Assembly (NCBI GenBank): GCA_000403335.2
Contig: KE159630.1
Span: 123,172-187,171 of the forward strand
Origin: Lachnospiraceae bacterium MD335
GTDB lineage: Bacteria; Bacillota; Clostridia; Lachnospirales; Lachnospiraceae
Direction of reading: 5' to 3'
Length of the DNA: 64,000 nt
Every line of letters begins with the position of its first letter. The stretch's first letter is position 1. The notes under the pieces were generated by a model. That model did not search any database. It saw only the letters and a list, made by a program, of their open reading frames with translations, and was not told where the DNA came from. The position numbers and the translations under genes were made by a program. This document shows positions 1 to 64,000 of the stretch, one piece after another.

Positions 1-285
1 CTGAAAGCAGAAATGCAAGAGGTCAAGGCAGATATGCAGGGACTGAAAGCTGACGTACAGAGGCTTGATACGGACATGCAGGAAGTCAAAGTCAGGGTAA
101 AAAAGATAGAACTGACACAGGAAAACGAAGTTTTACCGCGTCTAAACACAATCGAATCCTGCTACACATCAACCTATGACAGATATAAAGACAGTGTTGA
201 AGAACATGAGTCAATGAAGCAGGACATTGACATTCTGAAAAAGGTAGTAACGGAGCACAGTGAAAAATTGCAAAGAATTTCATAA
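1..285 (+). CDS. Coiled-coil protein of unknown function (C-terminal part only)
   Basis: The reading frame is open from the first base of the window and ends with TAA at 283-285, so only the last 94 residues are present. The visible part has heptad-like repeats (KADMQGLKADVQRL, DTDMQEVKVRVKKIE), then a second charged helical stretch near the end (KQDIDILKKVVTEHSEKL). It has no cysteine cluster or membrane segment. Short proteins with this kind of coiled-coil tail are common in Clostridia and are usually unassigned. The missing N-terminus could hold any functional domain. An internal ATG at 13 is in frame but has no ribosome site, so it is not a credible start. An intrinsic terminator follows 12 bases after the stop, so this gene ends its transcription unit. 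Confidence 0.6.
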   Translation: MKAEMQEVKADMQGLKADVQRLDTDMQEVKVRVKKIELTQENEVLPRLNTIESCYTSTYDRYKDSVEEHESMKQDIDILKKVVTEHSEKLQRIS

Positions 286-296
286 AGACAATACAT

Positions 297-332
297 AAAA
301 AACGGCAAATCGCAAATCGGTTTGCCGTTTTT
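297..332 (+). terminator. Intrinsic terminator after the coiled-coil gene
   Basis: The inverted repeat AAACGGCAAA / TTTGCCGTTT is followed by a T run and lies directly after the stop codon at 285. The outer A/T arms could also make it work on the minus strand. Confidence 0.8.
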
Positions 333-456
333 GCTATATTTTGTTGTTTATAGAAATTTTATTGAAATATTTTATGTAAATCTCTAGCAAAAATAAAAGA
401 AATGGTTTACTATAAAAATGTAGGAGGAAATTTGTAGTTTTTCAGGGAGGAGCGAA

Positions 457-3400
457 ATGCAGTATAAGGGGTTTAAAAGAATGAAACGCATGGCTGCGGT
501 AATATTATCCGCGGCAATCGTACTGACAGACGTACCGGGTGTGTCCGCGGCGGAGTATGGACGGACAACAAAAACCGGGGCGTCCGAGGAAATGACGGCA
601 CAAGATGCCGTGGCAAAAGAAGCTGTGGAGGAGAAAACCACGGCAGAGTATATGGCGGAACAAACTGCCACGGCGGAAGAAACTGCCGAAACGGAAGGTC
701 CCGTGACGCCAGATACTGCATCCGTGAACGAAACATCAAAGAATACGGAAGCGGATGATGAGGCGGCAGGAGAACAGACAAATACCCAAAACAGTGCAGA
801 CGCAGACGAGCAGGCGTCTGATTTTGGCGTTGAAACAGGAGCTTCGCAGACGGAAACGCAGACAGCAAATACAGAGTCGGAAGGCTCTGAAACGCAGACG
901 GCAGAAGCAGAAGAAACACAAACGCAGGAAACATTAACGGAAGAGCCGGTAACGGAGGAGAGCGCATCGCAGGAGGAGAGCGCATCGCAGCAGGATACAT
1001 ATGTGCCAATACCCGATGTGGACGATTCGGTTTATGCGTTGGAACACGCGGACAATACATATATGGATAATACGGCGTCTATTGTATCTTACAATGCAAG
1101 CGGAACGCTTGAGAAAAATGAGCAGGGTGTATACAGCATTGACAACAAAGACCAGTTTATGCTGTTTTTGTCATCCGATACGGATTACAGTGACAGCACA
1201 GTGGCTTTGAACTGTGATGTGGACATGAAAGGCGGGACAGCACAGCGTACAAAGGTATTTGAAGGAACGTTCCTTGGCAACGGTCATTCGATTTATAATT
1301 ATAAGGCAGACGGTGCGCTTTTTAAGGAAATCGGCGCAAATGGCGAAGTGAAAGGACTGCATTTCAGTGCAGTTACGTTTTCACAGGAACGGGCGTCTGC
1401 GGCGCTTGCATTGACCAATAACGGAAGTATATCGGATATAACGGTCAATGCCGATATGAAAGTCACAAAAGAGATGACTGCGGCGGCAGGAATTGTATTG
1501 GAAAACGCAGGCAGAATATCCGGCTGCGTCTTTGCGGGCAGTATTACGGCAGATTCTGCGACAGACAATACAACAAAGACAATTGGCGGCATTGTGTCAT
1601 CCAATAAAGGCACAATCGAAAACTGCCATGCATTGGGAAGCATTCAGACCAATGCGGCGGCGCTTGGCGGAATAGCGGGGGCAAACTCCAAAATAATTAA
1701 AAACTGTACCAATCATATGAGCATTACAGGCGCATTTTACCTTGGCGGAATTGCGGCGGAAAATACGGGAACCGTATCAGGCTGTGCAAACTATGGTGCA
1801 ATTACACAGAAGAGCAGCTCTGAGGACGGTCTTGCGGGCGGAATTACGGCAACCAATACAGAGAAAATATCAGGCTGTGAAAATTATGCGGCGGTTTCAG
1901 GAGAATACAAGAACATTGGCGGAATTACGGGCAGCAGCTCGGGCGCTGTTACGGATTGCGGAAACTATGCAGGCGTGTCAGGTTCTGAAAACGTCGGCGG
2001 TATTATCGGACTTTTTAACGGAACGGGCGATGATGAAACAAACCTGATTCAAAACAGCTTTAATAAAGGAAGAATAGATGCAAAGGCAAATGGCAGCAGC
2101 AGAAATTTAGGCATTGGCGGAATCCTTGGCGCAGCTTCCAAAAATGTTACTTTGAAAATTGAAAACTGCTATAATACGGCAGGAATAAACGGTGCGGCGG
2201 AAACAAAAAATATCGGCGGAATTGTTGGCGTTCTTTACAGAGGCAGCATCAGCAATGTATACAATACAGGCAATATATCTGCGGCAGAAAGTACGGAAAG
2301 CTTCAATCCGTATGCTGCAATGATTGCGGGCTTTATGGGAGCTGAGGAAGAAGCTGCATATGCAAACTGTCTGTTTTTGGAGGGCAGAAGTGACACGCTC
2401 TGTTATCGGGAAAGCGGTGCAGTAGCGGGGGAGGATGCAAAAAGGACAGCCGGAGAGCTTAAAAGCGCAGATACGGTTACCGTTTTAGGAAACGGCTTTG
2501 CGTCAGATGATAGCAATATCAATGACGGTTATCCCGTCATAAAGGGACAGCATGCCCAAACACGCAAATATGTTTTGGTGTATGAGCCAAATGGCGGCTG
2601 TGCGGATTCCTATTTTTCGGTATCGCAAAACGGTGCTTCCGTATCACAACCTTCCTCTCCTGTAAAGAGAGGCGCTTCCTTCATGGGATGGTTCAAGGAT
2701 AAAGCATGTACGGCAAAATACAATTTTTCAGACAGTGTTACGAAGTCGGAAGTTCTTTACGCCGGTTGGGAGAGCGGCAAGCTTGTCGAGGATATTATAT
2801 TAGATCAGACTGAAGTGACACTTGTGAGAGAGGAAACGTTTAACCTGAAAGAAAAGGTTCGGTTTGTGCCAGAAAGCGCGGAAAATACCGCACTCTCTTT
2901 CCGTTCCAGTGATTCATCCGTAGCGACGGTTGACGATGCGGGAATTGTAAAGGCAGTCAGTGAAGGAACGGCAAAAATTACGGTCACAATGGCTGACGGT
3001 TCGTTGGATAAGGAATTGACTTTTAAAGTCAATGTTTCGGATAAGGCGAATATTGTAAGATTCAAGCTTTATGACGATAAGAGCACTGCAGAGATTACAA
3101 GACTTTCCATATCCGTAAATGATCCGGTTACGGTGCAGGCAGTATTTGGTTCGGAGGCGCCCAAGGACGCGACAGTGCAGTGGTCAAGCAACAGACCGGA
3201 TTATGTAAAAGTAACGGGAAGAACAGATTTGGTCAATGTCAATGCGGTAAGGCTTGACGGACTGAAACCGACTGCACAGCTGGATGAAAACAGTGTGGAT
3301 ATTATGTGTACTTTGATTTATCCGGATCATAAAACGACATTTACAAGTATCTTAAAGGTTACGGTAAAGCCGCTTGCGGAAAAGGTATCGGTGCAGGCTG

Positions 3401-6400
3401 GGAGAGAAGATGTTACGGATAAGACGGTTATTTATGACCTTGGCATGAAGAAGTTTATTGCGGTTGGAGAGACAAAGCTTTCGGAACCGACAGATACGCT
3501 TTCTGCTTCCATTTTACCAAAGGCTGCAAACCAAAAAGTAAAATGGAGCTCTTCTGACAGTTATATTCTGAAATTTAATGATGATGAGAGCGGAAAAGCG
3601 GAGGGACGCGTAGTCGGTGAGGCAACTGTCACGGCAACCGCGGCAGACGGAAGCACAAATAAGGATGGCAAGCCGGTTATCGGAAAAACAACGGTAAAAG
3701 TAAGACGTATTATACAGGAGCTTTCCTTTACGCCGAAACCGATGGACGGCAAAGGTACCATATCGGTTGATAAGAATGGCAGAATAGAGATTGCCGAAGG
3801 AACGAGTATTAAGCTTGTGCCGACATATAATCCTGTTGATGCGACAGAGAAAAAATTAAAATGGACAAACGGGAATAAAAACGCGATAGAGCTGACAAAA
3901 GTAGAGGAGGGAACGAATGTTTTGGTCGTGACCGCGAAAAAGGTTGCACAGGATACGATTGTTAAGCTCAGAGCCGATGCAATGGATATGGGAGCGGCTT
4001 TCTGCGAAGTTGAATTTATCATAAAACCCAAGGTGGAAAAGATAAAAATTTTCCGTACGGATGATACCAATAGGGATAATAATCTCAGCGGAAAGAATAT
4101 CGGCATTGATCCGGAAAAGGATGACATGACCTTTAGCCTTATGACGGTAAATGAACCGGACAACGCGTCACAGATGGTTACATGGAAAATCAGCAACACA
4201 AAAGTAGCGGATTTTAAAGATAATGAGGACGGAACCTGTACGATTCAGGTAAAAGGAATGGGCACTGCGGTGATTACGGCGACCGCGACGGACGGCAGCA
4301 AAACGACTGCGGCCACGACGCTCAATGTAACCTCTCTTGCATCCAATGTTGATATTGAGGGAAGCAATGTTGTCATGAAAGGAAAGACGATTAAGCTCAA
4401 AGCGACCGTCTATCCAAAGTCTGCCCAAAATAAGAATATCCGGTGGACATCATCTGCTCCGGATCTTGCAAGTGTCAATCCAAATACTGGAGAGGTTAGA
4501 GGAATCAAGGCAGGTTTTGTGCTGATTACGGCGACTGCAAACGACGGAAGCGGTGCGTCGGGAACCCATGCGATATGGGTAAAAGATCCTGTGGAAGATT
4601 TTGATATTATGGAGCCTGACGGTGACGACAATATTAAAAATGACAAAATCCTTACGGGAAAAACGATCGGTCTTGACCCGGATGATGATAAAGGGACCTA
4701 TACGGTTGTTCCCAGGATTCTTCCGGATACGGCATGTCAGGATGTAGAATGGAAGTCAGGCAATGAAAAGATTGCGACGGTAGAAAATGGTGTTATCACT
4801 GCAAAGGCGCTTGGAAGAACGACAATTACAATGTCTGCGGTTGACGGCAGCGGCAGAAAGGCGAGCATTACGGTCAATATTGGTACGCTTGTAAAGAATA
4901 TTGAGATAACAGGCGGACATTACGTCGGAATCGATCAGGAGCTGCAGCTCAAAGCAAAGGTTGGCAACAAAGACGCGACAAGTAAGGCTGTTATTTGGAA
5001 AAGCGATAATCCGAGAGCCGCGACGATTGAGGAAGACGGTCTTGTCACAGGTATAAAAGACGGCGATGCGATTATCACGGCAGAGGCAGCCGACGGAAGC
5101 GGCGTTATTGCAGAGCACAGAATTTATGTGATAAAGGAAAAAAATGACGTCAGCATCAGCGCATATGATAACTGTACAGTATCGACGAAAAACAAGAGAA
5201 AATATGTAAAAGATAATTCCGGATATGACGATATTGATTTATCGAACAGAAAGAACTATGTGCTGCGTCTTAGAGCAGAATTAAGCAATGGTTCCAGCAT
5301 CAGGGACGGTGTGCCTATGGATATTAAGTGGAGCACTTCCGACAAAAGCATTGCGTCAATCGAGCCAGAAGAGAATAATTCCGGCATTGGAGTCGTAACA
5401 ATTCATAAGGCAGGAACGGTTAAAATCACTGCAATGACTGCAGAGGGATATGAAAAAAGTGAGTATGTGACGATGACCGTCACAAACACGAACCCATATG
5501 TGGAAATTACCGGACCGGGGCATCGTCTTGCCAGCGGGAAGAAGATGAAGCTTTCGACGGGAAGCATAGCGGTGGATTGGGCATCCGACAATGAATCCGT
5601 TGCGAAAGTAAACAATAAAGGACAAGTGACAGCATGTAAAGGCGCGGCAGGCACCGTAAATATTGTAGCGACAGCGCTTGACGGCATCAACGGAAAAGGG
5701 AATTCCGACACGTATACAATCTATGTAGGGGATCCGGTCAGTGAGGTTGACATAACAATGAATGGTTATACTGTTACCGGCGAGAAAATCGGAATTGACC
5801 TTATGAAGGGCTACAAGGAATCGAGCACCGTACGTCTTGATGCACTCTTGGATGGTGCGGTAAGCGACGATGTCACATGGAAATCCTCCAATAAGGGAAT
5901 TGCCGAACTGGATGAATACGGCTATGTGGACTTTAAGAAAAACGGAACGGTCACGTTTACGGCAACGGCAGGTGACGGAAGCAACAAAAAGGGAAAAGTG
6001 ACATTTGTTATCACAAAGCAGATCACAGGCATGAGTCCGGCAGGGGACATCGGCAATATTGATTTAGGCTATAAAAAATCCGTCCAGCTCAACATTGACT
6101 ATAAACCGCTTTCCTGCACAATGAAGAGGGCAAACTGGGAGAGCAGCGACCCGTCAGTTGTCAGTGTAAACAAAAAGAGCGGCAAAATAACAGGTAAATC
6201 GGAAGGCGTTGCAATTATCACGGCAACGGCGGCGGACAACAGCGATGTAAGCTGCAGCTTTACGGTAACGGTCGATTGTGCGGTAAATAAGGTTGAGATT
6301 GTCAAATCAAATCCGGGAACGGAACTGCCTGACAATGAGTATCAGGATGTAATCGGTATTGATTTAAGCACGGCAGTTAATACGGCTGCGCTAAAGGCAA

Positions 6401-6873
6401 ATCTTTATACAAAGGTTGGCAAAGAATATGAAGAAATCGGCAGTCAGCGCGTAAGCTGGAAATCAAGCAATGAAAAGATTGCCAAGGTTGACGAGAATGG
6501 AGTGGTTACCGCGATAAAGAGCGGCGAGGTAACGATTACCGCGACAGCGCTTGACGGAAGCAAAAAATCGGGAAAGGTAAAGGTATATATTGGAAAGCTT
6601 ATTAAGAGCCTTACGCCTTCTGATAAAATTAAAGACGGTATTACGCTGAATCTGAGAGGAACGAAAACACTGGAGATTGCGAAGGAGTTTAAAATAGCTC
6701 CGATTACCGCCACCAATCAGACGCTTGTATATACAAGCAGCGATAAAAAAATTGTGACGGTTAATGCAAAAGGAAAGATTACCGGAAAAAAGGTCGGGGA
6801 AGCGGAGATTATTGTCACGCCAAGAGACGGCTCGGGAATCGTAATCAGAATACCTGTTGAAGTAACAAAATAG
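457..6873 (+). CDS. Giant secreted surface protein with GLUG-like, InlB-type and about 14 Ig-like (Big_2-like) repeats
   Basis: This is a 2138-residue predicted extracellular protein. A signal peptide spans residues 1-31 (basic KRMKRM, a hydrophobic core, cleavage near VSA-AE). Residues about 35-185 are a low-complexity Thr/Glu/Ala stalk. Residues about 210-690 have repeated GGI-G and ENC-N motifs of GLUG or beta-helix type. Residues about 705-772 match an InlB B-repeat (Listeria-Bacteroides repeat), starting YEPNGG and ending YAGW. From about 775 to the end there are some 14 Ig-like units, most with a W-SS...V...G...I-A-A-DGS pattern typical of Big_2. The start at ATG 457 is set by GGGAGGAG at 446-453. 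The C-terminus lacks an LPXTG signal, SLH domains or a membrane anchor, so the mode of attachment is unclear. It is probably an adhesin or matrix protein. No enzyme motif is visible. It forms its own transcription unit. Confidence 0.88.
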   Translation: MQYKGFKRMKRMAAVILSAAIVLTDVPGVSAAEYGRTTKTGASEEMTAQDAVAKEAVEEKTTAEYMAEQTATAEETAETEGPVTPDTASVNETSKNTEADDEAAGEQTNTQNSADADEQASDFGVETGASQTETQTANTESEGSETQTAEAEETQTQETLTEEPVTEESASQEESASQQDTYVPIPDVDDSVYALEHADNTYMDNTASIVSYNASGTLEKNEQGVYSIDNKDQFMLFLSSDTDYSDSTVALNCDVDMKGGTAQRTKVFEGTFLGNGHSIYNYKADGALFKEIGANGEVKGLHFSAVTFSQERASAALALTNNGSISDITVNADMKVTKEMTAAAGIVLENAGRISGCVFAGSITADSATDNTTKTIGGIVSSNKGTIENCHALGSIQTNAAALGGIAGANSKIIKNCTNHMSITGAFYLGGIAAENTGTVSGCANYGAITQKSSSEDGLAGGITATNTEKISGCENYAAVSGEYKNIGGITGSSSGAVTDCGNYAGVSGSENVGGIIGLFNGTGDDETNLIQNSFNKGRIDAKANGSSRNLGIGGILGAASKNVTLKIENCYNTAGINGAAETKNIGGIVGVLYRGSISNVYNTGNISAAESTESFNPYAAMIAGFMGAEEEAAYANCLFLEGRSDTLCYRESGAVAGEDAKRTAGELKSADTVTVLGNGFASDDSNINDGYPVIKGQHAQTRKYVLVYEPNGGCADSYFSVSQNGASVSQPSSPVKRGASFMGWFKDKACTAKYNFSDSVTKSEVLYAGWESGKLVEDIILDQTEVTLVREETFNLKEKVRFVPESAENTALSFRSSDSSVATVDDAGIVKAVSEGTAKITVTMADGSLDKELTFKVNVSDKANIVRFKLYDDKSTAEITRLSISVNDPVTVQAVFGSEAPKDATVQWSSNRPDYVKVTGRTDLVNVNAVRLDGLKPTAQLDENSVDIMCTLIYPDHKTTFTSILKVTVKPLAEKVSVQAGREDVTDKTVIYDLGMKKFIAVGETKLSEPTDTLSASILPKAANQKVKWSSSDSYILKFNDDESGKAEGRVVGEATVTATAADGSTNKDGKPVIGKTTVKVRRIIQELSFTPKPMDGKGTISVDKNGRIEIAEGTSIKLVPTYNPVDATEKKLKWTNGNKNAIELTKVEEGTNVLVVTAKKVAQDTIVKLRADAMDMGAAFCEVEFIIKPKVEKIKIFRTDDTNRDNNLSGKNIGIDPEKDDMTFSLMTVNEPDNASQMVTWKISNTKVADFKDNEDGTCTIQVKGMGTAVITATATDGSKTTAATTLNVTSLASNVDIEGSNVVMKGKTIKLKATVYPKSAQNKNIRWTSSAPDLASVNPNTGEVRGIKAGFVLITATANDGSGASGTHAIWVKDPVEDFDIMEPDGDDNIKNDKILTGKTIGLDPDDDKGTYTVVPRILPDTACQDVEWKSGNEKIATVENGVITAKALGRTTITMSAVDGSGRKASITVNIGTLVKNIEITGGHYVGIDQELQLKAKVGNKDATSKAVIWKSDNPRAATIEEDGLVTGIKDGDAIITAEAADGSGVIAEHRIYVIKEKNDVSISAYDNCTVSTKNKRKYVKDNSGYDDIDLSNRKNYVLRLRAELSNGSSIRDGVPMDIKWSTSDKSIASIEPEENNSGIGVVTIHKAGTVKITAMTAEGYEKSEYVTMTVTNTNPYVEITGPGHRLASGKKMKLSTGSIAVDWASDNESVAKVNNKGQVTACKGAAGTVNIVATALDGINGKGNSDTYTIYVGDPVSEVDITMNGYTVTGEKIGIDLMKGYKESSTVRLDALLDGAVSDDVTWKSSNKGIAELDEYGYVDFKKNGTVTFTATAGDGSNKKGKVTFVITKQITGMSPAGDIGNIDLGYKKSVQLNIDYKPLSCTMKRANWESSDPSVVSVNKKSGKITGKSEGVAIITATAADNSDVSCSFTVTVDCAVNKVEIVKSNPGTELPDNEYQDVIGIDLSTAVNTAALKANLYTKVGKEYEEIGSQRVSWKSSNEKIAKVDENGVVTAIKSGEVTITATALDGSKKSGKVKVYIGKLIKSLTPSDKIKDGITLNLRGTKTLEIAKEFKIAPITATNQTLVYTSSDKKIVTVNAKGKITGKKVGEAEIIVTPRDGSGIVIRIPVEVTK
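955..990 (+). repeat. Two perfect tandem copies of an 18-bp unit in the stalk of the giant surface protein
   Basis: GAGGAGAGCGCATCGCAG occurs twice back to back, encoding EESASQ twice. Its length is a multiple of three, so copy-number change would alter the stalk without breaking the frame. Confidence 0.9.
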
Positions 6874-6889
6874 AACGAAACGTAAGCGG

Positions 6890-6911
6890 GGGACAGCACA
6901 TGTGCTGTCCC
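6890..6911. terminator. Perfect 22-bp palindrome, probable terminator after the giant surface gene
   Basis: GGGACAGCACA is followed directly by its exact reverse complement, 17 bases after the stop at 6873. The tract that follows (TCATTTTGGGGTTT) is only partly T-rich, so termination efficiency is uncertain. Confidence 0.6.
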
Positions 6912-6928
6912 TCATTTTGGGGTTTAAA

Positions 6929-7085
6929 GTAACAGTTCAGCCCAGGACTTTGCACTATGTTGCAAAGTCCGTAAGAATGCATAGTGGTTGAGATGCATCA
7001 AGCCATGGCACATGGCTTTGACACCAACGAAGTGGTTTTGCATGGATTGATGCCCGTAACAGGAAGCCGAAGGCTGAACTGTTAC
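6929..7085. repeat. MITE-like hairpin element with 14-bp terminal inverted repeats (copy 1)
   Basis: This fills most of the 308-base gap between 6873 and 7182. The ends are GTAACAGTTCAGCC (6929-6942) and its exact reverse complement (7072-7085). Inside are a perfect 10-bp stem (6945-6954 with 6961-6970), an 8-bp stem around AAGCCATG/CATGGCTT near 7001-7019, and a small AGCC-GAA-GGCT hairpin (7065-7075). The last of these overlaps the right terminal repeat, so it competes with closure of the outer stem. No reading frame of note lies inside. A second copy at 30647-30786 shares the ends and the AGCC-RAA-GGCT motif but has different internal stems. It lies between a terminator and a promoter. Confidence 0.85.
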
Positions 7086-7098
7086 GGTTTAAATTATT

Positions 7099-7126
7099 TT
7101 GTCAGGTCAATACTAGGAATTATAAT
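7099..7126 (+). promoter_or_regulatory. Sigma-A type promoter for the asparagine synthase-like gene
   Basis: TTGTCA at 7099-7104 and a perfect TATAAT at 7121-7126 are separated by 16 bases, about 55 bases upstream of the start codon at 7182. Confidence 0.65.
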
Positions 7127-7181
7127 CAATTTGTGATAAGATAGATGCCATAAAGAGAGTGAAGGGAGCAAGGTTATTACT

Positions 7182-9080
7182 ATGTGTGGAATCGCGGGCT
7201 TTTGCAACAATGCTGCAAACTGGAAGGAAAATATCGAGCGCATGAATCAAAGAATGTACCACCGCGGTCCCGATGCGGGCGGTATTTGGGCAAGCGATGA
7301 CAAGCGAGTGGTGTTTGGGCACAGGAGGCTTTCCATTATAGATTTGTCCGAAAACGGTGCGCAGCCGATGCATTCCGCGTCGGGGAGATACGTGTGCGTA
7401 TTTAACGGCGAGATTTATAATTACCGCACCATAAGGGATAAACTGCTCGCCGAAAAAAAAGTAACGTCATTTCGCGGCGGTTCGGACACGGAGGCGCTGC
7501 TTGCGGCGTTTGAGGCGTATGGCGTCAGGGAAACGCTTGCGCTGTGTAAAGGGATGTTTGCCATCGCACTGTTTGACAAGGAGACAAAACGTATTACCCT
7601 GATGCGCGACCGCGTCGGCGAAAAGCCGCTGTATTACGGTTTTGTCAACGGAAGCTTTGTGTTTGCGTCTGACATTGGCAGTATCCGTGCGCTTGACGGC
7701 TTTCACAACGACATTGACACTGCCGTGCTTCAGATTTATTTTATTCACGGGTATATTCCCGCTCCTTATTCCATCTATAAGGATATTTATAAACTTGATG
7801 CAGGCTGTATTTTGGAGCTTGACGCGCCTTACGATACGCCGAAAATCAGCTCTTACTGGTCGGTACGGGAAGCGGCAAAATACGGGGAAGCACATCCGTT
7901 TCAGGGTTCAAGAAAAGAAGCCGCGGATGAGCTGGAACGCCTGTTAAAGGCGTCAATTAAAGAGCAGATGGTGGCGGATGTTCCCGTCGGCGCATTTTTG
8001 TCGGCAGGAATTGACAGCAGTACGGTTGTCGCGCTGATGCAGGCGCAGTCCGCCTTAAAGGTGCGGACCTTCACAATCGGCATGGAGGACCCCAAATACA
8101 ACGAGGCGATTTACGCAAAGGAGATTGCAAAGCATTTGGGAACGGAGCACACGGAGCTGTATATTACGCCCGACGACGCAAAGGCGGTTATTCCAAAGCT
8201 TGCACATATATTCGGAGAGCCGTTTGCAGACTCTTCACAGATTCCGACCTATCTTGTCAGCAAGATGACGCGGGAGCATGTGACGGTATCCCTTAGCGGT
8301 GACGCGGGAGACGAGCTGTTCTGCGGGTATATGACATACGCTTCCATTGACCGGATATGGGGGAAAATGAAGGCGTATCCGTATGCGCTGCGCAAAGCGG
8401 CAAGCAGCCTTTTGGTTAATTGTCCGCTTATCAAAAACAGACAGATTTTGCAGACAAAGGCGTATTTGCTTGGTGCAAAAGGACCGGAACACCTCTATGA
8501 GCTGTCGAATGCGCAGGAGGCGGGAAATCTGGCGATTGCGCTTGATAAAAACGTTCATCCGTACAAGCATAATACGCAGCCTTACGGTGATTTGAGCGAC
8601 CCGCAAAGCCGCATTATGTTAATGGATATGGAGCTGTATCATCCCGACGATATTTTGGTAAAGGTTGACCGGACCGCAATGGCGGTATCGCTCGAAACGC
8701 GCGTTCCAATGCTGGATAAGGATGTGGTGGAATTTGCGTGGACGCTGCCGATTGCATATAAAAAACAGGGCGATGTGGGAAAGCTTGTTTTACGGGATGT
8801 GCTTTACCGCTATGTACCGAAAGAAATGATGGAACGACCCAAAAAAGGCTTTTCCATTCCGATTACAAAATGGCTGAAGGAGCCGGAGCTCAGGGCGTGG
8901 GCGGAAGCGCTGCTTGACAGAACGCTTATCAGGAAACAAGGCATATTAGACGCCGATGTCGTGTGGCGTATGTGGACGGATTATATTGAGAACGGAAACT
9001 GGCGCATTCAGATTTGGTACATTCTGATGTTTCAAAGCTGGCTTACTGCGGAATATACGCAAGGGTGCGGCAAAAGATAA
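7182..9080 (+). CDS. asnB: Asparagine synthase (glutamine-hydrolysing) family protein
   Basis: A class II glutamine amidotransferase fused to a synthetase domain, 632 residues, the usual length for the family. The N-terminus begins MCGIAGF, where Cys2 is the expected glutaminase nucleophile. The ammonia-using half has the PP-loop ATP site SAGIDSS near residues 272-278 and SLSGDAGDELF further on. AsnB makes asparagine from aspartate, glutamine and ATP. Relatives in polysaccharide loci (WbpS type) are thought to amidate sugar acids. The position at the head of an envelope-glycan block makes either role possible. The start is fixed by MCGIAGF, since Cys must follow the initiator Met, and GAAGGGAG lies upstream. 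The gene has its own promoter and is followed after 26 bases by a co-directional membrane-protein gene. Confidence 0.9.
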   Translation: MCGIAGFCNNAANWKENIERMNQRMYHRGPDAGGIWASDDKRVVFGHRRLSIIDLSENGAQPMHSASGRYVCVFNGEIYNYRTIRDKLLAEKKVTSFRGGSDTEALLAAFEAYGVRETLALCKGMFAIALFDKETKRITLMRDRVGEKPLYYGFVNGSFVFASDIGSIRALDGFHNDIDTAVLQIYFIHGYIPAPYSIYKDIYKLDAGCILELDAPYDTPKISSYWSVREAAKYGEAHPFQGSRKEAADELERLLKASIKEQMVADVPVGAFLSAGIDSSTVVALMQAQSALKVRTFTIGMEDPKYNEAIYAKEIAKHLGTEHTELYITPDDAKAVIPKLAHIFGEPFADSSQIPTYLVSKMTREHVTVSLSGDAGDELFCGYMTYASIDRIWGKMKAYPYALRKAASSLLVNCPLIKNRQILQTKAYLLGAKGPEHLYELSNAQEAGNLAIALDKNVHPYKHNTQPYGDLSDPQSRIMLMDMELYHPDDILVKVDRTAMAVSLETRVPMLDKDVVEFAWTLPIAYKKQGDVGKLVLRDVLYRYVPKEMMERPKKGFSIPITKWLKEPELRAWAEALLDRTLIRKQGILDADVVWRMWTDYIENGNWRIQIWYILMFQSWLTAEYTQGCGKR

Positions 9081-9106
9081 AAGACGCGGATAAAGGGGAA
9101 TACACG

Positions 9107-10831
9107 ATGAAAAATGTGATCAGGGAAAAATGGCACTGGCTGCTGATAAGCTTCTTCCTGTTAGTTGAAACGGTGGTGTTATTGCTTTTGGGCGATAATA
9201 TCTATGCAAGCGCGCATGATAATTTGGAGCTTCATGTGCTTGATTATCACCTGCTAAGGGAAAACGGGCTGTTTTTTGCGCACGGGGCGGAACTTCCGGT
9301 ACTAAACGGCGTTTCAAGGGACTATTTCTTCTCTGAATTTAATATATACAGTGTTTTGTTTCTGCTGTTTCCAACCTGCTATGCGTATATTATCGGAATT
9401 ATTTTGAAGACGGTTGTCGGCGTATTTTGCACACGGCTTTTGGCACGTGATATTTTAAAAGACAATTACCGCAAGTACGAGTCTTTGGCGGCGCTGGTAG
9501 GATTTGCTTACGGATTACTGCCCCTGTATCCGATGTTTGCCATTTATTTTACTTCCATTCCGTATCTGATTTGGATATTGAGGAGGGTGTGTAAACGGGA
9601 AAAGGGTGGGTTTACGCTGCTGTTTACGTATCCGTTTTTCTCATACTTTACATTTTTCGGGATGTTTATACTGGGCTATATGGCGCTCTATGCCATTTAT
9701 TTAGCGTTAACAAAATCAAAATATATGATAAAAATGTTATTGAGCGTTGTTGTTCTTGCGGTAGGTTACATGGTATTTGAGTACAGGCTTTTTGGCATAA
9801 TGCTGTTTTCCGGCACAAAGACGATTCGGGATACGATGGTCTTTGCGTCCTGCAATGCGGCTGAATTTTTTACGGCAGTCGTTGAAGTGTTCTGTAAAGG
9901 CATTTTTCATGCGGAATCGGTACACACATATTTTGTGATGCCGGTGGTTTTGCTGTATTTGGCGGTAAAGCTTGTAAACAGCATATATCGAAAAAATATA
10001 AAAGGATTTCTGAAAAATCCCGTTTTACTTATGATACTTGCGATTGTATTTAATTGCTTTGTATATGGATTGTTTTACCTTGAACCGGTAAGGAATTTCG
10101 TTGCGTTTCTTGTACCGCCTGTAAGAGGGCTTCAGTTTAACCGTACAATCTTCTTTAATCCGTTTTTGTGGTATGCGGCATTTTTTGCGGTGCTCAAACA
10201 GATGTACGATGCAAGGCTGTTTCGGCTTTCCAATACGCTGGCAGTTGCCGCGGCTGCCGTGGTGCTTTTGTCAAATACAAAATACAACGACTTATTTCAG
10301 ACTGTGTTCAACCATACATATGAGATTGTAAAACAAAAGGAAGCAAATAATTTGTCGTACCGTGAATATTTTTCCACGGAATTGTTTGACAAAATTAAAG
10401 AAGAAATCGGTTATGAAGGAGAGAAAGCCGTGGCATACGGATTGGACCCCGGAGTGCTTGCCTATAACGGAATTTCTACATTGGACGGTGTGTTAAGCTA
10501 CTATCCGTTAAGCTATAAGGAGACGTTTCGTCAAGTGATTGCGCCTGCGCTTGACAGAGAAGGCAATGAAGCGGCGCGCGTCTATTATGATGACTGGGGA
10601 GCAAGGGCATATTTGGTGTCAGGCTCCGGAGAAAGCGTTTCGCAGCCTTTGCGCAGCTATGAGGTTTCCGACCGAAATCTGTATATTGACGTACAGGCGC
10701 TTCGTGCGTTGGACGGCGTCTATGTTTTTTCGCGGATTGAGCTGGAGAATGAAGATACGCTGGGAATTGCCCTTGTTGGAACATATGTTCAAAAAGGGCT
10801 TCCGTATACAATCTATTTATATCAAGCATAA
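9107..10831 (+). CDS. Polytopic membrane protein, YkoS/DUF6044-like (paralogue 1)
   Basis: A 574-residue integral membrane protein with an N-terminal hydrophobic segment at about residues 10-28, roughly ten further segments, and a soluble C-terminal third. Just after the first segment comes NIYASAHDNLELHVLDYH, a GT-C-like arrangement in which an acidic loop follows the first helix. The C-terminal part holds YYDDWGARAYLVSGSG. The gene at 15491 is a clear paralogue sharing both regions. The resemblance to YkoS/DUF6044 is from memory of the family and is tentative. A lipid-linked-sugar glycosyltransferase is a reasonable guess. The start is ATG 9107, preceded by AAAGGGG. An in-frame ATG at 9014 lies inside asnB and has no ribosome site. 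Confidence 0.75.
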   Translation: MKNVIREKWHWLLISFFLLVETVVLLLLGDNIYASAHDNLELHVLDYHLLRENGLFFAHGAELPVLNGVSRDYFFSEFNIYSVLFLLFPTCYAYIIGIILKTVVGVFCTRLLARDILKDNYRKYESLAALVGFAYGLLPLYPMFAIYFTSIPYLIWILRRVCKREKGGFTLLFTYPFFSYFTFFGMFILGYMALYAIYLALTKSKYMIKMLLSVVVLAVGYMVFEYRLFGIMLFSGTKTIRDTMVFASCNAAEFFTAVVEVFCKGIFHAESVHTYFVMPVVLLYLAVKLVNSIYRKNIKGFLKNPVLLMILAIVFNCFVYGLFYLEPVRNFVAFLVPPVRGLQFNRTIFFNPFLWYAAFFAVLKQMYDARLFRLSNTLAVAAAAVVLLSNTKYNDLFQTVFNHTYEIVKQKEANNLSYREYFSTELFDKIKEEIGYEGEKAVAYGLDPGVLAYNGISTLDGVLSYYPLSYKETFRQVIAPALDREGNEAARVYYDDWGARAYLVSGSGESVSQPLRSYEVSDRNLYIDVQALRALDGVYVFSRIELENEDTLGIALVGTYVQKGLPYTIYLYQA

Positions 10832-10845
10832 GGAGAAAGATACAA

Positions 10846-11817
10846 ATGAGTGAATACAAAAGCAGTGAAGATATATCACGGATTAAAAATTATATCAAAA
10901 TCGCACGGCCTGACCATTGGATAAAGAATGTATTTATCCTGCCCGGACTTGCGCTTGCGCTGATTTTGATAGAGATGCCGCAGGACTGGGGCAGTTTTAT
11001 GATAAAGCTTGCGGCGGGATTTTTGGCAACCTGTTTTATCGCATCGGCAAATTATGTAATCAACGAGTGGCTTGATGCGGAGTTTGACCAGTATCATCCG
11101 ACCAAGAAATACCGGCCGGTGGTAAGCCAAAATATGAAGTTTTCACTGGTGATGGCAGAGTATGCCATTTGTATTGTTATCGGCATTGCGCTGTCTTTGG
11201 CGGTGAACCGGCCGTTTCTGCTGACGGAGCTTTGGCTTTTGGTCATGGGCGTTTTATACAATGTAAAACCGGTGCGGACAAAGGATGTGGTATATCTCGA
11301 TGTGCTTTCCGAGTCCATAAACAATATGATCCGTCTGCTGCTGGGGTGGTTTATAGTATGTGAGAACGTGTATCCGCCCTCAAGCATTATGCTTGGATAT
11401 TGGCTGGCAGGGGCATTTCTGATGGCGGTAAAGCGGTATGCGGAATACCGGATGATTGGAAATCCTGAAATTGCAGGTTCGTATCGAAAGTCCTTCGCCA
11501 AATACAGAGAGGAAACGCTGTTGTGCTCGGCATTGTTTTATGCGCTCTGTGCAACGTTTTTAATCGGTATCTTCTTATTAAAATACCGAATTGAATATTT
11601 AATTGCGATGCCTGTGCTGTTTTTCCTCTTCTGTTACTATCTCTACATAGCCCATAAGCCCGATTCGGCGGCGCAGAAGCCGGAAAAGCTTTTCCGCGAG
11701 AAAAAACTGATGCTGCTTGTTGCGGCGCTTGTGGTACTCTTCGCAGTGCTTACGGTGGTTGACATACCGATTATGAAAATGTGGGAGACGGCATTTTTCA
11801 TTCCGACAGGTCACTAA
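10846..11817 (+). CDS. UbiA-family prenyltransferase, decaprenyl-phosphate phosphoribosyltransferase-like
   Basis: A 323-residue membrane protein with about eight to nine hydrophobic segments. The N-terminal RPDHWIKNVFILPG resembles the RP-QW-KN start of decaprenyl-phosphate 5-phosphoribose synthases. The first metal/diphosphate motif is N73-x3-D77-x3-D81, followed by HPTKKYRP as in that subgroup. The second conserved loop is around DVLSESINNMIR. Known relatives transfer phosphoribose from PRPP to polyprenyl phosphate in the inner membrane. The next gene encodes a HAD phosphatase, which could remove the 5-phosphate of such a product. No DprE1/DprE2 epimerase pair is seen in the window, so a ribose rather than arabinose donor, or a different sugar, is possible. 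The start ATG 10846 has GGAGAAAG upstream. Confidence 0.85.
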   Translation: MSEYKSSEDISRIKNYIKIARPDHWIKNVFILPGLALALILIEMPQDWGSFMIKLAAGFLATCFIASANYVINEWLDAEFDQYHPTKKYRPVVSQNMKFSLVMAEYAICIVIGIALSLAVNRPFLLTELWLLVMGVLYNVKPVRTKDVVYLDVLSESINNMIRLLLGWFIVCENVYPPSSIMLGYWLAGAFLMAVKRYAEYRMIGNPEIAGSYRKSFAKYREETLLCSALFYALCATFLIGIFLLKYRIEYLIAMPVLFFLFCYYLYIAHKPDSAAQKPEKLFREKKLMLLVAALVVLFAVLTVVDIPIMKMWETAFFIPTGH

Positions 11818-11832
11818 AGAGAGGCAATCAGC

Positions 11833-12528
11833 ATGAATCGGATAAAACTTAGAAAACCAAATATATTAGAGTATAAAGCGTTCATTTTTGATTTGGACGG
11901 AACGTTGTACTATCAGAAACCGTTTCGGATAAAAATGCTCATGACGTTGATAAAATATGTGATTCTGCATCCGGCAGCGATAAAGGATTTGTTTGTGATT
12001 AAACGATACAGACAGGTGCGGGAGCATTGGGATGAATACGAGAAAGAATATATGTTTGATAAAGGACTTGGACTTGACGAAAAACAGTATGCAGCCGTAG
12101 CGGCAAAGACTGGTACAACGCCCGGACGGGTAAAAAATGCGGTACGGTTTTTTATGCATGAGATGCCGCTTCAGGTGCTTTTGCCATATCGTGACGAGAT
12201 TTTAAAAGGCTTCATTGATTTATTGCACGAAAAAAAGAAGACGGTTGTTATTTATTCTGACTATCCTGTGGAAGCGAAATTGGCGTGTTTGGGTATTACG
12301 GCGGACGCCTGTTACACGTCGGGTGATCCGTGCATCGGCTGCATGAAACCTGATCCCAAGGGATTAAGCGTCATTTTGGATACGCTTGGGCGTGACAGCG
12401 CCGATGCGGTTATGATTGGCGACCGGTACGAAAAAGACGGGCTTGCCGCACAGCGGAATAATGTTGATTATGTAATTGTGGACGGCTCAAAAAAGGAGCG
12501 CGAAAAGTTGAGGGACATGTGGGCTTAG
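11833..12528 (+). CDS. HAD-superfamily hydrolase (phosphatase)
   Basis: A 231-residue soluble protein with all four HAD motifs: FDLDGT (nucleophile D20, acid D22), the serine of IYSDYP as motif II, the lysine of CMKPDPKG as motif III, and GDRYEKD as motif IV. A helical cap insert lies between motifs I and II, as in subclass I. It begins 15 bases after the UbiA-type gene, with AGAGAGG upstream. HAD phosphatases are found next to, or fused with, phosphoribosyl prenyltransferases, so dephosphorylation of a polyprenyl-phosphate phospho-sugar is the most economical role. The substrate is not determined by sequence. Confidence 0.85.
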   Translation: MNRIKLRKPNILEYKAFIFDLDGTLYYQKPFRIKMLMTLIKYVILHPAAIKDLFVIKRYRQVREHWDEYEKEYMFDKGLGLDEKQYAAVAAKTGTTPGRVKNAVRFFMHEMPLQVLLPYRDEILKGFIDLLHEKKKTVVIYSDYPVEAKLACLGITADACYTSGDPCIGCMKPDPKGLSVILDTLGRDSADAVMIGDRYEKDGLAAQRNNVDYVIVDGSKKEREKLRDMWA

Positions 12529-12564
12529 TATCATATGTCCTTAAAAAACCCCTTGGAGGTATGC

Positions 12565-14268
12565 ATGGTTCTGATTTTTTTAAACTGGCTTTATATATTC
12601 ATTACCGTGTTTTTGTGCGGTTTTGCGTTTTCAAGGTTTGCAGGGAAGCTGTTTGCCTACCGCATGGAAAATATGCTTGAACAAATGTTCTTCGGTATAG
12701 CTGTCGTAACGGTATATGCACAGGTTTTCAGTCTGTTCGGAGGCGTTGGGGCAGCGGCAAATGTGCTTTTGTCTGCTGCATGTATTTTCATTGCGGTGGT
12801 GTGGAGGAAAGAAATAAGGCATTTGGCGTCTGAAAAGCTGCGCAACAGGACAGTATTATATAAAATTCTGACAGCGGGAATCGCAATGCTTTGGTGTTAC
12901 TGCACTTCAAGGGGTTACATGCACTATGATTCGGACCTGTATCATGCGCAGAGCATCCGGTGGATTGAGGAGTACGGTATCGTCAAGGGGCTTGGAAATA
13001 TTCATGTGCGATTTGCGTACAACAGTTCTGTTTTTGCACTGTCTGCGCTCTACAGTATGAGAGATGCCGCGGGGCAGTCGCTTCATGCGGTAAACGGTTT
13101 TATTGCGCTGCTTTTAAGCATGGAGGTGTTTGCACTGTTTGACAGGCGCAGGTTTTGGCGGGCGGATGCGTGGGGACTTTCTGATTTTGCAAGACTTGGG
13201 GCATTTTACTATCTGACGCTGATTTACCGTGATATCGTATCGCCTGCGTCTGATTACTGCGTAATGTGTATCGTGTTTTATATTATGATACGATGGCTCT
13301 CGCATCTTGAGCGCGGTGAAAAAGATGCAGCTCCGTATAGTCTTTTGTGTGTTATGGGGGTCTATGCCATAACGTTGAAGCTTACGGCAGGTGTAATACT
13401 GCTGCTTTGTATCAAGCCTGCCTGCATGTTGTTAAAAGAAAAACGGTATAAGGAAATTGCAGTGTATCTGCTATTAGGAGTGGGCGTGATTGTGGCTTGG
13501 ATGATAAGGACGGCAGTTTTGTCAGGTTACCTTTTGTATCCGTTTCCTGCTTTGGACGTGCTGAATGTAGATTGGAAAATCAACGCAGCGGCAGCGGCGC
13601 TTGACGCAGCGGAAATAAAAACATGGGGGCGCGGGCTGAACAATGCAGCGCTTGAGAATGTTCCGATTTATGAATGGTTTCCGAACTGGTTTTTAACCAT
13701 GCTTCCCACATTGGGAAAGCTTTTGATTATTGCCGACATCGTGTGTATCATAATTGCCGCAGTGCTTTTGACAGGCTTTGTAATCAAAGCAGTACATGGA
13801 GAAAAGATGAGGGATACAGGAGGAATTTATCAAGCCGATAAGCTTTTGGTGTTATGTACTGCGGCGGTGTCCTATTTGTTTTGGCAGTTTTCGGCGCCGC
13901 TTTTGCGGTACGGATATGCCTGTGTGCTGCTACTGATAACGCTTACGGCGGGAATGCTGTATCAGCGTATACGGGGCAAAGGAAGAATCATTTGGTGTGC
14001 GGCAGTTGTTCTTGCTGCGGTAAAGACAGTATCGCTTGCGGAGTATATCGCCGGCACGTTTTTGCAGCCGTACTACATCGTCCAGCAGGAATATGGCGCT
14101 TATGAGGTGGACAGCTTTACCACGGAAGGCGTAACGTTCTATTATCCGAAAAGCGGAGACCGGGTAGGATACGAAAATTTTCCAGCCGTGCCGCGCAGGA
14201 TTGAGCCGAAATTTCGGGGAGAGGGTATAGAAAACGGATTTCGGGATGCGCAGCGTTCTTTGCCGTGA
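12565..14268 (+). CDS. Polytopic membrane protein, LIC_10190-like / GT-C-like
   Basis: A protein of about 567 residues with more than ten hydrophobic segments and a short soluble tail. The first long extracytoplasmic loop contains YDSDLYHAQSIRWIEEYG followed by GLGNIHVRFAYNS. The acidic, histidine-containing loop after early helices recalls GT-C glycosyltransferases and the LIC_10190 membrane family, but I do not recognise it with certainty. ATG 12565 is preferred because GGAGG at 12555-12559 is well spaced from it. An in-frame ATG at 12535 has no ribosome site. It directly follows the HAD gene, so it is likely in the same operon and to act on the same lipid-linked sugar pathway (inference). 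Confidence 0.7.
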   Translation: MVLIFLNWLYIFITVFLCGFAFSRFAGKLFAYRMENMLEQMFFGIAVVTVYAQVFSLFGGVGAAANVLLSAACIFIAVVWRKEIRHLASEKLRNRTVLYKILTAGIAMLWCYCTSRGYMHYDSDLYHAQSIRWIEEYGIVKGLGNIHVRFAYNSSVFALSALYSMRDAAGQSLHAVNGFIALLLSMEVFALFDRRRFWRADAWGLSDFARLGAFYYLTLIYRDIVSPASDYCVMCIVFYIMIRWLSHLERGEKDAAPYSLLCVMGVYAITLKLTAGVILLLCIKPACMLLKEKRYKEIAVYLLLGVGVIVAWMIRTAVLSGYLLYPFPALDVLNVDWKINAAAAALDAAEIKTWGRGLNNAALENVPIYEWFPNWFLTMLPTLGKLLIIADIVCIIIAAVLLTGFVIKAVHGEKMRDTGGIYQADKLLVLCTAAVSYLFWQFSAPLLRYGYACVLLLITLTAGMLYQRIRGKGRIIWCAAVVLAAVKTVSLAEYIAGTFLQPYYIVQQEYGAYEVDSFTTEGVTFYYPKSGDRVGYENFPAVPRRIEPKFRGEGIENGFRDAQRSLP

Positions 14269-14348
14269 AACAGGGACAGGAAACTTGACAGATGATAAAA
14301 GTATAGTAGGATATAGTTGTAAGTTTGTGCAAAGGAGCGTACAAGGAA

Positions 14349-15389
14349 ATGAAAAACTGGGTTATCAATGTTATTGGGATTATCTGTAGTATTATATTAA
14401 TATGCCAGCCTTCTGACTGTGTTGCGGCGGAGGAAGTACCGGTCAGTCCGATGCCTGAGAATGTGGATCACGAGACTGCGCTTTTGCTCGATGCGCAGGC
14501 GCAAGTTGTCGCACAGGGACTGCCGCTTCACCAATACCATACGATTAACATCCTTGGGGATTCCCTGACGGAAGGCGTCGGCGCAAGAACGCCGGATAAG
14601 GCATATCCGGTCGTGTTATCGAAACTGACAGGCGCCGTGGTCAATAACTACGGGGTATCTGGCTCAAGAATCACGGATATATCGGCACGCCCGTCAAATC
14701 CGGGGTCTTTTATAGACAGAATGTATGCGATGGATAAATCTGCAGACCTTGTGATTGTCTTTGGCGGAACAAATGATTTTTGGTTCGGCGATTGTCCGAT
14801 TGGGAAGAGAACGGATACGGAAGTCAGCACCTTTTATGGCGCACTCAATAAGATGCTCCCGTACTTAAAAAGAGAATATGCGAATGCGGATATTGTGTTG
14901 ATTATTCCGTATCAGCAGAGCAAGGATGCGGATGCGACGCATCCCTATAAGCGAAGCACTTACAATAACTTTGGTACCGGAACATTTAAGGAGTACAGGA
15001 CGGCTATGCTTGACCGGTGCGAGTATTATGGGATACCGGCGCTTGATCTGTATGCGGATTACGACCTCAATCTGGCAGATAACAGGGAGGCGCTTGAGCG
15101 GTACGGGAATTTTATATGCGACGGCTGTCATTTGAATGATGCGGGATACAATCTGCTTGCGCGCAAAATATACGCGTTTATTATGCAGGATTTTTCAACC
15201 TACGTGCCGCAGTATACGGAAATTCATGATATGGTATTTGAGACGGCGGCGCTTCCGGCTCTGATTCAAAACGGCAGCTTTGTTATGCCCAACGGTGAGG
15301 TTATTTTAAGCAAGCCCGGATTTGAGGCGGAGCCAACCATGCCGCTGCAGCAGCTTTATCAAAATTTAATTATTTCTGCAATGTATTAA
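14349..15389 (+). CDS. Exported SGNH/GDSL hydrolase
   Basis: A 346-residue protein with an N-terminal signal peptide or signal anchor (MKNWVINVIGIICSIILI, possible cleavage near CVAA-EE). Block I is GDSLTEG with Ser72 as nucleophile. Block III is GGTND with Asn142. Block V is DGCHLND with Asp258 and His261. This completes the SGNH catalytic set. Such enzymes outside the membrane remove or transfer acyl groups on glycans or lipids. The start ATG 14349 has AAAGGAG upstream. The ATG at 14325 overlaps that ribosome site and is rejected. Given the neighbours, an O-acyl esterase for a surface glycan is likely, but the substrate is not shown. Confidence 0.85.
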   Translation: MKNWVINVIGIICSIILICQPSDCVAAEEVPVSPMPENVDHETALLLDAQAQVVAQGLPLHQYHTINILGDSLTEGVGARTPDKAYPVVLSKLTGAVVNNYGVSGSRITDISARPSNPGSFIDRMYAMDKSADLVIVFGGTNDFWFGDCPIGKRTDTEVSTFYGALNKMLPYLKREYANADIVLIIPYQQSKDADATHPYKRSTYNNFGTGTFKEYRTAMLDRCEYYGIPALDLYADYDLNLADNREALERYGNFICDGCHLNDAGYNLLARKIYAFIMQDFSTYVPQYTEIHDMVFETAALPALIQNGSFVMPNGEVILSKPGFEAEPTMPLQQLYQNLIISAMY

Positions 15390-15424
15390 AATTTTTTTAA
15401 GAGAAAATTAATTTTTATTTAATC

Positions 15425-15453
15425 TTTACGTTTCTTCTGAAATATGTTACCAT
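15425..15453 (+). promoter_or_regulatory. Possible promoter with extended -10
   Basis: TTTACG at 15425-15430 and TGT-TACCAT (TACCAT at 15448-15453), spacing 17, in an A/T-rich gap upstream of the gene at 15491. The match to consensus is moderate. Confidence 0.4.
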
Positions 15454-15490
15454 TGATAGACGCGAATGAATAAGAGGTGGGAACGGAAAG

Positions 15491-17226
15491 ATGAATGCAA
15501 TTAGAAAATACTGGCATTTTATGTTAGCAGCAGGTATTTTTGCTTTTGAGGCTGTTGTTTTGCTGCTGCTTCGAAAAAACATTTATGTAGGAATCTGTGA
15601 CAATTTGGATTTGTTTATCACACAATTGAAAATGATGCATGACAGAGGCGCCTTTTTTGCACATCATTATGAAATGTCTGTGCTGGGTGGTCTTGACAGG
15701 AACTATTTTCCATCGGAATTTTCGCTCTACAATCTTTTGTATTTGGTTTTGCCGGACATCTATGCATATATTGCCGGATATTTGCTAAAGCTTGTTATTG
15801 CTTTTTCTCGTGCTTGTTGCTGGCAAACTTCATATTGGGAAAAAAATATCGTAAATATGAAAAACTTGTGGTTTTAGTGGCGGCGGCATTTGCGCTTCTT
15901 CCGGTTTATCCGATGTATGCGGTTTGCTTTGCGTCCATGCCGCTGATTTTATATCTGATCATCCGAATATATCAAGAACCAAAATGGTGGCTGTATCTGC
16001 TGACATTTTTGTATCCTCTTTTATCTTATTTTACATTTTTTGGTGCGTTCATCATTGGCTATTTGTTGACTGCGATTATTATTTTATGGATCAGGGATAA
16101 ACGGCTGTCTTTTTCGCTGACAGGCGCCTTGTTTGTCCTGATGGCTGGGTTTGTGTGCTCTGAGTACCGTTTGTTTTATATTATGTTTTTGTCTGATGAG
16201 GAGACGATTCGGAGTACGATGGCAGTTGCAAGCTATGGATTGACCGATTTGTGGAAATTTTTTGCGGACGTGTTTTCGCGGGGGTATTCCCATGCGCGGT
16301 CCGTTCATACGTATGTTGTGCTTCCGGTTTGCGCCGTATATTTTGTATGGAATAATTTCCAATATATTACGCGCAGGAAGTCAGGAAGGGCATATGCGGA
16401 TGTGTTTAATCTCACGATGATGTTTATCGTGTTTAACTGTCTGATATGCACGCTTTATTTTTGGGAACCGTTAAGAAGACTGGTCGAGACGATTCTTCCT
16501 CCTTTAAAGGGATTTCAGTATGGCAGGACGATATTTTTTAATGCCTTTGCATGGTATTTTGCCTTTTTCATTGCGGTAAAGGACCTGATTGAGGAGATAC
16601 ATGGGAAAGCGGCTTACATAATGGCGTATACCGCCTGCATTGCGGCAATTTTAGTCGTGGGGAGTACGCAATGTGAATACAGCGATTTTTATAACACGTG
16701 TTATTGTAACCTGTACAGGCTTGTAAAACATACAGAAGTCAACCAGCTAAGCTACAATGAATTTTACGGAGGCTCTTTGATTGGGCAGATTAAGGACGAT
16801 ATTGGCTATACGCCGGATCAGGGCGCCTGTGTCTATGGCTTTCACCCGGCGATGCTTTCCTACAATGGCATTTCCACGGTTGACGGTTATTGCGGATACT
16901 ATAGTCAGGATTATAAAGAACAGTTCCGCACAGTGATTGCGCCTGCGCTTATGGCAAATCCAAACTGGCAAAGCTATTATGACGACTGGGGGTGCAGGGC
17001 ATACTTATATTCGGCATCAGGACAAAATACGTATGATTTCGGGGCAAATGCGGCAGCGGATGCGCAGGAGATTCTGATTGACGAACCGGCGCTCAAAGAG
17101 CTTGGATGCGATTATATTTTTTCAAGGGTTGAAATTACAAATGCCGAAGAGATGCAAATCAGCCTACTTCGAGTTTATCAGGATGATGAAATGCCGTATT
17201 GTGTTTATTTATATGAATTAGAGTAG
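15491..17226 (+). pseudogene. Frameshifted paralogue of the 9107-10831 membrane protein (paralogue 2)
   Basis: Two overlapping frames together make one full-length protein. The first frame starts at ATG 15491 and stops at 15877. The second continues with a homologous sequence to 17226. They join if one T is added to the T5 run at 15802-15806, giving VIAFFSCLLLANFILG, which aligns with the intact paralogue's VVGVFCTRLLARDILK. After repair the two proteins match along their length, including the DNLDLF loop and YYDDWGCRAYLYSASG near the C-terminus. The gene is therefore missing one base in a homopolymer. This could be a real inactivation, a phase-variable state or a sequencing error. Everything downstream of the shift looks well preserved, which argues for a recent event. 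A ribosome site (GAGGTGGG) precedes the ATG. Confidence 0.8.
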
Positions 17227-17251
17227 CAAAAAGACATTGGAAAGGAAAAGA

Positions 17252-18706
17252 ATGCAAATGAGTAAGAAAAGGGTACTGCTGTTTTATCCGCCTGGGGCGC
17301 TTTTTCAAAGAGGAGAGGACCGCTGCCAGCAGAATATCGACGACGGTTCCGCACAGGCGATGCGCGCGTGCAATGATTTAGGCTACGCAGCGGCAATCCT
17401 CATGAAAAGCGGCTATGAGGTAAAGCTTCAGGACTATCAGACACAGGGAGATACGTTTGATACGCTTTTGAAGGATATGGATGACTTTGCGCCGGACATG
17501 ATTATGATGAGTATCACGAATACAACCATATTTGACGATCTCAAGGTTGTGAACGAGCTGAAGGCAAAACATGATCCGGTTGTCGTACTAAAGGGCGCTT
17601 TGTTTTACGCGCCGGAACAGGCAATGCTTGATATGCTGGATTTATCCAATGTCGATTATCTGATTGGCGGGGAGATTGATTTCTGCATCGGAAAGATAGC
17701 GGATTATTGTTTTAAAGGTGTCGGAACGCCCGGAGAAATCAATAACATTTTATATAAGAATGCGGACGGTGCGCTGGTGCCTACAAAATTTCACGTGTGG
17801 GACGATGATCTTGACGCACAGCCGTTTCCGGCAAGAGAGCTGATGCCGAATGAACTTTATATCCGCCCCGACACAAAGGAGCCGATGGCAACCATTCAGA
17901 CGGCGAGAGGGTGCCCGAGTCAGTGCGTCTTCTGCCTGACGCCGGAAATATCCGGCAAGCGCGTGCGCTTCCGCAGCCCGCAAAATGTACTGGAAGAAAT
18001 GATTGAATGCTATGAAAAGCACCATATCAGAAACTTCTTTTTCAAGGCGGATACATTTACCATTGATCCAAAGTGGGTAAGAGAAATGTGTGAACTGATT
18101 ATTCACTCAAGGATTTACGGAAAAATCGAGTTTACGGCGAATTCGCGTGTGCGCCCGCTCAGTAAGGAAACACTGGAACTGATGAAAAAAGCGGGGTGTT
18201 TTTTGGTGGCGTTTGGCTTTGAGTCCGGCAGTGACAAAATGTTAACAACTATGCGAAAGGGAACAACAGTTGAGGAGAACAGGCAGGCGGCAAGATGGTG
18301 CAAGGAAATCGGATTAAAGTTTTGGGGATATTTTGTGATTGGCTTTCCGTGGGAAACGAAAGAAGATATTCTGATGACGAAAAAGCTTGTTATGGAGACC
18401 GACCCCGATTTTATTGAGGTTACCATTGCGCTTCCGTTTTACGGAACGCCGATGTATGAGATTTGTAAACAGGAAAATCTGCTTGAAAAATCCGTGCTGG
18501 GAAGTGACTTCTTCCATTCCAGCACAAAGGGAACCATACACCTGACACTTGACGAGGTCATGAAGCTTCGCAAGAATATCCTGCTTGGCTTTTACCTTAG
18601 ACCAAAGTATATTATCAGGCGTATGGGTGACTGCATTCAGGACCCGGGCATTTTTGTGCAGTATGTAAAGTACGGATTCAAGCTGGTGATTAATCTATTT
18701 AAATAG
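17252..18706 (+). CDS. B12-binding-domain radical SAM protein
   Basis: A protein of about 484 residues. Residues 1-165 look like a cobalamin-binding Rossmann domain (DDFAPDMIMMSITN). The radical SAM core carries C221-x3-C225-x2-C228 in RGCPSQCVFC, the iron-sulfur ligands. The C-terminal part has GFESGSDKMLTTMRKG and FWGYFVIGFPWE, typical of this class. Known relatives do methylations, ring rearrangements or cyclisations on lipids, sugars and antibiotics. The reaction here cannot be read from sequence. It lies 25 bases after the frameshifted membrane-protein gene and near the UbiA/HAD pair, so modification of an isoprenoid-linked sugar or membrane lipid is a reasonable inference. The start is ATG 17252 or 17258. 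AAAGGAAAAG precedes both. Confidence 0.85.
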   Translation: MQMSKKRVLLFYPPGALFQRGEDRCQQNIDDGSAQAMRACNDLGYAAAILMKSGYEVKLQDYQTQGDTFDTLLKDMDDFAPDMIMMSITNTTIFDDLKVVNELKAKHDPVVVLKGALFYAPEQAMLDMLDLSNVDYLIGGEIDFCIGKIADYCFKGVGTPGEINNILYKNADGALVPTKFHVWDDDLDAQPFPARELMPNELYIRPDTKEPMATIQTARGCPSQCVFCLTPEISGKRVRFRSPQNVLEEMIECYEKHHIRNFFFKADTFTIDPKWVREMCELIIHSRIYGKIEFTANSRVRPLSKETLELMKKAGCFLVAFGFESGSDKMLTTMRKGTTVEENRQAARWCKEIGLKFWGYFVIGFPWETKEDILMTKKLVMETDPDFIEVTIALPFYGTPMYEICKQENLLEKSVLGSDFFHSSTKGTIHLTLDEVMKLRKNILLGFYLRPKYIIRRMGDCIQDPGIFVQYVKYGFKLVINLFK

Positions 18707-18714
18707 GAAGTGTT

Positions 18715-19884
18715 TTAGCCGGAAGGTCTTAGTTTTCTGTCGATACTGTCCAAAATGCGCTTCATGCAAAGCCCCAGTCCATAGATTGCCAAAACGGACG
18801 GGATATACAGGATTAAGTAGAGCGTTAAGTCCGGATAGTCATAGCCTTTTAGGGTAAGAAACCACATAAGGTCTTTTATGGCATACCAGCTGATAAAGGC
18901 ATGGACCAAATACATTCCGTAGGAATTTTTTCCGCAGGATGCAATAAAGTCCGTGAAAATATGCTTTGTGTCGGTTTTCTTATGCAGCTCGGCATGGATA
19001 AGGCTTACGGCGAGCCAGTAGAACGAAAATCCGACAAGCGAAGGAAGCACGGAATAGAGAAAATTTTGCTCCGGCATCAGATAAAGGCGGATGGAGCCGT
19101 AGCAGGTCACCGCAAATAACGCGGCGGAAACGGGCAAAGGACATTTATAGGAAAAATTTGTTTTTTCCTGAAAATAAAGCAGAATGCCAAGGGAAAAACA
19201 GGGCAGCTGGTTGGCAAAGAAGTAATACAGAAAAGAGTTGTTGTAGGGATAAAGCTCATACTGCGTCACTTTTGTCATATGCCGGACAAAAATTACGTTT
19301 AATATCAGTAAAAGTACCGGAATTGCCAAAATCAAAGGACGTTTTAACGCATACATTTTTTCAAACAGGAACATTAACAGCGGGAACAGCGCATACAGTA
19401 TAAACGTGGTGCCGATATACCAGCCGCCCGGAAAGACATTGTTGATGTAATCTGGGAAAAATCCGTGCAGAAACAATAAATTTGTGATGATGGCGGCAGG
19501 CTTTCTGTTGATAATAAAACCGGGAGAGTGGTCAAGAACGTCCATAAAAATAATATTGAGCAGATAATTGACACACAGAATAAGGATAAATCCCGGTGCA
19601 AGACGCAGGTAGCGGCGCAGTATGAACTGTCCGCTGCAGGAAGCGCGCTGCTTTAAGGTAAGCGTTCCGAGAGAAATTTGGTATCTTGACGCAAGATGCT
19701 CCCATGAGTAGCACAGCGCCATTCCGGATACGAAAAAAAAGAGCTGGCATCCCATCTGACCGTAGTTGATGAGAGGGCGCAGACCGGACATATCTTTCAT
19801 GATAAAATGGCGGTTGTGTACCATAATAACCATCAGTATGCCGATACCTTTTAAAAGATTGAGTGTATTGAGCTGCTTTTTCAT
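18715..19884 (-). CDS. Acyltransferase-3 family membrane protein (OafA/YrhL-like)
   Basis: A 389-residue protein with about ten hydrophobic segments on the minus strand. It starts MKKQLNTLNLLKGIGILMVIMVHNRHF, where the histidine in the first helix region is the expected catalytic residue. RRYLRLAPGF is the usual conserved R-x-x-R/P loop. The family O-acetylates or O-acylates surface glycans and lipids from the cytoplasmic membrane. The start at 19884 has AAAGGA upstream on that strand. An extension to 19929 is in frame but lacks a ribosome site. The gene converges on the radical SAM gene with only 8 bases between stops, and it diverges from the signalling operon that starts at 20069. Confidence 0.88.
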   Translation of the reverse strand: MKKQLNTLNLLKGIGILMVIMVHNRHFIMKDMSGLRPLINYGQMGCQLFFFVSGMALCYSWEHLASRYQISLGTLTLKQRASCSGQFILRRYLRLAPGFILILCVNYLLNIIFMDVLDHSPGFIINRKPAAIITNLLFLHGFFPDYINNVFPGGWYIGTTFILYALFPLLMFLFEKMYALKRPLILAIPVLLLILNVIFVRHMTKVTQYELYPYNNSFLYYFFANQLPCFSLGILLYFQEKTNFSYKCPLPVSAALFAVTCYGSIRLYLMPEQNFLYSVLPSLVGFSFYWLAVSLIHAELHKKTDTKHIFTDFIASCGKNSYGMYLVHAFISWYAIKDLMWFLTLKGYDYPDLTLYLILYIPSVLAIYGLGLCMKRILDSIDRKLRPSG

Positions 19885-19980
19885 ATGGTAAGAATTCCTT
19901 TCAAGAGTTGTTTTATAATATTCTGCCATTTTTCTCCTGTTTTGTAAACCGGATTTATTGAAGAAAAAAAAGGAACAATA

Positions 19981-20009
19981 TTGACTATTTTACGCTAAAA
20001 TGGTAGAAT
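19981..20009 (+). promoter_or_regulatory. Sigma-A type promoter of the signalling/chemotaxis operon
   Basis: TTGACT at 19981-19986 and TAGAAT at 20004-20009 with 17-base spacing. Transcription would start near 20016, which rules out the in-frame ATG at 20000 and supports the start at 20069. Confidence 0.7.
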
Positions 20010-20068
20010 TAGTATACTTGTTAAGTAAACAACGAATAAAAACAGAATTTGTGTATCAGGGGGTCATA

Positions 20069-21154
20069 ATGGATAAACAGAAGATTCTAATTGTGGATGA
20101 TGAAGAAGTAAACAGAGCCATACTTGAAATCATGTTTCAGACAGAGTTTGAGGTGATTCAGGCAAGCAACGGCGAGGAAGCGATTAAACAGATTGAGGAA
20201 AATCCGGACATTGTGTTAATTCTGTTGGACATTGTTATGCCGGTGATGGACGGATTCGGTGTGCTGGAATATATGCAGTCGAAAGAACTGCTTGAGGTTA
20301 AGCCGGTTATTCTGATTACCGGAGAAACGATTCGGGACAGTGAGGACAAAGCATACTCATACGGTGTTGCGGACGTTATACATAAACCGTTCTACCCCGA
20401 TATTGTAGAGCGCAGGGCAAAAAATATTATTGAATTGTATCAGAATAAACATAATATGGAAGTGCGCCTAAAGGAGCAGGAAAAAGAACTGCGTGCGCAG
20501 CAGAAATTGATTCAGGAAAACAATGAATTTATGATTGATGCGCTCAGTACGGTTGTCGAGTTCAGAAGTTTGGAGACGGGAGAGCATATTCGCCGTATTA
20601 AGTATTTTACAAGAATCCTGCTGAAATATTTGGATAAGTATTTCCCGAAATACGGTCTTACAAAGGTGCAGATTGATGAGATTGCAAGAGCTTCCGCGCT
20701 GCATGATGTCGGCAAAATCGGTATCGCAGACGCAATTTTGTTAAAACCGGGCCGTCTGACGCCTGAGGAATTCGAGGAGATGAAAAAGCACACGACAATC
20801 GGCGCCGAAATTTTGGAGAGCTTCCGCGAAAAACAGTCAAATGAATTCTTCCAGTATTGTTATGAAATCTGCCGTTGGCATCATGAACGCTGGGATGGAA
20901 ACGGTTATCCTGACCATTTGGTAGGAGACGAAATACCAATCAGTGCACAGATTGTAGCGATTGCGGACGTATATGATGCGTTGGTCAGCAAGAGAGTCTA
21001 CAAAGGAGCATATGCCAATTCTGATGCATACAAGATGATTTTAGACGGAGAGTGCGGTCAGTTTGCACCGGATGTACTTGAGTGCTTCCAGCTTGCAAAA
21101 GAAGATTTCTTCAATATTGTTGAAGTAATCGGAATGTTTGATTTTGCAGATTAG
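20069..21154 (+). CDS. Response regulator with REC and HD-GYP domains (probable c-di-GMP phosphodiesterase)
   Basis: A 361-residue cytoplasmic protein. Residues 1-120 are a receiver domain with phospho-acceptor Asp54 (LLDIVMPVMDG). A coiled-coil linker of about 30 residues (KHNMEVRLKEQEKELRAQQK) leads to an HD-GYP domain. The metal-binding motifs are intact: H212-D213-x-G-K, and H271-H272-E-x2-D-G-x-GYP. HD-GYP proteins hydrolyse c-di-GMP, and sometimes cGAMP. The RpfG arrangement suggests phosphorylation controls activity. The start ATG 20069 follows CAGGGGGT. It is the first gene of the cluster that leads into cheR-cheB-cheA, and the histidine kinase encoded next is a likely partner. Confidence 0.9.
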   Translation: MDKQKILIVDDEEVNRAILEIMFQTEFEVIQASNGEEAIKQIEENPDIVLILLDIVMPVMDGFGVLEYMQSKELLEVKPVILITGETIRDSEDKAYSYGVADVIHKPFYPDIVERRAKNIIELYQNKHNMEVRLKEQEKELRAQQKLIQENNEFMIDALSTVVEFRSLETGEHIRRIKYFTRILLKYLDKYFPKYGLTKVQIDEIARASALHDVGKIGIADAILLKPGRLTPEEFEEMKKHTTIGAEILESFREKQSNEFFQYCYEICRWHHERWDGNGYPDHLVGDEIPISAQIVAIADVYDALVSKRVYKGAYANSDAYKMILDGECGQFAPDVLECFQLAKEDFFNIVEVIGMFDFAD

Positions 21155-21167
21155 AGTTTAGAGTATG

Positions 21168-21211
21168 CGTAAAGGACAGCGAAACAGAATTTTGGTTTTG
21201 CTGTTTTTACG
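21168..21211 (+). terminator. Intrinsic terminator or attenuator between the HD-GYP and kinase genes
   Basis: ACAGCGAAAC (21176-21185) pairs with GTTTTGCTGT (21195-21204), with one G-T wobble, and is followed by TTTTACG. An outer CGTAAA/TTTACG pairing extends the stem. It begins 14 bases after the upstream stop. Downstream genes may depend on read-through or on an unrecognised promoter. Confidence 0.7.
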
Positions 21212-21305
21212 TACACGGACGCAGGAGGAAAAAGGAACGGTAATCGTTCACTTACAAGCTTGTGTAACCGCAGGCTTGCAGGCTGTAGTTAAATGGGGGC
21301 TAATT

Positions 21306-22757
21306 ATGAGTCAGAGAGACTTGGCGGTCCTTCTCTTCGATAATGCTTTGGAGATTGTTTTGGCATTTGACAGTAAAGGATTGATTATATACGGCAACGT
21401 TGCTGCACACGAGAAGCTTGAATACGGTGAGGATTTGGTGGGTGTGCCGATTGACAGTATTTTCCCGAACGCTTTCGAGAAGGACGGAGACAACTGGATA
21501 CTGGCAGGCTCTGTCGGCAATGAAATCAGCCGCATGACTGCATACCGTAAAAATCAAACGTGTTTCCCCACGGATATGCGTATTGTAAAGGAAGAAACGA
21601 CAGGCATCTTTTTGTGCATGGCGCAAAGCGTATTGGAAAAAGAGTTTTTAAGCCATGAGCTGGAACAGGTGAAGCAGGAAACTGAGGCTGCCATGAAGGT
21701 AAAGTCGGAATTTGTGGCAAACGTAACGCATGAGCTTCGAACGCCGGTAAACGGCATATTAGGGCATGTGCGGGAGATGCTGCCGGAGGAGACGGATAAA
21801 AAAAAGCTTCGTCAGCTGAATTTAATCGAGCATTGCTGCGTACAAATGAATAAACTGATTAACAACATTTTGGACTTTTCCAAATTGGAGGCAGGGAAAT
21901 TTGTTTTGGAGCCGCGCCGGTTTAAGTTCCGCGATATGATTGATTATGTGGTGGCAAACCATAAGGGCAGAATTACAGAGAAAGGATTGGATTTTTTCGT
22001 GACGGTTTCGCCCGGTGTGCCGGAATATATTGTCGGTGATGAGCTTAGGATTGTGCAGCTTTTAAATAACCTGTTGTCTAATGCACAGAAATTTACCAGT
22101 GTCGGAAAGATTTCGCTGGAAGTCATTAAAACTTCTAAGATGAAGGATTCGATTGAGCTGTTTTTTTTGGTGAACGATACGGGAATTGGAATGGATGCAA
22201 AGGAACAGGATAAACTGTTTCAGAGCTTTTCGCAGGTGGACGCTTCGATTTCGCGCAAATACGGCGGAACGGGCTTAGGGCTTAGCATTTGTAAACAGCT
22301 GGCAGAGCTGATGAACGGAAGTATCAATGTGGAGAGCGTGAAAGGCAGGGGTACGACGTTTACCTTTTCCATATGGGTCGGAAGAGATCCCGAGGAGTCG
22401 GATACAGATTTGGAAGAAGAAAGCTTTGTGCTGCCAAAGCCGGTCAGTGCGTTTTCGGATGCTTTGGAGGATGAGGAGCAGGAAGAGGGCTTTGCATCTG
22501 CAGCCAACAGGGAGAAGCTGCTCAAGAGCTTATCAAAACTGATATTATGTGTGGAAATGGAAAATTGGGAAAAGGCTGAGATGTTTATGGAAACAATCCG
22601 CCAGCTGACCGCCAATGCGCCGCAGGATGTGAGCAGAACAGTGCTTCGTCTAAAAATGGCAATTCAGAAAGAAAATTATGAAAAGATTTCTACAGGTATT
22701 GAAACTTTGAGGGGGTTAGTGGAGACACAGGAGGAATCGAGCATTGGAGAAAGATAA
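21306..22757 (+). CDS. PAS-domain sensor histidine kinase
   Basis: A 483-residue protein without membrane segments. A PAS domain covers about residues 10-110 (AFDSKGLIIYGN). The dimerisation box is THELRTPVNGILGH with phospho-accepting His142. The catalytic domain has the N box (NNLLSNAQKF), G1 (DTGIGMD) and G2 (GGTGLGLSI). The last 100 residues are acidic then helical and do not contain a receiver domain. The start ATG 21306 has GGGGG at 21295-21299. An upstream in-frame ATG at 21165 would run through the terminator hairpin and is less likely. Its stop overlaps the start of the next response-regulator gene by 14 bases, so kinase and regulator are translationally coupled and probably partners. 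Confidence 0.88.
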   Translation: MSQRDLAVLLFDNALEIVLAFDSKGLIIYGNVAAHEKLEYGEDLVGVPIDSIFPNAFEKDGDNWILAGSVGNEISRMTAYRKNQTCFPTDMRIVKEETTGIFLCMAQSVLEKEFLSHELEQVKQETEAAMKVKSEFVANVTHELRTPVNGILGHVREMLPEETDKKKLRQLNLIEHCCVQMNKLINNILDFSKLEAGKFVLEPRRFKFRDMIDYVVANHKGRITEKGLDFFVTVSPGVPEYIVGDELRIVQLLNNLLSNAQKFTSVGKISLEVIKTSKMKDSIELFFLVNDTGIGMDAKEQDKLFQSFSQVDASISRKYGGTGLGLSICKQLAELMNGSINVESVKGRGTTFTFSIWVGRDPEESDTDLEEESFVLPKPVSAFSDALEDEEQEEGFASAANREKLLKSLSKLILCVEMENWEKAEMFMETIRQLTANAPQDVSRTVLRLKMAIQKENYEKISTGIETLRGLVETQEESSIGER

Positions 22758-23817
22758 AGGAAGTAAAAGGAATGCACTTGTTCTGATCGTTGATGATGTA
22801 GAGATCAATCGGGAAATTTTAGGTGAAATCGTATCGGATATGGGGTATGAGACACAGCTTGCGGAAAGCGGCATACAGGCATTGGAGTGCATTAAGGAGC
22901 GTCTGCCGAATTTGGTTTTGTCGGATATATCCATGCCGGAGATGGACGGGTATGAATTGTGCAGGCGTCTGAAGGCAGACGTGCACACAAGGGATATTCC
23001 GATTATCTTTATTTCGGCATTTGATAAGACAACGGATATTGTAAAAGGATTTGAACTGGGCGGCGGGGACTATATTACGAAGCCTTTCATACCGGAACTG
23101 GTAAAAGCGCGCGTCAATGTGCATCTGAATCTGTATGAAGCGACAAGAAAGGTTACGGAAGCCAACAGACATCTCCAAATTTCCGTGAACGAGCAGATGA
23201 AACAGCTGGAGCAGGAACGGCGCGGTGTGCTTTATGCGCTTGTGGATGTTGCGGTAAAAAATTCACAATACGATGAAAAATATATTGAACGTATGCGCTA
23301 TAACTGCAGCATTTTGGCGCAGAGTATGCAGCTGTCTCCCTTGTTTTCCGATGTGATTTCGGATAATTTTGTGGATACCGTGCAGCTTGCGGCGCCGCTG
23401 TGTGATATTGGAAATATTGGGATTTCCAAGGATATTTTACAGAAAAAAGCGGCGCTTACGGAGGAAGAGCGGGCAATTATGCGTGACCATACCAAGATCG
23501 GCACAAAACTTTTGGGTGATTTGAAGGTCTCGAATGATTACAATGATTTTATGCAGATTTCGATGGACATTACACATTATCACCATGAGAACTGGGACGG
23601 AAGCGGTTATCCGGAAGGAAAACAGGGGAACGAGATACCGCTTGCCGCACAGATTGTCGCAATGTCAAGTATGTTCTGCGCGCTGACGGAGGAAAGAAGC
23701 TTCCGCCGCAGCTACGATAAGGAGGAAGCATTGGAAATTATGCGCCAGGAAGCGCAGCAGAAGTTTAATCCTGATATTTTTAATATATTCTGTAAGGTCG
23801 CAAGACAGCTTCGATGA
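22744..23817 (+). CDS. REC plus HD-GYP response regulator with a degenerate active site
   Basis: A 357-residue protein. The receiver domain has phospho-acceptor Asp61 (SDISMPEMDG). The output domain is clearly HD-GYP by length and by H280-H281-E-x2-D-G-S-GYP, but the first signature reads C220-D-I-G-N224 in place of HDxGK. The later helix reads MSSMFCALT where ADVYDAL is usual. Loss of the first metal-ligand histidine, the lysine and the later aspartate predicts little or no phosphodiesterase activity. It may bind c-di-GMP or protein partners instead. The start is TTG 22744 with GGAGG at 22730-22734. No ATG lies near the N-terminus of the receiver domain. The start overlaps the kinase gene by 14 bases. 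Confidence 0.85.
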   Translation: MEKDKGSKRNALVLIVDDVEINREILGEIVSDMGYETQLAESGIQALECIKERLPNLVLSDISMPEMDGYELCRRLKADVHTRDIPIIFISAFDKTTDIVKGFELGGGDYITKPFIPELVKARVNVHLNLYEATRKVTEANRHLQISVNEQMKQLEQERRGVLYALVDVAVKNSQYDEKYIERMRYNCSILAQSMQLSPLFSDVISDNFVDTVQLAAPLCDIGNIGISKDILQKKAALTEEERAIMRDHTKIGTKLLGDLKVSNDYNDFMQISMDITHYHHENWDGSGYPEGKQGNEIPLAAQIVAMSSMFCALTEERSFRRSYDKEEALEIMRQEAQQKFNPDIFNIFCKVARQLR

Positions 23818-23831
23818 TTTGTCAGAAAAAA

Positions 23832-23866
23832 ATAACAGTTTCTGCTAATTGAAAGAAAACTGTTAT
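23832..23866. repeat. Perfect 10-bp hairpin upstream of cheR
   Basis: ATAACAGTTT and its exact reverse complement are separated by 15 bases. No T run follows, so it is not an obvious terminator. The AACAGTT core resembles the ends of the elements at 6929 and 30647, which may be coincidence. Confidence 0.55.
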
Positions 23867-23915
23867 GAAAGGCGTGCCGGAGACCGATATGCTATATGAC
23901 GGAGGACGAAAAACG

Positions 23916-24725
23916 ATGATAACGGATGAAGAGTTTTTAAGAATTGCCGCGTATATGAAGAGTCATTACGGAATTGACTTAGGACAGAAAAAGGTCATTA
24001 TGAACGGCAGACTTGAAAATCGTATTAAGGCAGGCGGCTGGGGAACTTTTAACAATTTCATGGATGCGATGGAAAAGGATCAGTCCGGAAAATTGGAAAA
24101 AGAGCTGGTCAATCAGCTGACTACCAACTATACTTATTTTATGAGAGAGTTCGAACATTTTGAATTCTTTAAAAGCCAGGTGCTTCCCTGGGCAAAAAAG
24201 AAGGCGGAGAAAACCAAAGATTTAAGGGTTTGGTGCGGCGCTGCCTCCACAGGGGAAGAACCCTATATGATCGCGATGGTACTCAAGGACTTTTTCGGGC
24301 TGGAGCATAATTCGTGGGATACAAAGGTATTGGCAACGGACGTATCAACAAAGGCTTTGCAGAGGGCGGTGGCGGGAACTTATGAAGAAGAGGCGCTCAA
24401 GGATATGCCGGACCAGTGGAAGCGGCATTTCTTTCAGAAACCGGTCGCAGGCAGGTACACGGTGACGAATGAGCTCAAGCAGGAAGTTTTATTCCGCCAG
24501 TTTAATTTAATGTCGCCTTTTCCGTTTAAGAAAAAAATGCACACTGTATTTTTGCGCAATGTTATGATATACTTTGATAGTAAGACAAAACAGGAGCTGC
24601 TTCAAAAAGTATATGACTGTTTGGAACCGGGAGGATACCTGTTTATCGGAATGACGGAGACGCTTGACAGAACCCAAACGCCTTATCAGATTATACAGCC
24701 CTCTATTTTTAGGAAAAGAGAGTAG
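23916..24725 (+). CDS. cheR: CheR chemoreceptor glutamate methyltransferase
   Basis: A 269-residue protein. The N-terminal helical domain covers about residues 1-75. The SAM-dependent methyltransferase domain follows, with WCGAASTGEEPYM (SAM-binding motif I) and NVMIYFD. CheR methylates glutamates on the MCP cytoplasmic helices to adapt receptor output. The start ATG 23916 is chosen because GGAGG at 23901-23905 precedes it. In-frame ATGs at 23865 and 23889 lack such a site. It is followed 18 bases later by cheB, the opposing enzyme. It carries no C-terminal TPR or extra domain. Confidence 0.93.
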   Translation: MITDEEFLRIAAYMKSHYGIDLGQKKVIMNGRLENRIKAGGWGTFNNFMDAMEKDQSGKLEKELVNQLTTNYTYFMREFEHFEFFKSQVLPWAKKKAEKTKDLRVWCGAASTGEEPYMIAMVLKDFFGLEHNSWDTKVLATDVSTKALQRAVAGTYEEEALKDMPDQWKRHFFQKPVAGRYTVTNELKQEVLFRQFNLMSPFPFKKKMHTVFLRNVMIYFDSKTKQELLQKVYDCLEPGGYLFIGMTETLDRTQTPYQIIQPSIFRKRE

Positions 24726-24743
24726 AAAATAAGGAAGGATTTG

Positions 24744-25778
24744 ATGATTATGCGGCCAATTAGGGTATTAATTGTGGAAGATTCCCTTGTGTTTCGGGAA
24801 TTGTTGGTACAAAATTTAAACAGAGATCCGGCAATTGAGGTCGTGGCGACGGCAAAGGACCCTTTTGAGGCGCGGGACGCCATTTTGGAATACCGGCCGG
24901 ACGTCATGACTTTGGATGTGGAGCTGCCTAGAATGAACGGAATTGAGTTCCTGCAGAAGCTGATGCCGCAGTACCCGCTTCCGGTGGTGGTAATCAGCGC
25001 ATTGAGCGATAAGGTATTTGACGCGCTAAACGCAGGGGCTGTTGACTTTGTGGCAAAGCCATCCGTTACGGGACGTGCGCAGCTTGAGGATTTCATACAA
25101 AACGAGCTGCTTGTAAAAATCAAGATTGCATCGACTGCAAAAATCAGTCAGATTAAGCAGAAAGCGGTTGCTGCGGCGCAGCATGGATTTTCGGGAACGG
25201 GAAAAGAACTGATTGTGGCAATCGGAGCGTCCACAGGCGGAACGGAAGCAATTTTTTCGGTCGTTAAGGATTTTGGGGTGGATATTCCCGGCGTGATTAT
25301 TGTACAGCACATGCCGCCGGGATTTACAAAGATGTATGCACAGAGATTGGATAATCAGTGCAGGGTGCAGGTAAAGGAGGCGCAGACGGGAGACAAAGTT
25401 CTTCCCGGACACGTGCTGATTGCGCCCGGCGGAGACCAGCACATGCGTTTGGTTAAGGTGAACGGCGTGTACCAGGTTGAGATTAAGCAGGGACCGCGGG
25501 TAAACGGACATTGTCCGTCGGTAGACGTATTGTTTGATTCCGTGGCAAAGGCGGCGGGACCAAGCGCTTTGGGCATCATTCTGACAGGAATGGGCGGAGA
25601 CGGCGCGAAGGGTCTGCTTGCCATGCGCAAGGCGGGAGCGCGGACAATCGGGCAGGACGAATCGACCTGCGTAGTATATGGAATGCCTAAAGTTGCTTAT
25701 GATATCGGAGCAGTGGAGTTTCAGGATAAGCTGCAGGATATTGCCAAGAGAACTTATGCAGTATTAAATAAAATGTAA
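24744..25778 (+). CDS. cheB: CheB protein-glutamate methylesterase
   Basis: A 344-residue protein of standard length. The receiver domain has phospho-acceptor Asp58 (TLDVELPRMNG). The methylesterase domain has its catalytic triad in GASTGG (Ser163), QHMPPGF (His189) and GMGGDG (Asp286), nearly the numbering of the enteric enzyme. CheB removes receptor methyl groups and may deamidate glutamines when phosphorylated by CheA. The start is ATG 24744 or 24750, after GGAAGGA. It lies between cheR and a cheY-like gene, 12 bases from the latter. Confidence 0.94.
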   Translation: MIMRPIRVLIVEDSLVFRELLVQNLNRDPAIEVVATAKDPFEARDAILEYRPDVMTLDVELPRMNGIEFLQKLMPQYPLPVVVISALSDKVFDALNAGAVDFVAKPSVTGRAQLEDFIQNELLVKIKIASTAKISQIKQKAVAAAQHGFSGTGKELIVAIGASTGGTEAIFSVVKDFGVDIPGVIIVQHMPPGFTKMYAQRLDNQCRVQVKEAQTGDKVLPGHVLIAPGGDQHMRLVKVNGVYQVEIKQGPRVNGHCPSVDVLFDSVAKAAGPSALGIILTGMGGDGAKGLLAMRKAGARTIGQDESTCVVYGMPKVAYDIGAVEFQDKLQDIAKRTYAVLNKM

Positions 25779-25790
25779 AGGAGAGGAAAA

Positions 25791-26183
25791 ATGAGGATTT
25801 TACTTGCAGAGGACGATTTCGCAACAAGAAAATTCATGATCAGCTTTCTGTCGAAATATGGTGAATGTGATGTTACCGTAGACGGAATGGAGGCAGTGGA
25901 CGCTTTTATGATGGCGTTGGAAGATGATGAGCCTTATGACCTTGTGTGCCTTGACATTATGATGCCGGTTATGGACGGTTATCAGGCGCTTATGGGAATC
26001 AGGAACTTGGAGAAGGAACGAAACATTCCTCAGGAGGAAGGAGTCAAGGTTATTATGACGACCGCGCTCAACGATGAGCAGAATGTGAAGATGGCGTTTG
26101 ATTTGGGATGTACGATTTATTCCGGAAAGCCGATTGACAAGACAAGATTTGAACAAGCGATGAAAAAGCTGGGCCTGATATAA
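25791..26183 (+). CDS. cheY: Single-domain response regulator, CheY-like
   Basis: A 130-residue receiver domain with no output domain. The acidic pair is in AEDDF, the phospho-acceptor is Asp55 (CLDIMMPVMDG), the conserved threonine is in IMTTA, and the lysine is in YSGKPID. It lies between cheB and cheA with AAAGGAGAGG upstream. The natural kinase is CheA. The target may be the flagellar switch or another protein. No flagellar genes are visible here, so the CheY label is by context. A phosphate-sink role is also possible. Confidence 0.85.
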   Translation: MRILLAEDDFATRKFMISFLSKYGECDVTVDGMEAVDAFMMALEDDEPYDLVCLDIMMPVMDGYQALMGIRNLEKERNIPQEEGVKVIMTTALNDEQNVKMAFDLGCTIYSGKPIDKTRFEQAMKKLGLI

Positions 26184-26216
26184 TCAGGGATTAAAATATG
26201 AAGGAAAGGAGAAAAT

Positions 26217-28370
26217 ATGGCTGAAGAATTTAACACAGAGGGAATGCTGGACATATATCTCTTTGAGAACCAACAGCTTTTAGAGCAGCTGCAGGAGATG
26301 GTTTTGGAACAGAAGGATGCGGATAGCTTTGACGAGGACAGCATCAATGAAATTTTCAGAACCATGCATACCATCAAAGGATCTTCGGGTATTATGATGT
26401 TTGACAACATCACGGCGATTGCCCATAAGTTGGAGGACGTTTTTTATTACCTGAGAGAATCTCATCCGGATAACGTGCCGCATGTAAAGCTTGTGGAACA
26501 CGTATTAGAGGTTGAGGATTTTATTAGTGGTGAGCTTGATAAAATCAGCAGCGGAGATACTGCCGACGGCGACCCGAAAAATATTATCAAAGAATTGGAT
26601 GCCTTCTTGGATCTGATAAAAAACGGTGCGGGAGAGGGAGCAGAGCCGCCTGCCGAAAATGTGCATGAGGAACCAAAGCAGTTTTACATAGCGCCGGTTG
26701 CAACCGATGCAAGTCGTTTTTATAAGGTGTATGTCACCTTTTCGCCGGATACGGGTATGGCAAATATCCGCGCATACAAAATCGTTTATGCGATGAAGGA
26801 GATTGCCGAGGACTTACTGTATTATCCCGAGGATATTATTTCCGACGAGAGCAGCGCCGAAGTTATTATGAAGGAGGGCTTTAAAATCCTGCTTCAGGCG
26901 CAGTGCACAGAGGAGGATATCAAAAAGATTATCGGAATCGGCTATGATATTCAGCGTGTAGATATTTATGAGTGTAAGGCAAACGAGTTCTTACAGGGCT
27001 TCTCTGATCCGGATCCACAGACGATTGATCTTGAGTCGAGTGTGGAAGCGATTGAGGCGAAGGCGGATCAGGACAAAGAAAAGGAAGGCGAGCCGGAGAA
27101 GAAGAAACCTGCGAAACCGCAGATTGCACCCGGTGATTTCGTCATTAAATCCAAAGAACCCGGCAAGCAGAAGAAGCTTGCAAAAGACCGTCCGAAAAAT
27201 GAAAAAGCGGCCTTTATCAGCGTCAATGTCAACAAGATGGATCAGCTTATGGATTTAATCGGTGAGTTGGTTATCTCTGAGTCCGTAGTGCTTCAGAATC
27301 CTGATTTAAAGGTGCCGGGATTAAATCTGACCAACTTCACAAAGGCAGCACAGCAGATGGCAAAGATTTCTACGGATTTGCAGAATGTCATTATGTCAAT
27401 GCGAATGGTGCCGCTGACAACGCTGTTTCAAAAGATGAATCGTATTGTGTTTGACGTTTCAAGAAAGCTTGGAAAAGATATTGAGTTTGAAATGGTTGGC
27501 GAGCACACGGAGGTTGACAAGAATATCAGTGAGAATATTTCCGATCCTTTGATGCATATGGTGCGTAACGCGGTGGATCATGGTATTGAGACAAACGAGG
27601 AGCGCGCGGAGAGCGGAAAGAAGGAAAAAGGAAAAGTGACGCTTTCGGCAAGGACAGAAGCCGGAAAAGTATGGATTAGCGTGACGGATAACGGTAAGGG
27701 ACTGGAACGCCAGAAAATCATTGCAAAGGCGAGAAAGCAGGGGCTTTTGGATGACGATAAGCCCGACAGCGCATATAGCGACAAGGAAGTGTTCCAGTTT
27801 ATTACACTGCCCGGATTTTCAACCAATGAGCAGGTGACAGAGTATTCTGGCCGAGGCGTGGGAATGGATGTCGTAGTGCAGAATATACAGGCAATCGGCG
27901 GTTCATTGGAGATTGAGAGTGTTGCGGGCTTGGGAACGACGATGTCGCTCAAAATTCCTTTGACACTTGCGATTATCGACGGTATTGTACTGGAGACAGG
28001 CACGTCATCTTTCGTGGTGGAAACCGGCGTTATCAAAGAGTTTGTCAATGTAAAAGAGGATATGATGATTCACGAGCCAAACGGCGAGGAATACATTATG
28101 ATCCGTGGAGAGTGCTACCCTGTACTCCGTTTGGGAGAATGGTATGGACTGAAAGAGTACCGCAAATCAGTTGAAGAAGGTACGATGCTGATTTTTGAAG
28201 TTGAAGGAAAAACCATTTGTCTCTTTGTGGACAGACTGATTGGCAAGCAGGAGATTGTGGTAAAACCGATTCCGTCGTATGTCAAGAAGGTGAAGGGTCT
28301 GTCCGGCTGTACGCAGCTTGGAGACGGCAGCATCGCACTGATACTGGATCCGGTAGGGTTCATAGAATAG
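26217..28370 (+). CDS. cheA: CheA chemotaxis histidine kinase
   Basis: A 717-residue protein. The HPt domain has phospho-accepting His51 (TMHTIKGSSG). A P2-like region at about residues 165-255 (YKVYVTFSPDTGMANIRAYKI) would dock response regulators. A basic linker rich in Lys and Pro precedes the dimerisation domain (NKMDQLMDLIGELV, near 340). The ATPase domain has HMVRNAVDHGIE near 446, then VTDNGKGL and GRGVGMDVV. The last 140 residues are the CheW-like coupling domain. CheA phosphorylates CheY and CheB under receptor control. The start ATG 26217 has AAGGAAAGGAG upstream. A structured intergenic element separates it from cheW. Confidence 0.95.
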   Translation: MAEEFNTEGMLDIYLFENQQLLEQLQEMVLEQKDADSFDEDSINEIFRTMHTIKGSSGIMMFDNITAIAHKLEDVFYYLRESHPDNVPHVKLVEHVLEVEDFISGELDKISSGDTADGDPKNIIKELDAFLDLIKNGAGEGAEPPAENVHEEPKQFYIAPVATDASRFYKVYVTFSPDTGMANIRAYKIVYAMKEIAEDLLYYPEDIISDESSAEVIMKEGFKILLQAQCTEEDIKKIIGIGYDIQRVDIYECKANEFLQGFSDPDPQTIDLESSVEAIEAKADQDKEKEGEPEKKKPAKPQIAPGDFVIKSKEPGKQKKLAKDRPKNEKAAFISVNVNKMDQLMDLIGELVISESVVLQNPDLKVPGLNLTNFTKAAQQMAKISTDLQNVIMSMRMVPLTTLFQKMNRIVFDVSRKLGKDIEFEMVGEHTEVDKNISENISDPLMHMVRNAVDHGIETNEERAESGKKEKGKVTLSARTEAGKVWISVTDNGKGLERQKIIAKARKQGLLDDDKPDSAYSDKEVFQFITLPGFSTNEQVTEYSGRGVGMDVVVQNIQAIGGSLEIESVAGLGTTMSLKIPLTLAIIDGIVLETGTSSFVVETGVIKEFVNVKEDMMIHEPNGEEYIMIRGECYPVLRLGEWYGLKEYRKSVEEGTMLIFEVEGKTICLFVDRLIGKQEIVVKPIPSYVKKVKGLSGCTQLGDGSIALILDPVGFIE

Positions 28371-28371
28371 A

Positions 28372-28506
28372 TGTTACTGTTAGCGCAGGAATTGGCATTT
28401 ACTGCCAATTTTGTATGAAAACTTTATGGAATCAAGTAAAAATTCATTACCGAAGGTAATTATGTATGGATTTTTACCTGTTACTGGAACGAAGAGAACA
28501 GTAACA
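28372..28506. repeat. Multi-hairpin element between cheA and cheW
   Basis: The outer arms TGTTACTGTT (28372-28381) and AACAGTAACA (28497-28506) are exact inverted repeats. Inside are an 8-bp stem AATTGGCA/TGCCAATT (28390-28410) and an 8-bp stem GTAAAAAT/ATTTTTAC (28436-28443 with 28470-28477). The latter encloses ATTACC-GAA-GGTAAT (28446-28460). A second TGTTACTG at 28479-28486 could pair with the same right arm, giving an alternative fold. It starts 2 bases after the cheA stop and ends 30 bases before cheW, so it is transcribed within the operon. Confidence 0.75.
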
Positions 28507-28535
28507 AATAAATGGAGTGAAAGGAAGGTAGTCAT

Positions 28536-29093
28536 ATGGATGAAATCAGCGAACTGAAGAGGCAGGCAGAGGATGGATCCGGTGTGTCCGATGAACATGA
28601 CGCACAAAAGGGAAAGTATATGACTTTTAAATCCGGGAACGAATATTTCGGACTGAAAATCCAGTATGTAAATGAAATTATCGGGTTTCAGTCGATAACG
28701 GCTATTCCGGAGACAGAGGATTATATCAAAGGTCTAATTAACCTCAGGGGAAAGATTATACCTGTCATTGATGTCAGACTTCGTTTTCGGCAGGCCCCTT
28801 TTGAATACGATGACAGAACCTGTATCATTGTCATTGACGTGAAGTCGACAGTGGTTGGTCTGATTGTAGAGAAGATTGCCGAAGTAGTGGAAATCAGAGA
28901 AGAAAATATTTTGCCGCCGCCAAGCATCGGACGTGGGGATAAGGTACAGAACAAGTATGTGTACGGTATCGGTAAGGTAGGCGATTCCGTGAAGCTTTTG
29001 CTGGATCCGGATAAGCTTTTAAATGATGAAGACATGTCTGTACTGGAGCAGACGGGCGAAATAAATAATAATGAAGAAGTCGATGATAAGTGA
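28536..29093 (+). CDS. cheW: CheW coupling protein
   Basis: A 185-residue protein. An N-terminal extension of about 24 residues is followed by a CheW domain: [22 protein letters not shown], then [26 protein letters not shown], a classic stretch of the family. It joins the receptor to CheA in the signalling array. The acidic tail ([11 protein letters not shown]) lies outside the domain. The ribosome site is GAAAGGAAGG before ATG 28536. The next gene, the MCP, starts 16 bases after the stop. Confidence 0.94.
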
Positions 29094-29109
29094 AAGGAGA
29101 ATAACTGAC

Positions 29110-30582
29110 ATGAGAAACTTAAAGATGAGAACGAAATTAATCTTGGGATTTTGTATCCCTGTTATACTTACTATTCTCACAGTGGCAATAAGTATATTTA
29201 TAACCTCTCAGGTAATTAACAATATCGGTGATATGAACCATGAGAGCGCGGCAGCATTGAATGCGGAGCTTGAAAGCGTTGCGGGATTGGATGATGCGGA
29301 AACCGCAAAATTGATGGATATTGTAAATTCGGGAACGGAAGAAAGACTGGATCGCATGCACACTGGCATTAATGTCTCTAACGCGATCAGTATTGGACTC
29401 TTGACAATTTCCGTTATTTGTACGGTTGTTATAGCGCTTAGCCTGATTAAGGCGATTGTAAAGTCCGTGAATCAGTTATCCGATGCGGCAAGAGAGATTG
29501 CACAGGGTCATGTTGATATTGAGATGGTAAAATTCAACAATGATGAGTTTGGCGATTTGGTTGACGAGTATACAAAGGTAATTGAAAATATCAAATATCA
29601 GGCACGTGTGGCAGAAGAAGTTTCCAACGGAAATCTTACGGTAGATGTAAAGCCCAGTTCTTCAGGAGACCTTCTTGGCAACTCTTTGAAGAAGCTTGTA
29701 GACGACAACCGCAACACGCTCGGCAATATCAATGATGCAGGTCATCAGGTTACGGTTGGCGCTTCCCAGGTGGCAAGTGCGAGCCAGTCTTTGGCACAGG
29801 GTACAACGGAGCAGGCGAGCGCAATCGAGGAGATTACCGCTTCCATTGATGAAATTGCAGACAAGACAAAGCAGAATGCAGAGCAGGCAAATTCTGCTGC
29901 GGATTTGGTAAAGACGGCGATTGATGACGTAAAACAGGGTAATGAACAGATGCAGGATATGATGATGGCAATGCAGGATATTAACAAGTCATCTGAGAGC
30001 ATTTCCAAGATTATCAAGACAATTGATGATATTGCATTCCAAACAAACATTCTTGCATTGAATGCGGCTGTAGAGGCTGCAAGAGCCGGTGAGGCAGGTA
30101 AGGGATTTGCAGTTGTGGCAGAAGAGGTTCGGAGTTTGGCGGCAAAGAGTGCGGCGGCAGCTTCGGAAACAGCAGAGCTGATTGAAGATTCGATCAGCAA
30201 GGTTAGTCAGGGTTCTAAGATTGCGGATGAAACGGCAAAGGCGCTCGGCGTGATTACTGAGGCGGTTCAGCAGAGTGAAGTGCTGATTAACAGCATTGCA
30301 CAGACATCGAATTATCAGGCAACGGCAGTTGCACAGATTGAGCAGGCGATTACACAGGTTTCTCAGGTTGTTCAGACAAACTCTGCGACCAGCCAGCAGT
30401 GTGCTGCTGCAAGTGAGGAGCTTTCAAATCAGGCGTCAAGAATGCGAGATATGCTTTCCATTTACAATCTTGGCAGCCAGTATGCGGCTTCCGGATCAAG
30501 TTCAGGTTCTTATTCATCTTCAGCTTCATCGAATGCGAACGAGCAGATTATTTCGCTCGGAGATGGTTTTGGCAAATATTAA
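29110..30582 (+). CDS. Methyl-accepting chemotaxis protein with a very short extracellular region
   Basis: A 490-residue receptor. Transmembrane helix 1 spans about residues 10-33. A predicted extracellular part of only about 60 residues follows, then helix 2 ([21 protein letters not shown]), a HAMP domain and a long cytoplasmic coiled coil. The hairpin tip has [18 protein letters not shown], where CheA and CheW bind. The short outer region is too small for a Cache or four-helix sensor, so the input may be membrane state, cytoplasmic signal or a partner protein. The start ATG 29110 follows AAAGGAGA. The ATG at 29071 overlaps cheW and lacks a ribosome site. The C-terminus has no pentapeptide tether for CheR. 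A terminator follows. Confidence 0.93.
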
Positions 30583-30597
30583 ATAGAAAAATAGTTG

Positions 30598-30636
30598 AAA
30601 ACAGCCGTGTGTGGAGTATGCACACGGCTGTTTTTT
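30598..30636 (+). terminator. Strong intrinsic terminator after the MCP gene
   Basis: The perfect 11-bp stem ACAGCCGTGTG/CACACGGCTGT (30601-30611 with 30621-30631) is followed by a T run. It ends the chemotaxis operon. Confidence 0.92.
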
Positions 30637-30646
30637 GGGCTGTTTT

Positions 30647-30786
30647 GTAACAGTTCAGCCTTATGGTATTCCGCGAGTAAAATCGCTCTATGAGCGATTT
30701 TGCGAGTTGTGCAAGCGCCAAAATGCGACTTTGGAGCATTTTGTGTGCATCAGGCGTGACAGTGAAGCCAAAGGCTGAACTGTTAC
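30647..30786. repeat. MITE-like hairpin element with 14-bp terminal inverted repeats (copy 2)
   Basis: This occupies much of the 318-base gap between 30582 and 30901. GTAACAGTTCAGCC (30647-30660) and its exact reverse complement (30773-30786) bound it, identical to the ends of the element at 6929-7085. Internal stems are AAAATCGCTC/GAGCGATTTT (30679-30688 with 30692-30701) and CAAAATGC/GCATTTTG (30719-30726 with 30736-30743), with AGCC-AAA-GGCT (30666 is not part; positions 30766-30776) overlapping the right end. The internal stems differ in sequence from copy 1 while keeping base-pairing. It lies between a terminator and a promoter. Confidence 0.88.
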
Positions 30787-30810
30787 GCTGTTTTAGGCGA
30801 TTTTGACTTC

Positions 30811-30839
30811 TTGTGCTGACAGGTAAGATATGGTATAAT
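30811..30839 (+). promoter_or_regulatory. Promoter of the hybrid kinase gene at 30901
   Basis: TTGTGC at 30811-30816 and a perfect TATAAT at 30834-30839 with 17-base spacing. Confidence 0.65.
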
Positions 30840-30900
30840 ATAATATCCAAAAAAATTGCAATATAAATGAGCGAAAGGCGAGATAGGAGAAGATACAGGA

Positions 30901-32970
30901 ATGCAGCAGACGGCAGGTTATATACAGGAAATTATTGACGTGCTTGGTGAAATGGACTTTGCGATTTATGAGGTTAATCTTCAGAGTGGTTATGCGACGA
31001 TAATACGTGCCACGGAACTGATTAAAAAGGGTACGGAAAAGTGCGGTTTTTTATGGGAAGATTTATTTAAAAAAGGAATTGGCTATATTGTGTTGGAATA
31101 TCGGGAAGGCTTTCGTGAGCGTTTCTCACTGGAGTCAATGCGTCTGGCTTGGGAAAGCGGGGAAGAAAAAAGAACATTTGTATGCCAGGTGTTGCTGCAC
31201 GGTGCGTGGCGCTATATTGCCGCAACCGCTTTTTTTAAGGAGAGTAAGAGCCGGGGACCGTATGCGGTCCTGACATTTCAGGATATTGATGAGCGGACCA
31301 AAAATGACATGGAGCGTGTTCAGAACGACCAGCGGATGGTTTCGATTATCAGCAGTTTGAGCAGCATGTTTTTTGCGGCGTATTATATAGATTTAGAGAA
31401 TGACACGTTTCGGGCTGTGACACAGGAGGAGGCGGTCGGCAATATATTGGGAGATGAGAAAAATTTTACGCAGGCGATTCATCTGTTCGCTGAAAGTTTT
31501 ATTTGTCCGCAGGACCGTGAAGAATATCTGCGCTGCGTTGACAGAAAGTATTTAATGCATATGCTGACTAAAGAACATACATTTGTTGCGACGGAATACC
31601 GGAGACTGCCGGACAAACATAATCAAAGAAAATGGATTCGTGCAACGGTCGTGCTTGCGGAAACGGCGGCGGACGGCACGCCGCGCGGTGCGGTGTATGC
31701 GGCGCAGGACATTACGGAAAGCAGGCTGCGGGAGGAGAAGGAGCAGGAGGCGCTGCGGGAAGCGTGTGAGGCGGCAAACCATGCCAATGAGGCGAAAAGT
31801 GAGTTTATGTCACGCATGAGCCATGATATCCGGACTCCGATGAATGCGATTATCGGCATGACGGAGATTGCAGGGCGGTATTTGGATGACCGTGAGCGTG
31901 TGACGGACTGTTTGGAGAAAATTAAGGTTTCAAGCAGACATCTGCTGTCGCTTATCAATGAGGTGCTTGATATGAGTAAGATTGAATCGGGAAAGATTGA
32001 GCTGGCGGCGGAGGAATTTTCGTTGTCCGAACTGATTGATAATCTTGTGACAATGATACGTCCGTCCGTGCAGCAAAAGAACCATACGCTTCGTGTGCAG
32101 GTTGCGGATATGGAGCATCCGCGAGTAGTTGGAGATCCGGTCAGACTTCAGCAGATTTTTATGAATATTTTGGGGAATTCGGTGAAATATACGCCGGAAG
32201 GCGGGACACTTTCGGTCGAAGCTCGGGAAAATACGTCCGCCATGCGCGGATATGGCTCATATGTGTTCGTCTTTGCCGATAATGGTATCGGAATGAGCAG
32301 GGAATTTTTGGAGAAGCTGTTTGAACCGTTTAGCCGCGAGGAGGACTCGCGTGTCAGCAAAATTGAGGGTACCGGACTGGGAATGGCGATTGCAAGAAAT
32401 ATTGCGCGCAAGATGAGCGGAGATATTCTCGTGGAAAGTACAGAGGGCGAGGGCTCGCGTTTTACGGTAGAACTGTCGCTGAAAGTTGTCGATGCACCGA
32501 AGCAGGAAGCAGAGGCGCTGTCAGAAAAGAAAGAACAAAAGGAGGCGGAGCCGCTTGGCAAAGAAATACTGGAGAAGAAGCGGCTGCTTTTGGTGGAGGA
32601 CAATGAGCTAAACAGAGAGATTGCCGAGGAGATTATCTCACAGACGGGGGTGCGCGTGGAGACCGCAGAGAACGGCAGGGAGGCTTTGGAGCAGTTTGAG
32701 CGGATGCCAGAGAACTATTATGATATGATTTTTATGGATATTCAGATGCCGGTAATGAACGGATATGAGGCGACGGAGGCGATTCGGGGACTTTCGCGTG
32801 CGGATGCCGCTCACATACCGATTATTGCCATGACGGCAAACGCTTTTACGGAAGATATTCGTAGGAGCAGGGAGGCGGGGATGAATGAGCATCTTACAAA
32901 ACCGCTGGATATTGGAGCGCTAATGAAGTGCTTGGGGAAATGGCTTGGAGGAAATGGAGTTGTTGGTTAG
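30901..32970 (+). CDS. Hybrid sensor histidine kinase with C-terminal receiver domain
   Basis: A 689-residue cytoplasmic protein. Two PAS-like input regions occupy about residues 1-280; the first is weakly recognisable and the second ends in [11 protein letters not shown]. The kinase core has [14 protein letters not shown] with His308, the N box ([10 protein letters not shown]), DNGIGMS and GTGLGMAI. The receiver domain follows an acidic linker, with phospho-acceptor Asp613 ([11 protein letters not shown]). Hybrid kinases pass phosphate through an HPt protein, and a free HPt gene lies at 37682. The start ATG 30901 follows AGGAGAAG. The 3' end overlaps the next membrane-protein gene. Confidence 0.9.
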
Positions 32971-34531
32971 AAGAAAACAGTATATCATAATAATTATGGC
33001 GCTTGCGATTTTTAGCAGAGTTGTGCTGATTGACCAGTGTCCCGGTGGTATCCATGCAGATGAAGCCTTTTCAGGATATGAGGCATGGTCTCTGCTCCAT
33101 TATGGGGTGGATTCGGCGGGATATACGAATCCTGTATACTTAACAGTATGGGGCGGTGGTATGAGCGTACTGAATTCAATACTTATGATACCGGGCATCG
33201 CATTGTTTGGGTTAAATGCGGTTACGGTAAAGATACCTGCTATGGTTATGGGCATAGTATCTGTTTTTGTTTTTTACCTGTTGCTGAAAGAGATTGCAGA
33301 TGCGAAAACGGCATTGTGGGGAAGTTTTCTTTTGGCAATTAGTCCGTGGCATATTATGATTAGCCGATATGGTATGGATGCGAACCTGTGCCCGGCATTT
33401 GTGCTGATTGCAATGTATTTGACGGCGCTTGGCATTAAAGATAACCGCAACCTGAAATGGGCTGCTGTTTCATGGGGCATTGCGCTGTATTCCTATGTTG
33501 TGTTATGGATTTTTGAACCGATTTTTTTGCTGCTGCTTTTCTTATATTGTATGAAATATCATAAGATAAAGGATTACAAACAAGTTTTGCCTGCTGTTGT
33601 TATTTTGGCGGTATTTGCAGCGCCGCTGCTTTTGTTTATCGGGGTTAACATGGGAATCATTCCGGAAATAAAAACAGATATCCTTTCGATTCCTGTACTT
33701 CCGGGATTCCGATCGGGTGAGCTTGGAATAGGCGGTTATATATTGAATATTAAGCGGATTGTGAAGTGTTTTGTGCTGCAAAATGACGGATATATGTGGA
33801 ATAGTGTTCCGTTGTTTGGTGTGTATTATATTTTTTCCACACCGATTTCGGCAGTTGGTTTGGCGGTGGTTATAAAGAGGGCTGTAATCAATTTTAAGAA
33901 GAAACGCTTTGGGTATGAGGCATGTTTGCTGATATGGTTAATCGCAGCTATAATAATGGCATTTACACAGACTACGGGAACCAATTTGACCAGAATTAAT
34001 CCAATTAATCCGGCAATGTTTATTTTGGTTGTGGTTGGTATCCAATGGCTGGTGAAAAAAATCAAATATTATAAAACAGAAATTGTGATAGCGGGAATTT
34101 ATATGGCAGGTTTTGTCTGTTTTATGGTATATTATTTTAGTGGGAAGGGCTATAACGGAGCGATTGCGAAACAGCAGCTTGCAGGGGCAGAAGAAGCGTT
34201 GGAATATGCCAGGGTGCAGTACGAAACAGGCGCTTATGGAAGTGAAATTTATATAATGGGTCCGCTCAGACATTCGCAGGTGCTTTTTTATACACAGTTT
34301 CCTACAGAGGATTATATACGGCTGGTTGACCAGACTGTTTTACCAAATGGGACATATCATGTAAAGCGGTTTGGACCGTATGTTTGGGAAGAACCAAAGA
34401 CGCATGACGGGATACGATTGGTGCCGGTAGACGAAATGGAAACGTATATTGGTTCTTTAGCGGAGTATACAGTTGAATCGTTTGACAACTATGCGGTTGT
34501 TGTACCTTGCAAACCGAATGGCGGGAATTGA
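32954..34531 (+). CDS. GT-C type (GT39/ArnT-like) membrane glycosyltransferase, putative
   Basis: A protein of about 525 residues with roughly ten to twelve hydrophobic segments and a soluble C-terminal region of about 110 residues. The first extracytoplasmic loop carries [15 protein letters not shown], an acidic pair at the position of the catalytic aspartate in GT-C enzymes. [17 protein letters not shown] is a second family-like motif. Such enzymes transfer sugar from a polyprenyl-phosphate donor to a protein or lipid outside the membrane. The start is uncertain. ATG 32954 is very close to the GGAGG at 32947-32951, and TTG 32960 or 32963 is better spaced. The start overlaps the hybrid kinase gene, and the stop overlaps a possible start of the next kinase, so it is embedded in a signalling operon. 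Confidence 0.75.
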
Positions 34532-34566
34532 TGGAAATACGAAGAAAAGATAGGGGGCAATCCAGT

Positions 34567-36657
34567 ATGAACCAAATGAATAACAAAGAGGAAACGTTGC
34601 TGCAGCTTGATGAAAAGACGCTGCCAATTGTCAGGCGCATATCGGACCGGATGCCGGGGGGATTTTTTATTTATCATGCAGATGGGGACGAGGAGCTTAT
34701 TTTTACCAATAATGCGCTGCTTCGTATTTTTGGCTGCGATACTTTGAAAGAATTTAAGGAGCTGACAGGGTATACATTTCCGGGGATGGTGCATCCGGAG
34801 GATCTTGAAACGGTTCAGAGAAGCATCGCAAATCAGATTGCGAACAGCCGGTATGATTTGGATTATGTAGAATACCGCATTATACAAAAAGACGGGAGTG
34901 TCCGTTGGGTGGAGGATTACGGGCATTTTGTACATACGCAGATCTACGGTGATATTTTCTACGTGTTTATTGACGACGCAACGGAGCGTATGAAAACGCG
35001 GATGGAACATCTTGAGACAGTGAATAATGAGCTGGGTGAGGTCTATGAGCGTGAGCTGCAGTACCGGAAGGCGATTTTGCATGATGCAATTTTGTTTTTC
35101 GAGGTGAATTTGACGAAAAACGAGCTGATTACAAAAACACTTTTGAATATAGAAGGTATACAGGGGGACGATTTGTACGGGTTGACAGAGACGGAGCAGG
35201 TTAAAACGTATTCCGATTATGTTAAAGATAAGGAATCAAGTATCGATTTGGACAGTGTTACCGGTTACCGACAGTTTTTTGATGCCGAACGTTTGATTGA
35301 GTGCTGTGAACAGGGGGAAATTGAGCAGACATATGATGTTTGGATGACGGATGTACTGGGAAGAAAGCGGCTTTGTCATTATGTGTTTTTGCTTGGGAAA
35401 AATAAAACAACGGGGGATATTGTGGCGCTTGTTGTCGCAAAGGATATTACGGAGCAGATGGAGCGTCAGAAGCTGCTGCAGTCAGCGCTGCGGCAGGCAC
35501 GCGCGGCAAACATTGCCAGGGATACCTTCCTTGTCAATATGTCGCATGACATCCGCACGCCGCTTAATGCCATTATCGGTTATGCGGAGCTGTTAAAGAG
35601 CCGGAAGTCCGATCCTGAGAAGGTGGACGATTATTTGGATAAAATCCGGGCTTCGAGTGAGCAGCTGTTGTCAATTTTAAACGAATCGCTTGAAGTTACC
35701 CGGATGGAGTCGGGCAGGGTAAATCTGATAGAGAGTGAGTGCAATTTGGGCGAACTGTTTGCGGAAATTAAGAAGTCGGTTCTTCCAATCATGAAGAAAA
35801 AGTCCATCCGTTTTCGGATTGACAGCACGGGGGTTGAGCATTTTGCGGTTATTGCGGACTTTATCCGTATCAAGGAAGTTTTAATGCAGCTTCTCGATAA
35901 TGCGGCAAAGTATATGAATCCGGACGGTACGATTACGCTGACGATTGCTGAGACTGAGATTGATATGAAAGGGTATAAGAAGTACCGCTTTATCGTTGAG
36001 GACAATGGTATTGGTATTTCGGAAAAGTTTAAAGAACAGTTGTTTGATCCATTTAAGCGGGAAAATAATACGACACACAGCGGAGTGTTGGGAATTGGCT
36101 TGGGACTGACGGTTGTTAAGAACTTTGTCGAAATGATGGAGGGAGACATTGCGGTTGAGAGTGAGCTTGGCAAGGGCAGCAAATTTACGGTCAGCCTGCT
36201 GCTAAAGCTTCAGGAGGCAAGTGAAAAAACACGAATCCAGGCATCAGATATTCCTCGTAAGCATAAAAGTTCCAAAAGCAGGCGTTTGCTTGTTGTGGAG
36301 GACAATGAGATTAACTGTGAAATCGTGGAGGAGCTTTTAAAGGATAAGGGGTACCTGGTAGAAACGGCGGCAAACGGCAGAATTGCGCTGGAAACGGTTG
36401 AGAATGCAAAGGACGATTACTTTGCGGCGATTTTAATGGATATTCAGATGCCCGAGATGGACGGCTATGAGGCGACAAGAGCGATCCGCGGACTGGAAAA
36501 TCCGGCGCTTGCGCAGATTCCGATTATCGCGCTTTCGGCAAATGCGTTTGCAGAGGATTATCAGAAATCAATTGACGCGGGAATGGTTGCGCATTTTCCG
36601 AAGCCGATTAACATTGATGCGCTGCATGATTTGATCAGCCGTATTTTGGAAGATTAG
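34567..36657 (+). CDS. PAS hybrid sensor histidine kinase with receiver domain
   Basis: A protein of about 696 residues without membrane segments. A PAS fold covers about residues 30-155 (GGFFIYHADGDEELIFTNNA, then a PAC-like VRWVEDYG). A second sensory stretch reaches about residue 300. The kinase core has [14 protein letters not shown] with His327, LLDNAAKYM, DNGIGIS and GIGLGLTV. The receiver has Asp625 (LMDIQMPEMDG). It resembles the kinase at 30901, and the two may be paralogues with different inputs. AGGGGG at 34551-34557 favours ATG 34567. An in-frame ATG at 34531 overlaps the previous stop and would allow translational coupling. Confidence 0.88.
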   Translation: MNQMNNKEETLLQLDEKTLPIVRRISDRMPGGFFIYHADGDEELIFTNNALLRIFGCDTLKEFKELTGYTFPGMVHPEDLETVQRSIANQIANSRYDLDYVEYRIIQKDGSVRWVEDYGHFVHTQIYGDIFYVFIDDATERMKTRMEHLETVNNELGEVYERELQYRKAILHDAILFFEVNLTKNELITKTLLNIEGIQGDDLYGLTETEQVKTYSDYVKDKESSIDLDSVTGYRQFFDAERLIECCEQGEIEQTYDVWMTDVLGRKRLCHYVFLLGKNKTTGDIVALVVAKDITEQMERQKLLQSALRQARAANIARDTFLVNMSHDIRTPLNAIIGYAELLKSRKSDPEKVDDYLDKIRASSEQLLSILNESLEVTRMESGRVNLIESECNLGELFAEIKKSVLPIMKKKSIRFRIDSTGVEHFAVIADFIRIKEVLMQLLDNAAKYMNPDGTITLTIAETEIDMKGYKKYRFIVEDNGIGISEKFKEQLFDPFKRENNTTHSGVLGIGLGLTVVKNFVEMMEGDIAVESELGKGSKFTVSLLLKLQEASEKTRIQASDIPRKHKSSKSRRLLVVEDNEINCEIVEELLKDKGYLVETAANGRIALETVENAKDDYFAAILMDIQMPEMDGYEATRAIRGLENPALAQIPIIALSANAFAEDYQKSIDAGMVAHFPKPINIDALHDLISRILED

Positions 36658-36678
36658 ATAAGGGAGGGAGAAGGACAG

Positions 36679-37560
36679 ATGAACAGTGTGCAGTGGAACG
36701 ACCGGTTTAATATTGGCGTGGAAATTGTGGACAAGGCGCATCGGCGGCTCTTTTCAATTGTTGGCAAAATGATTGCGCTCAATGAGGACGAACAGAAACG
36801 CGAGCACGCGTGCCGGGAGACAATTAAGTATTTTAAGAGCTATACGGTGAAGCATTTTGCTGAGGAAGAGGAGTATATGCGCTCCATCGACTATGACAAG
36901 TATGAAGAACATAGGCGCCTGCATAATGATTTGCGGGATAAGACGATTCCTGCTTTGGAGGAAGAGCTGGAGGAGCAGGGGTATTCGGAGGAAGCGGTGC
37001 AGCACTTTTTGGGTATATGCCTCGGATGGCTGACGGGGCATATTATGATGGTTGACCGTGCAATTACGGGGAGGATTGATACCCGTTGGCATGTTAATCC
37101 CGTGCGGGAGGAGCTTTTTGCGCTGGAGGAGGCGATTGCCTGTGTCGTGAAGGAGATGCTGGGGATTACGCCGCGGCTTGTCAGTGAGCATTATAACGGC
37201 GAAGATTTTGGAAAAGCGATTTTTATTCGTCTGACATACCGCGATGAGGCGAACGCGCGCGTGCAGGTTTATATGGCATATGAGGAGCGGATGGTGCTTC
37301 AGACGTTTGGTGAGATGCTTGGGAAAAAGCTTTCGCGCGTGGATAAAACGGTGCTTTACGCAGTCAGTCAGCTTGCACAAATAATGGTAAGGCGCATTCA
37401 CCGAAACTTTGAGCATTTGGGGGCATACAGGCTTGAAAAAGAAAATGTGCTTAGTTACGAGCTGCTGCTCAAGGAGTTTGACAGGGTGCCGCTTTATTAC
37501 AGTCTGCTGTACGATGGTTCCGGGAAAGGATATTTTGCGTTTTCCGCTTCGAAACAGTAA
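36679..37560 (+). CDS. Bacteriohemerythrin fused to a CheX-like domain
   Basis: A 293-residue protein. Residues 1-132 are a hemerythrin four-helix domain with all seven di-iron ligands: His21, His59/Glu63, His78/His82, His121/Asp126. It should bind oxygen reversibly. Residues about 140-293 are not hemerythrin. They have the spacing and hydrophobic pattern of the CheX/CheC fold (EAIACVVKEMLGI, then a long helix DKTVLYAVSQLAQIMVRRI). In CheX the equivalent helix carries a catalytic Glu and Asn. Here that stretch reads QLAQIM, so phosphatase activity is unlikely. The domain assignment rests on pattern only. The ribosome site is AGGGAGGG before ATG 36679. It follows a hybrid kinase gene and precedes a free HPt gene. 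Confidence 0.8.
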   Translation: MNSVQWNDRFNIGVEIVDKAHRRLFSIVGKMIALNEDEQKREHACRETIKYFKSYTVKHFAEEEEYMRSIDYDKYEEHRRLHNDLRDKTIPALEEELEEQGYSEEAVQHFLGICLGWLTGHIMMVDRAITGRIDTRWHVNPVREELFALEEAIACVVKEMLGITPRLVSEHYNGEDFGKAIFIRLTYRDEANARVQVYMAYEERMVLQTFGEMLGKKLSRVDKTVLYAVSQLAQIMVRRIHRNFEHLGAYRLEKENVLSYELLLKEFDRVPLYYSLLYDGSGKGYFAFSASKQ

Positions 37561-37594
37561 CATAATGCTTGACAATATTTTGACAATTGTTTTG

Positions 37595-37617
37595 TGCGCT
37601 TGCAATACCAAAGCGCA
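37595..37617. promoter_or_regulatory. Inverted repeat over the HPt promoter, candidate operator
   Basis: TGCGCTT (37595-37601) and AAGCGCA (37611-37617) form a perfect 7-bp inverted repeat with a 9-base centre. It covers the -35 box and the start of the spacer, a usual repressor position. Confidence 0.45.
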
Positions 37618-37628
37618 TTCGATATAAT
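37600..37628 (+). promoter_or_regulatory. Sigma-A type promoter of the HPt gene
   Basis: TTGCAA at 37600-37605 and a perfect TATAAT at 37623-37628 with 17-base spacing, 54 bases before the start codon at 37682. Confidence 0.75.
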
Positions 37629-37681
37629 AGATTATATACGGAAACGGTTATTATAGTTGTGTATATAGAAAGGAAAAAACA

Positions 37682-38053
37682 ATGAGCGAGCTTTTAAAAC
37701 AAAAATTAAAAGAAAACGGGGCAGATGTAGAGGGAACGCTGCACCGCTTTATGAACAATGATGCTTTATTTTTAAAATTTATTTTAAAGTTTAAGGATGA
37801 TCAGAATTATGCCATTTTAAAGAAGCATTTGGACGAGAAGAACTACGAGGAGGCTTTTAAGGCGGCGCATACGCTCAAGGGTGTGAGCGCGAATTTAGGA
37901 CTGAATCCTATTTTTGACCGTGCGTCAGCAGTAACGGAGCTTTTAAGGGGAAAAGATGCGTCTGAGGTGGATGCCGCGAAGGTGGAGGAGGAGAAGAATG
38001 CGCTTGAGGCGGCGTATAAGCTCTTTATTCAAATCATCGAAGAAAATGCATAA
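37682..38053 (+). CDS. Free-standing HPt (histidine phosphotransfer) protein
   Basis: A 123-residue, all-helical protein. The phospho-accepting His63 lies in AAHTLKGVSANLG, the classic HPt signature. It has no kinase or receiver domain. HPt proteins shuttle phosphate from the receiver of a hybrid kinase to a separate response regulator. The two hybrid kinases encoded just upstream, neither of which has its own HPt domain, are natural donors. The REC-HD-GYP proteins in the neighbouring operon are possible acceptors (inference). It has its own promoter with an inverted repeat and its own terminator. The ribosome site is AGAAAGGAAA before ATG 37682. Confidence 0.9.
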   Translation: MSELLKQKLKENGADVEGTLHRFMNNDALFLKFILKFKDDQNYAILKKHLDEKNYEEAFKAAHTLKGVSANLGLNPIFDRASAVTELLRGKDASEVDAAKVEEEKNALEAAYKLFIQIIEENA

Positions 38054-38082
38054 CCCCATTGTTATGGAAAATGATAAAAAAG

Positions 38083-38118
38083 AAAGGTGCTGTGCGTCTT
38101 TTGCATAGTGCCTTTTTT
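38083..38118 (+). terminator. Intrinsic terminator after the HPt gene
   Basis: AAAGGTGCTGTGC (38083-38095) pairs with GCATAGTGCCTTT, using three G-T wobbles, and is followed by a T run ending at 38118. Confidence 0.82.
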
Positions 38119-38224
38119 GGCGTATATACGTTTGGGTTCATAGAAATTTAACGAAATATGTGCGGTATAGGAACTGTACAATTCGGGAAAAATGGTATAA
38201 AATGGCGGAGTGGAGAAAAAAGCG

Positions 38225-39823
38225 GTGAGAGAACGATTTGTACGGTTTGGAAAGCACCTGCCGGAATGGTTTACGGCAGGCGCGGCATTTGTTTATTATT
38301 GGATTATGGCATTGTACAAGCTGACGCAGACGCCGATTTGGCAGGATGAAGCGATGGAATTTTACTGTTCCCTTCCTGTCAGGGGACCGATTGAGGGCGT
38401 AACCAAACTTGCATCCATGTATGAGCGGATGGCGTATATCCAGCAGCAGCCGCCGCTGTACAACTGGATAATGTGTCTGTGGCTTCAGGTCAGCGAGGGC
38501 GAGTGGTGGTACCGGTTTTCGAGCGTGGTGTTTGGCTTTGGCGCTGCCATTGGGTTGTATTGCGTTATAAAGAGGCTGTGTGACCGCTATATGGCGGCTT
38601 TTTGTGTTGTGATTTCTTCGAGCATTTATATTTGGATGTATTATATCAAAGAAGCATCGGAATACGCAATGCTTGTGATGGTTTTGCTGTGGTTGGTGTA
38701 TGCACTGATTTTAATTTGCGAGGAGCTAAGCGTCAAACGGATTATCATTTTCACGCTGCTGTGCGTGGTGGCAGTGTATACACATTACGGGGCAGTGTTT
38801 GCAGTTGTGCCGCTGGCGGTCGGTGTGCTTGTGATTACATGGATGCGAAAGGATTTTAAGTGCTTTCGTGTTGGTCTTGGCGCATTTGCGGCGGCGGGTG
38901 TTGCGGGAGGCGTGCCGCTGATTTGGTTTTTTATGCTTCCGCAGTCGACCAATCAGGTATCTACACTGTTTTCGGAGCGTGACATTATCATTGAGAACGG
39001 AAATCTTTTCGGGGATTTTTGCTTTAGTTTGGCAAGTGTTTTTAAATGGTGCCTGATTGACATTGACAGGGATACGCAGCGGCTGGGGCTGTTGCTGAAT
39101 ATTCTTTTGATTGTGTTGATTGTCACGCTGGTGTATACGGCTGTAAAGACAGACTCCTTTTTTATCAAGACATTCTTTTGGTGCAATGTAGCGGTTTTTA
39201 TGCTGTATTATGTTGTCACAAAGCTGAATCTGTATGCGTACGGCTGGTACGGAAACCGTTACAACATGTTTATCTTTCCGCTGTGGCTGGTATGGATTTT
39301 AGTGTCGTTGTATGAATTTGTGCGGCTTTTAAGGAAGAGCAGGAAAAAAATGGTTTCCAGGCTGTCTGGTTTTATGGGTGTCTGTCTTGTGATGGGCGGT
39401 CTGCTGTACTGTCTGTACGGGGACTACCGTATCAGTAATCATTGGTGGAAAATGGACTTGCGGACGGTTGTTCAGGAATGGTATGATTTGGAAGGGTATG
39501 ATACGCCGACAATTCTTGATTTTCACCAGCGGTACGCGTTTGTATATTATTTCACGCATGATGCGCGGTATGATGATACGCAGTGGGAAAACATTCATTA
39601 TAATGATGAGGTTGAAACGTATTCAAACAACCGTTCGGAACCGTTCCGGGAATATATACAAAAAATATATGACAATCAGCTTCCCGATGAGGTTTATCTT
39701 GTGACAGGGCAGTGGAATGCATTTTGCAAAGCGTTTGAGCATTTGGGATATACGGTGGAGCCGGTGGTAGACACGACGGCAAAGCTCTACCGTGCGGTAA
39801 AAAACGAGGAAGTAACGCAATGA
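38225..39823 (+). CDS. GT-C type (GT39-like) membrane glycosyltransferase, putative
   Basis: A protein of about 532 residues with around ten to twelve hydrophobic segments and a soluble C-terminal region. After the first helix comes TPIWQDEAMEFYCS, where the Asp-Glu pair sits where GT-C enzymes keep their catalytic acid. It is similar in plan to the gene at 32954 but is not a close copy. It probably transfers a sugar from a polyprenyl-phosphate donor outside the membrane. No strict ATG start exists. GTG 38225 is preferred, with GGAG at 38212-38215. GTG 38210 is in frame but lies against its would-be ribosome site. A TATAAA at 38196-38201 without a clear -35 could be its promoter. It leads the glycan locus, overlapping the next gene by ATGA. 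Confidence 0.75.
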   Translation: MRERFVRFGKHLPEWFTAGAAFVYYWIMALYKLTQTPIWQDEAMEFYCSLPVRGPIEGVTKLASMYERMAYIQQQPPLYNWIMCLWLQVSEGEWWYRFSSVVFGFGAAIGLYCVIKRLCDRYMAAFCVVISSSIYIWMYYIKEASEYAMLVMVLLWLVYALILICEELSVKRIIIFTLLCVVAVYTHYGAVFAVVPLAVGVLVITWMRKDFKCFRVGLGAFAAAGVAGGVPLIWFFMLPQSTNQVSTLFSERDIIIENGNLFGDFCFSLASVFKWCLIDIDRDTQRLGLLLNILLIVLIVTLVYTAVKTDSFFIKTFFWCNVAVFMLYYVVTKLNLYAYGWYGNRYNMFIFPLWLVWILVSLYEFVRLLRKSRKKMVSRLSGFMGVCLVMGGLLYCLYGDYRISNHWWKMDLRTVVQEWYDLEGYDTPTILDFHQRYAFVYYFTHDARYDDTQWENIHYNDEVETYSNNRSEPFREYIQKIYDNQLPDEVYLVTGQWNAFCKAFEHLGYTVEPVVDTTAKLYRAVKNEEVTQ

Positions 39824-40725
39824 TTATTATTCATGTGATGGGCGGATTGGGGAATCAGCTTTATCAGTATGCACTTTCCGAGAAATTAAAGCAGCTCGGA
39901 AAGGAAGTGAAACTGGACCTTTATGCATATACAGATGCCAAGGGCGAGGACCGTGAGTGGCGCGAGCTGGAATTAGAGCGTCTTGAAGGTTTGGAATATA
40001 CGGTATGTACAAGGCAGGAGCGCACGTTGTTTTTGGACAACAGCATGAAATTTGCGGACCGTGTGCGCAGAAAGCTTACGGGAAGGAAGGACAGAACGGT
40101 TGCGGAGACTGCCGATTACATGCCGGAAATCTTTGAGATGGACGATGTCTATCTGTATGGCTTTTGGGGCTGTGAGAGATACTATAAGGATATTACGGGG
40201 CTTTTGCGGCAGAAAATACGTTTTCCAAAGAGCGGCAATCCTGCCAATATTGAGACGCTTGCGCGCATGGAGCACGAAAATGCGGTGAGTGTGCATATCC
40301 GCCGCAAGGATTATCTGACGGTAGCAAGCGGGGCTAGGTATATGGGCATTTGTACGCAAGCCTACTATCAGGGAGCGTTTGACTATATTCGTGAGCGTGT
40401 GGAGAAGCCTGTATTTTATATTTTTTCGGATGATGCGGCGTATGCGAAGGCGCATTTTAGCGGACAGGATTTTCGGATTGTAGATTGGAATACGGGGAAG
40501 GACAGTCTGTACGACATGGAGCTGATGAGCCATTGCAGGCATAATATTTGTGCAAACAGCACATTCAGCATTTGGGGCGCAAGGCTGAATCCGTATCCTG
40601 ATAAAATGATGATACGTCCGCTGCATCATGACAACTATGAGACAACATCACCTGAGGAGATTCATGCAAACTGGGAGGACTGGGTGCTTTTGGACGCGGC
40701 GGGAGAGACGGTTTATGGAGAATGA
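39820..40725 (+). CDS. Alpha-1,2-fucosyltransferase, GT11 family
   Basis: A 301-residue cytoplasmic enzyme. The N-terminus has GGLGNQLYQYA, the hallmark of GT11. The central HIRRKDYL motif corresponds to the GDP-fucose binding HxRRxD/G motif. NSTFSIWGA is the third conserved motif. It would transfer L-fucose, or a related GDP-sugar, in alpha-1,2 linkage to a growing glycan. The start ATG 39820 overlaps the previous stop (ATGA). Its 3' end overlaps the next gene by 11 bases. No GDP-fucose synthesis genes are visible in the window. Confidence 0.9.
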   Translation: MIIIHVMGGLGNQLYQYALSEKLKQLGKEVKLDLYAYTDAKGEDREWRELELERLEGLEYTVCTRQERTLFLDNSMKFADRVRRKLTGRKDRTVAETADYMPEIFEMDDVYLYGFWGCERYYKDITGLLRQKIRFPKSGNPANIETLARMEHENAVSVHIRRKDYLTVASGARYMGICTQAYYQGAFDYIRERVEKPVFYIFSDDAAYAKAHFSGQDFRIVDWNTGKDSLYDMELMSHCRHNICANSTFSIWGARLNPYPDKMMIRPLHHDNYETTSPEEIHANWEDWVLLDAAGETVYGE

Positions 40726-41734
40726 GGTCATTTCAATCATTGTGCCTGTTTACAATATGGAGCAGTATTTGGAACGCTGTGTCCGTTCTATTTTGTGCCA
40801 AACGTATAAGAAGCTTGAAATTATTTTGGTGGACGACGGTTCGACGGACACGTCGCCTAAGATGTGTGATGCGTTTTCGGAGTGCGATGAACGGATTAAG
40901 GTGGTCCACAAGAACAACGGAGGACTTTCTGACGCGCGTAATGCAGGACTTTTGGCGGCGTCGGGTGCATATATCGGGTATGTTGACAGCGACGACTGGA
41001 TAGAGCCGGACATGTATGAGAAGATGTATCGGGCGTGCGTGGAGAACGATGCGCAGGTTTGTATCTGCCGGTATTTCAGCGAATATGCCGACCGGACTTT
41101 GGACGGTGCAAGCGGGGCATGCGCGCCGCTTACAAGGGAGGAGCTGCTTCGGATTTATATTGGCGGACATTCGCAGTATGTGATTTACAATTCGGTTTGG
41201 AGCAAGCTGTTTCACCGCAGCCTGGTAGAAGATATGGAATTTCCGAAGGGGCGTAACTCTGAGGATATTGTGTATACCACAAAAGCCTTCTGCAGGCTTG
41301 AGCGCGCAGTTTATCTTGACGAATGCCTTTATCATTATGTGCTTGACCGGGAAGGCAGTATTATGAACGTGTCAAGAGGAGAGCGCATGTTTCGCGATGA
41401 GCTGCCGTTTTGGCGGGAGCATATCGCACTCATTCGGACACTCGCCTCAAATGAGTTGGGGGATTTTGCGGCGTATTATTTTTGGAGGCGGCTGTTGTTT
41501 TACTATATTGATTTTTGGAACGCGCAACGGGCTGGGGATCGCACGGCAAGGGAATATGCGCAGCGGATTGCGGGTGAGATCAGAAGTGACAGAGAAGAAA
41601 TCAAACGTGTATATCACAGCGGCAGCGTGTCAAAGGGCGACAGGGTGCGGATGCGTATGTTTTTGATGAGTCCCTCACTGTATGCGTTTGTTGTGAGACT
41701 TTATGAAAAATTTGTGATACCGATAAGAGGTTAA
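40715..41734 (+). CDS. Glycosyltransferase family 2
   Basis: A 339-residue enzyme with a GT-A fold. The N-terminus SIIVPVYNMEQYLERC leads to VDDGSTDTS, then DARNAGLLAASGAYIGYVDSDDWIEPDM, in which DSDD binds metal and nucleotide sugar. The C-terminal part is helical with no membrane anchor. The donor and acceptor cannot be read from sequence. The start ATG 40715 has GGGAGAG upstream and lies within the end of the GT11 gene, so the two are coupled. An MBOAT gene starts one base after its stop. Confidence 0.92.
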   Translation: MENEVISIIVPVYNMEQYLERCVRSILCQTYKKLEIILVDDGSTDTSPKMCDAFSECDERIKVVHKNNGGLSDARNAGLLAASGAYIGYVDSDDWIEPDMYEKMYRACVENDAQVCICRYFSEYADRTLDGASGACAPLTREELLRIYIGGHSQYVIYNSVWSKLFHRSLVEDMEFPKGRNSEDIVYTTKAFCRLERAVYLDECLYHYVLDREGSIMNVSRGERMFRDELPFWREHIALIRTLASNELGDFAAYYFWRRLLFYYIDFWNAQRAGDRTAREYAQRIAGEIRSDREEIKRVYHSGSVSKGDRVRMRMFLMSPSLYAFVVRLYEKFVIPIRG

Positions 41735-41735
41735 A

Positions 41736-43199
41736 ATGCTTTTTAATTCCTATATTTTTGTATTTTTATTTTTTCCGCTGGTGGTGTTTGGGTATTATGC
41801 GTTTCACCACTGGAAAAAGCCGAAAATGGCGCTTGGCTGGCTGCTTTTGATGTCCATGCTGTTTTACGGTTATAACAGCATAGAGTATTTGTTTATTTTA
41901 ATTACGAGTGTTATTTTAAACTTTGGCGTGGTTGAGCTGATGAGCCGCGCGAAAAGGACTGCGCTGCGCAGGCTGCTGCTTGCAGCGGGACTTGGTGTAA
42001 ATTTGGGCATTTTGTTTTATTACAAATACTATGACTTTTTTATTGAAAATATCAATGCGTGGTTTCAGACAGACTATACTTTTTTGCGGTTGATGCTGCC
42101 GCTTGGCATTAGTTTTTATACGTTTCAGCAGCTCTCTTATGTGATTGATTCCTATCGCGGGGAGTGCGAAAAGTACGGTTTTTTGGAGTATGCATCGTAT
42201 GTGACTTTCTTTCCGCAGCTGATTGCGGGACCGATTGTGTATCATGACGAGCTGATTTGGCAGCTTCGTGATGAACGAAATCATAAAATCAACTACGAGA
42301 ATTTAGCCAAAGGACTATATGCGTTTTCATTAGGGCTTGCAAAAAAGGTCTTGATTGCGGATACGCTTTCGAAGATTGTGACGATTGGATATACGGATAT
42401 TCATCATATATATACAATAACCGTTATTATTATAACAATCTGCTATTCTTTACAGATCTATTTTGATTTCAGCGGATATTGTGATATGGCGTATGGAATC
42501 GGATATATGTTTAATGTAAAATTGCCGATAAACTTTAATTCGCCGTACAAGGCGGTTTCCGTGACGGATTTTTGGGACCGGTGGCATATGACGCTCACGC
42601 GTTTCTTTACAAAGTATGTTTATATTCCGCTTGGCGGCAGCAGGAAGGGGAAGCTGCGGACGTATTTCAATATTCTGATTGTCTTTTTGGTGAGCGGTTT
42701 TTGGCACGGTGCAAACTGGACATTTGTGCTTTGGGGTTTTTGGAATGGTGCGGCGAATGTGGCTGACAAGCTTGCGGGGCGTTTCTTGGAGTGGATTCCG
42801 AAAATAATCCGACGGATTGGCATCTTTCTTCTTGCAACATATGCGTGGGCGTTGTTTCGCGCTCCGTCGATTATTCAGGCAAAAAGGATGTGGAAGCATT
42901 TTAAGGAATTTGGGGGCGGTAAGGTATATCCGCCTATTTATGAAACCTTTAACAATCTGTTGGAGACGCGTGTATTGTATCGTCTGGGGCTGGGAGGAAT
43001 CATTGACCGCTGTCCGCTGCTTCCTCTTGCGGTTTTTATGCTGGCATTGATGTTTGCGTGCTTTTTCCTGAAAAATACGCAGGAGAAGGTGGAAGACGGA
43101 CATTACGGCAGGCGCCGTTTTATTGTGACGATTGGGCTGCTGTTTTGGAGTGTTCTTTCGCTTTCGGATGTGAGTGAGTTTTTGTATTTTAATTTTTAA
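41736..43199 (+). CDS. MBOAT-family O-acyltransferase (DltB/AlgI-like)
   Basis: A 487-residue polytopic membrane protein with about ten to twelve hydrophobic segments. It has FFPQLIAGPIVYH, FWDRWHMTL and GFWHGANWTFVLWG with the invariant His324. In DltB and AlgI this histidine lies at the cytoplasmic entrance of the acyl channel. The family passes acyl groups across the membrane to a secreted partner that acylates polysaccharide or teichoic acid. The next gene encodes a membrane-anchored SGNH-like protein, the expected partner type. The ribosome site is AAGAGG before ATG 41736. Confidence 0.93.
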   Translation: MLFNSYIFVFLFFPLVVFGYYAFHHWKKPKMALGWLLLMSMLFYGYNSIEYLFILITSVILNFGVVELMSRAKRTALRRLLLAAGLGVNLGILFYYKYYDFFIENINAWFQTDYTFLRLMLPLGISFYTFQQLSYVIDSYRGECEKYGFLEYASYVTFFPQLIAGPIVYHDELIWQLRDERNHKINYENLAKGLYAFSLGLAKKVLIADTLSKIVTIGYTDIHHIYTITVIIITICYSLQIYFDFSGYCDMAYGIGYMFNVKLPINFNSPYKAVSVTDFWDRWHMTLTRFFTKYVYIPLGGSRKGKLRTYFNILIVFLVSGFWHGANWTFVLWGFWNGAANVADKLAGRFLEWIPKIIRRIGIFLLATYAWALFRAPSIIQAKRMWKHFKEFGGGKVYPPIYETFNNLLETRVLYRLGLGGIIDRCPLLPLAVFMLALMFACFFLKNTQEKVEDGHYGRRRFIVTIGLLFWSVLSLSDVSEFLYFNF

Positions 43200-43219
43200 A
43201 AATGGAAGGAGAGAACGGA

Positions 43220-44272
43220 GTGCGTAAGTGGGTGATTGGATGTCTGACGACAATCCTGACAATTATAGTGATTATGACCGCAACGGCGTGGATTATCGAC
43301 CCGTATTTTCACTTTCACAAGCCGTTTCCGTTTGTTTCTTACCGTCTTTATGATGAGCGTTATACAAATGACGGCATATCAAGGCATTTTGAATATGATA
43401 CTATTATTACCGGAACTTCAATGGCGCAGAATTTTAAGCCAAGCGAAGTGGATGCAGTCTTTGGCGTAACATCCGTGAAGGAAACCTTTTCGGGTGCCGG
43501 ATTTAAGGAATTATCGCAGAATCTTGACAGGGCGCTTGCAAGAAAGAATGATTTAAAGACGGTAATTTGGTCAGTTGATTTTAATGCGATTATACGGGAT
43601 AAGGATTATGATATATACAGCGGTTATCCGGAGTATCTGTACGACGACAATCCATTCAATGATGTATGTTATATATTTAACAAAACAGTTTGGTATGAAG
43701 GAATTATACCGAATCTGATAATGACGCTTTTAGGGCATGAGCGTACGTCGCTTGACGAATATTCTGCGTGGGACAAGGAGCTTGGCTATGAGCATGTGAT
43801 GGCAGGCTATGACCGCTGGGAGGAGCGCGCCGAAATGCGGCCGGGGCTGAGTGCGGAAGAACAGAAAATGGTTGAGGACAATATCCGGCAGAATTTTGTG
43901 GAGCTTGTTAACAAATATCCGGATACGACATTTTATCTGTTTTATACGCCGTACAGTATTTGCTGGTGGGATTTTATGAACCAGGAGGGACTGATGCTTC
44001 AGCAGTTTGAGGCGGAGCGCATTACGACGGAATTGCTGCTGCAATGTCCGAATGTGAAGCTCTATAACTTTAATGACAAATATGATGTGATTACGGAATT
44101 CGACAACTACAGGGACAGGGAGCATTATGGCGCGCACATTAACTCGCAGATTTTGGAGTGGCTTGCCAAAGGAGAGGGGCTTGTGACTTTGGACAATTAC
44201 GAGGCGTTGTTGGAACAAGAGAAGCAATTTTATCTCAATTACAACTATGAGGAGAAGCTGAAAAATCCTTGA
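43220..44272 (+). CDS. Membrane-anchored SGNH-like protein, probable MBOAT partner (DltD/AlgJ-like role)
   Basis: A 350-residue protein. An N-terminal membrane anchor covers about residues 4-26. The extracytoplasmic part has GTSMAQ with Ser67 as the likely nucleophile and D299-R-E-H302 (DxxH) near the C-terminus, the SGNH catalytic pattern. Proteins of this type finish the O-acylation started by MBOAT. The start is most likely GTG 43220 with GGAGAG upstream. ATG 43202 has no ribosome site. The last codons and the stop at 44270 lie inside the first hairpin of a palindromic repeat (44259-44311), so the natural C-terminus may have been replaced by the element. Confidence 0.82.
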   Translation: MRKWVIGCLTTILTIIVIMTATAWIIDPYFHFHKPFPFVSYRLYDERYTNDGISRHFEYDTIITGTSMAQNFKPSEVDAVFGVTSVKETFSGAGFKELSQNLDRALARKNDLKTVIWSVDFNAIIRDKDYDIYSGYPEYLYDDNPFNDVCYIFNKTVWYEGIIPNLIMTLLGHERTSLDEYSAWDKELGYEHVMAGYDRWEERAEMRPGLSAEEQKMVEDNIRQNFVELVNKYPDTTFYLFYTPYSICWWDFMNQEGLMLQQFEAERITTELLLQCPNVKLYNFNDKYDVITEFDNYRDREHYGAHINSQILEWLAKGEGLVTLDNYEALLEQEKQFYLNYNYEEKLKNP

Positions 44273-44311
44273 TTTTTCAACTGGCAAATTTGTGCGGAGG
44301 CACAAATTCGC
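44259..44311. repeat. Double-hairpin palindromic repeat, copy 1, overlapping the end of the SGNH gene
   Basis: Hairpin 1 is TGAAAAATC/GATTTTTCA (44259-44267 with 44271-44279). Hairpin 2 is GCAAATTTGTGC (44284-44295) with GCACAAATTCGC (44300-44311), one G-T wobble and a four-base loop. Copies at 46076-46128 and 49328-49378 have the same plan, and the hairpin-2 arms of copy 3 are identical to these. Confidence 0.88.
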
Positions 44312-44327
44312 AAAGAAAGGAAAATAA

Positions 44328-46070
44328 ATGAATAATATAAAAAAGCTCGGCTATATTTTTGACAAAAAACAAAAGCGCAGGCTGGTATTTTTGGGAATAC
44401 TGATTTTTATCGGCGGTGTGCTGGAAACGCTTGGCGTATCGGCGCTTCTGCCTGTAGTTGCAGCGATTGTGGACGTGAATGCGACGATGGACAAGTGGTA
44501 TGTGCGTCCGGTGCTTGACGCGCTTCACATTTACGACCCGACACAGTTTATCGTCATTCTGCTGTCTGCGCTGATTGCAATTTATATTATCAAAAATGCG
44601 TATCTGCTCATTCTTGTCAATGTGCGGACGAAATTTATTACCTACAACAAAAATACCCTGATTAGCAGAGTGCTGCGGGAGTTTTTGAACCGTCCGTATG
44701 AATTTTATTTGGACGCGGACATTCCGACGGTTTTTCGTCTGACGGACAGCGATATTCCGAATGTGTTTAATATGATTATGGCAATCATATCGCTTGCGTC
44801 CGAAGTGATTGTGTTTGTGATGATTTGTATGGTGCTTGTCTTAAAGGACTGGAAAATGACGGGCTTTCTTGTAGTCGTGATGCTGGTTATGACACTTTTG
44901 CTGACAAAGATTTTAAAGCCGCAGTTAAGCCGTCTTGGAAAGAAAAATCAGGATATTCAGTCGCGGATTGCCAAATGGCGCATTGAGGCAATTTATGGAA
45001 TTAAGGACGTGAAAGTGCTGCACCGGGAGGCGTTTTTTGCGGATAATTATGAGGCGTCGGGCGAAATCGGCGCAGGAATTGCAAAGGTTTACGCAGTGCT
45101 CAACAGTCTTCCGCGGATATTGGTGGAGACGATTTTTATATGCAGTATTTTAGGGTATATTATGGTCTATATGCTGCTTGGAAACGATTTGCAGGCGCTG
45201 ATTGAGACACTGACCGTGTTCGGCGCGGCGGCAGTGCGCCTGATGCCCTGCGTCAACCGCATCAATACGTACATTACAGAGGTGGCATATGCGCAGCCGA
45301 GTTTGGATTATGTATATGAAAACCTGAACATGAGTGCGATTACGCGCGCAAATGACAGAACGGTCGAGGCAAAAAATCCGCTTGTTACAATTGCGTTGAA
45401 AGACAAAATTGAGCTGAAAAACATTCAGTACGCGTATCCGAACACGGACGCCATGATTTTTACGGGAGCGGATATGGTTGTGCCATACGGAAAGTCGGTC
45501 GGAATTATGGGACCTTCGGGTGCGGGAAAATCGACGGTTGTGGATATTTTGCTTGGTCTGTTAAGGGCGAAGGAAGGAACGATTACCTGCGACGGCGTGG
45601 ACGTGTTTGAGAACTATCCGTCATGGCTTGCGCAGATTGGATACATTCCGCAGTCGATTTATCTTGTGGATGAGCCAATCCGCAATAACATTGCGTTTGG
45701 CATTGCGGATGATGAGATTGAGGACAGGCGTATTTGGGAGGTTCTTGAGGAGGCGCAGCTAAAGGAGTTTATCGAAACGCTTCCAGAAGGGCTTGATACG
45801 ACAATCGGGGACCGTGGTGTGCGGCTTTCAGGCGGGCAAAGGCAGCGTCTTGGCATTGCGAGGGCGCTCTATCACAATCCTGAAATCCTTGTTTTTGACG
45901 AGGCGACAAGCGCGCTTGACAATGAGACGGAGGCAGCGGTTATGGAGGCGATTAACAGCTTTCACGGAAAAAAGACAATGGTTATTATTGCACATCGGTT
46001 AAATACGATTGAAAAGTGTGATATGATATATAGGGTGGCGGACGGGAAGATTGAACAAACCACTCTTTGA
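44328..46070 (+). CDS. ABC transporter, fused permease/ATPase (PglK/MsbA-like flippase)
   Basis: A 580-residue half-transporter. Six transmembrane segments lie in about residues 1-330. The ATPase domain has Walker A GPSGAGKST near residue 395, the signature LSGGQRQR, and Walker B ILVFDEATSALD, followed by the H-loop in IIAHRLNT. The length and its place in a glycan locus fit a lipid-linked oligosaccharide flippase such as PglK, working as a homodimer. A drug or lipid exporter is less likely here. The ribosome site GAAAGG before ATG 44328 lies just downstream of a palindromic repeat. A second copy of that repeat begins 5 bases after the stop. Confidence 0.9.
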   Translation: MNNIKKLGYIFDKKQKRRLVFLGILIFIGGVLETLGVSALLPVVAAIVDVNATMDKWYVRPVLDALHIYDPTQFIVILLSALIAIYIIKNAYLLILVNVRTKFITYNKNTLISRVLREFLNRPYEFYLDADIPTVFRLTDSDIPNVFNMIMAIISLASEVIVFVMICMVLVLKDWKMTGFLVVVMLVMTLLLTKILKPQLSRLGKKNQDIQSRIAKWRIEAIYGIKDVKVLHREAFFADNYEASGEIGAGIAKVYAVLNSLPRILVETIFICSILGYIMVYMLLGNDLQALIETLTVFGAAAVRLMPCVNRINTYITEVAYAQPSLDYVYENLNMSAITRANDRTVEAKNPLVTIALKDKIELKNIQYAYPNTDAMIFTGADMVVPYGKSVGIMGPSGAGKSTVVDILLGLLRAKEGTITCDGVDVFENYPSWLAQIGYIPQSIYLVDEPIRNNIAFGIADDEIEDRRIWEVLEEAQLKEFIETLPEGLDTTIGDRGVRLSGGQRQRLGIARALYHNPEILVFDEATSALDNETEAAVMEAINSFHGKKTMVIIAHRLNTIEKCDMIYRVADGKIEQTTL

Positions 46071-46075
46071 AAGTA

Positions 46076-46128
46076 CTGTGAAAAATAAATTTTTCACAGG
46101 GCAAATTTGTGCTTATGCCCCAATTTGC
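46076..46128. repeat. Double-hairpin palindromic repeat, copy 2, intergenic
   Basis: Hairpin 1 is CTGTGAAAAAT/ATTTTTCACAG (46076-46086 with 46089-46099), a perfect 11-bp stem. Hairpin 2 is GCAAATTTGTGC (46101-46112) with GCCCCAATTTGC (46117-46128), carrying two mismatches. There is no terminal T run, so it is unlikely to be a simple terminator. Confidence 0.85.
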
Positions 46129-46155
46129 AGGTTGTGAAAGGAGCATGGTTAATTT

Positions 46156-47199
46156 ATGAGCAGGAAACCGATTATCGCCACGGAGCTTTTAAAGGGGCAG
46201 GGACTGGGCAACCAGCTGTTCTGTTATGTGACGGTGCGCAGCCTTGCGCATGCAAAGGGATATGATTTCAGCATATTAAACAGGGAAATTTTTGCAAATA
46301 ATATACACAGTAACAAAGGCATGTATTTTATGGACCTTGACTGCGGTCCCGTTGTGCCCAGGGAGACATTTGATACCGTGTACCATGAGCGGGAGGAGCG
46401 GCTGTTTATCGGAAATTCAACGCATGACCTTGTGCATGGCTGTTATGTTGCGGGAGCGGATGAGGCGCTTTTGGAGCTTGATCAAACGACGCTTGTCTAT
46501 GGAAACCTTCAGGCATGGGCGTATTTTGGCAGGTACAGGAACGAGATTAAGAACTGGCTTGCGGTAAAACCAGCGTATGACTGTTATGCATACACCAGGG
46601 AGAACTTGTGTATTATCAATGTGCGCGGCGGCGAATATGCGGGAAATCCGGAGCTGTTTTTGCGGCGCAAATACTGGCTTGACGCGATAAAAAGGATGCG
46701 GGAAATCCGTTCCGATATGGAGTTTATGGTTGTGACGGATGATGTGGATGCGGCAGGGCGCGTGCTTCCGGAGGTGGAAGCGCATCATTTTGATCTTGCA
46801 AAGGATTATACAATAATAAAAAACGCTAGTTATTTAATTTTGTCAAATTCCTCATTTGCCTTTTTTCCTGCATTTACAAGCGAAACGGTGAAATTTGTGA
46901 TTGCGCCGAAGTATTGGGCAAGACATAATGTGTCGGATGGTTACTGGGCTTCGGAGCAGAATATCTATGACGGATTTTCTTATATGGACAGAAAAGGCAG
47001 GCTGTTTTCGGCGCAGGCGTGCAGGGATGAGCTTGCGGAATATAAAAGGTCTTCAAAAAAATATCAGAGAATTGGCGTACCGCTTGCAGGAACTGCATTG
47101 AGAGCGGCTAAGGTGAGAGCCAGAAGTCTGGTTTACGGTGATTTGTCGGTAAGGGCGCTGCGGTCATTAAAACGGCGGCTGGTATACCGTTTATTTTAG
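46156..47199 (+). CDS. GT11-like glycosyltransferase (fucosyltransferase-related)
   Basis: A 347-residue protein. The N-terminus KGQGLGNQLFCYV matches the GT11 opening motif. The central motif NVRGGEYAGN replaces the usual HxRRxDY, so donor binding may differ. LSNSSFAFFPAFTS matches the third motif. It is probably a fucosyltransferase-fold enzyme with a different donor or acceptor. The basic C-terminal tail (RSLKRRLVYRLF) may associate with the membrane. The ribosome site AAAGGAG is within a 17-base leader, TGAAAGGAGCATGGTTA, that recurs before the DUF4956 gene at 60111. Confidence 0.82.
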   Translation: MSRKPIIATELLKGQGLGNQLFCYVTVRSLAHAKGYDFSILNREIFANNIHSNKGMYFMDLDCGPVVPRETFDTVYHEREERLFIGNSTHDLVHGCYVAGADEALLELDQTTLVYGNLQAWAYFGRYRNEIKNWLAVKPAYDCYAYTRENLCIINVRGGEYAGNPELFLRRKYWLDAIKRMREIRSDMEFMVVTDDVDAAGRVLPEVEAHHFDLAKDYTIIKNASYLILSNSSFAFFPAFTSETVKFVIAPKYWARHNVSDGYWASEQNIYDGFSYMDRKGRLFSAQACRDELAEYKRSSKKYQRIGVPLAGTALRAAKVRARSLVYGDLSVRALRSLKRRLVYRLF

Positions 47200-47218
47200 G
47201 AAAGGGGCATGGTGAGGG

Positions 47219-47959
47219 ATGCAGGATAAGCTAAAATTGTCAAATGTCACACTGGCGGCGATGTCAAGCGTCAATATACGTGCGACGATTAAAGCCATGC
47301 GTTACAGTATGCGGGGAATTGAATTCGGCGATGCGGTGCTGATTACGCACAAAAAGCCGTTTGGACTGCCAAAGAGTATTCGCTACAGCCATACGGACAG
47401 GCTTTGTAATATTGACGATTTTAACTATAAAATGGTTTACGAGCTTGGCAGTCATATTCACACGGAGTTTGCGCTGATTGTGCATGCGGACGGCTTTGTG
47501 GTGCATCCGGAACTGTGGCGTGATTCGTTTTTGGACTACGACTATATCGGTGCGCCGTGGCCGCTGCCGCCAAAGGGTGATACGACCACTTACCGCGATA
47601 AGGACGGAAACATTTGCCGCGTGGGAAACAGTGCGGGGATTCGCAGCAAGCGTCTGATGGATTTTCCGAAAAAGGCAGGAATCCCGTGGGAGGGCGAGTA
47701 TGCTTACGGGCGGATGTGGTACTATGAGGACGGCTTTATCTGCTGTAAAATCCGCCATCTTTTGGAGGCGGAGGGGATGCGGATTGCGCCGCTTGAGGTG
47801 GCGAAGTATTACAGTCATGAGAAGATGATTCCGGAGATTGCGGGGATTACGCCGTTTGCCTTTCATAAATGGGAGGGAACGAATGCGCAGTATCCGAATT
47901 TTATCAGACCGCCGTTTAAGGAACGTGTAAAAAAGCTTTTACGTCATGGAAAAGCCTAA
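47219..47959 (+). CDS. DUF5672 family protein, putative glycosyltransferase
   Basis: A 246-residue soluble protein. It has FALIVHADGFVVHPELW followed by FLDYDYIGAPWP, the hallmark of DUF5672, and GNSAGIRSKRLMD with a later EDGFICC. The pattern of a DxD-like site, a GN-G turn and an ED motif fits a GT-A type transferase, but the family is not well characterised. AAAGGGG lies upstream of ATG 47219. It lies between the GT11-like and GT17 genes, so it probably adds one residue of the same glycan. Confidence 0.82.
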   Translation: MQDKLKLSNVTLAAMSSVNIRATIKAMRYSMRGIEFGDAVLITHKKPFGLPKSIRYSHTDRLCNIDDFNYKMVYELGSHIHTEFALIVHADGFVVHPELWRDSFLDYDYIGAPWPLPPKGDTTTYRDKDGNICRVGNSAGIRSKRLMDFPKKAGIPWEGEYAYGRMWYYEDGFICCKIRHLLEAEGMRIAPLEVAKYYSHEKMIPEIAGITPFAFHKWEGTNAQYPNFIRPPFKERVKKLLRHGKA

Positions 47960-47983
47960 TATAGAGAAAGAATGGGATTTTAG

Positions 47984-48934
47984 ATGGTTTACGATTGCTT
48001 TCAGTTTTTTAATGAACTTGATATTTTAAAAATCCGCCTGAATGTACTAAGCCCCGTGGTGGACCGGTTTGTCATCAGTGAGGCGACGGAGACGTTTTCA
48101 GGATTAAAAAAGCCGCTGTATTACGAGGAAAATAAGGAAATGTTTGCCGAATTTGCGGATAAGATTATCCACGTCGTCGTAGAGGATACACCGCAGGGAG
48201 ATACGCACTACCGTGATACGTTCCAAAAAAATGCGGTGACACGGGGACTAAAAGACTGTACGGATGATGATGTTGTAATATTCAGCGACCTGGATGAGAT
48301 ACCAAATCCCGATAAAATACGCGAAATTTTGCAGGATTTTCAAAATGATAAAATATATCACTTTGCACAGCGCCTTTTTTACTGTTATCTCAATATGGAG
48401 GAGGTATCGGGCAGCCTGCTCTCCTATGCGGGAGAGTTTGAAGGCGTGGAGCGCAAAAAGTGGATTGGCACGAAGATGTGCAGCTATCAGCTTTTGCGGG
48501 AGCAGGACTTAAAGCTTGGCGAACTGCGGTTTCCCGAGCGCAAAGAAATCGGTATCCGCGTGGATGACGGCGGCTGGCATTTTGGTTATATGGGCGGTCA
48601 TGGGGAGAAGGATATTCGAAAGCGCGTGCAGCAGAAGGTTGTATCGGCGGCGCATCAGGAATATAATTCAAAACATGTATTATCAAATGTGACGGACCAA
48701 ATTAAGGACGGCAAGGATATATTTGGCAGAAATGCACAGTTTGTGCGGTGCGAGATTGACGAGAGCTTTCCAAAGTATATCAGGGAGCACCAAAAAGAGC
48801 TTGATTTTCTGATTATGCATGAGGAAAAAGCAGCGGAAAAGGTATTGCGCCGCATGAAAGCGATAATAAAAAACGTGTGTTATGATATGCTGGTAACCAT
48901 AAAAAGAGCGGGAAAGAGAGTGTTGGGCAAATGA
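47984..48934 (+). CDS. Glycosyltransferase family 17
   Basis: A 316-residue protein. The N-terminus MVYDCFQFFNELDILKIRL and VDRFVISEATETFSG match GT17, known in animals as the bisecting N-acetylglucosaminyltransferase MGAT3. FSDLDEIPNPDKI provides the DxD-type metal site. GWHFGYMGG is the third conserved block. Bacterial members occur in surface-glycan loci, with donor unknown. The start is ATG 47984, 24 bases after the previous stop. Its stop overlaps the next start (ATGA), so the genes are coupled. Confidence 0.88.
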   Translation: MVYDCFQFFNELDILKIRLNVLSPVVDRFVISEATETFSGLKKPLYYEENKEMFAEFADKIIHVVVEDTPQGDTHYRDTFQKNAVTRGLKDCTDDDVVIFSDLDEIPNPDKIREILQDFQNDKIYHFAQRLFYCYLNMEEVSGSLLSYAGEFEGVERKKWIGTKMCSYQLLREQDLKLGELRFPERKEIGIRVDDGGWHFGYMGGHGEKDIRKRVQQKVVSAAHQEYNSKHVLSNVTDQIKDGKDIFGRNAQFVRCEIDESFPKYIREHQKELDFLIMHEEKAAEKVLRRMKAIIKNVCYDMLVTIKRAGKRVLGK

Positions 48935-49926
48935 CGGGAAATACGCCGAAGGTTTCGATTTGCGCGCCTGCTTATAACAATGCGCCGGAGGTGGAACGGC
49001 TGCTTTTGTCTGTATATGCGCAGACGTATACGGACTTTGAGGTCAATATCTCGGACGATTCTACAGATGATGAGGTAGAGCAGGTTGTCGCACAATATCA
49101 GAAACGCCATAAAAATATTCATTATATCCACAACGAGAAGCCATACGGGCATATTTTCAACTGGAATGCAGCGATAAAAATGGCACGCGGTGAATATATC
49201 AAGATTATGTTTAGCGACGACTGGTTTACGGATGCGGAAAGTCTTGGCGCATATGCGGCGCTTTTGGACAAGTCGCCCGACGCGTATCTTGCGTTTGCAG
49301 GCAGCAGGCAGGTTTCGCTGGACAACAGTGTGAAAATAAATTTTCACACGGCAAATTTGTGCAGTGGCACAAATTCGCAGGAATTTGACAGCTGTACGAG
49401 AGATTTGATGAAGTGTTACGACAGGCACGCCACGCCGCAGTTTATCGGCAGGCTGCGAAAAGATTACAGACATTTGTTTTTGGGAAATGAAATCGGCGCG
49501 CCAAGCGCAGTGATGTATCGGCGCGGGACATCGCTCACACTTTTTGATGAGAAGAGCAACTGGGCGTCGGATATGTACTTATATTTTGATTTGCTGAAAA
49601 AAAGTCCCAAATTTGTTTTCACAACAAAGCCGCTGATTTCTATAGGAGTGCATGACCACCAGTATACGGAGAGCTTTTCCGAGAAGGATCTGCGCATTTA
49701 CAATGATTACCGTTATATGTACGAGAAATACCGTCTGCGGGAGAGTAAGGAGTGCCGTGTATATTTTACAAAGCAGTTTATCGTGAAATACGGTAAGGGT
49801 TTGAGAGAAGCGAAGGCGCTTGGGATAGAGCCATCCTTGTATATCAAAGCGTGTGCCGGTGAGTTTTGTGACAGCGTGCGTTGCTTTGTCCGTGCCCGTC
49901 TTGGCGCAGGCAAAGAGAAAGGTTGA
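48931..49926 (+). CDS. Glycosyltransferase family 2 carrying an in-frame palindromic repeat
   Basis: A 331-residue GT-A enzyme. It has KVSICAPAYNNAPEVERLL, then SDDSTDDEVE, and FSDDWF as the metal-binding site. Residues 133-149 are encoded by a 51-base palindromic repeat (49328-49378) that also occurs outside genes. It adds 17 codons in frame, in what looks like a loop after the catalytic core. The frame stays open, so the protein is probably still made. The start overlaps the GT17 stop. Confidence 0.88.
   Translation: MTGNTPKVSICAPAYNNAPEVERLLLSVYAQTYTDFEVNISDDSTDDEVEQVVAQYQKRHKNIHYIHNEKPYGHIFNWNAAIKMARGEYIKIMFSDDWFTDAESLGAYAALLDKSPDAYLAFAGSRQVSLDNSVKINFHTANLCSGTNSQEFDSCTRDLMKCYDRHATPQFIGRLRKDYRHLFLGNEIGAPSAVMYRRGTSLTLFDEKSNWASDMYLYFDLLKKSPKFVFTTKPLISIGVHDHQYTESFSEKDLRIYNDYRYMYEKYRLRESKECRVYFTKQFIVKYGKGLREAKALGIEPSLYIKACAGEFCDSVRCFVRARLGAGKEKG
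49328..49378. repeat. Double-hairpin palindromic repeat, copy 3, in frame inside a GT2 gene
   Basis: Hairpin 1 is GTGTGAAAAT/ATTTTCACAC (49328-49337 with 49340-49349), perfect. Hairpin 2 is GCAAATTTGTGC (49351-49362) with GCACAAATTCGC (49367-49378). The length of 51 bases is a multiple of three and no stop is introduced. Confidence 0.9.
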
Positions 49927-49933
49927 AAATGCA

Positions 49934-50776
49934 ATGGAAAAAACAGATAACTTTTTCGTCATACACAATTTCAATACGGTTCCAAACGACCTGCTGGCGT
50001 ACTGTAAGGAGTATGTGATTTACGACTGCTCCACGGAGAGTGCGGTGAAAAAGCAGTTAAAGGATATGGGACTGAATATAAAAGAAGTGGAAAATACAGG
50101 GCACAATATCACAAGTTATTTTTCTTATTTTGACGAGCATTATGATGCGCTTCCTGAGGTGATGTGCCTGTTAAAGGGAAACATGATAGGCAGGCACTGC
50201 TCTAAAGCGTTTTTTGAACATACGTACAATAATAAGAGCTTTACCTTTTTGTATGATGAAAAGCAGTATTGGGACAGATTTTCAAAGTATAACGAAAACG
50301 GGGAAAGGAACGATGTGGGAAACACGTTTCTTGCGATGGAAAACGTCTATGTGGAGAAAAACGATTCATGGTATGCTGCGTCGGAAAATCATCCCAAGAA
50401 ATATTTTAACGATGCGGACGACTTACTGCGTTTTATCTACAAAAAGCCCATGATTCCGCAGTATTTCATGTTTGCGTCGGGCGCGTGTTATATTGTCCGC
50501 CGTGAGCAGGTTTTGCGGCACAGCAGGGAATTTTACCGGAATCTGAACAAGTTAATGAACTATGGGATGGCGCCAAGTTTTCCTTCCGAGGCACATCAGG
50601 TTGAACGGATTTTGCCAATTATCTTTCACTCGGTGTCAGAGGTTCAGGATTATATGAACGACGAGGCGGCGTTCGAGGCAAAGCTGCCGGAATGCAGCGC
50701 TTATATACAGTATAAGTACGAAAACAGACCAAGAAAATTTAAGAAACTCAGAAAAGCATTGGGATTGATACAATGA
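49934..50776 (+). CDS. DUF3431-like protein, putative glycosyltransferase
   Basis: A protein of about 280 residues. VIYDCSTESAVKKQ, then ENTGHNITSYFSYFDEHYDALPEVMCLLKGN recall DUF3431, where a similar stretch describes a GRE-x-YL pattern and a 'fLQG' strand. The C-terminal half has ASGACYIVRREQVLRHSREFYRNL and SEAHQVERILPIIF, also like that family. It has no membrane segment. The biochemical activity is unproven, but members lie in glycan loci. The start ATG 49934 follows AAAGG at 49917-49921. The stop overlaps the next start (ATGA). Confidence 0.7.
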   Translation: MEKTDNFFVIHNFNTVPNDLLAYCKEYVIYDCSTESAVKKQLKDMGLNIKEVENTGHNITSYFSYFDEHYDALPEVMCLLKGNMIGRHCSKAFFEHTYNNKSFTFLYDEKQYWDRFSKYNENGERNDVGNTFLAMENVYVEKNDSWYAASENHPKKYFNDADDLLRFIYKKPMIPQYFMFASGACYIVRREQVLRHSREFYRNLNKLMNYGMAPSFPSEAHQVERILPIIFHSVSEVQDYMNDEAAFEAKLPECSAYIQYKYENRPRKFKKLRKALGLIQ

Positions 50777-51972
50777 TTACGGAAAGAATGAACAAAATAG
50801 AAAAAACAGGTATGATATGCTTTTGGCTTGCTCTGATAACAGAGCTTGTCATTGTGATGATTGATAAAAGTGCATATATCAACCCGATAGAAGGGCAGCT
50901 GTTCCGGGTTACGTTTCTTCTTTGCTGCATCAAGATTGCGGCGACGAAATATTCGCGCAGCGAGTGGCTTTGCATCCTTTTGTTCGGCGCGGTCGCGTTT
51001 GTCTCTTATCTTGTCAATGAGCGCGACGAAACCGTCCGGATAGTGGCGTTCGTGGCGGCATGTAAGGGCGTAGATCTGAAAAAAATGCTGCGGGCGGCGC
51101 TTTGGATTACACTCACGGGATCGGTGATCTTGTTTGCCTTATCAGGACTGGGGATTTTTGGTGATTTTAAGATTACGGCAAATTTCGGAAGAGGAGAGTA
51201 TCCGAGCATTATTGAAACCCGTTACTGCTTTGGAATGGGGCATCCGAATGCGTTTCAGTGTATGCTGTTTATGATGATTACGCTTTGTTTGTATTTGTAT
51301 GCAGAGCGAATGAAATGGTATCATTTTCTGCTCCTGGAGTTTTTGAATTATTTTTCGTACCGTTATACGGATTCGAATACCGGATTTTTGGTGTGTACGG
51401 CAGTGATTGCAGGCGTGGCTTTGCTAAAATACTGCAAGCCGCTGCAAAAAAGCAGGGTAATTTATTTGTTGGGCGGATTGTTTGTAATCGGCATTGTCGT
51501 GTTTTCAGCGATTGGTTCCCATACGGGAATTGAGAACGAGCTGATAGACCGGCTTGATACCATTTTAAACGGAAGATTTAAGTTTGCGCACAGGATAGAG
51601 GCGGCGCGCGTTGAAAACTGGCTGCCGTTCGCCTCGGCGGCAAATACGGAATACTTTGATGCGGGGGTTATCCGTTTATTTTACTGGTACGGGATAATCC
51701 CGGGCGTGCTTTATGTGCTGATGAATTTGTATCTGATTTATCAAAGCTTCCGAAAGCAGGATTACACGATTGTCGTGATTGTGGCGGGGTATACGCTGTT
51801 TACGATTATGGAGGCGCACTTAATCTCCTTTTACATTCTGCGGAATTATCTGTTTATCCTTATGGGCTTTTACTGGTATCAGCCGTTTGCAAAGCAGGAT
51901 CGGTTTGAAGGATATTTTTGGCAGGTAAGAAAATGGATAAATCTGCAGGTAAAGAAAGAGTATGGTGATTGA
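50773..51972 (+). CDS. Wzy-like polysaccharide polymerase / O-antigen ligase-like membrane protein, putative
   Basis: A 399-residue protein with about ten hydrophobic segments and a large extracytoplasmic loop between residues of about 245 and 305. The loop starts IGSHTGIENELIDRLDTILNGRFKFAHR, close to the pattern ('L.gR...w') seen in Wzy polymerases and Wzx-linked ligases. It would join repeat units outside the membrane. Sequence conservation in this class is poor, so the call rests on topology, loop and context. The start ATG 50773 overlaps the previous stop. Confidence 0.75.
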   Translation: MITERMNKIEKTGMICFWLALITELVIVMIDKSAYINPIEGQLFRVTFLLCCIKIAATKYSRSEWLCILLFGAVAFVSYLVNERDETVRIVAFVAACKGVDLKKMLRAALWITLTGSVILFALSGLGIFGDFKITANFGRGEYPSIIETRYCFGMGHPNAFQCMLFMMITLCLYLYAERMKWYHFLLLEFLNYFSYRYTDSNTGFLVCTAVIAGVALLKYCKPLQKSRVIYLLGGLFVIGIVVFSAIGSHTGIENELIDRLDTILNGRFKFAHRIEAARVENWLPFASAANTEYFDAGVIRLFYWYGIIPGVLYVLMNLYLIYQSFRKQDYTIVVIVAGYTLFTIMEAHLISFYILRNYLFILMGFYWYQPFAKQDRFEGYFWQVRKWINLQVKKEYGD

Positions 51973-51973
51973 C

Positions 51974-52813
51974 ATGAAGTTGGTTAGCGTCATCGTCCTT
52001 GCATATAAATCGGCAGAAACGATTGTGCAGACGCTGGACAGTATTAAAAATCAGACGTATCAAAAAATAGAGCTTATTATTACGGACGACTGTTCTCCCG
52101 ACAATACGGTTGCAGCGGCGCAGGCGTGGCTTGCGGATAATCAGGGTGCGCTTTCAAAAATGCAGCTTGTTACGGCGCAGGAGAATACGGGTATTCCCGG
52201 AAATATTAACCGTGCGCTGGCGCAGGCGGCAGGAGATTATGTAAAGCTGATAGCGGCGGATGACTATATGACAAAGGATGCAATCTCTGAGTATGTTCAA
52301 TTTTGTGAGAACAATCCGAAAGCCATTCCGATAGCGAAGGTTCATCTGTTTACGGATGAAAAGGAGAGAGAAACCATTGATTTTGCGCCAATTGAGAGAT
52401 ATTGTAACAGGTGTTATGAATTTGCCAGGGAAACGGATTATAAGAAACAGTATCGTATGTTATTAAAACAAAACCACATTGTCGCCCCGTCGGGCTCGTT
52501 TTATCCGATGTCTGTTATCCGCAAACTGGGCGGCTATGATGAGACGTACCGTTGGTTTGAGGATTACCCGATGAATCTCAGGGTTATGAAAGCCGGCTAC
52601 CGCTGCGGACTGATTAACCGGGAACTGATTTATTACAGAATATCGGGCGGCTCGATTACCGCATCACAGCAGCTGCGCCTGAAAAGAGCGGAAATGCAGT
52701 TGTTCTTTCGGGAGCGGATGTACGATATGATGCGTGCGGGTATGGGCTGGGAGGCGGTCAAGCAGTCGCGGTACTGGGCTAAAATTGCGCTCAAAAGAGG
52801 GGGAACACAATGA
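51974..52813 (+). CDS. Glycosyltransferase family 2
   Basis: A 279-residue GT-A enzyme. The N-terminus MKLVSVIVLAYKSAETIVQTL is followed by ITDDCSPDNT and AADDYMTKDA at the metal site. WFEDYPMNLRVMKAGYR is the acceptor-side ED motif. It has no membrane segment. ATG 51974 fits the usual GT2 N-terminus. An in-frame ATG at 51962 adds four residues and overlaps the previous gene. Neither has a strong ribosome site, which suggests translational coupling. The stop overlaps the next start (ATGA). Confidence 0.9.
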   Translation: MKLVSVIVLAYKSAETIVQTLDSIKNQTYQKIELIITDDCSPDNTVAAAQAWLADNQGALSKMQLVTAQENTGIPGNINRALAQAAGDYVKLIAADDYMTKDAISEYVQFCENNPKAIPIAKVHLFTDEKERETIDFAPIERYCNRCYEFARETDYKKQYRMLLKQNHIVAPSGSFYPMSVIRKLGGYDETYRWFEDYPMNLRVMKAGYRCGLINRELIYYRISGGSITASQQLRLKRAEMQLFFRERMYDMMRAGMGWEAVKQSRYWAKIALKRGGTQ

Positions 52814-53637
52814 TTATCGCAGCAAACTATGCGGACAGACGGTTTCGAAGGGCACAGCGGCTCAACAGTAAAACCGCGAGGCAGTGGGGAGCGGACTGTG
52901 TGATTGAATATACCGCAGAGGATATTGATCCTGCGTTTCGCGCCGCAAATAAGGAGATTCTCGATAATCCGAGGGGCGGCGGTTACTATCTTTGGAAGCC
53001 GTATGTATTTTATAAGGCGTATCAGGAGCTTGGCGACAGGGATTATCTGATTTACACGGACGCGGGTTCCGTTTATGTGGATGAGATTCGAAAGCTGATT
53101 GACTGTATGGAGCGGGAACAGGTTCCGATAATGCTGTTTTCGCTGCAAAATGAGATGCTCGAGCGCAAATATACGAAGCGGGATGCTTTTATCCTTACAG
53201 GATGTGACGAAGCGCGGTACGCGGATACGCCGCAGTCAATCGGCGGGTATATGGTGTGTAAGAAGTCACAGGAGGCGGAGGCGTTTTTTCAGGAAGTGTT
53301 ATCTTATGCGCAGGACATCCGTATTATCTCAGACCGTCCGAACACATTGGGAAAGGAGAATTATCCGGACTTTGTTGATCATCGGCACGACCAGTCGGTA
53401 ATTTCGCTGATTTCCAAAAAAAGGGGCATCATAAAGTTTCGCGATCCGTCGCAGTACGGCATGATAAACCGCTATCCCAAGGATGTGGAGGAGCGGAGCA
53501 CATATCCGCAGATTATTGATTCGCACAGACTCAATGTCGGCAGTATGGCAGAGCTGCATTTTCGGCGGACAAAATTTATGACGGCACTTCATAAGTTTCA
53601 AAAAAAGGTGGAAAATAAATTACGGAGGCATGCATAG
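52810..53637 (+). CDS. Putative glycosyltransferase (nucleotide-diphospho-sugar transferase fold)
   Basis: A 275-residue protein. GGGYYLWKPYVFYKAY, then DYLIYTDAGS provides a DxG-type metal site, and DHRHDQSVISLISKKRGI follows. These motifs are shared by a group of uncharacterised bacterial GT-A-like transferases. The N-terminus MIIAANYADRRFRRAQR resembles their nucleotide-binding start. It is coupled to the previous GT2 gene through ATGA, and the next gene starts directly after its stop. Confidence 0.78.
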   Translation: MIIAANYADRRFRRAQRLNSKTARQWGADCVIEYTAEDIDPAFRAANKEILDNPRGGGYYLWKPYVFYKAYQELGDRDYLIYTDAGSVYVDEIRKLIDCMEREQVPIMLFSLQNEMLERKYTKRDAFILTGCDEARYADTPQSIGGYMVCKKSQEAEAFFQEVLSYAQDIRIISDRPNTLGKENYPDFVDHRHDQSVISLISKKRGIIKFRDPSQYGMINRYPKDVEERSTYPQIIDSHRLNVGSMAELHFRRTKFMTALHKFQKKVENKLRRHA

Positions 53638-54636
53638 ATGGACAAAAAAGAAAAGTGGATCCAATATGAAAAGCGTTGGAAGTGGCGGGATATTTATTTT
53701 AATAAGGCGCTTAGACGGCACGGCATTGTCAAATATTTTCACCGTGAACCGGTAATGCCGCACTATGCCGGCAAATGGGTTATGGGCGCGAAAAAGACGA
53801 ACGATTATATTTACGACAGAATTAAGCAAGGAAAACCGTTTATGGCGTGCCGGTTCGGAAATACGGAACTGCAGACGATGGTGGGCGATTTGGCAATCCG
53901 CTATAAAGGAAATTCACCTGAAGATGACGCATATTTGGACAGATGGTTTACAAGGCTTGGCGCAGGCGCAGGTTTCTTTCCGGTTGATTACAAATATCTG
54001 CACGCCTTTACGGATTTGATGCTTGATTCGTGTAAACAGATTGATTTGCTTGCAATGTGGCATCTGAATATGGAGGATTATATCATAGAGGAATATATTT
54101 CCCATGCGGACCTGACTTTTTTATTCCGGCTGGAACCGTGGCTTTATCACGGACGCCCGTGGACGGCAGCGTTAAAAGGGAAAAAGGTGCTTGTGATTCA
54201 CCCGTTTGAGGACAGTATTTTGGCACAGTATCCTAAGCGGAAGGAGATTTGGAAAAAGCATCCGATCTTGCCGTCGTTTGAGCTAAAGACGCTCAAGGCA
54301 GTGCAGACAATCTGCGGTGTGAAGGATGAGCGCTTTGATACATGGTTTGATGCATTGGAACACATGTTTTTGGAGGCGATGAAGATTGACTTTGACGTGG
54401 CAATCATAGGATGCGGCGCATATGGTTTCCCGCTTGCTGCAAAGCTGAAGGCGGCAGGGAAGCAGGCGATTCATTTGGGCGGGGCGACACAGCTGATGTT
54501 CGGGATTAAGGGATACCGCTGGGAAAATAATTATCCGTCCAAAATTGCGACATTTTTCAATGACGCATGGATTCACCCGAGTGCGTCGGAGACGCCAAAA
54601 GGCGCCGAAACAGTAGAAAAGGGATGTTATTGGTAA
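53638..54636 (+). CDS. GT-D fold glycosyltransferase, putative
   Basis: A 332-residue protein. FMACRFGNTELQTM corresponds to the 'RFGDGE' motif of GT-D transferases, here with Asn in place of the usual Asp. The C-terminal DVAIIGCGAYGFPLAAKLKA and GGATQLMFGIKGYRW are also typical of that group. In characterised GT-D enzymes the DxE motif lies in this early loop and binds the sugar nucleotide. Its start ATG follows directly on the previous stop, and its stop overlaps the next start (TAATG). Confidence 0.8.
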   Translation: MDKKEKWIQYEKRWKWRDIYFNKALRRHGIVKYFHREPVMPHYAGKWVMGAKKTNDYIYDRIKQGKPFMACRFGNTELQTMVGDLAIRYKGNSPEDDAYLDRWFTRLGAGAGFFPVDYKYLHAFTDLMLDSCKQIDLLAMWHLNMEDYIIEEYISHADLTFLFRLEPWLYHGRPWTAALKGKKVLVIHPFEDSILAQYPKRKEIWKKHPILPSFELKTLKAVQTICGVKDERFDTWFDALEHMFLEAMKIDFDVAIIGCGAYGFPLAAKLKAAGKQAIHLGGATQLMFGIKGYRWENNYPSKIATFFNDAWIHPSASETPKGAETVEKGCYW

Positions 54637-55496
54637 TGAAAAGGCAAAGCTATCGGATTTACAGAAAAATAAAGTACATCTGTAGGAGAATATATGTTCA
54701 CATTGCTCCAAAAAGGGATGCATTGAACCGTCAAAAAAGAGAACTGCGCATTATCGTGTCGCTGACAAGCTATCCCGGACGGTTTGCGCATATCCATACC
54801 GCGCTGAAAAGCATCATGCTTCAGACACTCAAGCCTGATAAGATTATTGTGTGGCTTGATGCGGACGTAGGAAGGGAAAAATTTACCCCGAAGATGTTGG
54901 AATTAGAACAGTACGGGATCGAATACAGAACAGCGGCAGGAGATTTAAAGCCGCATAAAAAGTACATTCACGCAATGCGGGAATTCCCGGATGACATTAT
55001 TATTACAGTGGATGATGATTTGATTTACGCAAAAGACGTGATTGAAACACTGATGAAAACGCATATGCGGTATCCGAATGCAGTATGTGCAAGGCGCGTG
55101 CATAAAATTACAAAAAACGCTGACGGTACAATTGCGCCTTACAATGACTGGCTAGGCGAATACTGCGGATGTGATACGCCTTCCCATGCGCTTGTCGCGA
55201 CGGGGGTCGGCGGCGTGCTCTATCCGCCGCACTGTCTTTATGCACAGGCGCTTGACGAGGGACTGATTACGCAGCTAAGTCTGAAGGCAGACGATATATG
55301 GTTGAAGTTTATGGAGCTGCTGCATGATACGCCTGTCGTTTGGGCGCCCTGCAAAATCCCCATGCCCGATTTAATTGAAAAGGAGCAGGCGACAAGCTTA
55401 AAGAGTGAAAACGTGGGAAAGAACCGGAATGATGTATATTTTGATCAGGTACAAAAGCATTTTAATGTGCGGGCGGATGCGTTTGATAAAGCATAA
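54636..55496 (+). CDS. Glycosyltransferase, GT2-like
   Basis: A protein of about 286 residues. IIVSLTSYPGRFAHIHTAL and IIVWLDADV lead to ITVDDDLIYAKD with a DDD metal site. ADDIWLKFMELLHDTPVVW follows as the acceptor-side motif. It resembles the uncharacterised transferases often placed near capsule genes. A basic N-terminal stretch (KRQSYRIYRKIKYICRRIY) could contact the membrane. AAAAGGG lies upstream of ATG 54636, which overlaps the previous stop. Confidence 0.82.
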   Translation: MKRQSYRIYRKIKYICRRIYVHIAPKRDALNRQKRELRIIVSLTSYPGRFAHIHTALKSIMLQTLKPDKIIVWLDADVGREKFTPKMLELEQYGIEYRTAAGDLKPHKKYIHAMREFPDDIIITVDDDLIYAKDVIETLMKTHMRYPNAVCARRVHKITKNADGTIAPYNDWLGEYCGCDTPSHALVATGVGGVLYPPHCLYAQALDEGLITQLSLKADDIWLKFMELLHDTPVVWAPCKIPMPDLIEKEQATSLKSENVGKNRNDVYFDQVQKHFNVRADAFDKA

Positions 55497-55510
55497 GGAG
55501 ACAAAAAAGA

Positions 55511-57451
55511 GTGAATGGTAAGAAACTTATCAAAAGCAAACTTTTCAAAAGTGTTTTCAAAGCTGTGATTACAGTAACGGCGCTGACAATGGATTATGGT
55601 CTTGTTGCCGATGGCATGGCAACGCATGGCTATGCGAATTCGGAAACAATGTTCGCAACGTTGTCAAAGCTGTTCTACGCGATAGAAGCGCCGACGATAA
55701 CCACATGTTTACTGCTCTGTTTACTGGCGCCTTTTTATTTACGGCTTTTTGACATGGAAACGTTGTCCAGGCGCAAATTGGCAGGTGTTTGGGCGCTCGC
55801 GTTTTTAGCCGCTTTCAGCGCTGTGACAGGGAAGCTGTTTTATGTATACAATGATATATGGTTATTGGTCCGCGGAACAGTGCAGCTTTTAAAAGGGCTG
55901 ATTGTTTTTGTCGGGCTGTTTTGGCTTTTTTCAGGTTTGCTTCAGCTCATGGTTTTGGTACACAAAAGCGTCTGCTGCAGATGCGGGAGCAATTGGCGTC
56001 TTACACGGCTTTTTGACAAAAAGTATTCTTTTGCAGTGATTGCAGTATTGTTGTTTTTGGCGTGGCTGCCTACAATTGCAGCATATTATCCGGCAGTGTT
56101 TATGGGGGACAGTGAAGATATAATTTATATGGCATATAATTACCCATCGGGAATCGAAACGACAGTGCTGCCCCTAAAGGAAGGGTGTAATATCACAAAT
56201 CACCATCCGGTTATTTACACGGGATACGTAAGTTTGATATTGCACGCCGTCCGTGCGCTTGGCGGCAGTTATAATTTGGGGATTTTCTTTTGTGCTTTGA
56301 TACAGTGCCTGTTTACATTATGCGTGTTGACCTATAGCTGTATATACTGTGCAAACAGTCTTGGAAAGAAAAATCCTGCGCTCGCAGCGGTATGCTTTTA
56401 TGCGCTCTTTCCGCTGTTTCCCAAATATGCCGTTATGATTTCAAAGGACACTTTTTTTGCAGATTTACTGCTTTTGTGGGCGCTTTTGGTCCATAAGGCG
56501 GCAAACGCGGACAATGTCAAAAAGGACATAGCAGCGCTTATGATAACGTCGGGTGCGGTTGTGCTGATTAGGAAGAACGGAGTCTATGTAATTGTGCTTA
56601 CGCTGGCGCTTGCAGCGGTGCTGTACAAAAACGTTTGGAAACGGTGGGTTTTGACGCTTGGGGTAGTCGTCGCCGTAAACGGGCTTTATTCAGGCATTGT
56701 GCTGCCTGCGGCGGGAATTCCGGACGGAAGTGTTCGGGAAATGCTTTCGGTTCCGTTTCAGCAGACAGCAAGATATGTGAAGTATCATGCAAATGAGGTT
56801 ACGCAGGAGCAGCGGCTTGCGATTGCCGGTGTGCTTGACTATGACAGTCTTGGAGATAATTATGCGGGCAGTCTTTCGGATCCTGTGAAAGTGACTTACA
56901 ATAAAGCGGCGACAGGCGAAGCGCTAAAAGCGTACTTTGCTGCATGGTTTCAAATGTTTACAAAGCATCCGGAAGAGTATGCTGCGGCATTTTTAAATAA
57001 TTATTACGGATATGTTTATCCGGTGGTAAACGATGCGGGAAAGCTGGCAAGGACAAGCGTCGGAAGCATGGCAAACGTAAACAGGGACGGATATTTTGAC
57101 TTTTCGCATTGTGAGGACGCATTTCATGCAGGACTTCGCGATTTGCTGACGTTTTATGACCTGCTGTGGATGCGCATTCCGGTTCTGAACCTGTTGATGA
57201 CAAGCGCGCTGTATGTGTGGGTCGTTCTTTTGACACTGTTTCTTGTCTGTATAAAGCGCGATAAAGCGGCGGTTTTGGCCACGGTAATGTATCTTGTCCT
57301 GATTGCCACGGTGCTTGTCGGTCCAAGCAATGCCATCAATTATGAGCGGTATGTCTTTCCCTGCATTATGGGAATGCCGTTTTTGCTTGTTTTGATATTT
57401 AGCGGGATCAGACAGGACGTGACGTTGGAAAGGAGTATAAAAAATGTATAA
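55511..57451 (+). CDS. DUF6020-like polytopic membrane protein
   Basis: A 646-residue protein with about twelve to fourteen hydrophobic segments. The central loop has FMGDSEDIIYMAYNYP and, about 20 residues on, ITNHHPVIYTGYVS. An acidic patch followed by NHHP is known from large clostridial membrane proteins (DUF6020) and resembles a GT-C active loop. I do not recognise a tested function. Transfer of a lipid-linked sugar or phosphate is the likely class. The start is GTG 55511 with AAGGAG at 55496-55501. It overlaps the next GT2 gene by 8 bases. Confidence 0.72.
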   Translation: MNGKKLIKSKLFKSVFKAVITVTALTMDYGLVADGMATHGYANSETMFATLSKLFYAIEAPTITTCLLLCLLAPFYLRLFDMETLSRRKLAGVWALAFLAAFSAVTGKLFYVYNDIWLLVRGTVQLLKGLIVFVGLFWLFSGLLQLMVLVHKSVCCRCGSNWRLTRLFDKKYSFAVIAVLLFLAWLPTIAAYYPAVFMGDSEDIIYMAYNYPSGIETTVLPLKEGCNITNHHPVIYTGYVSLILHAVRALGGSYNLGIFFCALIQCLFTLCVLTYSCIYCANSLGKKNPALAAVCFYALFPLFPKYAVMISKDTFFADLLLLWALLVHKAANADNVKKDIAALMITSGAVVLIRKNGVYVIVLTLALAAVLYKNVWKRWVLTLGVVVAVNGLYSGIVLPAAGIPDGSVREMLSVPFQQTARYVKYHANEVTQEQRLAIAGVLDYDSLGDNYAGSLSDPVKVTYNKAATGEALKAYFAAWFQMFTKHPEEYAAAFLNNYYGYVYPVVNDAGKLARTSVGSMANVNRDGYFDFSHCEDAFHAGLRDLLTFYDLLWMRIPVLNLLMTSALYVWVVLLTLFLVCIKRDKAAVLATVMYLVLIATVLVGPSNAINYERYVFPCIMGMPFLLVLIFSGIRQDVTLERSIKNV

Positions 57452-58190
57452 ACTATTAGTATCCGTGATAACACCGTGCTATAATAGCAGCAGTACCATT
57501 GAAAAAACGTTGGAATGCATCGAAAATCAGACGTATGAAAATATAGAATACATCATTATCGACGGCGGTTCTACGGATGATACGCTTGAAATTATCAAGC
57601 GGCACAAGGACAGGCTTCCTAAAAGGCTAAAGATTGTATCGGAGCCGGATAAGGGCATTTATGATGCGATGAATAAGGGCATTGGACTTGCCGGGGGGGC
57701 GTTAATCGGAATTGTGAACAGCGACGACTGGTATGAGCCGGATACGGTTGCGCAGGCGGTGAAGCATTACGGCGGTAATCAATACGAAGTGATTTACGGT
57801 ATGCAGCGCAACTTTTTACGGGAAAAGGAGAAAACTACTTTTATACATTATCACGATTTTTTGCCGGACCAAATGATTACGCATCCGACCTGCTTTGTGA
57901 CTGCGGATGCATATCGGGACTTTGGCACGTTTGATACCCGTTACCGTTCTGCGGCAGACTACGATTTGATGCTGCGTTTTTATGAGAGTAAGCGTGTGGT
58001 TTTTACGCCGGTTCTGTGCGTAATGTCCAACTTCCGGCTAGGCGGCATGTCAGGGAGCCAAACAGGAGTCCGGGAAAATGCCGTGATTCGATACAAGCGC
58101 GGTTACATGAGTAAAAAGCGCTACCGGTTTGTGATGGTTAAAAGCCATATTTATCAATGGCTCAACCGAAAAAAGAGACGTGGAAAATAA
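57444..58190 (+). CDS. Glycosyltransferase family 2 (WcaA-like)
   Basis: A compact 248-residue GT-A enzyme. SVITPCYNSSSTIEKTLECI and IIDGGSTDDT are followed by GIYDAMNKGIGLAGG and NSDDWY, a very clear GT2 core. HPTCFVTADAYRDFG is typical of short GT2 enzymes that add GlcNAc or hexoses in capsule synthesis. It has no membrane helix. GGAAAGGAG precedes ATG 57444, and the start lies in the end of the DUF6020-like gene. Confidence 0.92.
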   Translation: MYKLLVSVITPCYNSSSTIEKTLECIENQTYENIEYIIIDGGSTDDTLEIIKRHKDRLPKRLKIVSEPDKGIYDAMNKGIGLAGGALIGIVNSDDWYEPDTVAQAVKHYGGNQYEVIYGMQRNFLREKEKTTFIHYHDFLPDQMITHPTCFVTADAYRDFGTFDTRYRSAADYDLMLRFYESKRVVFTPVLCVMSNFRLGGMSGSQTGVRENAVIRYKRGYMSKKRYRFVMVKSHIYQWLNRKKRRGK

Positions 58191-58202
58191 GAGGTCTGAG
58201 GC

Positions 58203-59333
58203 ATGAAACTTGCGGTAATTTCCCTCAATACAGAAAGCAAAAATTTAAGTCAATATTACAATTCACAGGCGGAGGGGCTTGCAAAAGCGCTTGCCGCAAT
58301 GGGACACGAGATGACGGTATATCACCTGATTCCCGATCTTGGTGTAAAACAGGAGCGCATCAGAACAGGAGGCGTGCAGATTGTCTATATCCGGTGCAGG
58401 CATATTGGAAAGCATGCATTGCCTGACCTGTCGATGATGGATGCGGACAAGGACTGTTATATTACGGCGTCTGATAATTATCTGTTTTTAGGAACATTCT
58501 ATAAATGGTGCAGACGGCACAGAATTCTTTGTCTGCCTTATATTGGTGTGATAAACAGCAATAATTCCTCACCGGTTAAACGAAAAATTGTTGACATTTT
58601 CTGTAATAATGTTAAATACTATAAGAGGATGCCTACCGTTGTAAAAACGCCTGCCTTGGAGGCACGCCTGAAACAAAAGGGCGCAAAGCAAGTTTTTTGT
58701 GTGCCGGTAGGATTGGATTTAGAGCGTCTGCGGCAGGATTACAAGGAGTATTGCGTTGAAGATTTAAAGAAAAAATGGAATTATGCGGATACAGACCGGA
58801 TTGTTCTTTTTGTCGGACGCATGACAGCCGAAAAGCAGCCCGGGAAGATGATCGATATTTTCGAATGTATGTTTGAGAATAATCCGGCCTACAGACTTAT
58901 GATGGTGGGGCAGGGGGAGCTTTTGGAGACTGTCAGGAATAAAATCGACGCGCAGAGTCTAAAGCATGTAGTAACAATTTGCGAACAGGTGCCGAACGAC
59001 CGGATGTGGGAGCTCTACCGCATAGCAGATTGCTATATCAACTTAAATACGCATGAGATTTTCGGCATGGCGATTTTGGAAGCGATGTACTATGAGAATG
59101 CGGTAGTTGCACTGCGCGCACCGGGACCGGAGCTGATTATCGAAAACGGTGTGTCGGGGCAGATTTGCGACAGTGAGGACGAGCTGATACAAAAGGCGTT
59201 GGAGGCGGATAAACATACGATAGGGGCGGCGGCACACTGCCATGTTATGGAGCGCTTTTTATGGGAATGCATGGCAAAAAATATTGAAACCATTATTTGT
59301 AATACGATAGAGCAGAAAAGGAGTCGGAATTGA
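58203..59333 (+). CDS. Glycosyltransferase family 4
   Basis: A 376-residue GT-B enzyme. The N-terminal Rossmann half starts MKLAVISLNTESKNLSQYY. The C-terminal half has FVGRMTAEKQPGKMIDIF and the E-x7-E type motif in NTHEIFGMAILEAMYYENA, as in retaining GT4 enzymes. It has no membrane segment. The ribosome site is AGAGG before ATG 58203. Its stop overlaps the TTG start of the VTC-domain gene, linking the glycan genes with the VTC/DUF4956/CotH trio. Confidence 0.9.
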   Translation: MKLAVISLNTESKNLSQYYNSQAEGLAKALAAMGHEMTVYHLIPDLGVKQERIRTGGVQIVYIRCRHIGKHALPDLSMMDADKDCYITASDNYLFLGTFYKWCRRHRILCLPYIGVINSNNSSPVKRKIVDIFCNNVKYYKRMPTVVKTPALEARLKQKGAKQVFCVPVGLDLERLRQDYKEYCVEDLKKKWNYADTDRIVLFVGRMTAEKQPGKMIDIFECMFENNPAYRLMMVGQGELLETVRNKIDAQSLKHVVTICEQVPNDRMWELYRIADCYINLNTHEIFGMAILEAMYYENAVVALRAPGPELIIENGVSGQICDSEDELIQKALEADKHTIGAAAHCHVMERFLWECMAKNIETIICNTIEQKRSRN

Positions 59334-60025
59334 AAACCAGTATTTTAAAGACATACCGCCATGAGCTGAAATTTCTGCTCTCAGCGGCGGAGTATGAGCA
59401 TCTTAGGCGGCTTTTGGGGGCTTTGCTTGTTAAGGATGAGAATATGAAGCAGGGCAAGGATTATTTTATACGTTCGCTCTACTTTGACACACCTGGGAAC
59501 AAGGACTATTACGATAAGCTGATTGGAATGGTGCAGAGAAGAAAAATCAGGCTGCGCATTTATAATACGGCGGCGGACAAGGTAAAGCTTGAGATTAAAA
59601 ATAAGGAAAATGATTATTCCATCAAGGAGACAATGACCATCAGCCGTGCGGAGGCTATGATGCTTGCGGACGGGGATTATCATGTGCTTGCAGGGTATGA
59701 CAATGAAATTTCCCAAAAGGCATATTTTCATTTGCAGACGCACGCATATACACCGAAAGTAGTTGTGGATTATGAGCGGGAGGCATATCTAATGCCGGTT
59801 GAAAATGTCAGGATTACTTTTGATAAGCGGGTGCGTGCGTTTAAAGGGAACGGACTTTTTGTGCAGGATAACGCATTTGTCGGCGTACTTGCGCCGGAGT
59901 ATATGATTCTTGAGGTGAAATATGACAAGTACCTTCCGGCGTATGTAGAGCAGGCGCTCTCAAGTATTCGGATGCAGCGCATGTCAATCAGCAAGTATTG
60001 CATGGCGCGGGAAACTGTTGGTTAA
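59330..60025 (+). CDS. VTC-domain protein (polyphosphate polymerase-like)
   Basis: A 231-residue protein made only of a VTC domain. TYRHELKFLLSAAEY, SLYFDTPGN, RRKIRLRIYN, KLEIKNKEN and ILEVKYDKYLP supply the alternating Arg, Lys and Glu residues that line the tunnel in yeast Vtc4, where polyphosphate is made from ATP. Triphosphate-tunnel relatives can have other substrates. The start is TTG 59330 with AAAAGGAG upstream. No ATG lies near. It is the first of three genes (VTC, DUF4956, CotH) that often occur together in Firmicutes and Actinobacteria. Confidence 0.88.
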   Translation: MKTSILKTYRHELKFLLSAAEYEHLRRLLGALLVKDENMKQGKDYFIRSLYFDTPGNKDYYDKLIGMVQRRKIRLRIYNTAADKVKLEIKNKENDYSIKETMTISRAEAMMLADGDYHVLAGYDNEISQKAYFHLQTHAYTPKVVVDYEREAYLMPVENVRITFDKRVRAFKGNGLFVQDNAFVGVLAPEYMILEVKYDKYLPAYVEQALSSIRMQRMSISKYCMARETVG

Positions 60026-60110
60026 TGAGGTAGGCTAAGGTTGTGTTTTACAGTAATGTGAACAAGTTCGCATGAAACTTGCGCACTTTGAAAGGAGCAT
60101 GGTTACACGT

Positions 60111-60779
60111 ATGAGCAAGAAAGAAATTTTTAAGTATTTAATTGAGTCCAATTCAAGTATTTCCATTTATCAGGTCGTGCTTGCGATGCTGGCGGCGCTG
60201 GTGCTTGGTCTGTTTATGTACTTTATGTACAAAAAGACCTACTCCGGTGTTGTGTATTCAAAAGGGTTTAATCAGACGCTGGTGCTTTTGGCGGTGATTG
60301 TCACAATGGTTATGACCATTATTGGCGGCAGTTTGGCGCTATCCCTTGGTATGGTTGGTTCGCTGTCGGTAATTCGTTTCCGTACGGCGATCAAAGAGCC
60401 AAAGGATATGGCGTTTCTTTTTTGGGCAATTGCAATCGGACTCTCCTGCGGTGCAGAGATGTATGTCGTTGCTGTGGTTGGAAGCCTTGTAATTGGCGTG
60501 GTGCTATTGTTTTTCAGCAGGGATGCGTACGATGGAAACAATTATCTGATTGTCGTACGCGGCAATGGTCTTGACAGCGAAGCAATCGAGAAACTAATCG
60601 GCGAGAATACTAGAAAGTGGCGGGTGCGTATGCAGAATGCCACGGGAGAACATGAGGAGATTACGTACGAGGCAGGGCTGAAAATGAATAATCTTTCCCA
60701 GTTTGCAAAGGCGTTAAAGGCAATCGATGGAATAGAGGCGGTAAATGTGGTGACATATACGGGAGAAGTCGTAGGCTGA
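60111..60779 (+). CDS. DUF4956 membrane protein
   Basis: A protein of about 222 residues. Hydrophobic segments lie near residues 20-42, 58-85 and 100-135, with RFRTAIKEPKD in a loop between them, a DUF4956 hallmark. The C-terminal domain is soluble with an alpha/beta pattern (LIVVRGNGLDSEAIEKLI ...). The function is unknown. Constant pairing with VTC-domain and CotH genes suggests a membrane complex. The start ATG 60111 lies 5 bases after a 17-base leader shared with the gene at 46156. In-frame ATGs at 60072 and 60099 are poorly placed. Confidence 0.85.
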   Translation: MSKKEIFKYLIESNSSISIYQVVLAMLAALVLGLFMYFMYKKTYSGVVYSKGFNQTLVLLAVIVTMVMTIIGGSLALSLGMVGSLSVIRFRTAIKEPKDMAFLFWAIAIGLSCGAEMYVVAVVGSLVIGVVLLFFSRDAYDGNNYLIVVRGNGLDSEAIEKLIGENTRKWRVRMQNATGEHEEITYEAGLKMNNLSQFAKALKAIDGIEAVNVVTYTGEVVG

Positions 60780-62968
60780 TGAAAAAAGTTTTTTGGAACA
60801 GAATGTTCAGTATTTTAATAGTGGCAGTACCGCTTAGCGTGATTGCGGCGCTGTTGTATGCAAAAGTGCTGCAATTGCAGGCGCATAGGGATATAGGAAC
60901 ACATCTTTTGATCAATGAGGTCGTTGCGGACAATCTGTCCACATTAAAGGATGAAAACGGCGTGTATGCGGATTGGATAGAGCTGTATAATCCGACGGAC
61001 CATGCAATAGATTTAAAGGGATATTATCTTTCCGATTCCAAGAATGAGCTTACCAAGTGGGCGTTTCCCGATGTGTGTATTGAAAGCGGCGGGTATTTGA
61101 TTGTTTTCTGCGACGGAACATTGGAGGAGGGGACGCTGCATACGAATTTTTTGATTAATGCAGGTAAAGAGACCATCTATTTAAGTGACGCGAACGAAAA
61201 TGTGATAGACAGCATGAAGCTCGAGGACCAGCAGTGTGATATTTCTTACGGCAGAATGTACGCAAATGCAGACGCAATGGGATTTTTGCCATACAGTACG
61301 CCGCTTGAGCCCAATCCTGCGTATTTTACTCAAAACAAAAGGGCGGAGGCTGATTGGGGAGCAGTGCGCTTTTCACTGGAGGGCGGCCGTTATGACGGGG
61401 ATATTGAGGTGGAGTTAAGCTGTGATGTGGAGGACGCGGCGATTTTATATACGCTTGACGGGAGTGAGCCGGATATTAACTCTTTTGTCTATGATAAGCC
61501 GATTAAAATTACGGATGAAGGGGGACCGAACCAGTATACGACAAAGAAGTGCGTTATGACGCCGAGCAGTAATGCGGACAATGCCGAAACGCAGTATGGT
61601 GTTAATGAAGTATATAAAGGTACGGTAATACGGGCAAGAATCGTAAAGGATGCAAAGCTTTCAACATCAGTACAGACCAACTCTTATTTTGTGAACTCCG
61701 ATTATTCCCTTCCGATTGTCTCTCTTACAACAGACCCCTATGAGTTGTTTGATGATAGCGATGGCGCTTATGTGCTTGGATATACTTACTATACGATGAA
61801 GAAATATGGAGGCAGTTCAAGGCGCATCAATAGCAATATGCCGCGGGATATTGCGGGACATGTGGAAATTTATGATACGGATGGCAGTGTATTTGAGGAT
61901 GATATAACGTTTGCCATTGCGGGAAAGTCAAGTATTTCAAGAAATATACAAAAAAGCTTTAATGTTGTTTTGGAACATAAAAAAATAACGGGCGATATGT
62001 TTGGGACCTCCAACATGGTATCCTATGAGCGTTTTACATTGCGCGGTCCGGGAAGCGGTGTCGTAAAAGAAAATCTTTATGCATATTCGAGCGCCTTTGC
62101 TTCTAACTTTATCAGCGATGACGGCGTTGGTGCACAGAAGAATCGCTTCTGTATCTTGTTTATTGATGGCGAGTATTGGGGAATCTACAGCCTTATGGAA
62201 CCCAAAGGCAAAGAATATATTCACAATCGTACAGGAGCAGCAAAAAAAGATATTACGCTTGTAATCCCGTGGAAAAATATATCGGCAAAAGAGTTTGATG
62301 AACTTTTTGAGGCGATTCGTGCGAGAGATTTTTATCAGGAAGCGGATTACGAATGGATTAAGACAGAGATTAACGTTGATAATTTTATAGAATTTGTGTT
62401 TGCCGAGGCATTCTTTGGAAATACGGACGCTGTGAGCAACGGAGACCATAATCTGCATATATGGAAAGAAAAAGGCGGGTTGTGGAACTGGTATTTATTT
62501 GATTTTGACTGCACAATGGTAGATAATGAGAATTATTTAAAAGAAATGTTAGAACTGGGGTTTGGAGACAGCGCTGCGGAAGAAAAGAAAAATTTTTCGG
62601 CGTGGCTTTTTCAAAGACTTTGGCGGTGTGAGGCATTTCGCAATGATTTTACCACGTATGTGAGGCATAAGTGCAGCACGGTCTACACAAAAGAAAATGT
62701 GACCGCTGCGTTTGAACAACATACGAAAGCATATGCAGCAGAAATGCAGGAAAATCTGCTTCGCTGTGAAATGGGCTATACGAAGCTGAAGCAGCTTAGC
62801 TTTGCCGTAAGGGGAATCGATGCTGCATATCAGAATTTTACAATGGAGCAATGGAAGACAGTGGTAAATGATATTTATCGGTTTTTGTCAGGAAGAACTG
62901 CGCGTGTATTGGAGTTTTTAGACGAGCTTGAGCAGGAAGGATACATGCTGCCGCAGTCGGAAGGGTAA
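60779..62968 (+). CDS. CotH kinase-family protein with lamin-tail domain
   Basis: A 729-residue exported protein with an N-terminal membrane anchor (about residues 8-28). Residues about 38-150 are a lamin-tail-like domain ([27 protein letters not shown]). Residues about 185-300 form a chitobiase-like beta domain ([11 protein letters not shown]). The CotH domain follows, with [16 protein letters not shown] near 380, [14 protein letters not shown], and FDFDCTM near 574 as the metal-binding motif. CotH of Bacillus is an atypical protein kinase acting on spore coat proteins. Here a surface protein may be the substrate. The start ATG 60779 overlaps the DUF4956 stop. Confidence 0.88.
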
Positions 62969-62978
62969 GGGAATACAG

Positions 62979-64000
62979 ATGCAGATTAAATGCAATGTTT
63001 TAGACAGGCAGTTTCAGATGCACCAGGAGGAATATGAGGAAGCCGCGCTTCGCGTGCTGCGCTCTGGCTGGTATATTCTGGGAAAAGAAGTCGAACAGTT
63101 TGAGGAAGCGTTTGTTGTTTATACAGGCAGAAAATACTGTGTTGGATTAAATTCAGGGCTTGACGCACTGATCATGTCGGTTCGCGCGCTTGGAATCGGC
63201 GCGGGGGATGAAGTGATTGTACAGGCAAATACGTATATTGCAACAGTGCTTGGCATCACGGAAAATAAGGCAGTGCCTGTGTTTATAGAGCCGGATGAAT
63301 ATTTTAATATGGATGCGGAGCAGATAGAACAGGCAATTACGCCAAGAACAAAAGCAGTCATGGTGACACATCTCTATGGGCAGGCAAGCAATATGGAGCG
63401 GATTGCGCAGATTGCAGAGAAGCATCAGCTGGCACTTATTGAGGACTGCGCGCAGTCGCACGGCGCCTGTTTTGGCGGTAAAATGACGGGGAGCTTCGGC
63501 ATTTCGGGATGTTTTAGTTTTTATCCGACGAAAAATCTTGGCGCATTTGGCGACGCGGGTGCGGTGGTGACAGATGACAAAGCATTTGCGGATCAAATCA
63601 GAATGATGCGTAATTATGGCAGCCGTGTCAGGTACTATAACGAAATAGAGGGCTTAAATTCACGGCTTGACGAGATGCAGGCGGCGCTTCTTCGGGTAAA
63701 ATTAAAGTATATGGATGAACTGAATGATGAGCGCAAAAAGCTGGCGGCAGTCTATGACAGAGGGATTAAGAATGATAAAATCATACTTCCCAAAGTAAGA
63801 AACGGTGCGGACAGCATTTATCACCAGTATGTAATCCGTTGTAAGGGGCGCGAAAAGCTTCAGAAGTTTTTGCAGGAGAGGGACATTCAGACACAAATTC
63901 ATTACCCGATACCGCCTCATCTTGCGGACTGTTATCGGTATTTGGGGCATGAAAAGGGTGAATTTTTGCTGGCGGAGCAATATGCCAGGGAGGTTTTAAG
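62979..64000 (+). CDS. DegT/DnrJ/EryC1/StrS sugar aminotransferase (3' end beyond window)
   Basis: The frame is open from ATG 62979 to the window end (340 complete codons), so the gene is truncated. It is a PLP enzyme of fold type [16 protein letters not shown] and [10 protein letters not shown] form the cofactor pocket. [15 protein letters not shown] carries the lysine that binds [31 protein letters not shown] is typical of the family. These enzymes aminate keto-deoxy sugar nucleotides. The sequence is like the dTDP-3-amino-3,6-dideoxyhexose group (FdtB/QdtB), but the exact sugar is not settled. AAGGG lies upstream, and the start is 10 bases after the CotH stop. It points to an amino sugar in the surface glycan. 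Confidence 0.9.

Follow-up and report, generated by a model that had tools for sequence, protein, structure and literature searches.

Mobile elements of the IS200/IS605 type have hairpin ends and insert 3′ of a short target in a fixed orientation and without duplication. Among smaller repeats, the Rickettsia palindromic elements (RPE) are recorded, in the part of the account available, as in-frame insertions in 19 reading frames (PMC2229807). The termini of REP elements can supply stop codons for flanking genes, according to excerpts of a second source (PMC3733652), and the pneumococcal BOX, RUP and SPRITE repeats have many copies between convergent genes, in both orientations, in the sections available of a third (PMC3049150). 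Those same portions of the three texts describe no family placed between a Shine-Dalgarno sequence (SD) and a start codon (PMC2229807, PMC3733652, PMC3049150).

The repeat analysed here overlaps in part with each of the smaller repeats. Like RPE, as far as the available part of that account goes, it is a small dispersed palindrome with an in-frame insertion in a protein gene (PMC2229807), but mid-gene copies are rare, most copies lie just ahead of start codons with an SD tail, and the host organisms differ. Like the REP and BIME repeats with RAYT (the GTAG family), it is palindromic and intergenic, and its copy at 44259 provides a neighbouring gene with a stop codon, as the excerpts report for REPs (PMC3733652). 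Unlike REPs, which are reported mainly downstream of genes, the present copies lie upstream, the REP-type GTAG stands directly ahead of the stem in just 11 of 143 copies, and no linked Y1 transposase was found. With the pneumococcal repeats and the enterobacterial ERIC and RU MITEs it shares a small, structured, non-autonomous and multi-copy nature, and some copies with open frames (PMC3049150, PMC2229807, available portions). In contrast to them, it has no terminal inverted repeat (one copy tested) and no consistent target duplication, and its position is tied to the SD and start codon instead of convergent-gene gaps. In the partial literature coverage at hand we recognised no published description of the repeat, which does not show that it is absent from print.

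A family of two-hairpin repeats

A double-hairpin repeat occurs three times in the window, meaning the whole stretch of 64,000 nucleotides that was analysed: at 44259-44311, 46076-46128 and 49328-49378. The original prediction had treated them as one repeat, and their grouping in repeat family D3, their alignment and their shared two-hairpin fold bear this out. On the + strand each copy folds into two hairpins, with z-scores of −4.49, −3.84 and −5.25, and for each of the three, 0 of 200 shuffles folded as well. The two copies outside the glycosyltransferase gene are intercistronic:

44259-44327, + strand: intercistronic copy, with hairpins at 44259-44311 and a tail with AAAGGA, up to the start codon at 44328
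46076-46155, + strand: intercistronic copy, with hairpins at 46076-46128 and the tail SD AAAGGAG, up to the start codon at 46156

Hairpin 1 of the 44259 copy contains the stop codon (44270-44272) of the upstream ORF. For the 46076 copy, the relatives L114 and L115 lack the element between the same two genes; pairwise alignment gives gaps of 68 and 89 nt that are not cleanly placed. The hairpin-2 arms GCAAATTTGTGC and GCACAAATTCGC are identical in the first and third copies, as had been pointed out, but the recent spread read from this does not follow from arm identity alone, because the same arms recur widely in other copies. Elsewhere in the window, positions 3600-6600 hold repeats of 34-62 nt (families D1, D2, D9 and D12).

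The 13-mer GGCAAATTTGTGC occurs 26 times as an exact match in the 4.96-Mb genome from which the window comes (the own genome), against 0 for the reversed pattern, so its copy number exceeds chance. In a covariance model built from 13 copies (R1), stem 1 covaries, with two-sided changes at 7 of 12 pairs, while stem 2 shows little variation; the covariation score of the whole structure was reached by 0 of 500 shuffles. The genome search that had been proposed for further copies returned 63 R1 matches in the own genome at E≤0.01, and 87 at E≤1, some of which are the opposite strand of one site. Across the genus, R1 matches occur in 35 of 38 genomes, the own genome included, at 0 to 63 per genome. 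Of 299 genomes sampled from the family, at least 32 match at E≤0.001; the true number may be higher, since no more than 17 candidates were scored per genome. Three loci (L105, L357 and L094) carry tandem copies at a spacing of 81-84 nt. The family is dispersed, with presence differing between relatives at many sites, and it has the traits of a MITE in being non-autonomous, multi-copy and variably present. The repeat is a multi-copy mobile element that has moved repeatedly within a group of Lachnospiraceae.

For counts of position, 76 own-genome matches were reduced to 71 copies, 5 being the same place in two loci; these 71 include weak matches, 8 having a genome-wide E above 0.01. From other genomes we took 40 of the 59 matches of one search, omitting 14 weaker loci (L232-L245), a second L094 copy and 4 opposite-strand shadows, together with 61 matches of another search; of the 49 matches in genome G025, 11 were used, picked for loci without a shared copy in genome G000. 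The resulting 172 copies became 159 (70 own, 89 from other genomes) once 13 with similar flanks had been dropped, and since the other-genome copies are mostly the best-scoring ones, the set favours intact copies. Sixteen of the 159 lack the stem-1 NTG, leaving 143, and 12 of these lack a downstream start in the frame test, leaving 131. The structure alignment (A4) holds 49 sequences.

The insert in the glycosyltransferase gene

The third copy lies within a gene for a family 2 glycosyltransferase (GT2), with the following features:

48931-49926, + strand: host gene, 331 aa, Pfam PF00535 (E 2.5e-23)
49328-49349, + strand: hairpin 1, 9-bp stem GTGTGAAAA/TTTTCACAC, from the fold
49330-49407, + strand: whole insert, 78 nt, 26 codons VKINFHTANLCSGTNSQEFDSCTRDL, residues 134-159 (V134-L159), absent in L113-L117
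49351-49378, + strand: hairpin 2, GCAAATTTGTGC / GCACAAATTCGC, with an A.C mismatch, from the fold; stem-2 pairs counted in 13 copies
49379-49407, + strand: element tail, 29 nt, matching in position the SD tail of other copies
49408-49410, + strand: ATG codon, Met160, adjoining the insert on its 3′ side; Met is found there in L113-L117 and L142

The PF00535 match ends at residue 132, just ahead of the repeat, and the ORF remains open through the copy at 49328-49378, in agreement with the prediction of an in-frame repeat without a stop. The addition had been put at exactly 17 codons, residues 133-149; the insert instead measures 78 nt or 26 codons, residues 134-159, as it includes the 29-nt tail. 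This extent comes from a scan of named genome contigs, which gave 62 loci with relatives of the gene, for the most part under Lachnospiraceae titles; 61 were aligned and L173 (23% match) was omitted. In L113-L117 (74-86% identical), residues 134-159 are missing and LDN/LDD runs almost straight into MKxYDR, and this comparison upholds the view of the stretch as an insertion and not ancestral sequence. Among the 61 aligned homologues, L112 (95% identical) alone has the same sequence at these residues, identical over all 78 nt, whereas the surrounding 3.1-kb match is 93.4% alike. The main gap is 78 nt against L113, L114 and L115, differently placed for L113, and is split against L116. L115 reads GACGACAGT directly ahead of the gap, and the first two bases of hairpin 1 may be target sequence. 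The more distant homologues have other loops, of 0-19 residues opposite positions 133-149, which look unrelated in sequence; because such loops occur there, the site tolerates insertion.

The Met160 codon at the end of the insert is, judging from the homologues, ancestral. It lies at +30 from the end of stem 2, a register found in other copies, and the tail ahead of it contains a weak SD only, GAGAG. Without the insert, the gene has 18 ATGs per 918 nt, and the chance of an insert directly ahead of an ATG is near 2%, which is suggestive only. In the AlphaFold model of the protein (mean pLDDT 87.5, pTM 0.83, 242 of 331 residues at ≥90), residues 132-158 form the only run of at least 3 residues with pLDDT <50. 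This stretch is predicted to sit between two strands of the well-predicted fold, and the model suggests that the 26-residue addition is probably a flexible loop.

Copies at start codons and the corresponding empty sites

In the own genome, 43 of the 71 copies have a start codon at +26 to +30 from the end of stem 2. Within 75 nt, 126 of the 159 copies have a sense SD, a start codon and an open frame of 60 codons or more, whereas only 4 of 159 passed when the antisense side was tested in this way. Own-genome copies passed the sense test in 62 of 70 cases, and on visual inspection five or more of the remaining eight likewise lie ahead of a gene. As far as these counts reach, the usual location is in sense orientation, just upstream of a start codon, and part of this bias in position and orientation could come from selection against harmful insertions. 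An SD-like motif lies 3-12 nt ahead of the stem-1 NTG in 107 of 143 copies, against 23-34 of 143 at control positions 20-60 nt further upstream (five offsets), and it follows that the copies have an SD-like motif upstream and a second such motif in the tail. The tails themselves are variable, with 82 of 159 fitting none of three simple patterns. Directly ahead of the outer stem pairs, 89 of 143 copies have the dinucleotide TA, and in 141 of them all the second of these two bases is A.

Filled and empty sites were compared by pairwise alignment in 31 pairs at 19 sites, and at 9 of the 19 the main gap was 76-80 nt (filled/empty locus; recF, soj, addA and rpmJ here, and atpC below, are names that we take from the translated flanks):

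L027/L380: gap of 79 nt
L208/L256 (recF): gap of 77 nt, accompanied by a small further gap
L203/L254 (soj): gap of 80 nt, accompanied by a small further gap
L047/L388: gap of 78 nt at the upstream stop codon, accompanied by a small further gap
L026/L395: gap of 80 nt
L031/L393: gap of 76 nt
L214/L285 (addA): gap of 80 nt, with 4 mismatches in the 14 bases left of the gap
L043/L399 (rpmJ): gap of 78 nt
GT2/L115: gap of 78 nt

In 18 of the 31 comparisons the main gap fell outside 76-80 nt (21-89 nt, often split), and the alignments often leave the exact junctions unclear. At six sites (L208, L203, L026, L031, L214 and L043) the empty site reads as the spacer that separates an SD-like motif from the start codon; the empty recF site, GAGGA^TATAGAATG, accepted the element with no loss on the right. 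At L027 the gap slides across GGAGG, which makes a position before or after the SD ambiguous, and GGAGG on both sides could reflect either a duplication or the SD that belongs to the element; at the remaining sites of the nine, no constant target duplication was seen. By eye, the insertion appears upstream of the target's own SD at L199, L204 and L217, so the preference for the spacer is not absolute. Also by eye, the element at L032, compared with L391, lies ~13 nt inside the 5′ end of the gene, and the old frame stops at a TGA overlapping the new ATG, while the addA copy of G000 shows an apparent deletion between two TTGAAA repeats that left the tail.

Proposed mechanism, alternatives and mobility

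We consider the repeat to be a new MITE/REP-like non-autonomous mobile element of ~76-80 nt that targets ribosome-binding sites (RBS), with a probability of roughly 0.7. The element comprises hairpin 1 (core NTGAAAAAT..ATTTTTCA), hairpin 2 (GGCAAATTTGTGC..GCACAAATTCGC) and a tail of ~25-30 nt, usually with an SD, and would insert whole, as one unit, preferably 3′ of a purine-rich, SD-like and often TA-ended target on the coding strand. Its frequent landing between SD and start codon would be due to the preference for an SD-like target. The tail SD would then serve the downstream gene while the old SD remains upstream, and expression presumably survives the insertion, which would make the element tolerable in housekeeping operons. 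In the GT2 gene, the same kind of unit landed ahead of an internal ATG, in frame, and added 26 residues; this copy is a rare side event, and the usual home of the element is the translation-initiation region. The family, its variable presence, the size and position of the insertion at several sites, the sense orientation, the SD tail and the GT2 insert are direct observations. We infer that insertion is targeted and fixed in orientation, without constant duplication, and that translation is preserved after it.

Selection alone could in principle produce the same picture, if insertion were random and only sense copies in the spacer ahead of a start codon survived: with an SD of its own, the element would do no harm at exactly such places, and copies inside genes would be purged. 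On that view, neutral spots such as the intervals between convergent genes ought to be rich in copies of either orientation, which is what the available sections describe for BOX, RUP and SPRITE (PMC3049150), yet the sense and antisense tests were passed by 126 and 4 of 159 copies; we find random insertion quite unlikely. That the repeat is a cis-regulatory RNA of 5′ regions, a riboregulator or protein-binding site conserved or spread through translation control, is suggested by the mainly sense copies adjoining start codons, the covariation of stem 1 and the stable folds, and is nonetheless unlikely. The downstream proteins of the own genome (61 of 62 frames analysed, that of L055 omitted) matched 133 Pfam families, of which the most frequent was found in 3 of the 61 proteins, and no NCBIfam family occurred in more than 2. 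Hsp70, a class I tRNA synthetase, ribosomal L1 and cytidylate kinase are among them. A regulon was rejected because these proteins have no common family or function. Rfam gave 0 matches at gathering score in 10 loci and, by E-value, 3 weak matches in the window at 43000-51000, none at gathering score. At the same gene, moreover, the element can be present in one and missing from the other of G000 and G025, two genomes with 95% identity between their GT2 proteins.

A protein-coding palindromic element like RPE, whose spread or tolerance depends on the peptide it adds, is a most improbable description of the family, although both the window and L112 carry the GT2 copy in frame, with all 78 nucleotides the same. 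When the interval between the NTG of stem 1 and the following start codon was sorted by frame, the classes were 48, 37 and 46 among 131 copies. These show no reading-frame preference and, being even, no sign of peptide selection. In 20 of the 131, GT2 included, an uninterrupted frame links the stem-1 NTG with the next start, and there N-terminal extensions are possible but unproven, and stem 1 of several copies contains stops. A coding mini-ORF from the stem-1 NTG (NTG AAA AAT), appealing when copies were viewed singly, was set aside on the even classes and the early stops of many copies, and its coding role is kept as a possibility. The mid-gene test of the 172 copies flagged 20 rows, 4 sense (L033, which is GT2, L226, L369 and L379) and 16 antisense, five of the latter in the own genome (L027, L029, L033, L043 and L044); we took the antisense frames as spurious and L226, L369 and L379 as N-terminal run-ons. 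L071 and L085, also flagged in another test, have frames that start just ahead of the element. GT2 is then, as we read it, the sole mid-gene copy among 70 distinct own-genome sites. The analogy with RPE thus holds for an in-frame insertion within a dispersed palindromic family and is not supported for a protein-coding class of element. It is scarcely credible that residues 134-159 are ancestral sequence or an assembly artefact: loops do exist at this site in distant homologues, but these look unrelated, the nearest insert-free homologues (L113-L117) read straight through, and a separate public contig (L112) carries the same insert.

Returning to a mobile element at translation-initiation sites, we suspect that it is moved by an enzyme acting in trans, possibly on single-stranded DNA, a route suggested by the hairpins, the lack of consistent target duplication and the lack of a terminal inverted repeat; in the GT2 copy, the only one compared, the 15 nt at one end of the insert are not complementary to the 15 nt at the other. 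The hairpin ends resemble those of IS200/IS605-type elements, and oriented, duplication-free insertion 3′ of a short target would fit them. The Y1 transposase locus of the own genome, part of which reads N, has different inverted repeats, however, and among 31 Y1 loci (2 own, 29 from the genus) R1 gave a single weak match (E 0.035). A link to the Y1 transposase was rejected on these grounds: the element does not have ends in common with the Y1 element of its own genome, and no Y1 (RAYT) transposase flanked by copies, as in REP systems, was found in these loci. Duplication of a TA target was also discarded, as TA stands on the left in 89 of 143 copies yet is not constantly repeated on the right at the nine sites.

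A more far-reaching version, which we hold only tentatively, is that the element homes to the RBS and carries a full re-initiation cassette, allowing near cost-free spread through operons with occasional peptide splicing. A putative mobility system would recognise the SD-like, often TA-ended sequence of the coding strand, and the cassette would consist of a potential NTG start fed by the target SD, stop codons, a new SD and sometimes its own ATG. If this is true, the element could spread through essential-gene operons at almost no cost. Small mobile repeats are usually pictured in dispensable gaps, whereas this family persists at a highly sensitive location, around the RBS and start codon, apparently because it supplies a replacement. 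Should this be confirmed, the family would offer a testable example of mobile DNA aimed at translation-initiation sites; it would also be a source of peptides added at N-termini or within proteins, and would provide a large natural series of 5′-region variants ahead of housekeeping genes (read as atpC, recF, soj and rpmJ).

Several minor observations concern related sequences. L369 (G001) and L379 (G300) are a near-identical locus with the element in two genera, for which horizontal transfer is possible. L100 and L389 carry a variant with a similar hairpin 1 and a different second half (ATCCTGATTTG..), just upstream or in place of the main element. Ahead of the presumed rpmJ, L401, L400 and L414 have an altered hairpin or tail-like remnant, which looks like decay in place. 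By eye, a second palindromic repeat, of the GAAATTCTAA / TTTCTAA type, also occupies intercistronic gaps (L252, L260, L255, L081 and L088), and ahead of the presumed atpC it fills the gap in G000 and G004, a position taken in G025 by the main element.
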